Shown: in pieces, positions 1-64,000 of the stretch | Layout: each line of letters starts with the position of its first letter | Position numbering within the stretch: the stretch's first letter is position 1 | DNA from: Dioscorea cayenensis subsp. rotundata | Lineage: Eukaryota > Streptophyta > Magnoliopsida > Dioscoreales > Dioscoreaceae | Assembly: GCF_009730915.1 (NCBI RefSeq) | Contig: NC_052480.1 | Span: 3,596,001-3,660,000, forward strand | DNA: 64,000 nt | Direction: 5' to 3' | Program-made: the position numbers and the translations under genes | Notes under the pieces: generated by a model | What the model saw: the letters and a program-made list of their open reading frames with translations, nothing else | Told to the model about the DNA's origin: nothing | Databases searched by the model: none

Positions 1-1640
1 ATCAATTATCAAAATATTAAATATGAAAAATTATTATTAAATAACCAAAACTAATTTGCTTCAAACAAACCTTATTTTTCAAATAAGGACTTGAAATATA
101 CTATATAAGAACTCATTATTTTCAGCTAATTTCGTAGCCGTATAGACTTTACAATGTTGAATGATATTCTAAGTTTTCATATGAACCTTGAATAGTATTT
201 TTCTTTTACCAAAGTGTCAATCTCAGCAGGATAAAATCCATTCATAGAAATCTGCAGATAATTGAAAAAATTATTATTTAATAAAATGTTCATGCTTGTT
301 AGGTTTAGTGTCGTACAGTTGAATTTAAATTACATCATTACCTATGTCGAATCATTAGCCGATTTACCAAGTAATTGCAAACACTCATGATCCCACAAAA
401 GAAAAGAAGCATTACCAATCTCATCAATAACCCTTACTTGGACCTTAAACCTAATCAATCCAAACGATCTCACAATTAATAAAAATAAACAAACTTTAAT
501 TACCCCACTAAATAAAAAAAGTAAATTATAAGTATAATAAATTCATAATCTATTTACACATTTTATGCTTAATGAAATCATTGATATGCATATAAATGGT
601 GCATGGTAATATTAATATACATAACAAATGATATAAATAAACTATATTTCCTTCATTAATATTAAATCATAGTCATAAATTTAACAAAGTTAAAATGGCA
701 TAAAACACAAATAAAGTCATCCTATAAGGGACTTCATTGCTAAAATCATTTATTACAAATTATTTTTTTCTTGCTTCAATATTTTTCATCTTGTTAATCG
801 CTTTATAACAATTTTGCTTCATTGTCAGATACAGTTATGCATATCAGTCAAAGTTTATTAAGTCATAAATTTAATACAAAATTATCATAAAAAAATGATA
901 TCATAAAAATTACCTTCAGCTCAACAACATCACCATAGTCCTGAAATATTATTAGTTGGAATAAAATAAATTATAAAAATGTTAAATATGAAAAATTATT
1001 ATTTAATAACCAAAAATAATTTGCTTTACAGAAACCTTATTTTTCAAATAAGGTATTCCAATTCTTTAGCTTCTAGATAACCATTAATCTCATCTACAAA
1101 ATCACCCAATAAAGTACATGAAAGCTTGTTTTTTTCCTATAAAAACAAAGAAAAAATACACATCAAAAGTTATATATAATAGTATAAGCAAATAAGAATA
1201 TTCTCTAACATATATAAAAGCTTCTTGACATAATAAATATGATTATGAGACTATAATGATGCATGTAAATATTTTTTAAAACAAAAATATAAGTAAAGCA
1301 TACTCTAGATCTTGAAGAACAACATCCTTGAGTTTGTATGTCTTTCCACAAGATTTTTGAATTTTAAGATTATCATTGCCAATGACTTCTCCTATTACAT
1401 CTTCAACAAAGTTGCATCGTAAAGCATCAATTTTAAAGGCATAATAATTACATAAATAGCTAAATACTTACTAAATAATTTTTTTGTCGAGTTCGCGTGA
1501 AACCAAAATATCAGACGATCAAAACCTAAAACATTGCCTTGAAAAATTTTCAACTTTCCATATCAAGAAAAAAAACCTGTTCATCCACAAGAACCATCTC
1601 AAAGGTATTAATTTCTGATTTATTTTGGAAGGATAGAATC
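1..1640 (-). pseudogene. Decayed RPA70-like gene, probably Helitron-derived
   Basis: On the minus strand, short pieces of the large subunit of replication protein A can be read in the correct order. Near 1600-1570 there is FEMVLVDEQ (first OB fold). Near 1440-1305 there are DVIGEVIGN and KLKDVVLQDLE. Near 1130-1070 there is LSCTLLGDFVDEINGYLEA (second OB fold). Near 420-345 there is IGNASFLLWDHE with LLGKSA, and near 233-190 GFYPAEIDTLVKEK (C-terminal OB fold). Spacers between them look like introns or decay, and stops interrupt the reading frames, so no product is expected. Plant Helitrons commonly carry RPA70-like genes, so I infer a Helitron origin. I see neither the Rep/helicase gene nor Helitron ends, and the element may run off the left edge. 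A diverged host RPA1 paralogue is the alternative. Bases 1-95 recur at about 969-1056. Confidence 0.6.
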
Positions 1641-2103
1641 TCTTAAAGTCTAACAACCAAAACTTAAACATAATCTCTATATATAGGAAAAAATCTCTAC
1701 TATTTAAATTTAAATAAAATAGGATATTTATTATTATTAATTTTATAATTTGATATATGATATATGATAAATAATATTATTATCTGATAAATAAGACTTT
1801 AATTTTCATGATATAAATTAACAAAATTCATATTTTAAAATTTAAAAATCTATTTAAAAATATTAATTAAATAAGAGGGATAAGTTCTATTATCATGAAA
1901 AAATAATCTAGTTGTATTTTTAAATTAAATAGTAAGATAATTATTATTATTAAATTATTAAATATTATTGTAATATTTTATTTAGGTTTTTATGACAGCT
2001 TGACACGTCATACTTTTGTCTTCTATTTTAATATATATACTTATATAATATATATTTATTGTTGATTGTGATTTACTACAATGGTTTGAATTTTAATTGT
2101 TGT
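1641..2103. other. AT-rich spacer, nothing recognised
   Basis: About 460 bp of very AT-rich DNA between the RPA-like relic and the solo LTR. No coding signal or terminal repeats seen. The last five bases, GTTGT, are the left target duplication of the LTR. Confidence 0.6.
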
Positions 2104-3216
2104 TGTTAGTGCAACCGCACTATTTAATTGGCATGATTTGACACCAAGGCAAGATGATGTGGCAACCATGGTGACAAGGCATAATTGGTGACATGGAAAA
2201 CATGGTAACATGGTAAGGAGACTTGGTTTGCGAGGCAAAACATCTTGAAGATCTTGGTGGAGCTATTTTTAGTATGTCTATAACTTGGAGGAAAAATATC
2301 TTGAATATCTTGGTGGAGTTATTCTTGGTAATATATTACAACTTGAAGACAAGATCATATCAAGACCATATTTAGGTGATTTGATTGAAGACTAAATATA
2401 GATGGAGCTTGGTTGAAGAAATACCTATCAATGGTATGATTGAAGAACTATTGATGGTATGATTTGTAGAGACTTGATGAAGATTGATTGAAGTTTATTA
2501 AGGGCAAGATTTGAGGACCAAACTTGGGTGAATTGAAAATCAAGTTTGGAAAATCTTTGAAGACCAAACTTGGAAGGTTGAAGCCTAAATTTGGCAAGTT
2601 CCATGAAGACGCACAAGGACGTGCGCCCCTTGCGAGGGGACTGCGTGATGAGAAACTGAGGAGGTAGACTAGTTGCCGGCAGTTGGGATCGGGAGATTTG
2701 GCTGCATCGACTCGGACTAAGCATGACCGGGAGGTTGATGGGTCTTGAGGTCGTCCACAACGTAACCAGAACTCAGTCAAGTCAGCAGTCAGGGCAATGT
2801 TGCGACTTATGTTATAACAGGAGTTACAACAGCTAATTTCGGGAGGTTTTTAAATTAGTAGCCGCGGAGATTCTAAAAGAGGTATGCGCTATATTTGGGA
2901 CGTTGAGGCATCTATATAAACTACCTTGCTCGTAGATTGTAAGTGTGACTCGTGGAGGAGAGTGTGTGAGCACTAGACAATCTAGAGAGGGTTGTGATCT
3001 TTATTGTTAAGAGAGTGAGTGACAAGTGTTTGTACTCATGTATTTTCACCTCTATTGGTGGATTGTTTATCTCCGGGCTTGGCCCCAAACGTAGGCGAGT
3101 GGACGCCGAACTGGGTTACCAACGTCATGTGTCTCTTTCTTTGTTGGTTTGTGTGAGATTTCTATGAGTGTTTGAGTGTTCCCTAAAACCCACAAACCAC
3201 ACCGGAGGAACTAACA
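2104..3216 (+). mobile_element. Solo LTR, Ty1/copia-type
   Basis: A 1113-bp unit that begins TGTTAG and ends CTAACA and is flanked on both sides by the 5-bp direct repeat GTTGT (2099-2103 and 3217-3221). It looks whole as an LTR: a TATA box near 2913-2920, then an R/U5-like segment resembling copia U5 regions. No internal region, primer-binding site or second LTR is attached, so this is a solo LTR left by recombination between the two LTRs of a former element. The intact target duplication argues for a fairly recent insertion. Copia assignment rests on the U5 style and is less sure than the LTR call. Confidence 0.8.
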
Positions 3217-3629
3217 GTTGTGATTAAATAAAGATGTGCATTTGATATTTTAGTTATAAAATGTTTTGTTGAATAATATTTGGACATATTCACATATCAA
3301 TATTGTAGTTAATTTTTTTATAACATATATATTATCTGATGAAAAACATATTTGGGCGGGATTGGGCGAACATTGGTTAGAGGCCATTAAATTTCGGTGG
3401 TTTCAGACAAGAGTTAAGGCCCATGTTTTTGGGGTGGGCCGAGCTTGGACAAGCTTGAACTTTAATAATTATGGACTCAGCTTGACCTAAACTTGGACTG
3501 GCCTAGCTTATAGACAAATCTAGTAATAATGGTCTGCCACAAGTACAATAATATTTTTTAAGATAATAAAAAATAATTTTGATATTATATATAGGCTATT
3601 AAAAGAAATTAAAGAAAATTCTGGTCTGG

Positions 3630-3663
<34 letters not shown>

Positions 3664-4860
3664 GTGTATGTATTTGTTAAGTTGAGTGATCAAATGTATT
3701 TATTAAGTTGAGTGATTGAATGAAGAGCTGGAACAAGTTGAGCTGCTCACGGAAGGCATGTTACCAAGAAGAAACAAGGAAATCAAGAAGAGAGGCATTG
3801 CAGCGCGCCACGTCATATACTGGTACTTTTTATTTCAAAAATAATAAATGGAAACCAGGTGTAATTAATTATCAAATGAACAGGCCCTGGACCATTACAG
3901 TGTTTATTCAATGTGTAAAGTCTAGGGTTTAACTATTTTTTAATATTTTCATACATTTTTATTTACTATATTTAAAAAAAATTATTTGTTCATTTATAAA
4001 TTTTGTACATCATTCAATATTATTTTTTAAATTTATCATTTATATTTAATATACTTCTACAATTTTCAATAAATTAAATATTTTTTAAAACATATTTTAT
4101 ATAAAGATAATATTAAAAAATTAATATAAATTTTATAAATTTTAGATTACGAACTAATTTTAACTAATTTTTTAATCAGTATGAATTAAGTAAAATTGAC
4201 AAGTAAAAAATAACGGAGGAAGTATTATATTGATTGAGGTCTAATATTAAAAAAATTATATTTGAGATGATTTATTAATATTGTTAATATATAATATAAA
4301 AAATATTAAAAATATTAAAAAAAATTCAAAATATTTAAATAATAATAAGTTTATTTATGTGTGTGTCTGTATATACTATATATAGGTTAAGTCATAGATT
4401 TTAAAAAATACGAGAAAGAAAACAAGAGAAGAGAGAGATTTGAAAAATAAATAAATAAATAAACATTATAATAACTCCCTCGAGTCGTGGAAGCACCGGC
4501 GCTCTTCAAATCTTAAGTCCACCTACTTTCCCTAAAGAGGACTCTCCTTTTACTTTTGTATCATATGTGGGCGTGTATACATGCTTATATAATTTTAAAA
4601 TGTTTTATTTTTTAATTTTTTTTTTAATAATAGGTTATAAGCATTTTTTATGAACACCATACAAGCAGTACTGAGCAGTACTAAAATCCGGATATACAGT
4701 GTATGAACAATACAGAAATAGTATAAAAATCCCTGATGAACAATATCTAAACAGTATGGGAATTAGTATACTGGGGAAGAATCTAAACCCATATTCTTCT
4801 TTTTCACACTTGGTGTCATACCATTGGACTATCTAATAGTTGACATTAATTTCAAAATTA
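3217..4860. other. Intergenic AT-rich DNA
   Basis: No gene supported. It holds a short (TA)n tract near 3630-3657, a stretch near 3350-3520 with repeated GGCCC/AAGCTTG words typical of worn non-autonomous repeats, and long A/T runs. Short open frames here have no recognisable protein content. Confidence 0.55.
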
Positions 4861-4991
4861 ATTGACATTAATGAGAGGGATTTTCTAGAGTGGAAATTTT
4901 TTGTTAATATTAATGAGAGGGATTGTATTCTGTGGAAGCTGGACAAAAAAGGGTGAATTTAGCATTATGAGTACTTGGAGGGGTTTTATGC

Positions 4992-5309
4992 AATGTTTTC
5001 AGAACCAGGAACCGGCCGGCAGTCGGGTCCAGTTCTATAAAACTGGTTGACCAGGAGTTAACCCGGTCAAACCCAGTGAACCGCCCGGTTTGACCAGAAC
5101 CGAGTTAAACCCGGTTCTAAAATTTACACAATCGCCCATGTCTTCTTCGTTCCACCTGCACCACCTGGAGCACCATGCCACCATCTCCCCACGTCCAAAA
5201 CTCCCCCTCGTCATCCTCGCCAACCATACCAACTTGCAACGCCGCACCTCAGTTGTTTTTTTTTGACATAGACATCAACCTTCTCAGCCACCTCCCTAAA
5301 TCTTCAGAG

Positions 5310-5352
<43 letters not shown>

Positions 5353-5713
5353 CTCTCGATCTCTCTCTCTCTCTCTTATATTCAAACAATTTTTTTTTCA
5401 ATTTTCTAGTTTTCAAGCAATTCTTTTTTCCATTTTGTTTTTTTAACTTTTTCTTCTTTTTCACTGCATTTCAGTTCACATAAAAAAAATTATTTATAAA
5501 TTTTTCATTAATTTTTTTAAGGTCTAGTGAATGTAGTTTTTTATCAATCAGATTGGGCATGAAACATATATGTGAGTTTAGAATTTTTTAAAGAATATAT
5601 ATATATATAATTACGTCATCCGGTTCGACCAAATCGGGTCATCCGGTCCAACCGATTGACCCATGACCCGGTTGCTTGGCCGGTTCACTTCCCGGTCCGG
5701 TTCTGAAAACATT
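4992..5713. mobile_element. Mutator-type MITE (ACCGG-rich) inside the LINE
   Basis: A 722-bp unit with inverted ends of about 20 bp (AATGTTTTCAGAACC at the left, its complement at the right), flanked by a perfect 10-bp direct repeat GGTTTTATGC (4982-4991 and 5714-5723). TSD length fits the Mutator superfamily. The interior is rich in AACCGG words and includes a CT microsatellite at about 5311-5376. No transposase frame, so it is non-autonomous. Removing it restores the LINE reading frame. Confidence 0.8.
5311..5376. repeat. (CT)n microsatellite
   Basis: Nearly pure CT dinucleotide tract, with one short interruption (CGAT), inside the Mutator-type MITE. It produces Arg-Glu and Ser-Leu frames on the two strands that are not genes. 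Confidence 0.9.
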
Positions 5714-5813
5714 GGTTTTATGCTTGAGCAGGAAATTTCATGGGCTAAATTGGTGTGGTCTCATTGTAATGTGTCTAGGCATTCTTTCATCTTTTGGCTT
5801 GTTTTGCATAATA

Positions 5814-6658
5814 TATATATACGTATTTATAAGAGGAACAAACAGCAAGAAGGCCCTGCTAAATCGTCAGAGGCGTGCACAAGTCTCGGTGGAGCAAGTG
5901 GGGGCAGGGCCAAATATTGGAAATATAATACCACATCGGTTGTGTAATAGAAATGTAATGGGTTTATATATAGGTATAGAGGTTGAACCACTAAGTCTTG
6001 AGATTTTTTGGTGTAAGACCCCTAAGCTCATATAGAGCCCATATAGGGCCCACTAGTACCAAAATATAAAATCTAACATGGTATCAGAGCTTCAGGGGAA
6101 AAAATGATCCTGATAAAAAAGGCAGTTATAGTGAGACCTAGTAAAAAGACCTCTGAGGTTCCAGAAGGAACACAAGTCAAGTTAAAATAGGACCTTCTGA
6201 GACACAAGTAATGTACAAGTCCATGTGTGTATGACCTCCATGTGTGTAGGACCTCTGAGACACAAGTAGTGTACAAGTCCATGTAAACAGACCTCTGGTG
6301 TACAAGTCTGTGCAAGTTCGATCGAGTTGAACTTGAGGGAGGGTGTTGGAAATATAGTACCACATCGGTTGTGTAATAGAAGTATAATGGGTTTATATAT
6401 AGGTATAGAGGTTGAACCACTAAGTCTTGAGACTTTTTGGTGTAAGACCCCTAAGCCCATATAGAGCCCATATAGGGCCCACTAATACCAAAATATAAAA
6501 TCTAACAGGCCCATACACACATTGGCGCTGGGACCACCTGCACACAATCACCGCTCACATTTCTTAGAAATGTGCCCTTAACCGGGAATCGATCTCTCAC
6601 CCCTTGGTGAAGAGCTCTATCGGCAACCCGTATACCAATAGACCATTTGGTCGTTATC
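5814..6658 (-). mobile_element. tRNA-derived SINE, interrupted by a TRIM
   Basis: The insertion is bounded by a 10-bp direct repeat TTGCATAATA (5804-5813 and 6659-6668) and splits the LINE. On the minus strand it starts near 6658 with a Pol III A-box-like TGGTCTATTGG, followed about 45 bp later by a B-box-like GATCGATTC, as in tRNA-derived SINEs. Its 3' end is TA-rich, next to 5814. Taking out the TRIM at 5915-6507 leaves a body of about 252 bp. The family is not named; I infer a plant SINE from the boxes, target duplication and size. Confidence 0.65.
5915..6507 (+). mobile_element. TRIM (miniature LTR retroelement)
   Basis: Two direct repeats of 164 bp (5915-6078 and 6344-6507) differ at seven positions (about 4%), all transitions. 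The left one is followed at once by TGGTATCAGAGC (6079-6090), the classical primer-binding site for initiator methionine tRNA. The right one is preceded by a purine tract GAGGGAGGG (6335-6343). The internal region is only 265 bp and has no coding capacity, so this is a terminal-repeat retrotransposon in miniature that needs helper proteins. It looks structurally whole. A clean 5-bp target duplication is not evident, although GGCC lies on both sides. Inside are two copies of a segment of about 58 bp (near 6191 and 6250). Confidence 0.85.
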
Positions 6659-7440
6659 TTGCATAATAAGCTTTTGACAAGAGATAAGTTATTTACTTGG
6701 AAAGCTATAGATTCGGTAACTTGTGTTTTCTGTACATAATAAAGCCAGGGAAGATGTATCTCACCTTTTATTTAGTTGTGATTTCTCTCATAAAGTGTGG
6801 ATCAGGGTGTCAAAGGTTGTGAACATTCAGAGATGATCTTTTTATTGACAAAAGGAAGTCGGTTCCAAAAGAAAGCCATGGGAAAGGTTATGCTTACTGA
6901 ACTGAGAAGAATTGTGTTTATTGCATATTTGACTTGGAGGGCAAAGAACCTGCTAATTTTTCAGCATAAATGTATTACTATGGATCGAGTATTTGCTCAG
7001 ATCAGGAAAGTGGTTCTATTCAAAATTTCTGTCAAAATTTTGAAGTTGTCTGATTGTGCTATTTTGAGCAAGTGGTTGCAATAATTCTGATAGAGCTGTG
7101 CCTAATGTTTTCTGTAGGATGTTCTGTTTCTGGAGATTTTGCCAGTTTATTCTGTTAATTAGTCTCTGTTGTTGAGAATGGTTGTTGAGTCAATGAAGCA
7201 TAATCTCATTGGTGGTCTGTCACTGGTGGCGGTGTCTGTGTTTTACTAGTGCAAGTTATTGCGTTGTTTCAATTGGGTGAGAAGTCAAACTTTGATCGGT
7301 GATTTCCACTTAATGAGCGGTGGTAATTATTTTAGTGCTGCAATTATGTCTTTCCTTATGCATTAATTTGTGGTTTGTTTGCACCCAATTTGTTTGAGCA
7401 TAATAAATAATTCATTTTGGTTTTTAAAAAATGGTAATTA

Positions 7441-8050
7441 ATTTTTTCGCTTATTATATTCAAATATTTAAATAAATATATATTTTATTATAAAGGATAT
7501 TTATAATTTTGGTTGTTCATCTACTTTTCTAATAAAATAAAATAATCCTAAAATCAAATTATTATAAAAATTCAAATAAATCTTAAAATTATTGAATTTT
7601 ATCATATTTACTCCGCATGTCATTGAAATTTATTTATTTATTTATTTACAAACAACCATCATGTACTGTTGACACATGCATTATACACTCGGGTCTACAC
7701 TACTATTCATCAGTATTGTTCATGGATCTAAGTATAACATTGTTGTGGGAGAAATAGTGATTTCACCCGTTCAGAATTGTAAGATAAAGTGGTTTTTTTT
7801 AGGAGATTTGTAAGCCATCTGGTGCATTTCCGTATATGTTTGTCCTTTTAACAATTCTTTAAACGAGACACAAGCCTATTATTGAACATATTCAAAGTTA
7901 GTTTTTCACTCATGCACACGTTGATAAATAAACAACATTAATTCTAATGGGCAGGATTACGACATATTTACAAATAATAAACAAAAAATGTATAAAAATA
8001 TTTTTAAACATCCAAATATTGAGGACTATATCTGCAATGAAAACAAAAAC
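7441..8050. other. Intergenic DNA, nothing recognised
   Basis: AT-rich spacer between the LINE end and the second solo LTR. No supported gene or bounded repeat. The last five bases AAAAC are the left target duplication of the LTR. Confidence 0.55.
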
Positions 8051-8411
8051 TGTTATGCTAAACACAGCAATAATATGAAGAAAAAACAAAAGAAAATAGT
8101 AGCACACAGAGATTAACGTGGTTCGGTCTATATGACCTACGTCCACGGGCAGGGAGATAAAGATTTCTTATTCTTCTCTTTCGAGGAAAAAACTCATATA
8201 GATGATACTAATAAAACCCTATATATATCCAAATTAAAATAAAATAATATAACCCACAATGGATCAAAATGTTGGTCAGGCCCAAGCCAAAAGCTCACCA
8301 CAGATTTTCATTGAAATCTCTAATTTAGGGTTAACTCTCTAAATTAGGGTCGAGTCATAATTTTGATAGGGTTACAATCACAATCAATTTCAAATTCAAG
8401 GCATCTCAACA
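8051..8411 (-). mobile_element. Solo LTR, Ty1/copia-type
   Basis: A 361-bp unit flanked by the perfect 5-bp repeat AAAAC (8046-8050 and 8412-8416). Read on the minus strand it begins TGTTGAGATGCC and ends with AACA, and contains a U5-like stretch near 8110-8145 (complement of AACGTGGTTCGGTCTA) typical of plant copia LTRs. No internal region is present, so it is a solo LTR. It looks complete. Confidence 0.8.
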
Positions 8412-10085
8412 AAAACATTTACTGCACTTGAGAAAAAAAATTAAAAAATTAACACAGACATTACATGTTAGAGATCGATGCTTATTCATCATTAATATTT
8501 ACTGTATTCTGGAAATAAAATTCAGATCATACACTTCTCTTTCTAATTTAGAAACAAATTGATGACGGGAGCATAAACGACGTGGCATATGCGTACATGG
8601 AGAAGTACGACGCAAGGGCATTTCAGTAATTTGGCGGGTGACTTTTATGGTTGTACCGGGTCTATTTGATGGGAAATGGGTCAAGGAACAAAAATCGTGA
8701 GTCATACCAAAATTTGACCAAATTCCATCTCCTCGAAAACCCTAATTTTGCTATTTTTAGTAATGATTGATTTCGTTATATTTTATGATAGAAATCTCTT
8801 ATTTGTGAGCCGTTTGTGGCAATAGTCTTTATTTTTATAGATCTTTTATTTCTTGCTTTGAGAATTTACTGTTTTTGGTAAATTTTTGAATTATCTCCTT
8901 TCTTAGTGTTATTTTCGCCTATTTAATGTAAGCCTATGGGCAAGAGTAAATCAGTTTTCTTATCACTATTTTCTTGAGTTATAAGATTTTACTCTTCCCA
9001 AATTCCTGGCTATCTTTGATCAACAAGATTTGAACAAGTTGTTACCGGGCATTCGAAGGCGAATCAACGGTATCGAGTATACCGCTGCATCACAAATTCT
9101 ATCTCAATTTAAATCTATAATTTATAAAATATTTAGTTATGATAATATTTGAAATATTTAAACCAAGCTTCCCAAATTCTTGGCTCTCAGTTCTCAAATA
9201 TATCCTATCCCCTCCCCCTCTCCAAACCCTCATTCTTACTCCAATCTCTATTTAACAGTTTTGTTGATCCTTTTCCATTTCATTTAATGGCTTACGAATT
9301 TGGTGTTAGAGGCTTATCAAAAACATTTAATTGAGTATATATAATGGCATAAAGTAGATTATGTAATCATATTAAAATTTAGTCCATCTTACAGAGTTCC
9401 AGTAATACATTCGCTTAAATTTGAGTTTTGCTTGAGTTCTATAAAATTACGTTATGATGAGTAAACAGATACCATATTTAAAATAAAAAGTATGAATTAG
9501 ATTAATCTTAAAATAAAGAAAATGCACAAGAAGATGTTTTCTTATGACATTTTCATTTTTTCAGGGTTTTTTCTTTGTATTTAGATGACTATATATTTTT
9601 CTATTTTGTTTTGAAAGGTCCCCGGCTAGTCAACCTCATGCTATATATATGTATATATATTTAAACATAAGTTTTCCAGTTGGGCGGAAAATTGATGAGA
9701 TGCTCATGAAAAATCATATGGGCCCAAAAAAGAGACTTCCAAAAAAATTATTAGAGTTCCATGAGTTAAGGTTTTAGACGTACATGAAAACATTTTTGTT
9801 TTTTCACACGATCACAAAAGCTAATTTCTTATAAATATAACAAATATATGATTAGAATAAAAAAATTATCAAATAAAATTTCCCAACAACTAGACATTCA
9901 GTACTTTATTAAAGAAATCATAACTCAAACAACAACTGGGGCTCGCAATTTTCAACATGTACATCTAGTTTATTTATTCATTAATATCACTTAATTTGAG
10001 TCACACACACATTCATATTATTCCACAGTGACTTATTATAAGATGCATGCATGCATGGATGAACTTATTATAAAACTATATATAA
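8412..10085. other. Intergenic; left arm of the chitinase duplication starts near 9255
   Basis: No supported gene. From about 9255 onward the sequence is clearly similar to 19855 onward, so this is 3' flank shared by both chitinase copies: matching blocks include GTTGATCC, CAAAAACATTTAATT and AGTAAACAGATACCATATTT. 8412-9250 has no recognised content. Confidence 0.6.
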
Positions 10086-11888
10086 TTAACGTCCTAAATA
10101 ACAAGTGAGATAATCTCCGGGAGACACACCAAGCTGCTTGCAATAGTCTTTATAGTACCCCACACGAGCATTCATTTGGTTTGGGTGTTTGCCGTCACAC
10201 TCATGGCTATTGATAATTCTGGTGGTGGCTCCAAAGCCCTGGCCGGAAGTTATGGCATTGTGCACCCCGTTAACATCCCAAAACCACAAAGCAGCCTTGA
10301 AGGATATGACATTGTCATTGGCAACAGTCTCCGGGGAGTTCAGGCCGTCGAAGCCGATAGCCTGGCTGGCCGGGATGTAGTTGTAGTTCCAAGTCAGCTG
10401 AAGTGGGCCACGACCGAAGTAATTCTTATCAGGATTGCATGGATATTTATGGCTAGCCTGGCAATACTTTCTCTTTGCTATTTCTTCAATGTAGCAGAAA
10501 TCTGTAAACCAGAACAAACAACAGGATCACCACTTCTTCAGAATATCTTCAAATTAACTAGGTATCTACTTGTTTATTTTAGATATACTATGTATATATA
10601 GATATTATCTTAAAATATTCGGCAAAGCATAGTATTTTTTTTTTTCTATCCCCAAAAACATTAATTTATTTCATATGAGAAATCTTTATGGAAGAAAGAA
10701 AAATTACATGAAAACTCAGTCATGTGTAAATATTATACAGATGAGACTATAAGCATTTAATTATACTCAGGACTTAAGTTAATTTCAGAAGTCTATGACA
10801 CCTGCTGGTCAACCAGCCAGTACATAGAGTCAGTTTTATTAAACCATGCATGATGCACTTCATTTTCTATCCAACCTAATTAAAAGTTTGAACCTACTTC
10901 AAGTCAACAAATTAAGATTGCTCACTAAAAAACGCATTCAAAGATGGATGCATCATGCATGCATGAAAAATTGGTTGAAAGTTAGTTAAACAATATATAA
11001 AGGAACCTACGTACGTCCAGTCTCATGGGTGACTTGAGCGAAGAAAGCAGCGATTTCCCTCTTCTTGACATCGTTGTTGCCGGTGGTGCCAAAGTCCGGG
11101 AACGACCCAGCAGCAGAAAGGAACGCATTGCGAGTATAGAATCCCTTCCCGGCGCAACCAACCCCAGCCTTAGAAGCAATTCCGTCAAAGAAAGCCGGAG
11201 TTACAATATCACCAACAGTTCCACCTCCGCCTCCACCGTGTCCACCTCCGCCTCCACCGTGTCCACCTCCGACTCCACCGTCTCCACCTCCGTCTCCACC
11301 GTCTCCACCTCCGTCTCCTCCGTCTCCACCGTCTCCACTTCCATCTCCACCATCTCCATCGTCTCCACCGTCTCCGTTTCCGTCTCCGTTTCCGTCTCCA
11401 CCATCTCCATCATCTCCACCGTCTCCACCGTCTCCACTTCCGTCTCCACCTCCGTCTCCACCATCTCCATCGTCTCCACCGTCTCCACCTCCGTCTCCAC
11501 TTCCGTCTCCACCGTCTCCACCTCCCTCTCCACCATCTCCATCGTCTCCACCGTCTCCACCTCCGTCTCCACTTCCGTCTCCGCCTCCGTCTCCACTTCC
11601 GTCTCCACCTCCGTCTCCACCTCCGTCTCCACCGTCTCCACCACCTTCTCCATCGTCTCCACCTCCGTCTCCGTAGTCTTGAACTCGGTCTCCACCGTCA
11701 TTATTGCCAAAGCAAGGCCCTTGTTTACACCCTTTGCCGCAGAAGTCGTTGCCGCTGCCACAGTAACCCCACTGGCTGCAGCACAGGTCTGAGCTGCAGC
11801 CGCAGTCTTGAGCTTCAGCCAAGAGTCCGATGAGGCCGGAGAGAGCTCCGGCAATGAGAAGAGCTTGAAGGAGACTAAAGAACTGCAT
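10086..11888 (-). CDS. Class IV chitinase (GH19) with giant Gly/Asp hinge
   Basis: Endochitinase predicted to be secreted and to cut beta-1,4-N-acetylglucosamine chains of fungal walls. Two exons: 11888-11015 and 10501-10086, joined GGAC|GTACGT..TTACAG|AT, giving 429 residues. Residues 1-27 are a signal peptide. Residues 28-60 are a hevein-type chitin-binding domain with 8 Cys (CCSQWGYCGSG). Residues 61-223 are a hinge made almost only of Gly and Asp. From about 224 comes the GH19 domain with HETGHFCYIEE; catalytic Glu are E289 and E297 or E298. Class IV hinges are normally about 10 residues, as in the sister gene at 20719-22575. Oddities: the loop after YIEE reads IAKRKYC, not INGANNNYC; the ancestral stop is lost, adding YLGR after the usual C-terminal LTC; and the TATA box is altered. 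The gene is open throughout, but its activity cannot be judged from sequence. Confidence 0.93.
11217..11680 (-). repeat. Coding minisatellite for the Gly/Asp hinge
   Basis: About 460 bp of tandem 6- and 9-bp words; on the minus strand GGAGACGGT/GGAGACGGA/GGTGGAGAC, in irregular order. Encodes GDGGDGGGDG-type peptide in the chitinase frame. Because the words lack stop codons, the other frames and the opposite strand are also open over this stretch (Val-Glu-Thr-rich and Ser-Thr-Val-rich); I regard those as shadows. Confidence 0.93.
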
Positions 11889-11934
11889 GGCTTGATAGTT
11901 TTCTTTGTGTTGGATTTCAAGATAAATGAGAGGC

Positions 11935-11942
11935 TATTTGTA
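11935..11942 (-). promoter_or_regulatory. Altered TATA box of chitinase copy 1
   Basis: At the position where the sister gene has TATAAATA (about 50 bp upstream of the start codon), this copy has TACAAATA. The third-copy relic near 17290 has the same form. Initiation may be weaker; this is inference. Confidence 0.5.
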
Positions 11943-11949
11943 GATGAGA

Positions 11950-13032
11950 AACTAAAATTTCTTGTATGTGTAATCTTTTAACTTTCTTTACTGATTCATG
12001 ATTGGAATTTGATGGCTTGTTTATACTACACCATTATCGATCAAAGAAGAGGGCCCTATATTCCATCATGATGTAAGTCCAATATCTAAAGTATGTCTGA
12101 TCTTTCATAGTGGAACAAAATTTTCATCATAGATATTTGCTTCTTTTTCACCGTATGTGTCACGCCAAGGCCCTGCTCGCCGGACCTGGTACGCTGACAA
12201 GTGGTTGACACACCTACAACACAGAACACAGTAGGCAGACAATGGCTCAAAACCTATCTCAGAGTGGAGCTTATAAAGTATTTGAACTTCAAATTTCAAA
12301 AATCATAAATTCAAAATATACAAAATTTACAAAAATACAAATCCCAGAGTTTATTATGCTAACAAAAAAATAATTAGAGCTGAAAATTAACAATCTGATT
12401 ATGAGTTTGACAACTAGTAACAATCTGATTATTAACAATCTCCCAATTACTATAGGTAAAATAAAATATCACTATATCAAAGAACATTTGTTTAAGCTCG
12501 GTGATCCTAGCCAGATTTTCAGAGATCATTTTTTTACCTTCCATAACCTGAGTCAGAATATCATTAATCGTTGTTCTTTCACTGATGGCACAGTACAAAA
12601 TTATAGTCTCTTATTATAGTTTCATTTTGACATGGCCAATGTTTAACCACCTCAGTGATAGGATTAATGGCTAGTTAATTGGAGACTAAATGCATTTATG
12701 TTAAAATAACTTTATTATCCAAAAATCAAGCAAAATTTTAGAATTTCAAACAGGCTAAAATTTATAGAATAACTTATTAAGCAAACATACTAATAAACGG
12801 AGGATCTCATTTTTAATAGTAAAAATAATTTATTTATATCCAAAACCATTTACAAACATAATAGTTTCATCATTAATAAATATAATCAAAATGTGTCTGG
12901 TGATGTTTCAATGAAAAAATAATAATGAAGAAGTTAATAATTTTATTGTATGAATAGATTTTTTAAAAAAACTAAAACAATTAAATACTTATGTAAATGA
13001 TTATCAGTACTTTTACAGATTATCAGTAATAA

Positions 13033-13121
<89 letters not shown>

Positions 13122-13259
13122 TGGTATTACTTACATAATTAACATCAAAAAATACTCCCAAATCTTATAGCAAGTCAAATTTTTATGGTATATCTATATT
13201 TGAGAAGAAATTCTACTAAATGCAAAATACACTCCCCACAATTGTGCTATTAAAAATAT
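11950..13259. other. Chitinase 5' flank and AT-rich spacer
   Basis: About 11889-12150 is similar to the 5' flank of the second chitinase (matching AACAAAATTTTCATCA at 12115 and 23165). The rest has no supported gene and contains a long (TA)n tract. Confidence 0.55.
13038..13119. repeat. (TA)n microsatellite, about 82 bp
   Basis: Pure TA dinucleotide tract, the longest TA run in the window. Confidence 0.95.
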
Positions 13260-13797
13260 GAGTAATGATATTTTTACCGACTAGATTTCCCAAATAGGTT
13301 TTCCGAATGACGTGGATGTTAAGTTGGCATCCATGTCAGCATCCACGTCATTCTTTCTTTATCTCTTTTTTTTAAAAAAAAAAATTAATTTCTCTTTATT
13401 ATCTAAATCCTAAATTTAAACATTTAATCGTAAAAGATAAACATGTAAATGATAAACCGAAAACCCCTCCCTAAACCATAAACTAGAAATCACAAACCTC
13501 TGCAGGGTGTTTGTGATTTCTTGTTTAGGGTTTAGGACATAGGATTTAGGGTTTAGGGTTTAAAATGTTAGATTTTTAGGGTATAGATTTTGTAGTATTT
13601 GGGTTTATGATTTTAGATGTTGTTTTATAATTTTTTTAATTTCAAGTATTTAAGAATTTTTAAAGTTCAAATTTGAAGTTTATATAAAAAAAAAAAAAAA
13701 AATAATGACGTGGATGAGGATGTGGGTGACAAGTTGCGCATCCACGTCATTCGGAAAACTTATTCGGTAAATCTATTCGGTAAAAATAGTATCGCTC
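13260..13797. mobile_element. Mutator-type MITE with long inverted ends
   Basis: A 538-bp unit flanked by a perfect 9-bp direct repeat TAAAAATAT (13251-13259 and 13798-13806). The terminal inverted repeats are about 95 bp, imperfect, starting GAG and including TATTTTTACCGA and TTTTCCGAATGACGTGGATG. The interior has no transposase. 9-bp TSD and G-starting ends fit Mutator-like elements. Confidence 0.85.
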
Positions 13798-13901
13798 TAA
13801 AAATATATAACCCATCACCAAACGGGAAAGAAACAAACCAAATTTTATCTACAGAGACTTGTAACACAACGCTAAAAGTAAACTCTAGTCCTATATATAT
13901 A

Positions 13902-14541
13902 TAGGGGTGGTAATGGGGTGGGGAATTCTTGATCCCCGAGGGAACCTGACTCAACGGGGACGGGGATTCCCCGAATCCCTCCCCTGTGGTGGCGGGACAG
14001 ATGGAACAGGGAATACCCTCTCCGCCTTATGGGGATCCCCAACCCAATTAAATATATATATGTGTGTGTGTGTATGTATAATTTTTTCAACATTAAAAAA
14101 TTCATCGGCCTAAGTAATGATATAAAAAAACTCTACTTTAATTTAATTGGACCAATCACATAAACTATTTATTTTAAACTAATAACAATTAAAATTAGAT
14201 ATGAGAGATTTTATATAAATTGAAACAACAAATTATTTTAATGTTATCATATTATTAGATATGAGAGGTTTGTTGAGCTCTATGTTGACTACTTTTTGAT
14301 GTTATCATATTTTTATGTATATATCTATATAGAATAATTTTCATGTTCCAAAATGTAATAGTTTGTTTGCAAATAGAAAATCCCGGTGGGGGTCCCCGTG
14401 AAGAGGGGATCCCCACAGTGATAGAGTTGGAGAAGCAAATTTCTCCCGTCGGAGAATTGGAGATGGGGAATCCCTGTCCTTGGTGGGGATGAAAATGGGA
14501 AGGAGCCTCCCCACCATCGGTCCATCCCGTTACCATCCCTA
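13902..14541. mobile_element. hAT-type MITE
   Basis: A 640-bp unit with inverted ends of about 20 bp (TAGGGGTGGTAATGGGG left; TAGGGATGGTAACGGGA when the right end is read inward), flanked by 8-bp TATATATA on each side (13894-13901, 14542-14549). GC-rich subterminal blocks (GGGGATCCCC-like) flank an AT-rich core. The TAGGG ends and 8-bp duplication indicate hAT. TA-rich flanks make the TSD less informative than usual. Confidence 0.75.
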
Positions 14542-14549
14542 TATATATA

Positions 14550-15226
14550 GGTCAATTTTATATAACAATTAACCATGGCATCAAAACATATGTAGTGTCA
14601 ATCCGATCCGAATACCAAGGTTCATAACTTACTGGATGCCACTCATATGGATTTTAGTATGCATGAGGAATAAGAGACTATCGAATTAAAGAAGTTTACA
14701 AGGGCATAAGAGCAATGACCATTATAGAATTGCGATGAACAATGCCACAAAGAAAGAGACGTGCTTTCTTATATTTGCAAAAAAATAAAGCAAAGAATAT
14801 AATGATGAAAGTAAATATATAGAAAGTCTTCTCACTAAATTTTATTATATTTGCTTTCCCATCTCATTTTGCTTGTCCAACCAAACACAAGAAAATATTT
14901 CTTTCTTATTTTACATTTAATCTTCCTCTACTTTATGCAATTTTTTTTTTTAATAAATAAGAGTAAACTATAGCAAGAGAATTGTGGGTACGACAAGCAT
15001 ATGCATAAGTTACTTCGAGCATTTTACCGCAATAACCCAACTCCCTGGTTAAGATTAATAATCAAAATAACTAGTGTATATATATATTCGATTTATTAAG
15101 AATTTGGATTATCGTTAATATAATCAAGACAACCTAGCTCTATTAAAATAATGAGCTGCACTGTTTTTATTTTTTATATAAATAACTTGTTTTGTAAGTT
15201 TTTACTACCGTGTGATGGCCACCTAT
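14550..15226. other. Intergenic DNA, nothing recognised
   Basis: AT-rich spacer between two MITEs, with no supported gene. Its last nine bases are the left target duplication of the next element. Confidence 0.5.
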
Positions 15227-15589
15227 GGGGTTAATTTTTTGAACAGTCACCTAACTTTGCTTTATTTCTATTTCAGTCATTCAACTTCAAAATGTATCAA
15301 AGTGATCACTCAAGTTATAAAAACTTTCACCGGACAATCACCTTAGATTTTCGGACGCCCAATAGCCTACGTGGTCATTGTAAAAGCTGAGTCAGTAGCT
15401 GATGTCCACATCATCAAGCTTATGTGGCAATTCTTTAGGGTGGCCATGTAGGCTATTGAGCACCGAAAAGTCTAGGGAGACTGCCGGTGAAAGTTTTTTT
15501 AACTTGAGTAATCAGTTTGATACGTTTTGAAGTTGAATGACTAAAATGAAAATAAGGCAAAGTTGGGTGACTATTCAAAAAATTAACCC
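15227..15589. mobile_element. Fold-back Mutator-type MITE
   Basis: A 363-bp element whose two arms are inverted copies of each other over more than 100 bp (left GGGTTAATTTTTTGAACAG; right arm ends CAAAAAATTAACCC). Flanked by GCCACCTAT (15218-15226) and GCCACATAT (15590-15598), a 9-bp duplication with one mismatch. The transcript would form a long hairpin. No coding capacity. Confidence 0.82.
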
Positions 15590-15592
15590 GCC

Positions 15593-15599
<7 letters not shown>

Positions 15600-15652
<53 letters not shown>
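15600..15652. repeat. (TA)n microsatellite
   Basis: Pure TA tract of about 53 bp directly beside the fold-back MITE. Confidence 0.9.
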
Positions 15653-15657
<5 letters not shown>

Positions 15658-17220
15658 TGAACTAAAACCACGAACAATTGTTAACCATCATATACAAAGA
15701 ATATCAAAACAATATTAAATAGCATGCTGGCAAATAAGTGACTGGCTTGAGAAAATTAACATGGTTAAATTAGAGGAACACACGCTGAGACGAAGTGTGA
15801 CAAATTCCACTCATTATAAGTGGCTTCAATCAGAAGTGTTTGATTTTAAAACTAATAGTAAATCATGTCAATAGAGTTTAATGGGTAGAGTTAATTAGAA
15901 ATAATAATTGTTGGAAAAAAGAAAATATAGTGATTAGCATGCAAGTAATAAAGACAAAATCTAATTAAAATCAGAATAATCTAGCCTGGGATTAGGTGTG
16001 CATAAGCACTGCTCTAACACTGAATTGGCTATGCACACCTCTAACACTGAATTGGCCTCCGTGAAGGGTGGAACGGCCTCACTCTAATGACAGGATACAC
16101 TAACCCTCTAGGAAGATCTACTCATCTCGTAGCACATTCAAGTGTAACTAAGGTTCAAGTTTCTCAAGCAACAAGAATCTCAGAAAATGTGAAGATGTGA
16201 ATGTTGAGGAAGTGAAAAAGTCATACCCTAGGGTTAGGTTTTTTTGGGTCCTTTTATGATGGGAGATCATCCAATGATTTGAAAAAAAAAGCCACGGAGA
16301 GAATCAACTATCCAAAAAAAAAGAATCAATTTGCATCATTAATCCTTAAAAATAATAAATTAAGATTAGCAATTCAACGAAAGAATAAATAAGAATCGTT
16401 AAATCAAAGAAAATAAATGAGGAAATTGATTTCATGACTATATAAAATTATTACTAAAATAAAGTAGAGAATAAATCAATAAGAACACATGACTAGGTTT
16501 GGGTGTACGAGATAGGCTTGGGTTAGCCCATATCGATCCAATAATAATAATAATAATAATAATCTACTGTTTCTATTAATCCACTCAATTTCAACTCACA
16601 ACAGTCATTTTACCAATTCAAAAAGGCTATGGCACCCCTGGCCTATAGCAAGTTGGATGGCTTTATCAATTATACGTCAAGACTTGCCAAAACAATATCT
16701 TGAATGTCCATGTTTACACAATTAAAGTGAGAATAGCGGGATCAATTAACGATGTTTGAAATGTCCATGTTTACACAATTAAAGTGAGAATAGCGGGATC
16801 AATTAATGATGTTTGAAATGTTATTTGGAGACCGTCTATTCCCACGTTAATGACTTACATTTAATCACTAATACCCAAAATATCATAGAACAATAGATCC
16901 ATGTAGATCTGATAAAACTCACTAATGCTACCAATAATATGTAGTAGAAGGGAAGTGCTATCAACAACTTCACTCACTTGAGATTTTCGCTTGATGGCCA
17001 AGCTCACAGAGAACTTCTTGTTACCGCTGGCAACACTAAAGTGGCAAGAGTGGAGATAAAATTTGTGAGAATTTATTTATTTATTTTTAAATTAACAACA
17101 TCAAATAATTGTTGCCCGTGGGTTGCGGGATAAATTTATATCACTAAGATTCAGGAAAATTGTTGAGGATAAAATTTTAAATTCAAATATATAAAATAAT
17201 AACAAACTTTTGTAAAAGGT
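15653..17220. other. Repeat-rich intergenic DNA
   Basis: No supported gene. 15950-16260 contains a twice-occurring CTAACACTGAATTGGC and may be a worn LTR piece, but I cannot bound it. A short TAA microsatellite lies near 16541-16562. Confidence 0.45.
16704..16817. repeat. 57-bp tandem duplication
   Basis: Two adjacent copies of a 57-bp unit starting ATGTCCATGTTTACACAATT with a single C/T difference; a recent duplication. Confidence 0.9.
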
Positions 17221-17322
17221 GGAGTTCACAATATGATTTCTCTAATGAATGTCGAGAAACTCGTTGAATTTCAAGATACATGAGAGGCTATTTGTAGTTG
17301 AAAAATGATATTTCTTATATGT
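17221..17322 (-). pseudogene. Promoter/leader relic of a third chitinase copy
   Basis: The stretch around 17265-17322 aligns with the 5' leader and TATA region of chitinase copy 1 (shared ATGAGAGGCTATTTGTAG and TTTCAAGATA). Just before it, 17233-17260 matches 23200-23230 upstream of copy 2 (GATTTCTCTAATG, GAAACTC). No coding sequence follows on the minus strand, so only the control region survives. The long LTR at 17323 cuts it off on the upstream side. Confidence 0.65.
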
Positions 17323-19776
17323 TGATGAGTGTACAACATTCATATATTTTATATCATTTTGTATACCTTATTCGATACGTATTAGAACCATATTTTGGAA
17401 TTTAATGCTAAAACCAATGTGTTTCACATTCTCAGCCTTAGGACAGTATTTCAAGATGAAAGAGAGCCACAAGAAGCATTACAGACTTTAAACGAAGAAG
17501 TTGGAGCTCTTTGGGTATCATTTGAAAAAGAACAAGGCAAACTGGGTGGTTTATGTGCAGCTTACAGCTAGGGATAGCAACCGGTCGGATCGGGTCGAGT
17601 GCGGGTTTTGTCATACCTGTACCCGAACCCGCTACCCCGCCCCTACACCCGAACCCGAACCCGACTGGTTTTCAAAACCCCAACGCATACCCACACCCGA
17701 CGGGTAATCGGGTAACCGCGAATATACCCGCCCCGCCTTGACCCTATTTAAAAACATTTAAAATAAAATTAAAATATCAAATAAAAATTAAAAATATCAA
17801 TAAAAATCATAGTTTTTTTGTTTAAATGAACACCATAGAGTAGGAATTGAAAATATACATTCAAGGCAACACAAAATAGACAAATTCAACACCATAGAGT
17901 AGGAATTTAAAAAACCTAACAAAAAAAATTAAATATATATAATTGGGTATATTTGTTAATTGAATTTCAGTTCGAGTTCGAGGTCGGGTCGGGTATCAGA
18001 ATTCTCATACCCGCACCTGCACCCACTTTACATTAGTCGGGTATTACCCGAAACCCGGTCAAATCGGGCAGGTATCAGAATTCACATACCCGCACCTGCA
18101 CCCGTTTTACATTAGTCGGGTATTACCCGAGACCCGGTCAAACCGGGTTTTACCTTTCAAACTCGGGTCGGGTCAGATTTGGTTGGGCCGGGTTTGGATA
18201 TAATTGTCATCCTTACTTATGGCCTACATTACGGTCGTAAGTATATTCTAGAAAATCTTGCAAGCATATTTATACCCGTAAGAGGGATTTAGAGCCAAAT
18301 TAGAGGACCTTACGAGCAAGGATTACACCCGTAAAGATAACTGTAAGAACCATCCAAAGGAATTTAAGACCACAGCATACGCCCATAAGGGCGGTCACAA
18401 GAAGCATCACAGTGAAGCTTATGGTCTAGTACTTACGACTGTAACCTAGACTGTAACACAAACAGAAAACCTTACAGACAAGGCTTAAAGCTATAAGTGT
18501 TCATGTAAGGCTCACAACAATCTTTTCCAGCTCCATTACGTCCAAGTCTTTACTCTCATAAGCAGCTCGTAAGCAGTCGGGTATAAATAGAACTTATGAG
18601 GATTTTTTTAGGGCATTCTTGGTTTTTTCTTTTGGGTGATCCTTGGAGGCGAAGTTATGGAAGAAAGGAAACCATCCTCCGTCGGCACGATTAAGAAGGA
18701 GCTATTTCAAGGAAGATTTGGATCCACATTAAATGGGATTGGAGATCGTACCCGTGAAACTCACCTTGGCGGCATGCGTGGAAGTTTGTTTAGGCTTATC
18801 CGTCGATCCTCCATCGGCACGATTGAGAAAAGGATTTTCATTTTTTTTTCCATGTTTCCTCCTATTACTTGTGCCTTGAATGCTTAGCCTCCATTGTAGA
18901 TGTTTGCGCATAGTTGAACTCTAGGGTTTATTTCATTGACATTGGTTGTTGGATCTTTGATACTTTATTTGTTATATTAATATCAATCATTTCTATTTGA
19001 ATCCAATTGCATGTTTTTTATTGAATGATTGCTATTGTGGTGAGCTCCTCCTAGTTTTTATAAATTTGATGTGCTTTGTGATGAGAAGAAATTCCCACCT
19101 TGCATAGACATGCCGCAATTCGAGGGGATTGTAAGTAAGTCTCTGGTTAGGGTACTTTAGAGACTCCATCTCCCTCAATTCTTCCAAGTGAATTAGTGAA
19201 AATCTCCGTGTTTTTTACAATCATGTGAAGTAGATATTTGGAGAAATCTCATCTCTACTTTGTATTCGGATTATGGGTAATCTCTCTCTATATATGGAGG
19301 AAATTATCCACTTAAAAGATTGTCATTAGCTCATAGTGGGGTTTCATAGAATGTTAATGCGATTGTGTGGATGTCTGTATCAGTTTTGAACTTATTCAAT
19401 TATTTTTCGCCTGAGAAATCTGGGTTTAGTATAATTCTGAAAACCTTTCAATTTAAACAGAATTGCATACTTAGACAACCTTTATTCTGTACTTATAACC
19501 CTAGAGGGTTGTTATGCCCGGACATCGTTTCTTCCCTTGATTTCTTTCTTGTTTTTACAGTTTTTCTTGTCTTCGCTTTTTACTTACACAACATTTTGTC
19601 CTTTAGGCTATTTTTCGGAATTAGGATTATTATTAGTATTCATTTTCTTCCCTCTGGACCGACACTCTGTTTTACGCATACTATTATTATGCGATCGGCA
19701 CGTACACTTACGTATCTATTATATGCTGAATGAGTGTATGAAGTGATATAAAATACATGAATATATAAACTCATCA
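17323..19776 (+). mobile_element. Long LTR, probably Ty3/gypsy, solo
   Basis: A 2454-bp unit whose ends are inverted copies over about 45 bp (TGATGAG...CTCATCA, each followed inward by a TATTTTATATCA block). Without the hAT insertion it is about 1.8 kb. It has a TATA box near 18581-18588 (TATAAATAG) and R/U5-like sequence after it, but no protein-coding region. I read it as a solo LTR, most like Tat/Ogre/Athila LTRs in length and style. No matching target duplication (TATGT versus TTATA), so it may have formed by recombination between two elements. Family call is uncertain. Confidence 0.5.
17569..18215. mobile_element. hAT-type MITE inside the long LTR
   Basis: A 647-bp unit with ends TAGGGATAGCAA and TAAGGATGACAA (read inward), flanked by CTTACAGC (17561-17568) and CTTATGGC (18216-18223), 8 bp with two mismatches. 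Subterminal CGGGT/ACCCG words are dense. Near 17985-18150 a segment of about 73 bp is tandemly duplicated. Relative of the element at 13902-14541 in architecture, not in sequence. Confidence 0.72.
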
Positions 19777-20718
19777 TTATATATATATTTGTTGCGTAGA
19801 TTTACGGACCTAATTGACATGGTGGTTAATCACCAATCTCTGCTTGATATATACCAGTATTGTTGATCCTTGTCATTTCATTTCATCCCTTAGTAATTTG
19901 GTGTCAGATGTTTGTCAAAAACATTTAATTAAGTATATATATATAATGCCATGAACTAAATTACGTTTATCATATTAAATTTTAGTCTATCTTCTAGTAG
20001 TACGTTAGCTTAAATTTGAGTATTGTGCGAGTTCTCTAAAATTAGGTTATGATGAGTAAACAGATACCATATTTAAAAATATAAACAGTATGAATTAATC
20101 AGATTAATCTTAAAATAAAGTTTATACAGAAGAAGATGTTTTCTTATGTGCTTTTCATCTTTTAGTGAGGGTTTTTATTTGTATTTATATGACTATATAT
20201 ATTTTTCTATTTTGTTTTGAAAGGTCCCAAATCAACCTCATGCTATATAGCCTATATGTATATTTCTAAAGATAAGTTTTTTAATGCTGAAAATTGATGA
20301 GATGCTCAAGAAACAGACATGTGGACCAAAAAAAGGTCTTGCACAAAAATTATTAGAGTTCCATGAATTAAAGGTTTTTAGACGTACATGGAAACATTTT
20401 TGTTTTTTCACCTACGATCACAAAAGCTAATTTCTTATATACATCCATAACAATTAATTATGATTAGAATAAAAAAAATATCAAATAAAATTTCCCAACA
20501 ACTCAACAATTCAGTACTTTATTAAAAAAATCATAACTCAAACGACAACTAGGGCTCGCAATTTTCAACATGCACATCCAATTTTATTTATTCATTAATA
20601 GTACTTGATTAATTTGAGCCACACACAAACATTCATATTATTCCACAGTTATTTATTATAAGTTGCATGCATGCATGGATGGATGCACTTAATTATAAAA
20701 CTATAATTAACGTTCTAA
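19777..20718. other. 3' flank of chitinase copy 2
   Basis: No gene. From about 19855 it is homologous to 9255 onward, marking the duplicated unit; AT-rich otherwise. Confidence 0.6.
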
Positions 20719-22575
20719 TTAACAAGTGAGATTATCTCCAGGAGATACACCAAGCTGGTTGCAATAGTCTTGATAATACCCCACACGAGCATTCATCTGG
20801 TCTGGGTTGTGGCCGTCACACTCAAGAGCTCCATTGATGATTCTGATGGTGGCTCCAAAGCCCTGGCCGGAAGTTATGGCATTATGCACCCCTCTATCAG
20901 TCCAAAACCACAAAGCACTCTTGAAGGATTTGACCTTGTCATTGGCCACCGTCTCCGGCGAGTTCAGGCCGTCGAAACCGATAGCCTGGCCGCAGGGGAT
21001 GTAGTTGTAGTTCCAGGACAACTGAAGTGGGCCACGACCGAAGTACTTCTTGTCAGGATTGCATGGATATTGTTGGCTGGCCTGGCAATAGTTATTGTTT
21101 GCTCCGTTTATTTCTTCAATGTAGCAGAAGTCTGTGAACCAGAACAAACAACAGTCAGTACTTTTCTTTGGAATATATATCTTCATTTTGCTCATCTACT
21201 TCTTTAATTTAGATAAACTGTAAAGATATATAAATTTCACTTAAGTTTTAGGATTTATTTGGATGAAGGATTTTGAAGGTAAAATAAGGGAAGGGTTTTT
21301 AAAAACCCATGCTTGAGTAGGAGGTTTTAGGGGAAGGTAAGGATTGAGAGGGGTTAATGGAGGTTTCAAAACCTCCACTTTTCTCTCATTTCTCAACCCG
21401 TCCAAATTGGAGGTTGGAGAGGTTTTGGGTACCAATATTTTTTTATTGAACAAAATGCCCATATTCATTTATAAAAATTACAAGATATTTGATTAATTAA
21501 TAATATAATACTATTAATTAGTATTATTATATTATTTAATTATACTAATTAATATTGTTATATTAATTAATATCATTATTAATATTATTATATCAATTAA
21601 TATTATTAATAATATTATTAATTATAATAATTATTAGATTAATTATATTAGTTAATATTATTATATTATTTAATTATATTAATCAATAATGATAATATAA
21701 TAATAATGTTTATATTAGTTATCATTATAATATTAACTAATATAATTAATATAATATTATTTATATTAGTTTTTTTTTCTTTCCCAAAAACATTTATTTC
21801 ATAAACGAGATATTTATAGAGGAGAGAAGTTTCATGCATGAAAACCCATGCATGGTAAATATATAGATCTGAGACGTACTCAAAGATATATAAGCATTTA
21901 ATTAACTATACTGGGCACAGAAGTTATTTTCACTAGTCTATGACATATATATTCAAATTTTTCCACCTGGTCGATCAACTAGCAAATGGAGTCAGTTTTA
22001 ATTATTTATCAAAATGCACTTCATTTTCTATCCATAAGCTAATTAAAGTTTTAACGTACTTAAAGTCAACCAAAACTCCTCAATAATAAACACATTCAAA
22101 GATGCATCCATGCATGAAAAGTACGTAGAAAATTAGTTAGCAATCTATAAATGAACCTACGTCCAGTCTCATGGGTGGCATGAGCGAAGAAAGCAGCGAT
22201 CTCCCTCTTCTTGACATCGTCGCTGCCTGTGTTGCCAAAGTCCGGGAACGACACAGCAGCCGAAAGGAACGCATCGCGAGTATAGAATCCCTTCCCGGCA
22301 CAACCGTCCGCTGCCTGAGACGCAATTCCGTCAAAGAACGCCGTAGTTACAATATCATCAACAGCTCCACCTCCACCCCCACCGCCGTTATTGCCAAAGC
22401 AAGGCCCTTGTTGACACCCTTCGCCGCAGTACTCGTTGCCGCTGCCACAGTAACCGTACTGGCTGCAGCACAGGTCTGAGCTGCAGCCGCAGTTTTGAGC
22501 TACGATGAAGCGGCCGAGGAGACCGGAGAGAGCTCCGGCGATGAGAAGAGCTTGAAGGAGACTAAACTGCTGCAT
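20719..22575 (-). CDS. Class IV chitinase (GH19), normal short hinge
   Basis: Secreted endochitinase of the plant-defence type. Two exons, 22575-22161 and 21131-20719, joined GGAC|GTAGGT..TTCACAG|AC, encode 275 residues. 1-27 signal peptide ([15 protein letters not shown] core); 28-60 hevein-type chitin-binding domain with 8 Cys; 61-70 hinge GNNGGGGGGG; from 71 the GH19 domain. The catalytic centre [15 protein letters not shown] is canonical, with E136 and the second Glu in YIEE (144/145). [20 protein letters not shown] and NARVGYY match the family, and the protein ends at LTC. A TATA box sits at 22623-22630. It lies about 10.6 kb from copy 1 on the same strand, with duplicated flanks. The intron (21132-22160) is about twice the length of the copy 1 intron because of an insertion. 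Confidence 0.95.
21238..21775. mobile_element. Insertion in the intron of chitinase copy 2
   Basis: About 540 bp absent from the corresponding intron of copy 1: the flanks align (TATCCCCAAAAACATT in copy 1, TTTCCCAAAAACATTT in copy 2). First half has GGATTTATTTGGATGAAGG-like text; second half (21490-21770) is nearly pure A/T with many inverted TTAATAT words. Family unknown and ends not precisely set. Confidence 0.5.
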
Positions 22576-22622
22576 GGCTTGTAGTTCTTAATTTGTGTTG
22601 AATTTCAGGATAAATGAGTGGG

Positions 22623-22630
22623 TATTTATA
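22623..22630 (-). promoter_or_regulatory. TATA box of chitinase copy 2
   Basis: TATAAATA on the minus strand, 48-55 bp upstream of the start codon, followed by a short leader. Confidence 0.7.
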
Positions 22631-22639
22631 GATGGGAAA

Positions 22640-23654
22640 TTAATGAAATTTCTTGTGCACGTACTCTTAATTTGATCTTTCTTTGTTGATTCATGATTTG
22701 ATCAGTTGATCAAACTGGAAGGTTTAATTTAATACTGTCCTTTATTGATTCAGTTGGGGCAGTTAAGAACACGGTCTTGGAATTTGATGACTTGTTGAAT
22801 AATACAACTTGTTTGACAATTTAAATGAATTGTTTTCTAAATTAGCTGCAATTATTGATCAAAGAAAGACGACCCTATCTTCTTATCAAATAAAGATAAA
22901 TGTTTTTTTACATACATGACAAGCGCTATCAGCGGTGCACGCACGGATCAAAAATTAAACATCTAGCATATGCATCTTTACCCAACGACATAGAGAGTGA
23001 GTTTGTAAACCCACACCAACAATCGAGACTCATTACCACATCATTACATTTAACAGACTTAAACTCAAGATTTTTTAAATGATTTGCACCACTTCCTTTC
23101 TATCATACCCTTTGGCAAGTAAAATCAATTATATCTAAATTATGTTTGTCTTTTCATGGCGTAACAAAATTTTCATCACATTTACTTATTTTTCCTCATA
23201 AGATTTCTCTAATGGATGTTGCGAAACTCTTCAATCAGCGCATGCAAAGCTTCTCTGAAGTCCTCTAATTCTACACTAGAAATCCACTCCAAATTCAATC
23301 AATTTTTTCCAGTTTTGATCAAACTAAAATATGTTCTTATGATTAGTCTAATTTTTTTATTATTATCTGAAATATGTTTTCATATTAGTTTTTTTTTAAA
23401 GTTTTTCAGTGGAGCTCAGCCTATCATTTTTATAAATATATATATATATATTTCGTGATGTTAATTTATTTTTGGATACAAATGTTGAGTTTTTATATAA
23501 ATGTTTGTCAATTTTATTGTTATTAACATATTTATGAATTTTTCTTAGTGCTTATAAATACTATGTGTATGACTATTATATTTATTGATGTTAATTTATA
23601 GTTAAAAATATGAAAATCATTGAGGAAATTATATTTATTGAATTCTAAATTATT
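22640..23654. other. Chitinase 5' flank and spacer
   Basis: 22640-23230 is the upstream region of copy 2 and shares blocks with 11950-12150 and 17221-17262. 23230-23654 is AT-rich without recognised content. Confidence 0.55.
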
Positions 23655-25442
23655 GCTAGGTCGGAGGACCTTAGAATTATTAAGTTAATCCTTTTTATCT
23701 TCGAAGGTATCTCTGGCTTGGCTATTAACCACAATAAAACAAGTTTGCTCTTTACCGGTCTTAACTCCTTGCCCAGCCATTCTGCTCTAGCCACTCTGAA
23801 TTGTGCTGATAGCGCTCTCCCGTTCACTTACCTGGGTGTCCCGATTGCTGGTCAAAGGCCGCGTAGACAAGACTGGGAGGTTCTTATTCTCAAAGTTAAA
23901 TCAAGGCTTACCTCTTGGAAGGCGAACTTCCTGTCTCTTGGGGACAGGCTCACCCTTATTAACTCTGTCCTTACTGCCTTGCCACGTACTGGGTGTCGAT
24001 CTTCCGTCTGCCTAAGTGGGTAGTCAACTGTATTAACCGACTTAGAAGAGATTTTCTTTGGAGAGGCCTTGATATTGACTGGCCCAGATGTCGCTTGGTC
24101 AATTGGCATAGGTTGTGCCTTCCCCGTGACCAAGGTCGCTGGGTATCATTAACCTTGAGGAATTCAATTGTGCTCTTCTTGGGAAATGGTGGTGGAAAGT
24201 TTTGAAGGACGATTCGTGGTGTGGTTTGGCTCCTGACCTTTTTAACTACTTCCGTCAGCACCCTAGGTGGAACCTCTGGTTACCCCGCAACCGTCGTTGC
24301 TCCTTCTTCTGGAAAGGCCTCTTCCCATCACTGGAGGCTTTTAAAGCATGTATTCACTCCTCTGTTGGGAACGGTAACTCCATGCTTTTCTGGTTAGATA
24401 ATTGGTATAACTGGAAAGCTCCTAAATCCCGCTGGTGGGAAGATTTCCTTTCGACTACTTCCTCATTCGCGACGATTAGGGATATGCTCTTGGACTTTCC
24501 CTCTGCTGCTATGAGGGGAGATCCTCTCTTGAATGAGAGCTCCAAAATCACCTCTGTGATTGGGGATATTCCGGATCATAAAACTTGGAAGTTAACTTCT
24601 GATGGATCTTTCTCGATGAAGTCTTTCTATAAATTCCTTATCGACAGGGGGTTGAGATATAGTATCACCCTGGTGATCTTCAAGCGTTTCGTTCCACGGA
24701 AAATAGTTGTTTTCACATGGATGGTCTGGGACAGGAAGATTCTCACGCTTGACACCCTTTTCGCCGGTAGATGCAACAAACTCCCTACGTCAACCTGCTT
24801 TCTGTGTTGCTCTGATATTGAGTTGATTGATCACCTATTTTTCAGGTGCCCTATGGCTAAAGACATCTGGGACCACCTTGCTCTCCTTTTTTCTTTCTCA
24901 CGTGCCCCCTTGTCCTGCTTGGACTTATGGGGACCGTGGTATCTAGAGCTTAGCCCTTGTCTCAAACTGTCCTGCTCTTTGGTTGTGAGAGTGGTTTTGT
25001 GGCAAATTTGGCTTGCTAGAAATAACTTTGTTTTCAGTTCTGTGTTTATTTCTTTGCCTTCTTTATTTCTGAAAATTTATTACATGTACCTCTCTTGGAT
25101 TATAGTGGTTCTGGCTAGAGAGATGCTCAAGCTTGAGGAGTCTATTACTGCGGTTCGGCGATGTATCCAGTTTTCGAGCCTCCCATGTGAGGAGCTGGAT
25201 CTCGACAGACACGACGAGTTTTCCGGCTAGTTGTTCTCCTGATATGCTGCTGTGTCTTGGAGGAGTCCCTCTCTCCCCCTTCTTGTGTATCAGTGTGCTG
25301 CCTTGTCTCCTAGTGTTTGTTACCCTTGTTGTGTGCTTTTGTTTCCACTTCTAGTAGAGTTGTCTGTTTTATTATTTTTGTACTTTTTCTTCTTCTAATG
25401 CAAGTGTGGTTTATCCACTTTAAAAAAAAAGAAAAAAAAAAT
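23655..25442 (+). mobile_element. 5'-truncated L1-type LINE with poly(A)
   Basis: Starts within the reverse transcriptase (GISGLAINHNKTSLLFTG, then FTYLGVPIAGQRPRRQDWE), passes through the thumb/connection region (WVVNCINRLRRDFLWRGLD) and ends with the zinc-knuckle zf-RVT domain near 24700-24860 (PRKIVVFTWMVWDRKI, CFLCCSDIELIDHLFFRCP). The last frame ends at a stop at 25228-25230, followed by a 3' UTR and an A-rich tail to about 25442. Two frame shifts, near 23990-24000 and 24150-24200, break the ORF, so the copy is dead. Missing the endonuclease and most of the RT palm. No clear target duplication seen. Confidence 0.88.
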
Positions 25443-26111
25443 CTTAAATAGTAATCAACAGTTTATGCATGTACAAATACGACCCCATTTTTCTGTCTTT
25501 TTTAAGATCTATGGCAATAAAAGTCCACTAGTTTATACCACGCGCCAAATTTGTCCGTCTCCATAAGTATTTTGTATAAAAAAAAATTTAGTACTAACCA
25601 TAATTAGACGTACGCATCTGTTACAACCAAGGATTTAGTAGTAAATTAAATATTCATCACTAAAAATATACAACAGCAATAAAAACATAAATATCAGCTG
25701 TTATTGTTTTTGTTTTGGAAAATTTCAAAAATAAATGTTATGGTTGCTCAGTTTTGTAAAAAAAAAAAAAAATTAGTTTTGTTTTAACAAAGCAAGTTTT
25801 TTTTTCATTTTCAAACGTTAGTAAAAAGAAGAAAAACTATTAACAAACTTTTAATGGCGTTAACTCACAGGGACAAAATGATCAATTTATTTAAAATCCG
25901 TCTTATTTGACATAAATTTTTTTTTAATCTATTAATTTCTCACAAAATTCTAATATATAAAGCAAAAATTAAAATTCCAAAAAAAAAATAAAATTATGTT
26001 GAAAATTGTGTTTTTTAATAATAAATAAATCATTTTGCCTCTATGAGTTAACACCATTAAAGGTTTTAATGGTTTTTCTTTTTTTAACTAGCTAAAGAAA
26101 TTATATAGTCT

Positions 26112-26172
<61 letters not shown>

Positions 26173-26285
26173 CCTTTTTTTTTTTAATAAAATTGAGAAA
26201 CTATAAGAACAATTTTTTAAAATTTCCTTTTTTTTTCCCTCGGGAGTGACCATCTCCTTTGATATATAGTGAAATGACACATTTA
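25443..26285. other. AT-rich intergenic DNA
   Basis: No supported gene; many homopolymer A/T runs and a (TA)n tract at about 26114-26168. Confidence 0.55.
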
Positions 26286-26629
26286 GGGACTGTTTGGATG
26301 GGTCAAAATTATGACATAATCCGTACAACATGCCATAATTTAATATTTTATAATAATTATACTATATTAGTTATTTGGGTACTTATTTTAGGGTATAAGA
26401 TTATGACATAATATAAGTATTATGTCATAAAAAATAATATACTAAGAGTGATCCGGCTAGCCTCTGGCGGTCCGGCTGCCAACTAGCCGGTTTCCGTAAT
26501 TTTTTTTATTTTATTAACCAAACATATTTTATAAAAAATAAAATATGTCATAATTTCTGTAATAATTATTTATATTTTCTACCTAATAAAATTATATTAT
26601 ATTTTTTTATTTTATAGCTAAACAAGCCC
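26286..26629. mobile_element. Tourist-like (PIF/Harbinger) MITE
   Basis: A 344-bp AT-rich unit starting GGGACTGTTTGGAT and ending with the inverted form AGCTAAACAAGCCC, flanked by TTA on both sides (26283-26285, 26630-26632), the typical 3-bp duplication of this group. No transposase. Confidence 0.72.
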
Positions 26630-27953
26630 TTATTGATTATCCCAAAATAAATTGATTATCCCAAAATAATTGAGACAGAAAGATAAATCTATTGCCACTA
26701 TTTATCATAAGATTAACTATATACATAATCCATATTTTAAAGAGGATGCAGCAAAACGTGGCTTTTTATGTGTACTTCACTGTTAGGTCTTTTTCCAGCT
26801 TCCTATTATTTTCCCTTGACCCTAAATAAGTTCCATCCATGGGTAGTACTTTAGGTTACCCATGATCATTATTATTATTGCCTTGAGCGACAAGTCCTCT
26901 CCACAATGAAAAGGTTGCAAAAATAAAATAAAATAAATGCGGTGATTTATTTATATTTTAAAATTTATTAACCCGATAAAATGCTACATGGAATAATGAA
27001 AATTCTGTCATTTGTATTTAAAAAAAAAATTATAAATCAAATCAACATAATAATTAATCTATTCAACTATATAATTTTGGTGGAAAAAAAACATAACAAT
27101 TCTCACCGGAGATCCATTAGATCTATTTGAATATTACTGTAATATATAGCGCCATTTCAGTACTTCGGTGCACAAATTCAAAATTGTGCCTTGTCCTGAT
27201 TGTCCATAGCTGGTTGGTAGACTACCAGTGGTTTATTACCATGATTAAATTTTTTTTTTCTTAAAAAATGGGGGCAAGCATTAACATTCATTGATTGGTT
27301 AAAAAAAAAAATGGTTTTCTTCGTTCATATTGCGGTTCTATGTATCTATTCTCTATATAATAGATTTTGTGATTTATCTATTATATTAAAAAAAAAACTC
27401 ACATAAATATATAAAGGCGAACCTCCGGGCACTGGCCCAAACCCAAATAAAATACTTATAAAGTAGTATATGTATATATATATATATATTATAACGTAGC
27501 ATATTGTCAAAATTATACATATGATAAAACAATTATGACAAAAATCTTTTATGCATAGGAAAACCTATCCTTCTTGTACATCAATATCCTTGTGGATCTA
27601 GATATATAAAAGTACATGTTTATTTTTATAACTTTAATATCTAATCTTCCCTGTGAAGGATATTGTACCAATATCTTAAGATAATAAGTAATGCATTAAT
27701 TGAAGAAATGTTATGACATTGCATGTTATATATTTGACATTTTATCTTTTAAACTTTCCAAATGTTTTCTTTGACGGACGGCCATTAATGCATGGCTTGA
27801 CTTGACAACAAATGGTCCAATAATTAGGGCTGCTGATTTTTTTTTTTACAAAAATCATATGTATTAAATTAAGAATAAAACGGAGTATAGAACAGATGAG
27901 AACACCAAAGAACAAAAAAGCTAATGGTTTATTTTAATTTTCAAAATCATTCT

Positions 27954-28015
<62 letters not shown>

Positions 28016-28415
28016 GTTTATGATCATTAATCTCTATTTAACTACATTTTTTTACAAATAAATTAATAAATAAAGTAAACAGTAACATCATAAAAGACGA
28101 AGGCCGAGATGCAACCAAAAAACAGTCAATATATAAAATTATATTATTTTTTATTTTTTAAAAAAATTATAATTACCGCAATAATAATTAAGCAACTAGA
28201 CACTTGTATTTCATCAAATATTTAAAATAAAATAAAATAGAATTGAGGTCCAAATCATGACAAAAGGACATTGAGAAAAATAAATCCCACGAGACAGGTA
28301 TTATGCATTATATATTCAATTAAATCTTCTCTCTTTAAATGCAATATTGATCATACAAAATATAAGTAAATAAAAATGATTTGTAAAATAATAAAATTAT
28401 TTTAGCCATTAGGAG
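26630..28415. other. Intergenic DNA with (CA)n tract
   Basis: No supported gene. Contains a CA microsatellite at 27954-28012 and assorted AT-rich sequence. Confidence 0.55.
27954..28012. repeat. (CA)n microsatellite
   Basis: CA dinucleotide tract of about 59 bp with one T interruption. Confidence 0.95.
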
Positions 28416-28612
28416 TAGGGGTGTATTTGAGCCGAGCCGTTCGTGAGTGACTTGGTGTTCAGCTCGATAAAGGCTCTTTCATGTTCAGCTCATATAGTAA
28501 ACGAGCCAACCTTGAACATTATTTTCAAGCTCGATTAATAAATGAGCCAAGCTTCAGCAGCCGAGAGCTTGGCTCATTTTAGCTCGCGAACAAGCTCGTG
28601 AACAAGCTTGTT

Positions 28613-28664
<52 letters not shown>

Positions 28665-29390
28665 GTATATGTATTAAGGTGTATATGTGACTATGTCATT
28701 GTTATCAATTTGAGTCACACATATATGGCTCTAAACTACTAATTGAAGACTCAGCTCATTAAAAGCTCGGGTCAACTAGTTCATTAAGTTAAATGAGCTT
28801 GTAAGATAAACGAGTCAAGCTTGAACACCATCAAACTCGGCTCATTAAATCTTGTGATTAACTCGTTTATTGTATAATTAAAAGCTCATTTATAGTATCA
28901 TTTATAATTTTATTTGTAACAATCATTAATATAATCATTTATAGTGTCATGAACAAACTTATTTACCGAATCGTTAATAATATTACAAAAAAAAATATTT
29001 ATAGATAGTTACATCACAATGTTTATTTTAATTATTTGTTAACTTATATAATGAAGATTTCAACATGCTTGATCTCAAACCTCAATGATTCCATAAACAA
29101 GCTTAAATTATTCTTTTACTAAAATGATACTCAAACTCAAATCGACTTGAGTCACACTTGATAATGATTCATTAAATAAGTTTTAATCAAGCTAACGAGC
29201 TAAATCTAAGCTTTGAATTTTTTTAACAAGTTGAGCTTGAGCATGTAGCTCAAAATAAGTTCAGTTAGAGCTCAAGTTCGGTTAAAATAGTAACAAGCCA
29301 AACTTGAACATGAAAAATGAAGCTCGAAGAAAGCTCAGCTCGAGCTCGAGTTCAATTAAATAGTAACAAACCAAGCTTGAACAATGGTTA
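28416..29390. mobile_element. Worn hAT-like non-autonomous repeat (GAGCTCG-rich)
   Basis: Starts TAGGGGTGTATTTGAGCC, like many plant hAT-type repeats, and is filled with GAGCTCG, AAGCTTGA and GAGCCAAGC words. A matching right terminus (…ACACCCCTA) is not found, so it is truncated. A TA tract lies at about 28617-28663. Confidence 0.45.
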
Positions 29391-29479
29391 AATTTTAAGA
29401 CTTATTCAGAATGTCCCAATGGTATTTTTTCCAAGATTTTTTACTATATAATACTACAATTTTACAATGGTTAAATAGT

Positions 29480-30285
29480 TTTTCACAAGGATTTAAAAAT
29501 CGGACTGGACCGGCCGGTTGAACCGGTTGAACCGAGAACCGGCCACCAGTCTGGTTCATTTGTATATATTGAACCGGGTTCTAATTGAACCGGGTTCTAA
29601 TTGAACCGGCTATGAACCGTTGTCGGACCGGGAACCGGTGAACCTGTTCAACCGGACCGACCGTTTTTTTTTAAAAAAAAAATTGAACTTTGAATTTATT
29701 TGATGGTTCATGTTATATTAATATTAGAAAATTTGTTGTATTAATATTGGAAAATTTGAATTTTATTATGTTGAAGTTGTGAATTGAATCAATTGATACT
29801 TGTGGCCTTGTTTGGTGCTTTGTTATTTGTACTTTGTAGATTTGTAGTATTTTTGTATATAACTATGTATGTTCATGTTGAGAAATTAAATTTTATATAG
29901 AAGTGAAAGTTGTGAATTCTTCAAGCTTGTGCCTTGTGGTAGTGGTGGGCTTGTTTGTTACTTGTTGGTCTTGTTTTTTAATGTAGTCTTGTCTTGAGTC
30001 TTATAGAGTGTAGACTTGTAGTTATATACTTATATTTTATAAATAAAATTCATGGAGGACTTGTGATTTGTGACTTGTGAGCTAGTAAAAGAAATAAAAT
30101 TTTAATTTCATAGTTATATTTATTAAATTTCTATTTTTTCCCCCATTTTTCTGATTTTTCTGAATTTTTTTTTATAATTTTATGAAATTTTATTATTATT
30201 TTTTAAAGTTTATTTATTTAAAAAAAATTAAAAATAGAAAGCATTGAACCGGCCGGTCGAACCGGTTGAACCGCGAACCGGTTGG
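29480..30285. mobile_element. AACCGG-rich repeat, related in style to 4992-5713
   Basis: A block of about 33 bp (GGCCGGTTGAACCGGTTG core) occurs at 29511-29541 and again, nearly identical and in the same direction, at 30249-30281, with AT-rich DNA between. Ends not resolved. Confidence 0.4.
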
Positions 30286-31129
30286 CACAATAATATTTAT
30301 TTTCATTTTTCAAGAATTTAATTTTTTTGCATTTACTTTATTTTTTTAAAATTTTATATTTAAGAAGAAAAAATTAATGTCAGGGCCCAGCCTCTATATG
30401 GGCTAAAACTGTGTCGGGCTACGGCCTGGCATCATGCATGGTTGCAAGTGATATTTTCATGAGGGTGTTTTACTTTTTTATTTAAAGAAAAAAAAAAAGC
30501 TTGGGATGTTTTTGCTTCTGGCTTTGTTTATTGTCTTTTATGAAGGTTTCATGATTTAATAATATTATAAATCACTCTTTAAATGCTAGCTCTTTGAATT
30601 TATTAACTTTTTGCAATTTATAAATAGCACTATTACTGCAATATGTTTGTTGATGATCAAATTAAAAAGGTGTAAATTTCACAAAACAATACATGTGACA
30701 ACTCAAGAGATAGTGTTCAAATGAGATTGAACTGCTGCAATATAATTGTTAAGATAACATACCACTTAATAATGTCATCCTTTTTTAGGAGGTTTTAAAA
30801 TGGCCTTTCTGATTGAGCCTTGATGCATTGCCTTGTCCCTAAATAATAGTTGAAGGGACAAGGAATCAAGAGAGGAAAAAACAATAATATCAAAGATTTT
30901 GTATCAGATATTCCACTGTTAATTAACACAAAACTAAGTACATCCATTCAAAATATACAAAAAAAAAAAAACAAAAAACAAAAACAAAAACCAAAACTAA
31001 ACAAGAGGTTTGAAAGCCTAAACAGTACAGAGTCTTGAGTTCTGATGATCTTAATTATCTTGTTTGTTCACTGTAAAACCAGTCAGTTCCTCAAAAATAA
31101 ATTAACGAAACAGTGTCTAAAATCCTCCA
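30286..31129. other. 3' flank of the response-regulator gene
   Basis: AT-rich, with A-rich runs near 30950-31000. No separate gene supported. Confidence 0.5.
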
Positions 31130-31795
31130 TCAAGAGCAATCTCTTTCAAGTACTCCAAACCTTGCAAGAAGTCCCACCAGTTGTGCCTTTGAAAGAGGCT
31201 ACATTTGCACCAACATCAACCTCATAAAACTCATAACAATAAACTTAATCACACAAGATGATCAACTAACACAATATAAATTATAAACTATACCTTAACT
31301 TGAAATTCATCAGCACCAGCCTGAAAGAAGAGATCCCTATCAGAAGGCAACCCATTCCCTGACAATGCAACTATAGGACTTCTCACTCCCAGTGACCTCA
31401 ACTGCCTTGTTGCCTAAAAACCTCACATTTTCAATAAATTAATCATAAAAAAATCATAACATATATACACATATATACAAACAAGTTAAATCACAAGTTA
31501 AAACACTCACTTCATGACCATCCATGACAGGCATGTCCTTATCCATAAGAATAAGATCATAACACTTCCCACTTCTCAACAAGTCCACAGCCTCCTTCCC
31601 ATTCTCAGCTTCCTCCATTCCTATCTTCAACTCCATGGCCATCCTCCTCACCACCACCTACACTTCACACACCCACACATCCAAACATATAACATACATA
31701 CATACATACATGTATATATAGAACACAGGTAAACAAACCCTATTGATCTCTGCATCATCAACAAGAAGAATCCTAGGGCGAGCAGAGCTGATCAT
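31130..31795 (-). CDS. Receiver-only (type-C) response regulator
   Basis: Accepts phosphate in His-Asp phosphorelays, as in cytokinin-type signalling, but has no output domain. Four exons: 31795-31739, 31657-31511, 31413-31294 and 31198-31130. All introns are GT..AG and lie between codons; the protein has 130 residues. Seen: ILLVDDAEINR (acidic pair D13/D14), then YDLILMDKDMPVMDGHE, whose Asp in LILMD is the phospho-acceptor, then IVALSGNG (Ser in the conserved Thr/Ser place), and FQVKP with the conserved Lys-Pro split across the last junction. That is a complete receiver domain and nothing else, like Arabidopsis ARR22/ARR24 and rice ORR41/42. The start is the only ATG that precedes the domain in frame nearby. 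G-box-like CACGTG sites occur upstream at 31962 and 32685. Confidence 0.9.
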
Positions 31796-33237
31796 GATAG
31801 AACACGAATCACGAGGACCTGAGAGAGATGAAGAAGAGCATGATGAAAGTGGAGAAGGAGAAGGTGGTGGAGGAGAATTGAAGGTGCATTAAATCCATGC
31901 GGACTCACCGGGCAACCACGCAACCTTGCCACCCTCCTTAATAAGTAACAAAACTACCATGCACGTGAAAACACCGCAAGATCGCCTCGAGATCAACACC
32001 CACTCACTACGTAGATTGCACTCACCTCTCACCACCGGTGACAAGACCCCACTTCCTCTCCTTCCTTCTCTCCTCCATGCACGTCCACGGCGGTGCCGAC
32101 ACCGCACGCCCATCGCCATCTTCATCTTAACTCTATAACCCACTGTACAAGAGATCCAAATGGATTCATATCTAAGTTTGGAAAAAAGAAAAAGATCAAG
32201 CAAACAAGCATGCATGCAGTATTGGTACAAGAGTGCTAAATATAGAGAAGAAAAGACCAACATGGTTTAGTGGTATGCTTTGGAGAATTAGGAAACGAAG
32301 ATGTGGTTCCCATTTGAGTCTTCTCCTCCAACTGCACCATCACCACCAGTACCACTACTTGAGCTTTCTTCTCTGCCATCTCTTTTTTTGTTAGTAATTT
32401 CTTATCTATGACATTCTATATATATATATATATATATTAGAAAGAGTGTATATATGTATATATAGTACGTCAAGTCAGCATGCAATCCCAATTAGGATAT
32501 CAAACTACACCAGAGCTCATTTTTCAAGGAGAAAAGGGAAAGGACAAAGGGTGGGGGAATACTGACCGTTGGATGGAGGGAATGGACGGGAGGATCAGGA
32601 GTATAGTCTTGTCTGGATAGGTGAAGGGACAGGAGATGGAGCTGCCGCCGTTTTCGCTGAGGAGGTGGGGATTCTGAGATAGGACACGTGTTGGATGAGG
32701 ATTGGGTGTGGGTTATTTAATGTACGGGTTTTGTGCCAGTTGGAGAGTGACACGTTGATAAGCGGGTGTAACGGCGCACGCATGAGATCTTGAGTACATA
32801 GCATGTAATTGATGGTTTGACTGCGCCACCTTTGGTTGAGTTATCAACTGATGTTGTACTTGTTTTACCATTTTGTTGGTTTTGCATAATTCATAGAAAA
32901 GATTTTCTTTTCATTATTGTTATATTTGCGCATTTAGTGTGCTCGTATAAAAAATAAATTTATGTTTATTTAAAATATTTATATATATAATTTATGTGCA
33001 TTTATAATTTTACTTATACACCCACCAAGTCCCCTATATAAAAGATGGAGAAGCCAGATTTGAACCCCATCTCACGCATATGAAGGTACAATTGTACACG
33101 TATTATAGAGCTCAGGTCTCTCATGAGTGCCCTTGATTTGCTATATTTATTTAAAAAAAAATTAGTGTAGAGTTCAGCTCCTCGCGTGCATTCATCCATA
33201 TTTAAAAAAAAAAAAAATTTCGTGGAAATCATATGTA
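31796..33237. other. Upstream region of the response regulator
   Basis: Intergenic. Contains CACGTG G-boxes at 31962-31967 and 32685-32690 (GGACACGTGT, ABRE-like) and ACACGTT near 32750. A frame at 31889-32263 (-) is Arg/Gly-rich without homology I recognise. No other gene. Confidence 0.5.
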
Positions 33238-33642
33238 CTGTATAGTGGTATGCTACTTGGATAGTGAATGACCTAACCTAGGGTCAAATACCAGGATCAA
33301 TAGTACTGTTATAATATTGTGCATATACTGTAGATACTACTGTATAAATATTGTAACAGTACTGTTTATTTACTATTTATGGGTTCCCATGGGTGGATAC
33401 CGTTTCTCTTTCCTCTAGGGTTGCAAGGCAGGGGGATTTATTAATTTGGTTTGGTTCCTAAAATATTTTTTGGGTGTGCACATGATAGGAATCTGATTGC
33501 CTCATGTGACATTTAGCCAAGTTAATAAATCTCTAGGGGGTCGTTAAGCCACCATATCTGGTGCACCTCTATACTTATCTGTCCCTTAACACTCTATTAT
33601 AGGGCAGTGTCACTTTTATCAAAAAATAAAAATAAAAATAAA
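33238..33642 (+). mobile_element. SINE-like retroelement, copy 1
   Basis: About 405 bp flanked by a 12-bp direct repeat AAATCATATGTA (33226-33237 and 33643-33654). It starts with an A-box-like TAGTGGTATGC, then a B-box-like GGGTCAAATACC about 45 bp on, and ends in an A-rich tail. A related copy lies at 63376-63775. Together these indicate a Pol III-type SINE family. Confidence 0.7.
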
Positions 33643-34209
33643 AAATCATATGTATTAACTCTATCCAAAAAAAATATATTTGCTATCTCAATAAGATTCA
33701 TTTTCTAATTTAAAAAAGGCTTGTTTAAGATCCTTGCAAAGGACATCACAAGGATTTCAAAAGCACAACCCTTTTAATTTAATTTTTTTTAATTTAATTA
33801 TACTTTTCATAAACTTATTATTTTGCACTTATTTAGTGACCTTCAACCTTCTCTATTGTTGCTGAACTCGCCATAGCGACGAGTTTCCTGGGAAAATGAA
33901 GATAAAGATGGAAAAAATATATTAAAAAAAAATAAAAAGATAATTTTGTAAAAATAAGAATGTTTTGGATATATTTTTAAAAATAAGCTTAAAAAGTACT
34001 AAAATAATTTCAAAATATGATTATCATCCTGAAACTTTCAAAAAAATTCCCATCCATTTTTTTTTTCATTTAGGCTACCATAAAAATTTATGTTTACATT
34101 TTATCAGAGAAAATGTGGCGCCTTCCTGATAATATATATTATTTTATTTTTACAGAGATTTTATTAAAAGAATATTATTGTCTGATAGTAAATCCAGATT
34201 TTTAAAAGG

Positions 34210-34256
<47 letters not shown>

Positions 34257-34369
34257 TATACAAAAATAAAAATAAAAACCTGTGACTCAAAAGATGGGGA
34301 GACTTGAACATGATACAAAAACATGAATAATTTTCATGCAAGTCAAACACAAGATCTTAAATTTACAAA
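33643..34369. other. 3' flank of the CRM gene
   Basis: AT-rich, with a TA microsatellite at about 34210-34252. No gene seen. Confidence 0.5.
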
Positions 34370-36040
34370 CTATTTTCTTCTCTTCAACAATGATCCAGCT
34401 CTTAAGAAAATCTTGTCAATTTCATCGAGTTCGGCAAATTGTACATCTTTTCCAGATGAATTATTTTTCCTAGAAGCAGCAATTTGCCGAAGATGATCTT
34501 CAAAACTCTCTGAACATGCGGCATTCTCTGATGGGAACTTCTCAAATTGATCTAAGAACAATGGAGACTTATCCATCTTTTTTTCCTCCGAATCCATATC
34601 GGAGTCAGTTGAAAAAATATCAGACAAGTCTTCAGAATCTGACCATGATCTTCGCACCATTGTTGAATCCTCATTAGATTCATGAAGCTCATCGTCGCCA
34701 ACTTTTGTCTTTCTAAGTTCAATGCCTTCTGATTGAGTTTCAGCAATTAGTCTATCAAAAACAGCTTCGGTTGTTTCTTCATTGGTTACAGGACAAAGTT
34801 CGGCTTCCCTTGATGCTGTCATTTGCGTATGAAGGTTTTCAAGGTCCTGCTCAAGTTTTGGTATGAACTTTCGGACTGCTCGAAGTGAATCTCTATGCTT
34901 GGATTTGTCTAGTGCCTGAGTTAAAAACAAAGGTTGAATATTAGCAGCAATGCCGGTAAACTTTCTTCAAAAGAAATGCTTTAGACAGTAGTTTAAATGT
35001 AAAAGAATGACAATAAAAAGGATTAGAGCGTGATATGGAAGTGCAATTTTCATAAAATGGATTAAACATAATGCTATAGATGCGTGAGGAAACAACTGAT
35101 ATGGTAAATACGGAAGGATACAGTATAAATAGGTTCGCCGGAAATAAGGGTATATGTTTTTGTGCTAGAACTGAAACAATTTTAGTCTAGTTACGGTCCG
35201 AGGAAACAAATTCTCACAGAATAGGCAAATCAAGCACCATTCTGAAGTTTAAGGTCTTCGATATCAACCAAAATCTTGGTTCGAACAAAATGTTGGAAAC
35301 TAAATATATGAAAGAGAACTAGTCTATGGTAGGTGTCTTTATCAATTCTTCCTAGAATTCTTATAAATAACGGCGTACTATATCAGAAGCTCCCAATAAG
35401 AAGAGCATCTTTTAGCTTAGATTTTCTTGATAAAGAAGTAGGCCATACCTTCTTCCTTGTAAGTGTAACCTTTGGTGACATTATTTCTGTTGGTGGTTGT
35501 GAGTAGTTCCTTCCCCTGTACATGATAATTGTATTCCCTTCAACAATATCAAGCACAATTCCACCACTTAATCTTGCCAATTCTGCAGCAATCTCACGAA
35601 CTTCATCAGCAGTGAATGTCTTCACTACAACCTTCAAGGTTTGATGTTTCTTCCAATGCAAATGCATATTTAGGATCACACCCTGGAAAATCCCACGCCT
35701 TCCCACCGGCACATAGTTCTTGCTTTTGTGGCCCATCTTGAGGAAGTGAAAATGCTCTTCTGGTGTAAGTATTTCTGGATCATGGGTAGTTTCTGATGAA
35801 TCGGCAGGTTCAATTTTCTTCAATGCCTCAACAATTCGATTTTCCTTTCTTCGGGCCTTTTTCATCAAATCAACAGGGTCAATTGTGATGAATAACCTTA
35901 AAGATTTCAGCGGTACCAAATAAAAAAAATGAAAGAAAGATCTAACCTGACCTTCAAATGAGAGATTCTATAAATTCCTATTACACAGAAAGCTTTGTGA
36001 ATATAACAAGGAATTTTGAGAAAGAAACACAGACATATAA

Positions 36041-36073
<33 letters not shown>

Positions 36074-37399
36074 TATATAAATAGAATTCTTTTTTCCCCT
36101 TGGATAAGATGCAAACAAGTAAATTGACAGAGTATGGAGAGAAAATCTTGTATGATACAGCAATGCCTTAGACCAAAAATATGTAAATAGTGTCTCTTGT
36201 TTTGTTTGCATGCGTTCATCAACCAGCACATGAAGATTTGTGACACATGCATGATAAAAGGCATTTGTAATTTTCCACAAAAATTGCCATTTTAAGTGCT
36301 AATACTCGCAGACCAAAGGATGCAATTCAAAGAAGGGAAAATAAGGAACTCACTTTCTTCAATTTATAAAGAATTTTCTCCTCTGCAGTCATTCTTTCGA
36401 ACGCCTTTTTCTTCTTCCATCTGAAGAACTTCAACCACCTTACAACTGCCCTTTTTCCTTTTAACTTCTTCCTTTTCATTTTTGGCTGGCCATTATCATC
36501 TACAGATATTTGATCCCCAAAACTCTTTTGAGTCTCCACCACATCATCATCTATATTGCTAAGATGCTGGCTTGTATGAAAACCATAGCACCATCCATAC
36601 CTCACTTTACTACTGAAAAGCTCAAGCTCACAACCGAGTCTTTGATTTTGAATTTTGCCAAAAGAATCAAAACTACTATTCGGGGGGAAAAGAGAGAAAA
36701 CAATAGATTATACCACATTGCTTAAAATGCATTCCCTTATAAAAATAAAATTGAACTCAAAATTCCTCAAGAATAGATTAGACACATTAGTAAGTAGAAA
36801 CACAGGAGTCAACAAATTAGGCAACAGAACACAACAGACTCTACGCATACAAAAAACCAAAGTGAAACACAAAACAAGTAGATTTTCTTCAAGAACATCT
36901 TGTATTTATCACATATTATTTCCGTGCAACCATGAAAGCATTTTTTTTCAGTTAAAAATATAAATATAAGCTTGAAGTGGTAATTTTATCAAACACCTCA
37001 TGCTCATTATCAAACACAAACAAGATCAACAAACTCAAAGCAAAATCTCTACACCAAATAAACACTTTCAACTCTAAACCTAACAAAAACACCATTTTTA
37101 CATGTAAATCCACAAAAATCACAACAATAAGCCGGCTCAAAAAAACCAAACTTTCAAGCAAAAAATGGAGTTCCGACAAATAATCTACACGAATCCCACT
37201 CCAATTAGTACAAAACATTGTTCATAAACCAAAAACAAGCATAAAATTAGAGACAAAAAGATCACTAATGAAACAAGAGAAGGGTGTGGGCGTTCACAAC
37301 ATACCTCGGAAAATGGCGAGCAGTTGCAGAGATGGAACGGAGGAGAAGAAAAAACGGAGCTCTTCTCAACTTCTGGAACGAGAACAGCCTGCTTGCCAT
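34370..37399 (-). CDS. CRM-domain RNA-binding protein, organelle-targeted (At3g25440-like)
   Basis: CRM domains bind RNA and in plants help splice organelle group II introns or assemble ribosomes; the exact target here is unknown. Four exons: 37399-37305, 36672-36354, 35856-35449 and 34915-34370; phases agree and give 455 residues. Residues 1-32 (MASRLFSFQKLRRAPFF...) are Arg/Ser-rich without acids, a likely transit peptide. Residues about 75-138 are Lys/Arg-rich (KRKKLKGKRAVVRWLKFFRW). The CRM domain covers about 165-260 and has GRRG, NMHLHWKKH and YRGRNY. The C-terminal third (exon 4) is acidic with Ser/Asp runs. I chose ATG 37399 because the frame upstream has no ATG. The third exon begins at ..KAAAAAG|GCC on phase grounds; a slightly longer exon 3 is possible but does not keep phase. 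Confidence 0.88.
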
Positions 37400-37965
37400 G
37401 CTTCTTCTTGAAAAGCTCAAGATCAAGCTCAAGCTCAAGCTCGAAGCCAAGCTATTCCATGGCGATCGAAAACAACGCGGGATTTCGCGGGATCATAATA
37501 AAACACAAGGTCACGCCTTATCGGATCCTTATCGGATCTTATATATTCAAAAGGAATTTGTTAATAATTTTAAATTTTCACTTTTTTAATAAATACAATT
37601 ATAAAAAAAAATAAATTATTGTTTAACTGAAAATTGTATGAATTTATCAAGCTTGATTTTTGAGATATAAAAATATTTATCTTAATTTTGAAGTGGATGA
37701 ATTTATTGATTACATCTCCGTAAAATAAATTTTTTTCCCTTTTAAAAACCAAATTCACCGGTGAGAAAAAGTAGAATGATATACAAGAGATAACATTCAT
37801 TAACAATCAGCAATGAAAGTACCCCATAACAATAACAACAATAATTATTCCTACAATTAAAATTTAAAGGAAAAATGTGGTGGTTTATTTTTTTTTTTTC
37901 TCCTTTCTTGTCTGCTGCCTCCTCCTACCCCCCATGCATGAAATATATATATATATATATATATA

Positions 37966-38436
37966 TCATTCATTCAAGCTGGCTGAAAAGCCTCCACCTC
38001 TCATCATTTGCCTGAACTCCTTAAAGTTCACCATTCCATCACCATCAACATCCACCTTCATGATCATTCTCCGGCAATCCTCCACCGTCCGGCCTTGTTT
38101 GAGTCCAAGAGAAGAGAGCACTGACCGTAGCTCGTCGACGGTGATGAAGCCATCGCCATTCTGGTCGAAGACATTGAATGCCTCCTTCATGTCCTCCTCC
38201 TCATCCTCCTCCTCATCTCGCTCATCCATTATGGTCTGGTACAATGCACCAAATTCATCCACATCGACACAGCCATCACCGTTGATGTCGATCTTGTCGA
38301 TCATGGCAGCGAGCTCAAGGTCGGGAATGTCAATGCCGAGCTTGCAGAGGGAATGGGAGAGCTCTTGTTTGGTGATGCGGCCATCGCCATTCCGATCAAA
38401 CATTTGGAAAACACGGCGAAGCTCCATGGGATCCAT
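37966..38436 (-). CDS. Calmodulin-like protein with four EF hands (CML7-like)
   Basis: Intronless gene for a 156-residue calcium sensor. Four complete EF-hand loops: [36 protein letters not shown] and [12 protein letters not shown]. Each keeps Asp at loop positions 1, 3 and 5 or equivalent, and the closing Glu, so all four should bind calcium. The linker between the two lobes is unusually acidic ([12 protein letters not shown]). No transmembrane, myristoylation (second residue is Asp) or prenylation signal. This is the plant CML family around Arabidopsis CML3/5/7. It lies on the same strand as the CRM gene, about 570 bp upstream of that gene's start. A TA microsatellite lies just beyond the stop, at 37944-37966. 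Confidence 0.95.
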
Positions 38437-39782
38437 GGAGGGGGAGGAGGGGGAGGAGTGGGGGGAGGAGATTAGGGAGGAGGGGGAGAGGGTGGAGAAT
38501 AATAGGGAGGTTGATGGAGGGGAGGATTTGGTGGTCTATTTCTATTTTCTGTTACCTTGGAGGGAACTAACAGTTATTTCCAACTGTCTCTAAAATAAGA
38601 AAACTTATCATAAGTAGTAGTTGGCTGTTGTATGTTGAGCATTAACCCATTTTCAGGGGGTTAATACACAGTTAGAACAGAAGGCATGGTATTTGGTTTG
38701 TGAAAGGAATTATTTGATCAAAACTAACAATAGATCACAGCAAGCAATATTTGAATAATTTTGAATTATTATTCAGGGATGCAAATGATAATTTTTTGAA
38801 TTAAGTGATCAGTAGGTAGGTCAGGCACAATTGTGAAATTTCATCAGTTATTCTGTCTTCTGAGAAAAATAGGATGGTTAACTGCAAGGATTTCTTAAAG
38901 ACAAGTAGGTACCAAGATTTCAGTAACAGTCCACTGGAGGATCAAAAACCTGAAATATTTTCAATATGTTGGTGAGAGGCAAAATGCTAAAAAGTGTTAT
39001 CTAATGACCCCATAGTAACTTGTTGATCTGCTTCCTATGAACTCCAGGAATAAAACATAAACCAATTGATGTGTGAACTACTATTATTTCTTCATGCAGC
39101 ACCAATGCAAAGAACTCTACCATACTTTTCCTGCATTCCTCAAGTTACATCAACAGCCTAGTTTCACAATAAGAAAAGGTCCGTAGGTCTGCAACAAAGG
39201 AAACATCCAAAGTTTGTTGAGTGTAGTACAAATCTACCTCATGAACATTCATATACGATACAAATACAGTTTCCCGATGAGACACACAGACATTTTGGCA
39301 CTAGTATTCACGAAGATAATGAAATACTATCTGATGACCAACACTCCAGAACCTGCTAGCAAAGTTCCAAAAATACTGTAACACATTCGCTTCCAAACTC
39401 AAACTTGAGTAATTTTAGTTCTAAACCAAGTGTTCAAACTTCAAAGATAGTCCATCAACTAATAAAAGTCATTTTAGTGTCTCCTCCTTTTCATATTTTT
39501 TTTTTTAAATAATTAAGAGACCAAATTGATGAAAGGTGACTGGTTCAATGATCAATCTTGTTGTACTTACAACTTCCAAGAATCCATCCTAGTATTCAAA
39601 ATCATGGACAGTGAATAAGAAAAGGGAATAGAGGTACCTTTGAGAAAAAGGAAGTCATCTTTGTCAGTTGCCAAGACAACAATGGATCATCCATAACCAA
39701 AAAAACCTTGGCTACCAAACACATGTACCAAGCATACCTACGGAAGAAATTATTGACCCCACAAATATAAAGATGTTTACAC

Positions 39783-39900
39783 AAGCTTCATAGATACATA
39801 TTACATGTGTATATAGCTTAATGATTGATGTAAAATGAGTAAACAAGTTTCATATATACATATTACACACGTGTATAACTTAATGATTGATGTCAAATAA
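39783..39900. repeat. 60-bp tandem duplication
   Basis: Two adjacent diverged copies of a unit of about 60 bp (TTCATAGATACATATTACA ... CTTAATGATTGATGT). Confidence 0.8.
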
Positions 39901-40090
39901 ATACTATTGTTTGTGACTCTTAGTACCAGTTTCTTCCTCCACATGGCCTTCAAACTCAACATTTCATACTACTATGCAGAAATAGAAACAATATCACCAC
40001 CCCAAGTACCCAGGGATTCATAATTCCTTTTACATCAATAATTCACAGACAATCAGCTAGAAACAAAGCTCAAATCCAGCATAATATATT

Positions 40091-40600
40091 TCTCCTATCC
40101 AAAGAAACAAAGCCATAAGATTTAACACTATTTTACAGAAGAAAGAAAGATCACCACTAGCAGGCTAGCAGCCAAGATTTAAGAATTCATTACAAATCTG
40201 CAATTCCTAAACAATCATCCGGAAAGAAAGATAAAAACCTACACAAAATGTTTCTCCTATCCAAAGATATGCAGTGATAGGAATTAACACTATTTATAAT
40301 TTTATACAGAAGAAGAAGATAATCACTGCCCAAGCAGCCAAGGAGCAAAATTCATTTCAAATCAACAATTCACACAGGCAATAAGCTAGAAACAACCTAA
40401 ATTCTACACAAAGTGTTTCTTCTATCCGAAGAAAGGAGATGAACGAATTTAATACTATTTATACAAAAGAAGAAAAATTATCATTTCCCTAGTAGCCAGG
40501 GATCAAGAATTCATTTTGAAACAACAATTACAAACAATTATAAAAACCTATATAAAAATTTTCCCTCCCCAAAGATATGAAGCTACAAGTCTCACAAATG
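40091..40600. repeat. Diverged tandem repeat, period about 155-160 bp
   Basis: A unit beginning TTTCTCCTATCCAAAGA recurs at about 40091, 40251, 40413 and, shortened, 40563. Each is followed by AACACTATTT, CAGAAGAAGA and AGCAGCCA-like blocks. A partial earlier unit may start near 39990. Identity is moderate, so the array is old. Confidence 0.65.
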
Positions 40601-41116
40601 GCATATTCTCATTAGTATATTACTTCACAGGCTGAGAAGGAAGATAAAGTCCATTATCTTAGCCCCTCAAGTCCTTTATTTCTCTATATCAAATAACATT
40701 TTAGTGTGCAAACACCACAAACATGAAAAAGAATCGAACTTTAAGAATAATTTGGATTCAAGGTCTCTCAACGCAAATTTATTTCTTTATCCCTTAATTC
40801 ATCCTTCACTTCTTCTCCCATTCCTCTGTTACAATCCTACCACATTGCTCACAAATTCTACCAAATTCTCTTCTCAAAAACATCAGGAGCAGCATTCCAG
40901 TCTATTCAGCTAAAAAATAAAAATCACAGGCACAAATATACAGAATCCAAAGCAAAAGACATCATCTCAATCAATTCCAATCCTCAAAATAAACAAAGAA
41001 ATAAACAAGTATCTATAGCAAGTATTGCAATTTATTGTAACAGACCCAGACTTTGAAGAGAACAAACCATTCTTCAATGGAAATCGAGCTCAAATCCTAT
41101 AAATATCGGTCCAGAT

Positions 41117-41566
41117 CTATGGCGTATCCCAGGGCTTTGGCTCAGGGACAGAGACGACCATACCTTGAAGGTCATGCGAGAGCACGACCTGGCACCCAAG
41201 CCTCGCATGCTTGTTGAGCACCCGGTTCCTAGAATTCCTCGTCAGCACGTACTTCTCATCGTAGGACGGTGGAGGGAGCTTGTCGAGCCACTCCTGCGCG
41301 ATGTGGACCTCGCACTCCGCTGAGCAAGCGTCGATCTCTTCCAGCCGATGCGACGCCGGCTCGATCAAACCCGCGTTGGCCAAGGCCTTGAGAAGTGTCT
41401 GACCAGTGAGACCAACGATCTCACGGCGAGCGCCGGTCGGGTCAATGGTGAGGAGCTTGACGATGCGATCGGAGACCTTCGCTGACGCCGAGGAGAAAGA
41501 GGTCCGGGTGAAGGAATGGGTACGGGAGAGATGGAGAGGGAGACGCCGGAGAGTCGCGATCGCCAT
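41117..41566 (-). CDS. Ferredoxin-like subunit of mitochondrial complex I (C1-FDX-like)
   Basis: Small intronless gene, 149 residues. The N-terminus (MAIATLRRLPLHLSRTHSF) is Arg/Ser-rich without acids, as in mitochondrial presequences. The rest is a ferredoxin fold similar to Arabidopsis At3g07480, known as C1-FDX, the protein that bridges the two arms of plant complex I. The cluster-binding region is altered: only DACSAECEV and the later LGCQV supply cysteines, with CxxxC instead of CxxC and no first cysteine. That agrees with reports that the complex I ferredoxin does not hold a normal [2Fe-2S] cluster. I chose the ATG at 41566; an in-frame ATG at 41677 would add 37 residues that look like 5' UTR. 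A CTAGGGTTT telo-box-like word lies at the leader. Confidence 0.88.
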   Translation of the reverse strand: MAIATLRRLPLHLSRTHSFTRTSFSSASAKVSDRIVKLLTIDPTGARREIVGLTGQTLLKALANAGLIEPASHRLEEIDACSAECEVHIAQEWLDKLPPPSYDEKYVLTRNSRNRVLNKHARLGCQVVLSHDLQGMVVSVPEPKPWDTP

Positions 41567-43480
41567 TGCTAGGGTTTCGGGTCTCAGCGAGGAGAAGTTC
41601 GGGGTTTGTTTGCAAGGATTTGGGGGTGAAGGGCAATGCTTGTAATTTTGAAGTACTTCGAGGGTGATTTGCATCATTAGTTAATAGTTGGGCTTTGAGA
41701 TTCGTATTCCAGCCCATTACCAAAGGAAGTGGGCTGGGCCAAAAGAAATATTTTCGTTCCTCTATATAATGTTATCAACTTATTAATATTAGTTTTTACT
41801 GAAAAAAAAACATGTAATATTTATTTTAATTCCTTGATTAATGAAATGTGCCAAATTTTACATGTGGCTCAAAATTTAAATGAAAAAAAATAGGGGATCA
41901 AATTAGAAAATATTTCAAACTATAAGGGTGTGAAAATATAATATATATATATATATATATATCCCCATGGTTTTATTTAAAAAATGTATTGCTATTTACT
42001 GAATATTTGAGAACCCTCAAAGCATTTTTTATTGCATGTGAGTAAATGGAAACCATGCATAAATTAATTAATTGGGAGATAATAGCTCTTTTTTTTATAA
42101 AAAAATATTATGGGACAAAAAATAATATAATTCATAAAAATTTAGGGTTGCTAAATACATTTTGATGTCACATTTTACATTAATTTATTCCAGATAATAT
42201 TAAATTTTAATAAAGTGAAGGTCCATTATTTATTTGTGAAATATATTTAAAAATTTATATTGGTCTTTAAACACAATAAAATTTCATTTTAATCCACAAA
42301 CTACACAAATATATTCACTTCAATCATATCTTGCCATTTTATTTAAATTTAAAACTATCTCTTGTTTTCTCTTCTCTTTTCTTTTCTGTGTGAGGCTTTG
42401 AAACACTGTTTTGCTAGTTTTTTTTTTAATATATGTGATTTATTAATTTTCATAAAAAAAAATTAAAACTAAAATAATTTATAGGAACTAAAACATCACT
42501 CACAAAAGTGAGATGTTAGACCTAGAATAAATATTTTTATATAATTCATTGGTCAAAGTGATATATGTTTTTTTTTAGTAAAAAAATTATAAAAAAAATA
42601 TAAATTAATATTTAAAATATAATTTAGGAATCAATCTTATAAGTACGGAAACGGTCCCTCAATTACATCACTATGTCTCACTATTTTGGCGGGAATATTC
42701 ACTTACATGTAATGAAAATAACGGTCACAACGGTAACATCGTGTCGACCCAACCGCTAAAACCAGAGTGCCATGCCGCTCAATCTCACCACAAAGAGATC
42801 ATCCACCCAACTTCACATCCTGACCGTCTGATCTAAATTCAACGGTCCCGATTACTTGTTAGATGTCTCCATATTGTGAAACACCCGTTGGAAACGCTTA
42901 GTGAGCTATCTATGAATCCAATCATTAAATGTGAACTCAAAATTTGACTCTGATTTTCTCACTCGCGACATGGCGGAATCTCACTTGAGCTTCTAAATTG
43001 GTCTATTTCTCTAGTGTGTTTTCTGGGTGCAATTAAGTTTCTAAGGAAAAAAAAAGGATATTTGCGCTCAAGCCCCTCTGATTAATACTCTGGTTTAAGT
43101 TTTTATCAATATATAATTAATCAACTGTTAACTCATCAAGCTGGCTTTTTTATCTGTTTTCCTCTAATTTAAAAATTAAAAAAAAAATTTAATAAATTGA
43201 TTTATTTAAATATTTTGCATGTCTAACTATACACTGAAAACAAAGAATAATGACAGTGAATTTAAAAAAATTTTAAAAAAGAGGAGATTGTATAAAAATA
43301 TATTAAAATTAAAAATTCAATGTTTGTGATTAATTGAAGTTAAATATAATTAAAAAAAAACTCAAAAGGGAGCCAAAATTCAATTACATAATAAATAAAT
43401 AAATACTCAGGGGTTTGTACGCAAATAACCATGCCAAGTAGTCTACACGTGCAAGTCACGTGACTTCTTGGTCGAGGGTT
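41567..43480. other. Divergent promoter region between the complex I ferredoxin and the AAA-bromodomain gene
   Basis: About 1.9 kb between two genes that point away from each other. AT-rich in 41760-42640; 42640-42970 is richer in control-like words (see the E2F entry and repeated AACGG). No gene. Confidence 0.55.
42685..42695 (+). promoter_or_regulatory. E2F-type site with nearby AACGG words
   Basis: TTTGGCGGGAA fits the E2F consensus TTTSSCGSSAA exactly. Within 250 bp lie AACGGTCCC, TAACGGTCA, CAACGGTAA and CAACGGTCC, similar to the MSA element of G2/M genes. Located about 0.8 kb upstream of the leader of the AAA-bromodomain gene. Function is inferred only. Confidence 0.45.
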
Positions 43481-43769
43481 TTGGCCTAGAAATCCCTCAT
43501 CGTCGACCTCCCCGGAGCACAGAGAGCTCCTCACCGTTGCTCACGGCCAAGCTCTCCGAGGTTAGGGTTCCGTCGAGCTTTCCTCTCCTTCGATTTCCCC
43601 TTGATTTCTTGACCCCGATCTCTTCCTCTCTTCGTTTTGCCTAATCCTGACGCATTGAACGATTTTGATCAACTGAAATCCGATCGATCGAGTTGAATCC
43701 TTTTGCTCTGGTGGCAGGGAAGCTGGGACTAGGAATGGTGGGATCGGATCGGGAGGAGTGGTGATTCAG

Positions 43770-46700
43770 ATGGATGGGAGAGGGGATGCGTCGGCGATCA
43801 GGCCGCTGCGGACTAGTGACCGACTGCGGCAGCGGAGGAAGCTGTTTGGAAGGAGGTTTATGTACTACAAGCCAGCGATGCGGAAGAAGCCCAAGACAAA
43901 GACCCGCACCGCTGCCTCTCAGATTGCCAAGCTCCTCCGGCCCCGCAACCGGCCTGTGCGGCCTCCCCCTTCGGATGTATGTGCTTTATTTTCTTCGTCT
44001 CTGCGATTTCTTATTGATTTTTTTTTTCGTGAATGAAGTGTTTTTCTTTTAGTTGGCAGTGATTGCTTTCTGTTTGAAGGATTAGAAGATTTTTAGGTGT
44101 TTGTGTTATAAAACAGTGTTGCATGTTTATTGTTGTTGTATTGTCTGAATATCATCTTTGGACACTTTTATTGCATCTAGGTTGATGAATTCACCATATT
44201 GATCCTTTATGTTTGAGTACTTTGAGGAATGACTGATTCTATGTGTTGGCAATTTCCACATGGTGGAACACTATGGTCATGTTGATATCAATGTCTCAAA
44301 CTCTCTTGAGGATTAAGTTTGTTGTTAACCTTGGCAGTGCCAAGGAATTTGAAGGAACTCTTAACATACATTTTAATGGTTTATTATGTTGTTGGACTGC
44401 ACTTCACATATCCTATCTGCATTCTAAGTAAATGAACTACATCCAATCATACTCTTTCCATTTGTCGGTTATGTTGTTGGCTTTTGTTAGAATTATGTCT
44501 TCTCACTCAAATTTTTCAATACAAGAAAAGTAAGAAAAAAGAAGATATGAAAAATTTTATTTCCTAGCATGAATAAGTTAAATAGGTGACGGATAATATA
44601 CTGATAATTCGTTTTCCTCTATTCTTTCGTTTTCTCTTTATCTTTATCAATCACTCCCGACATCTCTGAGTACCGGCAAAACGACAAGCATTAAGCATGT
44701 ATTATTTATCATAAAAAAATCTTGTCAAAAGATTTTATGTAGAACATATAATAGACACGTGGCACGTGAGCACATTAGTGTGAGTAGTGGTTGGTTCTAC
44801 TGCAACAATGATGAGATATACCTGAGAGACCATAAAATTGACAAATCGAATCAACTGATGCTGAGTGTGCATCCTAAAAAATCATGCACAAAATTTTTAG
44901 TTGGTAACGAAACCCCCATTGTGTACTCTTTTGATATAGTTTTACGATATATTTTTTTTTTGGGTACAACAATTGGATAGGCAGCATATTTCCAAGTATG
45001 TGTTCTTTTCCTAAGCGTTCTTGGTAGTGTAGTCAATCATAAAAAAAAAACAATGAAAGTAATTTTAGCCAACTGCCTGTTTCTTGGATGCAAAATATAT
45101 TACTTATGAGCTGGTCTTATTGTTGAATCTTGTACACTGTTCTGCATCATCTTAGCGGGTATTGTGACCTGCAGAACAGAAAAGCTTTCTTGCTATGCCC
45201 ATTTTAGTTTGGCAAAAAGCTCACAATATGGCAACTTATTTTTAGGGCGTCTAATGGTTTTTATGATTTGTTATCTTCCAAATGCTGTGAACTCTCTACA
45301 CTTTGATATAGATGCACAATACAACTAAACAGGGGGCAACCTTCTCACTCAATTGGGGGGCATGGTACCATAAAGTTTTGGATACAGCCATTTGTTGCTT
45401 ATATAGTTGATCATCTTTTGAATTTAGCTCCAAAACACCCATTCCTGTACTTAACATATCTGAATTGTTTTACCCCTTTTTTGCAGTCAATAGCAGCCAA
45501 CCTCCGCCGTTCTACAAGAAAAAGGAAGATCTCAATTAATTTGGAAGACTATGACACAGACAGTTCTAGCTCGGAAGATGACGACTTAATGGTGAGATTT
45601 CATACTCTCCCACCATGGAATATTTGTGGAGGAGGTTAGTTATTAGCTTGTTTATGAGGAGCCTGAAGGATAATCTTTTTATTTTCATTGTTTTTTTTTT
45701 TCTGTAGAGCTGTTCTGTATATATTTTGAAACTAATGGCATTGCATCATTGGCAGAGACCTAAGTTTCGTTCTTCTAAACGAAAACCAGAAAACAATGCA
45801 AGTCATGATGAAATATCAAACTCTCCAAAGCGTAAAAAAATGTTGAACAAGTCTGCTCCTCGTCGTGAAGGGTTACGGCCTCGGCGTTCTGGCATCAGGG
45901 CAAGGGGTCAGCCATACCAAGAATCTGAAGATGAACAGGATAGTTCTGAGGGAAATGCAAGGCAAACTGAGGTAGAAAACGGGAATGAAGTTGAGGAGGA
46001 TGATGGGGATGAAGGAGATGAAGCTGAAGGTGATGGTGGAGATGAAGGAGAAGAAGATGGTGATGATGAAGATGGTGAGGAGCAAGGAAGGAGAAGATAT
46101 GATTTAAGAAACCGTGCAGAGGTCCGCAGATTTTTTCCGGAGAAAGAAGGGAAACAAAGACCACGATCCCCCCGTAGAGTACTGCACCAGGGCATGGGCT
46201 CCAAAAACGGCAAGGACCTAAGAAAGGGTGGACCTCGATTCCATAAGCGCCATCCTTTTACAAGACCTGAGGATTCTGATGACTCCCTTCTTGTGGATGA
46301 ACTAGATCAAGGTCCTGCAATGCCATGGGCAAGAAGTGGAAGTAGAAGTGGCCCTCCTTGGCTTTTTGGGGGAATGGATATGCATGGTACAACGACAACT
46401 GCATGGGGGTTAAATGTTGCTGCATCTGGGTGGGTCCATCAGGGCGATTCTTTCCCTTCTCTCACAGCTGGTGCTCAAACTGCTGGACCAAGCTCAAAAG
46501 GAGGGGCAGACATCCAGCCATTACAAGTTGATGAAAGTGTTAGTTTCAATGATATTGGAGGACTGTCAGAGTACATTGATGCATTAAAGGAAATGGTCTT
46601 CTTTCCTTTGCTTTATCCAGATTTTTTCTCAAATTATCACATCACTCCACCGAGAGGAGTTTTGCTTTGTGGCCCTCCTGGCACAGGAAAAACACTGATT

Positions 46701-49700
46701 GCTAGAGCATTGGCTTGCGCTGCTTCAAAAGCTGGTCAGAAGGTCAGTTTTTACATGCGAAAAGGAGCTGATGTTCTTAGCAAGTGGGTTGGTGAGGCAG
46801 AAAGGCAGCTAAAACTTCTGTTTGAAGAAGCGCAGAGGAATCAACCTTCTATTATCTTTTTTGATGAAATAGATGGTCTTGCTCCTGTTAGATCTAGCAA
46901 ACAAGAACAGATCCATAACTCAATAGTTTCAACTTTACTTGCTTTGATGGATGGTCTTGATTCTCGTGGGCAAGTTGTTCTGATAGGAGCAACTAATAGG
47001 ATTGATGCTATTGATGGAGCTCTGCGCCGCCCTGGTCGGTTTGATCGAGAATTTATTTTTCCTTTACCAGGTTGTGAGGCACGTGCTGAAATATTAGATA
47101 TTCATACTCGCAAATGGAAGGAACCCCTTTCAAAAGATCTCAAGATGGAACTTGCTGCTAGTTGTGTCGGATATTGTGGAGCGGATCTGAAGGCATTGTG
47201 CACAGAAGCTGCTATCCGGGCTTTCCGAGAGAAGTATCCACAAGTGTACACTAGTGATGACAAGTTTGTGATTGATGTGGATTCCATTAAGGTCGAAAAG
47301 TACCATTTCTTAGAAGCCATGTCTACAATTACTCCAGCAGCTCATAGAGGATCTATTGTGCACTCAAGGCCGCTATCTCCGATCCTCTCTTCATGTTTGA
47401 AAGGACATCTGATGAAAATCATGGGACACATATCTGACATATTTCCTTACCATTCAGCTTCAGATACAAGCAAACTGGCTGTTCTTTCTTATTGTTCTGC
47501 TTTTCCTCTTGTCTACAGGCCTCGACTTTTGTTATGTGGCAATGAAACTGTTGGCTTGGTATGCTCCACTGAACCTTTTAGCTTGAGAATTTTACCAAAT
47601 GAATGTCAACCTGAAACTGTACTTACTGTGTAAGTTTTAACAGGATCATGTTGGTCCAGCTGTCCTGCATGAATTGGAGAAATTTCCAGTTCACTCTCTT
47701 GGGCTTCCATCTCTTCTTTCTGATCCTAGTGCAAAGACACCAGAAGAGGCTTTGGTACATATATTTGGTGAAGCTAGAAGGTCCACTCCCTCCATACTTT
47801 TCTTACCACAATTCCAGCTTTGGTGGGAAACTGTGAGTAATAATATGTGCAATATCCTTTAGCTCAGATGTCTTTTAAATTAATATTTAAAATTATGGTT
47901 TTCTATTTATCACTAAGTATAATTTTATCAAATTTCAGGCAAATGAGCAACTTAAATCTGTCTTGATGACACTTCTGGGTGAATTGCCATCTGACCTTCC
48001 TGTTCTGTTACTTGGAACATCCACATCACCTTCTACTGATTTGGATGAAGAGTCTGCTGCAATATTTGCCCCTCAGCATGTGTATGCTTTCGCAAACCTT
48101 CACTTCAATCAGTAGTTCTGACAAGGTTTTGCATTCTTTGAACTTTAGATGCACAATTTAGGCCAATATCATCAATCTAGAAGTTTCTGGACAAACATTC
48201 TGTATAGGGCTCATTCATTTTTGGTAGATAGTTTGTTTCTGTGCCAGTGCAACTGCTTTATAAAAGGTTTGGCCTCTGACAGACATTGGTTATTATATGA
48301 GAACTTACCCCTTTGAGGTGCAGATGCATCATAAATGACCAAGTTAGTTTTCATTGTCTTATTTCCTATGATTATAGAATCTGTGCTCTTGTATTAAACA
48401 AAAATTTCAAAGAACTAGAGAACTTACTTGGATCATGCCAATATCTTGATTAGAGGACTATTTTAGAGATTTATCTTTTTTCTAATTTTGGGAAATCTCT
48501 ATTTTTATTTCCTTATTTTTGACAAGAATTCTTTCTTTCAAGGATGATTTTGACTTACCTCCCTAGCTAAACTTTTGTTTCACAGGTATCAAGTTGAGAA
48601 ACCAACTAGGACAGACATGTTAAAGTTCTTTGAACAATTGGTGGAATCTGTTTTCTCTTTTCAACTTCAAGAATCAAGAAGTAATTCAAAAGAAAAGACA
48701 TCTCTACCAGAACTCCCAAAAGCACCAAAAGAGATAAGTGGTCCAAAACCATCCGAGATGAGGGCCAAAGCAGAAGCAGAGCAACATGCACTTCGGCGGT
48801 TGCGAATGTGCCTTCGGGATGTTTGTAACAGGTAAGGCGAATACCACCATAAGTTACAATGCCATTTATTCAATTTTAAACTTAAACCAGACCAATTGCA
48901 CAACTAGCCTCTTTTGGCTGAGTGATGATACCCTTGACTGTTTTTCGAATCTTTGGATTGGGGTAATTTTGCTATTATCAGAATATAGCTTATCAAGTCT
49001 TGGAGAACTGATGAAGGACATTACTTTCTGAAGAAAAACCTCTTCTTGCACACACATTTGCTGGTTGTATCAGACCCGAGTTACTCATTACCAAGTACTA
49101 GAAGCTGCTAGTTTTGCAGAATTGATTGAATGAAAAATTCTGATAAACAACGTCTTGAATACTGTAATCACTGTCCGCTCGTGTTATATTCACAATAAAA
49201 GACTGTAGTCCTTAACATGGTAGATACTGAAGCTGCCTCATATTTGCGATACAATGCAGCTTTTGCTGTCTTCAGTATGAAGGATTGACTTGCGTTGCAC
49301 CACAAAATTATAGGCGCCATTCTTTTGTGCATCATATAAGCATTAATATTATAGTCTGACATAACACATTCCAGCTTTCTGACATCATTTTACACCTTCA
49401 TCATTCTAAAGATTGTCTTTTCTAGCCTTCTGTGAGCAAAAGGGCAAACATCCATTTTTTCCTCCAGGCAAAACTAAGCCAGCAAAAGTGCCGTGGCTTT
49501 GTCTTTGGATTCAAGAAAAAATAAAGTTTAAGAGAAGCCTAATTTAGCTACTGTTTGCAGGATCTTATATGATAAACGGTTCAGTGTGTTCCATTATCCA
49601 GTCACTGATGAGGATGCCCCAAACTACCGGTCAATCATTCAGAATCCCATGGATATGGCTACTCTCTTGCAGCGTGTGGATTCTGGGCAGTACCTTACTT

Positions 49701-51425
49701 GCTCAGCATTCCTCCGAGACGTTGATTTAATTGCAGCCAATGCTAAGGTAAACTGTTGATGATATAAGATAACACCCCTTGTTTTTGCTAAATGCTGAGG
49801 TCAAATTTAAAAATATATTTGTTTCATTGTTCTCATATATCCTGACTATTCATTGGAGCGAATTCACAGGCATACAATGGGGATGATTACAATGGAGCAA
49901 GGATAGTAAGCAGGGCACATGAACTTCGAGATGCGGTGTGTATGTGCTCTTTTCATGTTTATCATTGTCAAGAAGTGCGTAAGAAGGCACAATCAAATTT
50001 TTGTTTTTTTTTTTTTTCCTTTTCAGGTGCAAGGTATGCTTTCACAAATGGACCCGGCACTGGTCTCATTCTGTGACAAAATTGCAGCAGATGGAGGCCC
50101 GGTGCAGGTGGCAGATGATATTGGGATCTCAAGCCTTACTGCAGGGCCTGTTGTTCAACTAACTGCTGTTACTAGATCTAGTGCCCGTCTCCGTCATGTC
50201 CAGCCAGAGGTGAATCTGCAGCAGAGTTATGAGGCATTGAAGCGGCCAAAGAAAATTACTGAAACAGAGCAAGCAGGTATTTTGACGAGTCACATCTATT
50301 TTTTGAGGAGTTTAATGGTATAATAAGTTATTGTTGCAATTTTGAGATGATTCTGTTATTCTGACTTCAGTCCCCCATTCATAGATATGAAGTATATTTT
50401 AGACCTTTATACCCTTATACATGTCAAGGGATGAAGGATTGCAATGGATAAAGATCCACTCCTGTATGTTCAATCAATAGGTTTGCCTGATTTTAGGGTA
50501 TGATCACCAGTTGAAGTATTTTAAGCAAAGGCTTACAGTTTTCTTGCTTTACAGTTTCCACGGGCATTTGGGGCTTTACAAAAGTTCAAATTTAACTAAT
50601 GCAATATTAGGATTTTAGGTTTCATTATTATCCAAGTTAGAGGTTATGTTTTGAAGAGATAATGGAGCCAGTATAAGTCGATGTAATCAAATATGAAGGT
50701 TATTATCTGTAAATCCATCTACTAGTGCAGGAAAATCCGCGAGGCTCTTGCTAGTATGTTGAACTGTGGTGTTCCTAATTGGCAATATCAAGCTCTTAAG
50801 ACATGCAATACTAATTACCATTTTTCTGATGAGACTGTTGTCTTGCATCGAAGTTGTGATTGATTCCTAGTTTTATGACATCATTCCTCAAATCCAACCA
50901 TTCCTTGTTATCTAAAAGATATATAGCACTGTTGTTTTTTCTAAGGATGGATGCAACATCTTACAATCTTATCAACTCATAAAACAATTTCTTGTTATTG
51001 ATGCAGCTTCGATCATGGAAGACAAATCAAACGCAGTGACCGAATCAGAAACATCAAAATCCGGTAATTCTCAACCAGGATCATCACAAGAACTGCAAAT
51101 GAATGGAGCATCAAACAGACTGGACAATCCCTCACACAATGAACTCTCCGAAGGCCTTGTAACCGTTTCATGCGCTGGGCCAACAGACATTAGCACCAAA
51201 GAAGATGTTGATATGGCAGACGCGGAGATTTCTGAGCAGATCACATCCATAAAGCACCGCTTGATGGAGCGCGCCGAAGGGTATGGTGTACCAGAGCTGG
51301 AGAGGCTGTACATGCGGATAGTGAAGGGTGTTATAGCAGTGAGGAGTAAAGAAGCTGAAGAGAACCATAGGCTTTCAATTTTGAGGTATCTGTTAAAATT
51401 TGTTGAAGATGATGACAATTTCTAA
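43770..51425 (+). CDS. AAA ATPase with bromodomain (ATAD2/BRAT1-like)
   Basis: Nuclear chromatin ATPase that reads acetylated histones; the Arabidopsis relative At1g05910 (BRAT1) counters gene silencing. Ten coding exons: 43770-43976, 45487-45591, 45756-47558, 47644-47832, 47939-48081, 48586-48831, 49561-49747, 49870-49935, 50027-50276 and 51007-51425. All junctions keep phase; 1204 residues. The N-terminal third is basic, then acidic (about 190-225). First AAA domain: Walker A GPPGTGKT (about 410-417), Walker B IIFFDEIDG (about 470-478), then ATNRID and RRPGRFDREF with the arginine finger. The second AAA domain is degenerate, with no Walker A lysine (LLLCGNETVGL). Bromodomain about 880-985 (FHYPV, PMDM, KAYNGDDYNG). 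A leader intron probably precedes the ATG (donor near 43561, acceptor near 43718). Confidence 0.94.
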
Positions 51426-52186
51426 AGTTTTTGACCCTAATAAAAAAAGGTTTCTTTTTCATTCATACATAATATTGCAAATGCCCAGCTATTTGTTCAG
51501 TTATTGGTAAACCGGGAAACAAGCTGACACTGTGCAAATGCTTTCAATTAATTGCGCATATACCCCTGTAAATATTGGAATGCAATGTAAAAACCCGCCT
51601 AAAACCAGATTGTTACATGTGTACCATTGCCCCCTTTTTTTTTTTATAATTCTCAGTTTAACCTTTATTTATCAAAATGATATATATATATATATATATA
51701 TTTTTCTAAATGTTTTGGATTTATAAAAAAAATCCCCTCTTGTTTTTGTAATTTGCACATAAGGAATCAAATCCTAAAAATGAATCAGATTTTCTTTTAT
51801 TGAATAAAAAGTCATTTATTTAAAGGAAAAATGTCAAACTAATGACATAAGAGGAATATTTCACGAATATTCTTACTTCTCTACAATGTGAATTTCTTAA
51901 TGTTCAAAGATTTTGAAAGGATATATAATTAAAAAAAAACTGAGGGACATATCTGTAAATCCGAAAAACTACATGAAATATGTGAAAAAAGTTCACCTAA
52001 AAAGTAGGGACGTTTCTGAAAATAAAATTTTTTGAGGGTGTTAATTGCAAAACACGAGTTTTAGAAGGTTATGAACAGTGAACATTGGTAAACAGTCGAC
52101 GCCGACGAAGAACCACCGTGAAAGCTCGAGCTCTCGTTCTCATCTCCGGTGGCCGGACGGGAGAGAGAGAGAGAGAGAGAGGTAGG

Positions 52187-55019
52187 ATGACGCTGGAGTC
52201 CGGCGTGGGCTATGTGCTCATCGCACTAGGCCCTACGCTCTCCCTCTTCGTCTCTGTAATCGCCCAGAAACCCTTTCTCATCCTCACCCTCCTCTCGAGG
52301 TATCCAACCCTTCTCGTTGATGGATTGATCTCTGGTCCTCTTGATCTACTCTGAAATCTCTCTAATTTGATATCTTTTTTTTTTTGTTTTCTGGATTGCG
52401 ATGCAGCACTTTGTTTTGGCTCATAAGTTTGATTGTGCTATCTGGTGCGTGGAGAGGGTTTCTTCCTCTAAAAACCTCATCTTTGTGGGCGTATGCCTTT
52501 CTCCTTCTCACTTCTGTTGGATTTCAGGAGGCCGTGCGGGTTCTCTTTTGGAAGCTCTACAAGTGTGTAGTTTCTTTCTTTGGAGCATTTGTTCTTGTTT
52601 ATTTCAAACATTGTTGGAATTTCATGCCGTTAACTGATTGTGATTTGAAAATCTTGCATTGATGGTTCCTTTAGGAAATTGGAAGGTATGTTGGATGCTT
52701 TCGCTGACAGGATTTCTAAGCCTAGGCTTGTTTTGGCGGATAAGATGTTGATTTCTCTAAGTAAGCTTCTAAATACATTCCTTTTTACTCTCCTTTTGAG
52801 TATAGATGAGTTGTATTTCAGACCTTTGCTTGATAAATTTGGACTTTATTTGTATTTATGTTGATATGTAACTTTTGTTATATGCTATAGTCATGAAAAT
52901 GCAGTTTCATTGAAAGTCAGATACAATTTAAGATGGCTTAGTGGCATATGATTTAATATGATTTTTATTTGTTAGATCATGTATCTTTGGAGAATTGTTG
53001 GAACGGTTAAGATTTGCAACTATGAGAATGTTTCTCTTTTGATTAATGTAAATGTGCTTTTGCAGACTTCCTATTATCTAGTCAGACCCGTATGATGATC
53101 TGAATTTATTGAAAACTTGTTTTTATGACTTTGATTCAGTGTCTCTTTTGATTTGACAAATGCTCAGTGTCAATTATGTTAGGAAGCAAGCCTGAAAAAT
53201 GTAAGGAAACAGATCAAAATGTAACTTCCATTCAGTTCTTCGTAATCTGGATCTGAATTTCCCGAAAAATGTAAGGGAACAGATCAAAGTATAACTATTT
53301 ATTCAGTTATTGGTAAGCTGTATCTGAACTTCATACAAGGAATTTTGATTATGAAACTATGGAATTCTTCGTGATGGATGTTATATTGTTTCTGTTGATT
53401 AAGTTATTCTCCTTTGGTTTCATGCTCATCACTTTACTTTCATAACAATCTGTCATGTGTTTCCTAAGATTCTTTTAATGATTTGCAGCTGGTGGTCTAG
53501 GCCATGGTGTGGCTCATGCTGTCTTTTTCTCACTTAGCCTCTTAACTCCTGCATTTGGCCCGGCTACATTTTTCATTGACAAATGCTCAAGCATGCCATT
53601 TTTTCTCGTATCTGGTACACCTTTACTGTTTTTGCAATCTGATTATGGAGTATTTTTATTCACCCTTCTCTAGGCAATTATTCCAGACTTTATGTTAATA
53701 TTAGATAATTCTCTATGACATTATTTGAACGCACCATCAGCATGCTAGAACAATTTGAAGGAATTACATGGTTTTAAGTTTCGACTTGTGTTATTTGTAT
53801 AATTTTATTATGAGTAGGAAAGGCATGCTAAAGTTAAGAGGATCAAATTACTGCCTTCTTCATAAGAGAGACTTTTGTGCTACTTTTCTTTTCCTTTGTT
53901 ATTTGTCTTCTCTTCCCTTGTGTGGGAAAAACAATTATAGCAAGTAGGAGCAGGTAATTCTCTTCCTATGCTGTTCAGGTAATGAGGTTATATTTCTCAC
54001 TTGAAAATGCTGTAATTGTAGCATGTTACTGTTTAGACATAGAAGAAATGTTATGTTGTGATCTGAAGGCCAACTCAAACATTTCCCATCATGCTCTCTT
54101 TAATGAAAATAGAATGGTTTGTGAATGTGATTGCAACAGTTATGCATACAGGAGAACTGATTATCATAACATATGGACAAATCATTGATCTCAACAAGAG
54201 AAAAAAGATGAGAATCTCGATTTCATGCAGTTAATGTTGACCGGGTTGTAATTGTCAGTACACAGACTTAATTCATTAACTTCTATAGAAACTTATGAAT
54301 GAGTGCACATCCAACTGGTTTGCTGTGAATTTAACTATGGCCTTCAGGGTCCTTTTATAATTGATGATTGTTTGAATGAGTTCAATGGCTTAATGTTCTC
54401 TGTTAAAAATCAACACAAATTTTGGGAAAATATCTTTTTTGTGTAACACATAAACCGCAAGATTTGCTTCACATTAATGTGCATTGGTGGTATGAACAAC
54501 TTATAATATTGTGGAAGACCTTTTAGTGTTAGATTTATTCCATGTCGACCAATTACATGGTGCTATGTAGTGAATATGTTTTTGTATTACTTATTTTTTC
54601 ATAAGCATTATTAGATTTATGATGCTTCTTTTCATCTACAGCGATTATGTCACTTGGCTTCACTATCATCCATACCTTTTGCATGGTCATCGCTTTTGAG
54701 GGATACGCCGGAGGGACAAAAACTGACCAAGTATTTGTTCCTATTATCCATTTGATTGCTGCAATGCTGGTAAGGTTTTCGACTTCACAAATTTTTCTGA
54801 AATATTTCATGAGTTACGAGTCATCTCCTTCAGACATGCTGTTTCATTTGATCCATTTTTATTGTTCTATTACAGACCCTGGTTAACCTTGCACCCGGTG
54901 GCTGTGTTGTCGGTGTACCATTGCTCTGCTTTGTTGCAGCTCTGACCGCGCAGCATTGTTGGCGGATTGTCTGGCGAAGATTAGCTGAACACCGCCACCG
55001 CACGCAATCAAATAGTTAG
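52187..55019 (+). CDS. APH1: Gamma-secretase subunit APH-1
   Basis: Scaffold of the gamma-secretase intramembrane protease (with presenilin, nicastrin and PEN-2), in endomembranes. Six exons: 52187-52299, 52407-52562, 52675-52760, 53489-53614, 54642-54769 and 54876-55019; all phases agree and give 250 residues, the usual APH-1 length. About seven hydrophobic segments can be seen. Family marks: [10 protein letters not shown] (the glycine-rich helix-packing segment of TM4), and the two conserved histidines within membrane helices, in [14 protein letters not shown] and [24 protein letters not shown] also matches the family. The short tail is Arg/His-rich. A GA microsatellite (52160-52180) lies in the leader immediately before the ATG. 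The third and fourth introns are long; intron 3 contains a 70-bp duplication. Confidence 0.93.
53194..53331. repeat. 70-bp tandem duplication in an APH1 intron
   Basis: Two adjacent copies starting GAAAAATGTAAGG (53194 and 53264), diverged at several positions. Confidence 0.8.
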
Positions 55020-55757
55020 CATTGTTTTCATTTTATAAGTTATGCATGAATGAAAAGAGAAGAAATGTTTGGCTGGTTTGTAGATCAAATGGATGGTCTA
55101 ATTTAAGATAGTTTATATTACCATTTTTCTGCTATGAATTCTTCACAGAACTTCAATGTAATGTGCATGTCAATTCAATATCTGATCCTTTTTTTTGTAT
55201 TTTTTGTGTATTTTTGGAGTACAAGCACAACTGAAAATGATGGCAAAGTTACCAAATGGCTGTCACACCACACCCTCAATTTTTTTATTACATTAATTTC
55301 AAAAATCAAGAGACATCCCCAGGAAAGCATAACTGCAATTCTCTAATGAAATAATAAATCTACAAACTCTTTTCCTTTCTGAATGTCTATGTATGACCAC
55401 AACCATCAACAAAAGGCAGTTAAAAACAAAAACAAAAGAAATGAACACAATGAACTTAGTTAGGTAATGTGTTTTTAACTTTCAGAAGTCCACAAGATAG
55501 AAAGACCAATAAGAAAGTCAAACCGTATTGATCAAACTATCAGCTCAGGTGTATATGTTGTCACATTTAACTAAAAAAAAAAAATTCAAAGAAACAAAGA
55601 ACATTTTACAAATTGACTGAGCTTCACAAATTTTGCAATCTGATCTTCTGATCTTATTGCCAGAATAACGGAGGAGGTTGTTGATCAAGCTGATTGATGT
55701 ATTTACACAACATAAGGCAGCTAATAGTAAGAATTATTGCGATGTTGCTGAGTGTGC

Positions 55758-58700
55758 TCATTTGAAGAAAAACTTCCATATTTCCCTGTCTGTCAGTTCT
55801 GCTACCATATGCGTACCGAACACGCCTTCCCCATCAACCAAGGTTCTCAGTTGCCTCACCCCGCCATTGGAGCCGATGTAGTTCTTCTTTGCAGCCAAAT
55901 ACAGCACGCCGTATGGAGGTCGTAGACACTGTAGAAAGATGAGAATCTCATTAAGGGATAAGGAATAAACATATGGAAATAAATTTTTCTTTAAATTGCA
56001 TTTTCTCTAACTAAATGTTAGTGAAGTGTCAATTATCAGAATTTCCATCACTCACTAATACGATGCATTTCATTTGTCCTGAGTCTCTATAGAAAGCTTT
56101 GATGACATGGTGAAATGGCCAATCACTATAAGAATTTGGAGTTCACTACTACCACAAGGTCCACACCCAATATATGTGGATGGAAATGATACTAATTCTT
56201 GGGCCTATAACCTACGTATGGTTTACATGCCCACCATTGGATAATGTTATGCCTTAAACAATCTAGAAAATAAACCCTCAAACTCTGGTGTTAATGATCA
56301 AGGGTTCAAACACACAAGCATACAATTGGTTGCTAGTTCAGAAGTTTTAAGTACGATATGTATAGCCGCATCCATTGAGCTACCTTTTTAATATGATTCA
56401 AGTGATTTAAGAAAGACACAACTAGCATGCTTGGAAGAGGACAGGATTCTGCAACTCACCTTAGTTATAAGGGAATACAGCTTGCGCAGAGAGCTCACAG
56501 AGTAAGGGATCTCGGTGATCAAAATTATATCATACCCACAATCTCCCGGGTCAGTCTCACTAGCTCTCTCCCAAGCACGGCTTCCAGAGAGCTTCCTTGA
56601 ACGTCGTCTTGAGGAAGAATCATGGCCGACAACACTTCCATCCTGACTGCTACAAGCATCCATGAAATCCTCTTCTGAGAAGCTCAGGCTCATTACAGGA
56701 ACTGGCTCAAAGCTATCCTTCTGCACCACCGAAAGAACAGTGTGGAGTTCTTCCCAGTCCCCAGCATAGAAATGGACTTCAGGGGCCAATTGCTGCCGGG
56801 ATGGTGTAAGGGGACTCTCTGGTTGGCGGCTCTGCCTGTCCCGTGCCAGCTCAAGATTCATAAGAACATTGGGTATGGTTGTACACCTTATCATTTCAGC
56901 ATTTAGGTCCTGGAAATGAACTTTAGAAGCACCCTGTAACAGGTTTGAACAAAATTTTAGGTTGAAATCATGCTACATATATGCATGCATGCACCATATA
57001 TACAGACAGGAAAAACATTAAACAAGTTTCACTTAAAAGAGAATGAGCTACCACTGTAAGCAGTATAAAGCATACCTTCAAACAGGCAAAAAGCCCAGGA
57101 AGTCCATATCCGCAACCAAGCTGCAGCAATAATCAATAATGTTAAAGAAAAGTGGATGACAGCATAAAGTACATAAAGATCTTAGTCTTCATATAAGATT
57201 CCCTCAATCTCCTCATTTCTTTAATTGAAGAAAACGAATAAAATTTGCTTGACACTATATCTAACCATATTTTATTGTTTGATTTCAGGCTAACGTGTAT
57301 GATGATCAATACTTCATGCAAATATGGTGGAAGTGGTTAGCTACACCAAAAAGGTGTGAAAAACTAATTGAGGCCATAAGCTTTCATAATATTCTTATAT
57401 GGAAAAATCACCATAAAATCGTAAATCCAGCAAATTAAGGATTAAAACTACATACTCAAAATTACCACTATCAATTCAGTTAGATCACTAAATTGCATGA
57501 ATAAGTTTGCACTAAAATAAAAGGAGCAGTCAGAAAAGACCTTTAGAGAAGTGTTACAAGGTGTCCACAGTGTCAAACAAGGGTAAAAAGCTCTTAGAAA
57601 TTGACATATCACTTAAAACTTTAGATAATACTAGCATAGCACATTGTTGTCAAGCAACTACTAAATAGTTTGCGTGCTGGTTAAGAGAGACATTTTCAAG
57701 CTAAACAGATCTTATGTTGTTTACCCAGCACTGTATCATAGTCTTACAAGAATATAAAAGATGCATAGATCCAAATAAAAACAATGCACTGACTCAATTT
57801 CTCACCAAACTGCACAAAGCTACAATAGTCCTCTTAATTAGCAGGGTATATAAAAAGCACACACAGAAACCAGATGTTTTCATAGAGAAGAAAAGTAATC
57901 ATTTAAGTTACCTCTAGAACTCTTTTGCCTCTAAAGCTCAACTGTCCATCACGGATCTCAAGCTTAAGAACATTTACAAGATCAATGGCACTCTCCCAGG
58001 ATTTCAAAGACCCTAATTCATAATTAAAAAAAGTGTCTCATAGGTAACATATAACAAGTCCAATTTATCTATTATCAAATTGTATATATAATCTCACTTC
58101 GAGCTCATCCCATGGTTCTGGAACCAGGGAATACCCTGGTTCCAGTCAATTAAAATCTGACACGTGTCCTCAATCACAATAGAAAAAATATAATAACATC
58201 ACAAGGGACACATGTCAGAATATAATAGGCTGGAACCAGTGTATTTCCTAGTTCTAGAACCAGGGGAGATGAACTCACTTCTAAGACCTCATAAACTTAC
58301 CATCAGATTTTGAACATATCATCTCAGAACTAGAAAACCCAATGATGTCAGCCACACTAACTCTTCCCTGAACCAAAAAGAAAACATCAAATTTTCAGGA
58401 CTAAATAAACAAAAGGTTTAGGAATACCTCCATAGTCAATTTAAACAATTAATCATAAATAGGTAAATTATCAAGGCGTCCAAAGTTAATCCAGTGGATA
58501 AAACTCTGGTAACATTTATGACTTCAATGACTCAGAATATACCTTGAAGATGTTGAGACCGTGCAGATCAGCATTTTCACCAGTATACTTGTAGGGATGA
58601 GCAGTCTGCAAGATTGTCAAGAAAAGAAATTTCTCAACAAAGGCAAAACTTTTGAATTGGATATACCAAAAACACTTCACAAAATCACAAATCACATGTA

Positions 58701-58915
58701 AGCAACCAAATCTAAATTTACCACTGAATGAATCTCAATCTATGTATAAAAAAAACGTTTTTAAAAAGGGAATAAAGCACCTTTGAAGGAAGAATTTCAA
58801 CAGCCGGCGATGGATGACGAACATCCCTCTCAGAAACAATAGAAACGCCATGGCCAGCCTTTTCATGCGGCATTAAGCCGGGCAGACACTGAGCAAGGAG
58901 CGACGGTGCCCGCAT
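55758..58915 (-). CDS. Protein-histidine methyltransferase (METTL18/HPM1-type)
   Basis: SAM-dependent methyltransferase; its yeast and human relatives methylate a histidine of ribosomal protein uL3. Seven exons: 58915-58781, 58605-58543, 58367-58301, 58012-57912, 57120-57076, 56933-56460 and 55928-55758; all phases agree, 351 residues. Motif I, spread over exons 4-5, reads VLELGCGYGLPGLFA. HFQDLNAEMI follows (acidic loop binding the ribose). YDIILITEIPYS is the motif IV region, matching the ETIYS-type motif of this family. The C-terminus has GVLYLAAKKNYIGSNGG. A Ser/Arg-rich insert (SSRRRSRKLSGS) interrupts the domain before motif IV. It resembles Arabidopsis At2g43320. It converges with APH1, with about 740 bp between the stop codons. 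A hAT-type MITE sits in intron 3. A leader intron likely separates 59421-59259 from 58949. Confidence 0.92.
58101..58273. mobile_element. Small fold-back MITE in a methyltransferase intron
   Basis: A 173-bp unit flanked by a perfect 8-bp repeat CTCACTTC (58093-58100, 58274-58281). Ends are inverted over about 45 bp (CATGGTTCTGGAACCAGGGA against its partner). An 8-bp duplication suggests hAT. Confidence 0.78.
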
Positions 58916-59258
58916 CGTCTTAATCCAATATGATTTCAAGATTATTCACCTAACCAGAAGAGCAAAGTACGATCAGGCAACAACCAAACCTCTCAAACCC
59001 CTCCCAATACTCTAAAAATCCATCAAAAATCAATCTTTCACTTAGAGAATCCAAGTAACTCCACCAAAAAGAAAAACACCAAAACCCCAAACCCTAGCAC
59101 CCCCAATAAAAAAGTAGCGCCAAAACAACATTTCTCAATTCACCCAAACTAAACCCACGAATTCCTAAAAAAAACCACCAAAAATCCCCAAACCAACTCC
59201 CAAATCCACAAAATCAAGAAAAAAAAAACCTAAAATCCAAAAAAGACAGAGACCATAC

Positions 59259-59421
59259 CAAAATCCACCGCCAAAGCTTCAAAACACAAAACACATCCGC
59301 AAGATCGAAACCAAATAGCAACAGAGATCAAGAATCCAAACCCTAACAGACCGCCAACGAAGTCAAAAAGCAACGCGGAGAATTTCGAGCGCTTCACGAG
59401 AAGTCGAAGAGAAGCTTCCAT
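59259..59421 (-). promoter_or_regulatory. Leader exon with long upstream ORF of the methyltransferase gene
   Basis: An ATG at 59421 opens a hydrophobic frame (MEASLRLLVKRSK...) that runs to a good donor (G|GTATGG) at 59259. Spliced to the acceptor at 58949 it would stop at TAA after about 56 codons, 26 nt before the main ATG. Whether it is translated is unknown; it might lower main-frame translation. Confidence 0.4.
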
Positions 59422-61021
59422 GCTTCGTCACCTCCATCCCAACCAAGCCTGCAACTTTTTTTTTCCTCCTTTTTCGATGCTTTTACCATACTACCCTCCT
59501 TGCTTTCCCATAATATCGGAAATGCCACTGGAGGTCACGTGTGGCTCGTGAATCCCGCGAGTTATTGGGATGCTTTTCAGCCTTTTCTCCTTCTCAGGAA
59601 TTTCTCGTCAAAAAAGCGCGGTTGTTGGATTCAACGGGTCGGAGCTCCCGTCAAGTTCGGGTTTGACCCGTTATGTCCAAGGCTTGATCCGAACCCGTTA
59701 TACTCTTATCTCGGATTCGGAACCGTTATAATATCATGCTAATTTTTATTTTAGATTTTTTTACTATTATATTTAATAATTTATATATATATTGAATAAA
59801 TAATAATTGAATTCTATTTGCAATTTTTTTTCAAACATATGATGTAACTTAGATGAACTGCTTTTGAAAATCACAATGTTTTACCAAATCCACCAACCTA
59901 ACAAGATGCCATTTTTTTTCCTATATTCTTTGAGCATATTCTGATTATTATTCTCAACTATATTTTTTATGTAAGAGAGTTTAAATAAATTTATTTTTTT
60001 AATTGCTATTAGATCTTATTGACTAGCAAATAAAATATATTTTTAAATATTAAAAAAAAAAAAAGATTGAAGCTCTTTTCTATAAGTTACATCTTGAACC
60101 ACTAATTAAAAATATCCATCCTGGGACATGTTAGAGATGGCAAAAGTTGTTGAAGACTTTGAAGACTATCTAAATATATTTTTTCTGTATATTTATTGAG
60201 CCTTGTCAAATAACTGTTTTGATGCCAATGGCTGAGAAGTCCATTGGTACCGGACCCCACAAAAATTTTTTGCAAGTAACAGAAAAGTCAATTGTACCAG
60301 ATCCTTATAAAAAAATTTTGCAAGTGGCGAGTGTATGATTTGTCGGTGAGAATATATTTTTGGGCGTATAGACAGTAAATGTATACATCCGGTCTCTACA
60401 CTCATGTGTGTGCAAACTCTGTCGTCACTTGCTTTGAAAAAAATTGTCCGCACATCTACTTTCTTTAATGGCCCAACAGTTTGACAAAAAAAAAAGAAAA
60501 AAATTGTTTTTGATGATATAAGCATCGTGACTTTATCTTTTAGCATACAAGGATTTAGGTCATCTATGCAAGTACACATATTACTTTTCATTAGGATGTT
60601 TATTTACAGTCGTCGAATGATAATCAAACGACTATTTTTATATTGATACTGTACATATATATTGTTCATGATTACTATACACTACTGTGTAACACTATTT
60701 GATACTGTCTAATATTGTTTATAAATAAATTTTAACAGTTAGATAATCATCCAACAGCTACTGTGGACATCCCTTGATAATGGGTCCTTCATATATAAAG
60801 AAGAAAAATAAAGAAAACTTTTTGGTCCAAATAACTCAATTCATTTCAGATCAAAACTGAATTCTCCATTCATTATCAGTAAAGAATATACAATCTAAAG
60901 CAAAATGAAGAAAAATGTGCTCAAGTAAAACAGAAAAATTTAGGACTTGATCTAACACTTGCTATCCTGCATTGAATGCTAAGCAAGCATTCAACTATTT
61001 AGCAGCAAACTGCATTATTAG
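59422..61021. other. Intergenic region
   Basis: No gene supported. Holds the MITE listed next and AT-rich sequence. 59600-59730 has several GGGTTTGACCCG-like GC blocks of unknown origin. Confidence 0.55.
60593..60774. mobile_element. MITE with imperfect inverted ends
   Basis: About 180 bp; the left end AGGATGTTTATTTACAGTCG and the right end (read inward) GGGATGTCCACAGTAGCTG pair over about 34 bp, including GAATGATNATC. No coding; target duplication not clear. Confidence 0.45.
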
Positions 61022-62217
61022 TCATTCCTTATCACCGTTAACAATGAACTGCTCATTATCAATCAGGGGAATTATTTGATTCACATTCCTGCGAGGTGAT
61101 CTTAGAAGAAAAAACTGAGTTTCATCAAATTCTAATTCGACACCTTCATGGCCATCGAACTCGTTCAGACCCACTAATTTCTCAATTGGAACTTGCTCTG
61201 CAACAAAGTCTTGAAAAACATCAACATGGTGATTCTGTGTGTTTATCTTCAACTTGTGAAGTTTTTCCTTTGTGTTAGTATTGTTAGGACGTTGAACAGA
61301 AAAAGATTGAGTTGATATATTCAATCTAGATGGTGTTGTGACTTTTTTCTTTATAGCATTGCTCGAACCAATGAATTTGTCTTTCGAAGAGTATAAAACT
61401 GGTGTTGAATGGAATACCATCCTCTTGTCACATTCTTGATCATTTTTTCGGCTGCTTGAGTGATTGCTTTGTTGATGTAGTATCCATCTGTCTGATTTTG
61501 ATTTAGTAAGTACCGGAAACATTGAAGGCTTAACATCCCTTCGAGGCGAAATGCATATAAAATCTTGGAACTCAGAATGCCAATAAGTACTTTGATCAAA
61601 TGGCCAGAAAAGAGGTTCATCAGAATCAGAAAGTTCTGAACAACTAGTATTGGTTTCATCGGTCTTAGAACCAAGTGATAGACGAATACTTGCTTTGTAT
61701 GATGGACTCGGAAAATCATTCAATTCAAAAACATCATAACCTTGTTCTCTTTCCCATGTCAACTCTGAATCCTCAACTTCAAGGTCTAACAAAGAGCATG
61801 AATCATGAACATAAGAAGTCATATCATCACAGGTGCTGAGTGATGTGCATGAACTCAACACCGATGAATCCCCACTCTCCAAACATCTGGGAGAGTAATC
61901 TTTTGCCTCATTCTCAACTAAATTTTTTAGCCATATGACAGTATTTTCCTCATCCTCCACTTCTTCATCATTATCACCTTCTAATAATGATGATTCCTCC
62001 ATTGGGCTAATCTTGGATCCATCAAAAATACAATTGTCCTCTCCACTCTCCAAGCATTCAGAAGATTTTTCGAAGAGCGAAAGCATTGAAGATAGATTCC
62101 AAGAATCCAATGAGCAATCATAGATTAGAAATGAAGAAGACTTACAATGTTTTGTATTGGTAATTCCATTGCCAGAGTTCAAATCCTTCTCAATTTCAAC
62201 ATCCTTTGTTTCTTGTT
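61022..62217 (-). CDS. Unrecognised plant protein, 3' exon (5' end unresolved)
   Basis: A long open frame of about 398 codons ends at TGA 61022-61024. I do not recognise the family. It is acidic and Ser-rich (CSSLSTCDDM-like serine runs, DNDEEVEDEEN), with two similar basic sites, ISPRRDVKPSMFP and RSPRRNVNQIIP, and a conserved-looking IEKLVGLNEFDGHEG. No signal peptide or membrane segment. The frame has no ATG near its 5' end. An acceptor TTTTTCCAG fits at 62217, so this is a 3' exon. Upstream, a TATA box (63259-63267) and a tiny first exon ATG AAT CCT CTG AG|GTACTT (63215) are plausible but do not match the phase directly, so another exon must lie between. The start is left open. Confidence 0.7.
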
Positions 62218-63258
62218 CTGGAAAAACAGCTTCAAACTTCTATCTCCGCTTACAATCCTTTTCTAGTTTATTATAGACATTTCTGTTTGTTAGCCGAAAT
62301 TGATTTCTACTTGAAATTCTCTCCACTCTTTGATTGGCCTGATTCATGGCCATTGATGAAACTCATAGGGACTGGAAATATCCAGTCAACTTATCTGCCA
62401 GATTGTTATCCATCATCAAACATGGGGGAACTCCAAAAGGCCAACAAAAATTACAGACAAAAGAAAGTTTCCATAAAACAAAACAAATTAGACCAAATCA
62501 AAGAGGAAGAAGACAAGGAACTGCATGCCATCATAACAGTTTCACCATATATATGAAATCAAAAACAAATGTGCTTGCCTGAGATAACAAATAGGAAATT
62601 AAATTATATTAAATTAAATTAAATAGACTTTAACAGTAAAGAACTGTGTCAAGATGTACATACAATTAAGCAAGAAAAATAAATCCTAAATCCTGATTTA
62701 CAGTCCAATACAATATTAATTCATTAAATTGCAATACAGTATGATTCTGACCATGCTCAAATACTCATTAACACATGCCAAGAACATCCTCACCTTCACA
62801 AAGTTCACATTTTTATGAGAAAATTCATTCCATCAATGCTGAAAATTTCCAAAAAAATAATCATTTGAAGAGAGATACAAATACAAAGACAATTAAAATC
62901 ATCACAAAGATAGAAACACTATCAATAGAAAGTAATTACGAGGGCATGGTGAAACAAACATTATAAATTCTCAATTAAAAACCATCATAAATTAAGGTCT
63001 TATAGATTTTGAAATCTCTGAGTTCTTCAAAACTAAAACACATGTTTACCAGACAATCAAGCTCAAAGTCATAAAAATTGAAATTTTTGGATATAAATCT
63101 AACGATTAACTTCAAATCTAACTTGCAATAACATAAAAGGTAGCAAATCACAATAGAAATTATTCAAAATCAATGAAAAAAAGGAAAATTTTAGAAAAGT
63201 ACCTCAGAGGATTCATGTTGCGGTAGAAGTAGGACCAGAAGGAGTCTGCTTCTTTTGA
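62218..63258. other. Probable intron(s) and first exon of the unknown gene
   Basis: AT-rich. Holds candidate small exons near 62580-62550 and 62420-62340 (-). The same frame as the 3' exon is open from ATG 62355 up to a TAG at 62236-62238, just before it. No independent gene. Confidence 0.4.
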
Positions 63259-63267
63259 TTTTTTATA
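63259..63267 (-). promoter_or_regulatory. TATA box of the unknown gene
   Basis: TATAAAAAA on the minus strand, about 45 bp upstream of the candidate first ATG at 63215. Confidence 0.5.
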
Positions 63268-63375
63268 GCTGACGTTTTAATGGGAGGAGCGTTTCCACTT
63301 CGGAGTTCGGATCTCCATCCGATAACAACCGACCCGAAACCCGTTAAGCTTTTCAGTTATCATTAGTCACGGACA

Positions 63376-63775
63376 TCTTCTAGTGCAATGGATTGTTACT
63401 TGAATAATGAATGAACAGACTTATGATCGAATCTCTAGTTCAGTGGTACTATTATAGTATTATATAAATACTAAAAAATACTGTAACAAATTGTTCATTC
63501 ACTCTTCAGTAGCCCTCATGTAAACAAATGTCGTTTCTCTCCCCTCCATAGTTGCATGACGAGAGATTTATTAATTCAGTTTGGTTTCTGAAAATCTTCT
63601 TGACGTGCACGTGATAAGACATTAATTGTCTCATGTAATGTATGACCGAGTTAATAATTTTTTAAAAGATCATTAAGCTATCACAACTAGAACACCATCA
63701 TATTTACCTGTCCCTTGACTCTTCTTTATGGAGCAACACTTGTCGCCTTTATAGTAAAAAATCACTAACCCTTCT
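63376..63775 (+). mobile_element. SINE-like retroelement, copy 2
   Basis: About 400 bp, colinear with 33238-33642 throughout: A-box-like TAGTGCAATGG, good B box GATCGAATC, shared GTTGCA, GATTTATTAATT and TTTGGTTTCTGAAAA-type blocks, and CTGTCCCTTGAC near the end. The A-rich tail is short. More diverged than copy 1; target duplication unclear. Confidence 0.62.
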
Positions 63776-64000
63776 CTTAATAGAGTTTAAGTACTTATTT
63801 TCCAAAAAAAAAAAAAACTCAAATGTTTTATTAACCTCATCCCAAAACCTCTTTCCAATTAAACTTTGAATTCATTAAAAATAAAATTGAGAATATAAAA
63901 ATAATAATAATAATAATATGTACACATACATAAGTAGAAAATTGCAAATTTTAAGTTAATTGTGAGTTATATTATTTGGACTTAGTTTGGTAATTGTAAC
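63776..64000. other. AT-rich end of window
   Basis: No gene; a short TAA repeat at about 63899-63919. Confidence 0.5.

Follow-up and report, generated by a model that had tools for sequence, protein, structure and literature searches.

A long Gly/Asp hinge encoded by a minisatellite-like array in a tandem copy of a class IV chitinase gene

How does a plant chitinase gene come to encode an arm of 160 residues, nearly all Gly and Asp, between its chitin-binding and catalytic domains, and does that arm have a task? We addressed this question in a 64,000-nucleotide stretch of the Dioscorea cayenensis subsp. rotundata genome (here, the window; C10:3596001-3660000 of a 584-Mb genome). Copy 1, the gene that carries the arm, is a class IV GH19 chitinase gene, complete in two exons, on the minus strand of the window, encoding 429 amino acids. 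Exon 1 (11015-11888) encodes a signal-like N-terminus, a hevein domain, the hinge, and the start of the GH19 domain, as judged from the reading frame, the donor site GTACGT after a C, and matches to Pfam PF00187 and PF00182. The putative signal peptide (residues 1 to 26, 11811-11888) was placed by eye as the hydrophobic N-terminus ending in AEA, with QDC following; the hevein-type chitin-binding domain occupies residues 27 to 60 (11709-11810), with PF00187 covering residues 30 to 59, and the expanded Gly/Asp hinge occupies residues 64 to 223 (11220-11699). The sole intron (10502-11014; 513 nt, 70% A+T) runs GTACGTAG...GTTTACAG, with GT...AG ends, and the splice junction joins C to AT, rebuilding the His of HETGHFCYIEE. 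Exon 2 (10086-10501) encodes the remainder of the GH19 catalytic domain (PF00182, 168.6 bits, residues 231 to 425) and a four-residue C-terminal extension, YLGR (10089-10100), with TAT at the position of the TAA stop of copy 2, the neighboring gene.

The GH19 domain of copy 1 matched PF00182 with an E value of 2.5e-49, and the hevein domain, detected as a single match, narrowly exceeded its Pfam cutoff (PF00187, 28.0 bits versus 27.8). With the hinge removed, the top matches among solved proteins were 4mck, 3hbd, and 5h7t, which places class IV ahead of classes I and II; copy 2 gave the same three best matches. Aligned copy 1 has the Glu residues of both HETG and IEE, which we take to be the two catalytic Glu residues. 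Given the Pfam domains and the class IV solved proteins as nearest matches, the first-pass annotation of this DNA was right about the identity of the gene: by sequence, copy 1 is a class IV GH19 chitinase, and chitinase activity is predicted.

Copy 2 (20719-22575, minus strand; exons 22161-22575 and 20719-21131) is a sister class IV chitinase of 275 amino acids with a short hinge. In the translated frame this hinge is GNNGGGGGGG, at residues 61 to 70 (22366-22395), exactly as previously stated, and it holds a run of seven Gly residues. The segments 9249-12006 and 19848-22701 align in blocks that are 77 to 84% identical, and a tree of eight copies pairs copy 1 with copy 2 as sisters at 100% support; on alignment and tree alike, copy 1 arose by tandem duplication of a class IV GH19 gene. 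Identity between the copies reaches 91.5% in their 3' flanks (9851-10085 versus 20464-20718), compared to 71% in the 5' flanks and 78% at the intron start, and gene conversion and a conserved 3' region are candidate readings of the 3' value. Beside copy 2, at 23649-25230, lie open frames that by eye resemble the end of a non-LTR retrotransposon.

A GH19 search of the genome gave 31 matches at the exon level, distributed over 13 places, and a cluster lies on contig C10 between 3.387 and 3.618 Mb. All 13 regions were taken, and the eight modelled for the hinge count are the open class IV copies with a hevein domain; two broken loci (L012 and L021), one in which a hevein match was absent (L019), and two that were not class IV-like by eye in tblastn (L020 and L022) were left out. 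Measured by a single rule, the hinges were 8, 8, 13, 17, 11, 10, and 14 residues in seven copies (range 8 to 17) and 167 residues in copy 1, the lone long-hinge exception among the eight paralogs. Because class IV is defined by domain order and catalytic-domain deletions rather than by hinge length in the excerpted text of PMC4451799, the long hinge does not exclude copy 1 from the class. An earlier generalization, that class IV hinges are short and Gly-rich, held here for length (copy 2 and the six other paralogs); by eye, solely the hinges of copy 2, L014, and L015 are Gly-rich.

L016, which lies on the minus strand of the same contig about 18 kb ahead of the window (G000:C10:3573500-3579500), was rejected as a second long-hinge copy: its exon 1 frame is open for 364 amino acids, but its hinge has 10 residues, and a fused thaumatin domain accounts for the length. 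As an observation in its own right, it is an apparent in-frame PR-5/PR-3 fusion, in which a complete thaumatin/PR-5 domain (PF00314, 2.4e-60, residues 49 to 242, profile positions 1 to 209 of 209) is followed directly by a hevein domain and then by the beginning of a class IV GH19 chitinase. L021 (G000:C295:46000-50000) is a broken GH19 fragment resembling copies 1 and 2 at 75 to 86% DNA identity; in the 4 kb covered, a hevein match and the word GGAGAYGG were both absent. L012 (G000:C10:3479500-3484000) is a broken GH19 fragment that contains stops.

The arm had been described as a chitinase hinge grown from about 10 to about 163 residues, nearly all Gly and Asp, and this description was borne out: the 160 residues comprise G100 D44 S5 V2 E2 N2 H2 R1 Q1 Y1. 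Its limits required revision, as the span first given (residues 61 to 223, 11217-11680) includes GNN and the hinge proper begins at residue 64. The net charge of the hinge, computed at pH 7, is about -45, and the computed pI of copy 1 is 4.05, apparently the floor of the program. Residues 73 to 223 consist only of Gly, Asp, Ser, Glu, Asn, His, and a single Val, without Lys, Arg, or Pro, and this narrow set could reflect selection. The arm has 50 Gly runs, 48 of which are three residues or shorter (20 of length 1, 16 of length 2, 12 of length 3, and 2 of length 6), and its C-terminal 20 residues, made up of Gly, two His, and one Val with zero Asp, resemble the plain Gly hinge of copy 2. The richest 40-residue stretch of exon 1 contains 38 Gly plus Asp residues, whereas 300 base shuffles of this exon never exceeded 19. 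Searches of the hinge against Pfam and against solved chains (E up to 10 in each) returned no match, a weak test because such programs handle low-complexity sequence cautiously. The contour length of the arm is approximately 58 nm, and a generic scaling law gives an estimated radius of gyration of 4 nm. If expressed, the hinge would probably be a disordered, expanded, polyanionic chain with no expected fold, and the acidic, low-complexity character first ascribed to it stands.

At the DNA level, the hinge is a 480-nt array built of 9- and 12-bp units inside longer duplications, rather than of the 6/9-bp tandem words initially proposed. All 37 GGAGAY words in the array are in coding phase, with spacings of 9 bp (17 cases), 12 bp (16), and 21 bp (3), and the best lags of the longer internal duplications are 21, 51, 72, and 111. 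The longest exact internal repeat is 56 nt, compared to at most 30 nt in 200 codon shuffles, and because of this duplication, length instability of the array is plausible in copy 1, which was seen in one assembled haplotype. The frame through the array is open, as had been claimed, within the intact 429-residue frame; one of the two other sense-strand frames is also open through the array, so the open frame is weak evidence by itself. A genome search with a 27-base array word and up to two mismatches listed 20 matches, from which repeat counts are lower bounds: all eight with zero or one mismatch lie inside the array, as does one of the 12 with two mismatches, the other 11 lying elsewhere. We considered and dropped a special RNA structure for the array (folding z -1.23, with 11 of 100 shuffles folding equally well or better). 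Elsewhere in the window, at 45708-47633, a long open frame that is AAA ATPase-like by eye contains an acidic Gly/Asp/Glu repeat tract (array 45987-46071).

Is copy 1 a working gene? Its 429 codons hold zero stops or frameshifts, its gaps relative to copy 2 span whole residues, and each of its splice sites is intact. By comparison, 18 of the 21 gaps in the noncoding alignment of the two copies (728 bases) are not multiples of 3, which indicates that the frame was maintained through most of the history of copy 1. Between the cores of the two copies, dN is 0.083 and dS is 0.196 (w 0.42, bootstrap 0.22 to 0.75), and divergence is 0.267 at the intron start, 0.369 in the 5' flank, and 0.091 in the 3' flank. 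On gap-free codons w is 0.53, and each copy gives 0.11 to 0.26 against the other six paralogs. Because those pairs are old (dS 0.77 to 2.1) and L015/L016, the other young pair, gives a ratio of about 0.38 (dN 0.033, dS 0.088), part of the excess may reflect young age. The hevein part gives w 1.55 on 37 codons, with a bootstrap range of 0.22 to 2.73 from 334 usable resamples out of 500.

Compared against three outgroup paralogs in turn, copies 1 and 2 have unique residues in ratios of 14:7, 17:7, and 16:7, and silent changes in ratios of 6:6, 7:5, and 7:5. On these counts the protein of copy 1 seems to evolve faster than that of its sister, a borderline difference (chi-square p about 0.13, 0.04, and 0.06). 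Lone departures from residues common to the other seven copies number 9 in copy 1, 3 in copy 2, 10 in L013, and 11 in L014. The NG just after the catalytic Glu, present in seven paralogs, is missing from copy 1, and copy 1 reads through the stop of its sister (TAA to TAT, Tyr) to add its YLGR tail; L013 also extends past the usual C-terminus, with a different tail sequence. At the TATA-box position, 54 bases upstream of its start codon, copy 1 has TACAAATA (11935-11942, minus strand), and copy 2, L013, L014, and L015 have TATAAATA at 39 to 75 bases upstream of theirs. A second TATA-like word occurs in copy 1 at -137, and the upstream regions of L010, L011, and L016 contained no match to the TATA patterns searched. 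From these comparisons, constraint on copy 1 looks weakened, and its transcription may be reduced. Because copy 1 is the lone exception and constraint on it looks weakened, by signs of which some are borderline and some recur in another paralog, a function of the arm is not to be assumed.

The array itself offers hints of a different kind. Comparison of its mutually similar segments gives 35, 41, and 80 mismatches at codon positions 1, 2, and 3 (80 of 156 at the third), and its codon differences comprise 96 amino-acid-changing and 48 silent ones, where the possible single changes number 1,001 and 367, plus 72 stops. Asp codons before G are GAT in 11 of 42 cases, and the mirror CpG change, which would give Arg or Ser, is absent. 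The third-position excess and silent-only CpG decay hint at protein-level constraint on the arm; these counts carry no p-value and are confounded by the shared descent of the repeat units. They are hints and not tests because, judged by eye, the C-to-T changes seem to include only about three independent events.

The reading that we favor, with moderate confidence, is an in-frame minisatellite expansion in the permissive linker of a fast-evolving duplicate, the arm being tolerated without a selected task. Tandem duplication of a class IV GH19 chitinase gene produced copy 1, and its short Gly-codon tract would then have expanded by multiples of 3 bp at a time, through minisatellite-type slippage or unequal exchange, a process suggested by the observed repeat anatomy. 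The product is a 160-residue Gly/Asp linker with no expected fold. If expressed, the protein would be a secreted and probably strongly acidic chitinase in which a soluble, polyanionic chain acts as an entropic tether between the two domains, so that the catalytic domain could sit far from its chitin anchor. The expansion most likely persisted because linkers accept nearly any hydrophilic insert and copy 1 evolves under weakened constraint. The 9/12-bp units, the 56-nt repeat, the preserved frame, motifs, and splice sites, and the signs of weakened constraint are points for a tolerated expansion; the borderline rates, the age effect in young pairs, the departures in L013 and L014, the L013 tail, the TATA-like word at -137, the codon hints in the array, and the narrow residue set of positions 73 to 223 are points against it.

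We consider it unlikely that the Gly/Asp linker was instead selected. The leading and most interesting functional version is escape from fungal chitinase-modifying proteases, which are documented on class IV hinges: in maize ChitA, the poly-Gly linker is cleaved at Gly-Gly bonds by polyglycine hydrolases (excerpted text of PMC9912923), and class IV hinges are described as a polyglycine hydrolase target (excerpted text of PMC4522555). On this logic Asp would interrupt the Gly tract and Lys, Arg, and aromatic residues would be avoided, sparing the linker, and charge would hold it open. The short Gly runs of the arm, set against the run of seven in copy 2, and the silent-only CpG decay fit such escape, but the C-terminal end of the arm retains the two six-Gly runs, Gly-Gly bonds remain common, only one of eight copies has a long hinge, and constraint appears weakened elsewhere in copy 1. 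A compensating basic core, suggested by 17 positive versus 6 negative charge changes relative to copy 2 (sign-permutation p 0.026), was dropped: the net charges of solved class IV proteins (+5, +4, and -6) bracket that of copy 1 (+2; copy 2, -8), and with outgroups the basic shift is unsupported, the core charges of the eight paralogs ranging from -13 to +11 with copy 1 at -1. A selected arm might alternatively bind Ca with low affinity or be attracted to positively charged chitosan on hyphae; the roles first suggested, binding of cations or cell-wall polymers and altered reach, are likewise candidates. It is more doubtful still that the array is a selected counter-move against hinge-cutting fungal proteases in the specific sense that the minisatellite would give fast, reversible change and Asp would break poly-Gly into a protease-sparing polyanionic tether.

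Improbable, too, in our judgment is that copy 1 is dying, that is, little or not expressed, with the expansion an early mark of decay. TACAAATA instead of TATAAATA, the read-through of the sister's stop, the loss of the shared NG, the borderline faster protein change, a hevein domain that taken alone looks unconstrained relative to copy 2, and a dN close to 3' flank divergence all point that way; the unbroken 429 codons, both splice sites, and a core dN below dS and below intron-start and 5' flank divergence argue otherwise. In an indel-free neutral simulation of the 275-codon copy 2 (2,000 runs), an open frame survived in 27% of runs at 0.045 substitutions per site, in 7% at 0.09, and in 2% at 0.13. 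We give very little credence to the idea that the array reflects misassembly or a collapsed haplotype, or that splicing removes it from the transcript. Tandem arrays are known to cause length errors, but the 56-nt repeat is shorter than ordinary reads, the window contains no N, the locus lies inside a 23.5-Mb contig, and the frame holds on both sides of the array. Exon 1 does contain 705 GT..AG pairs, 390 of them in frame, whose removal would delete at least half of the array. A GTRAG donor is absent from exon 1, a weak criterion because the gene's own donor, GTACGT, also fails that pattern, and the best candidate acceptor tract has 40% T, compared to 50% in the real intron and 11% in the array; we judged such splicing unlikely.

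The Gly/Asp hinge is more than tenfold longer than that of its ordinary-hinge sister and is polyanionic, and the two copies form a natural pair for tests of hinge effects. They could be used to probe hinge length, charge, and Gly-run length in relation to chitin binding, antifungal action, and protease escape. Copy 1 is also a clear case in which a coding minisatellite reshapes a domain linker after tandem duplication.

Among known proteins, the plant class IV GH19 enzymes maize ChitA and spruce Chia4-Pa share with copy 1 a hevein domain, a hinge, and a loopless GH19 domain; copy 1 differs in having 160 Gly/Asp residues where their hinges have about 10, a shorter loop past the catalytic Glu, and a four-residue tail. 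A scan of prokaryote genomes for relatives yielded one locus, with a match confined to the hevein part. This hevein-like stretch (L001; 72% identical over 29 residues) lies near the end of a bacterial contig, a Pectobacterium polonicum scaffold, and could be contamination or a lateral gene. The proline-rich chitinase of sugar beet is reportedly a GH19 protein with a long proline-rich hinge. The Urtica dioica lectin has two CBMs and a proline-rich hinge (excerpted text of PMC8547705). As in copy 1, a low-complexity linker separates chitin-binding and GH19 domains in the sugar beet and Urtica proteins; their hinges are Pro-rich and likely stiff, whereas that of copy 1 is Gly/Asp, likely flexible, polyanionic, and in class IV. 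In mulberry latex MLX56, a repeat tract likewise accompanies hevein and chitinase-like parts, and the Ser-Pro repeat number varies among Morus proteins (excerpted text of PMC5572373). MLX56 differs in that the tract is of extensin type and lies between two hevein domains, and chitinase activity is not reported in the excerpted text of that paper; the Pro-free residues 73 to 223 and single hevein match of copy 1 set it apart from this type. Nacrein, a carbonic anhydrase of the pearl oyster, is an unrelated enzyme and a design analogy only, and its Gly-X-Asn triplets number zero in the copy 1 hinge. The RTX Ca-binding repeat is the nonapeptide GGxGxDx(hydrophobic)x. The hinge contains zero full motifs of this kind and seven GGxGxD, and it has no Pfam match. 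Among the open-licence papers listed by our searches, we noticed no class IV chitinase with a Gly/Asp polyanion as its hinge, which is a weak negative and does not amount to absence in print. Low-complexity, Pro-rich hinges are known in plant GH19 proteins, and on that weak negative, what is apparently new in copy 1 is a Gly/Asp polyanion in the hinge of a class IV chitinase.
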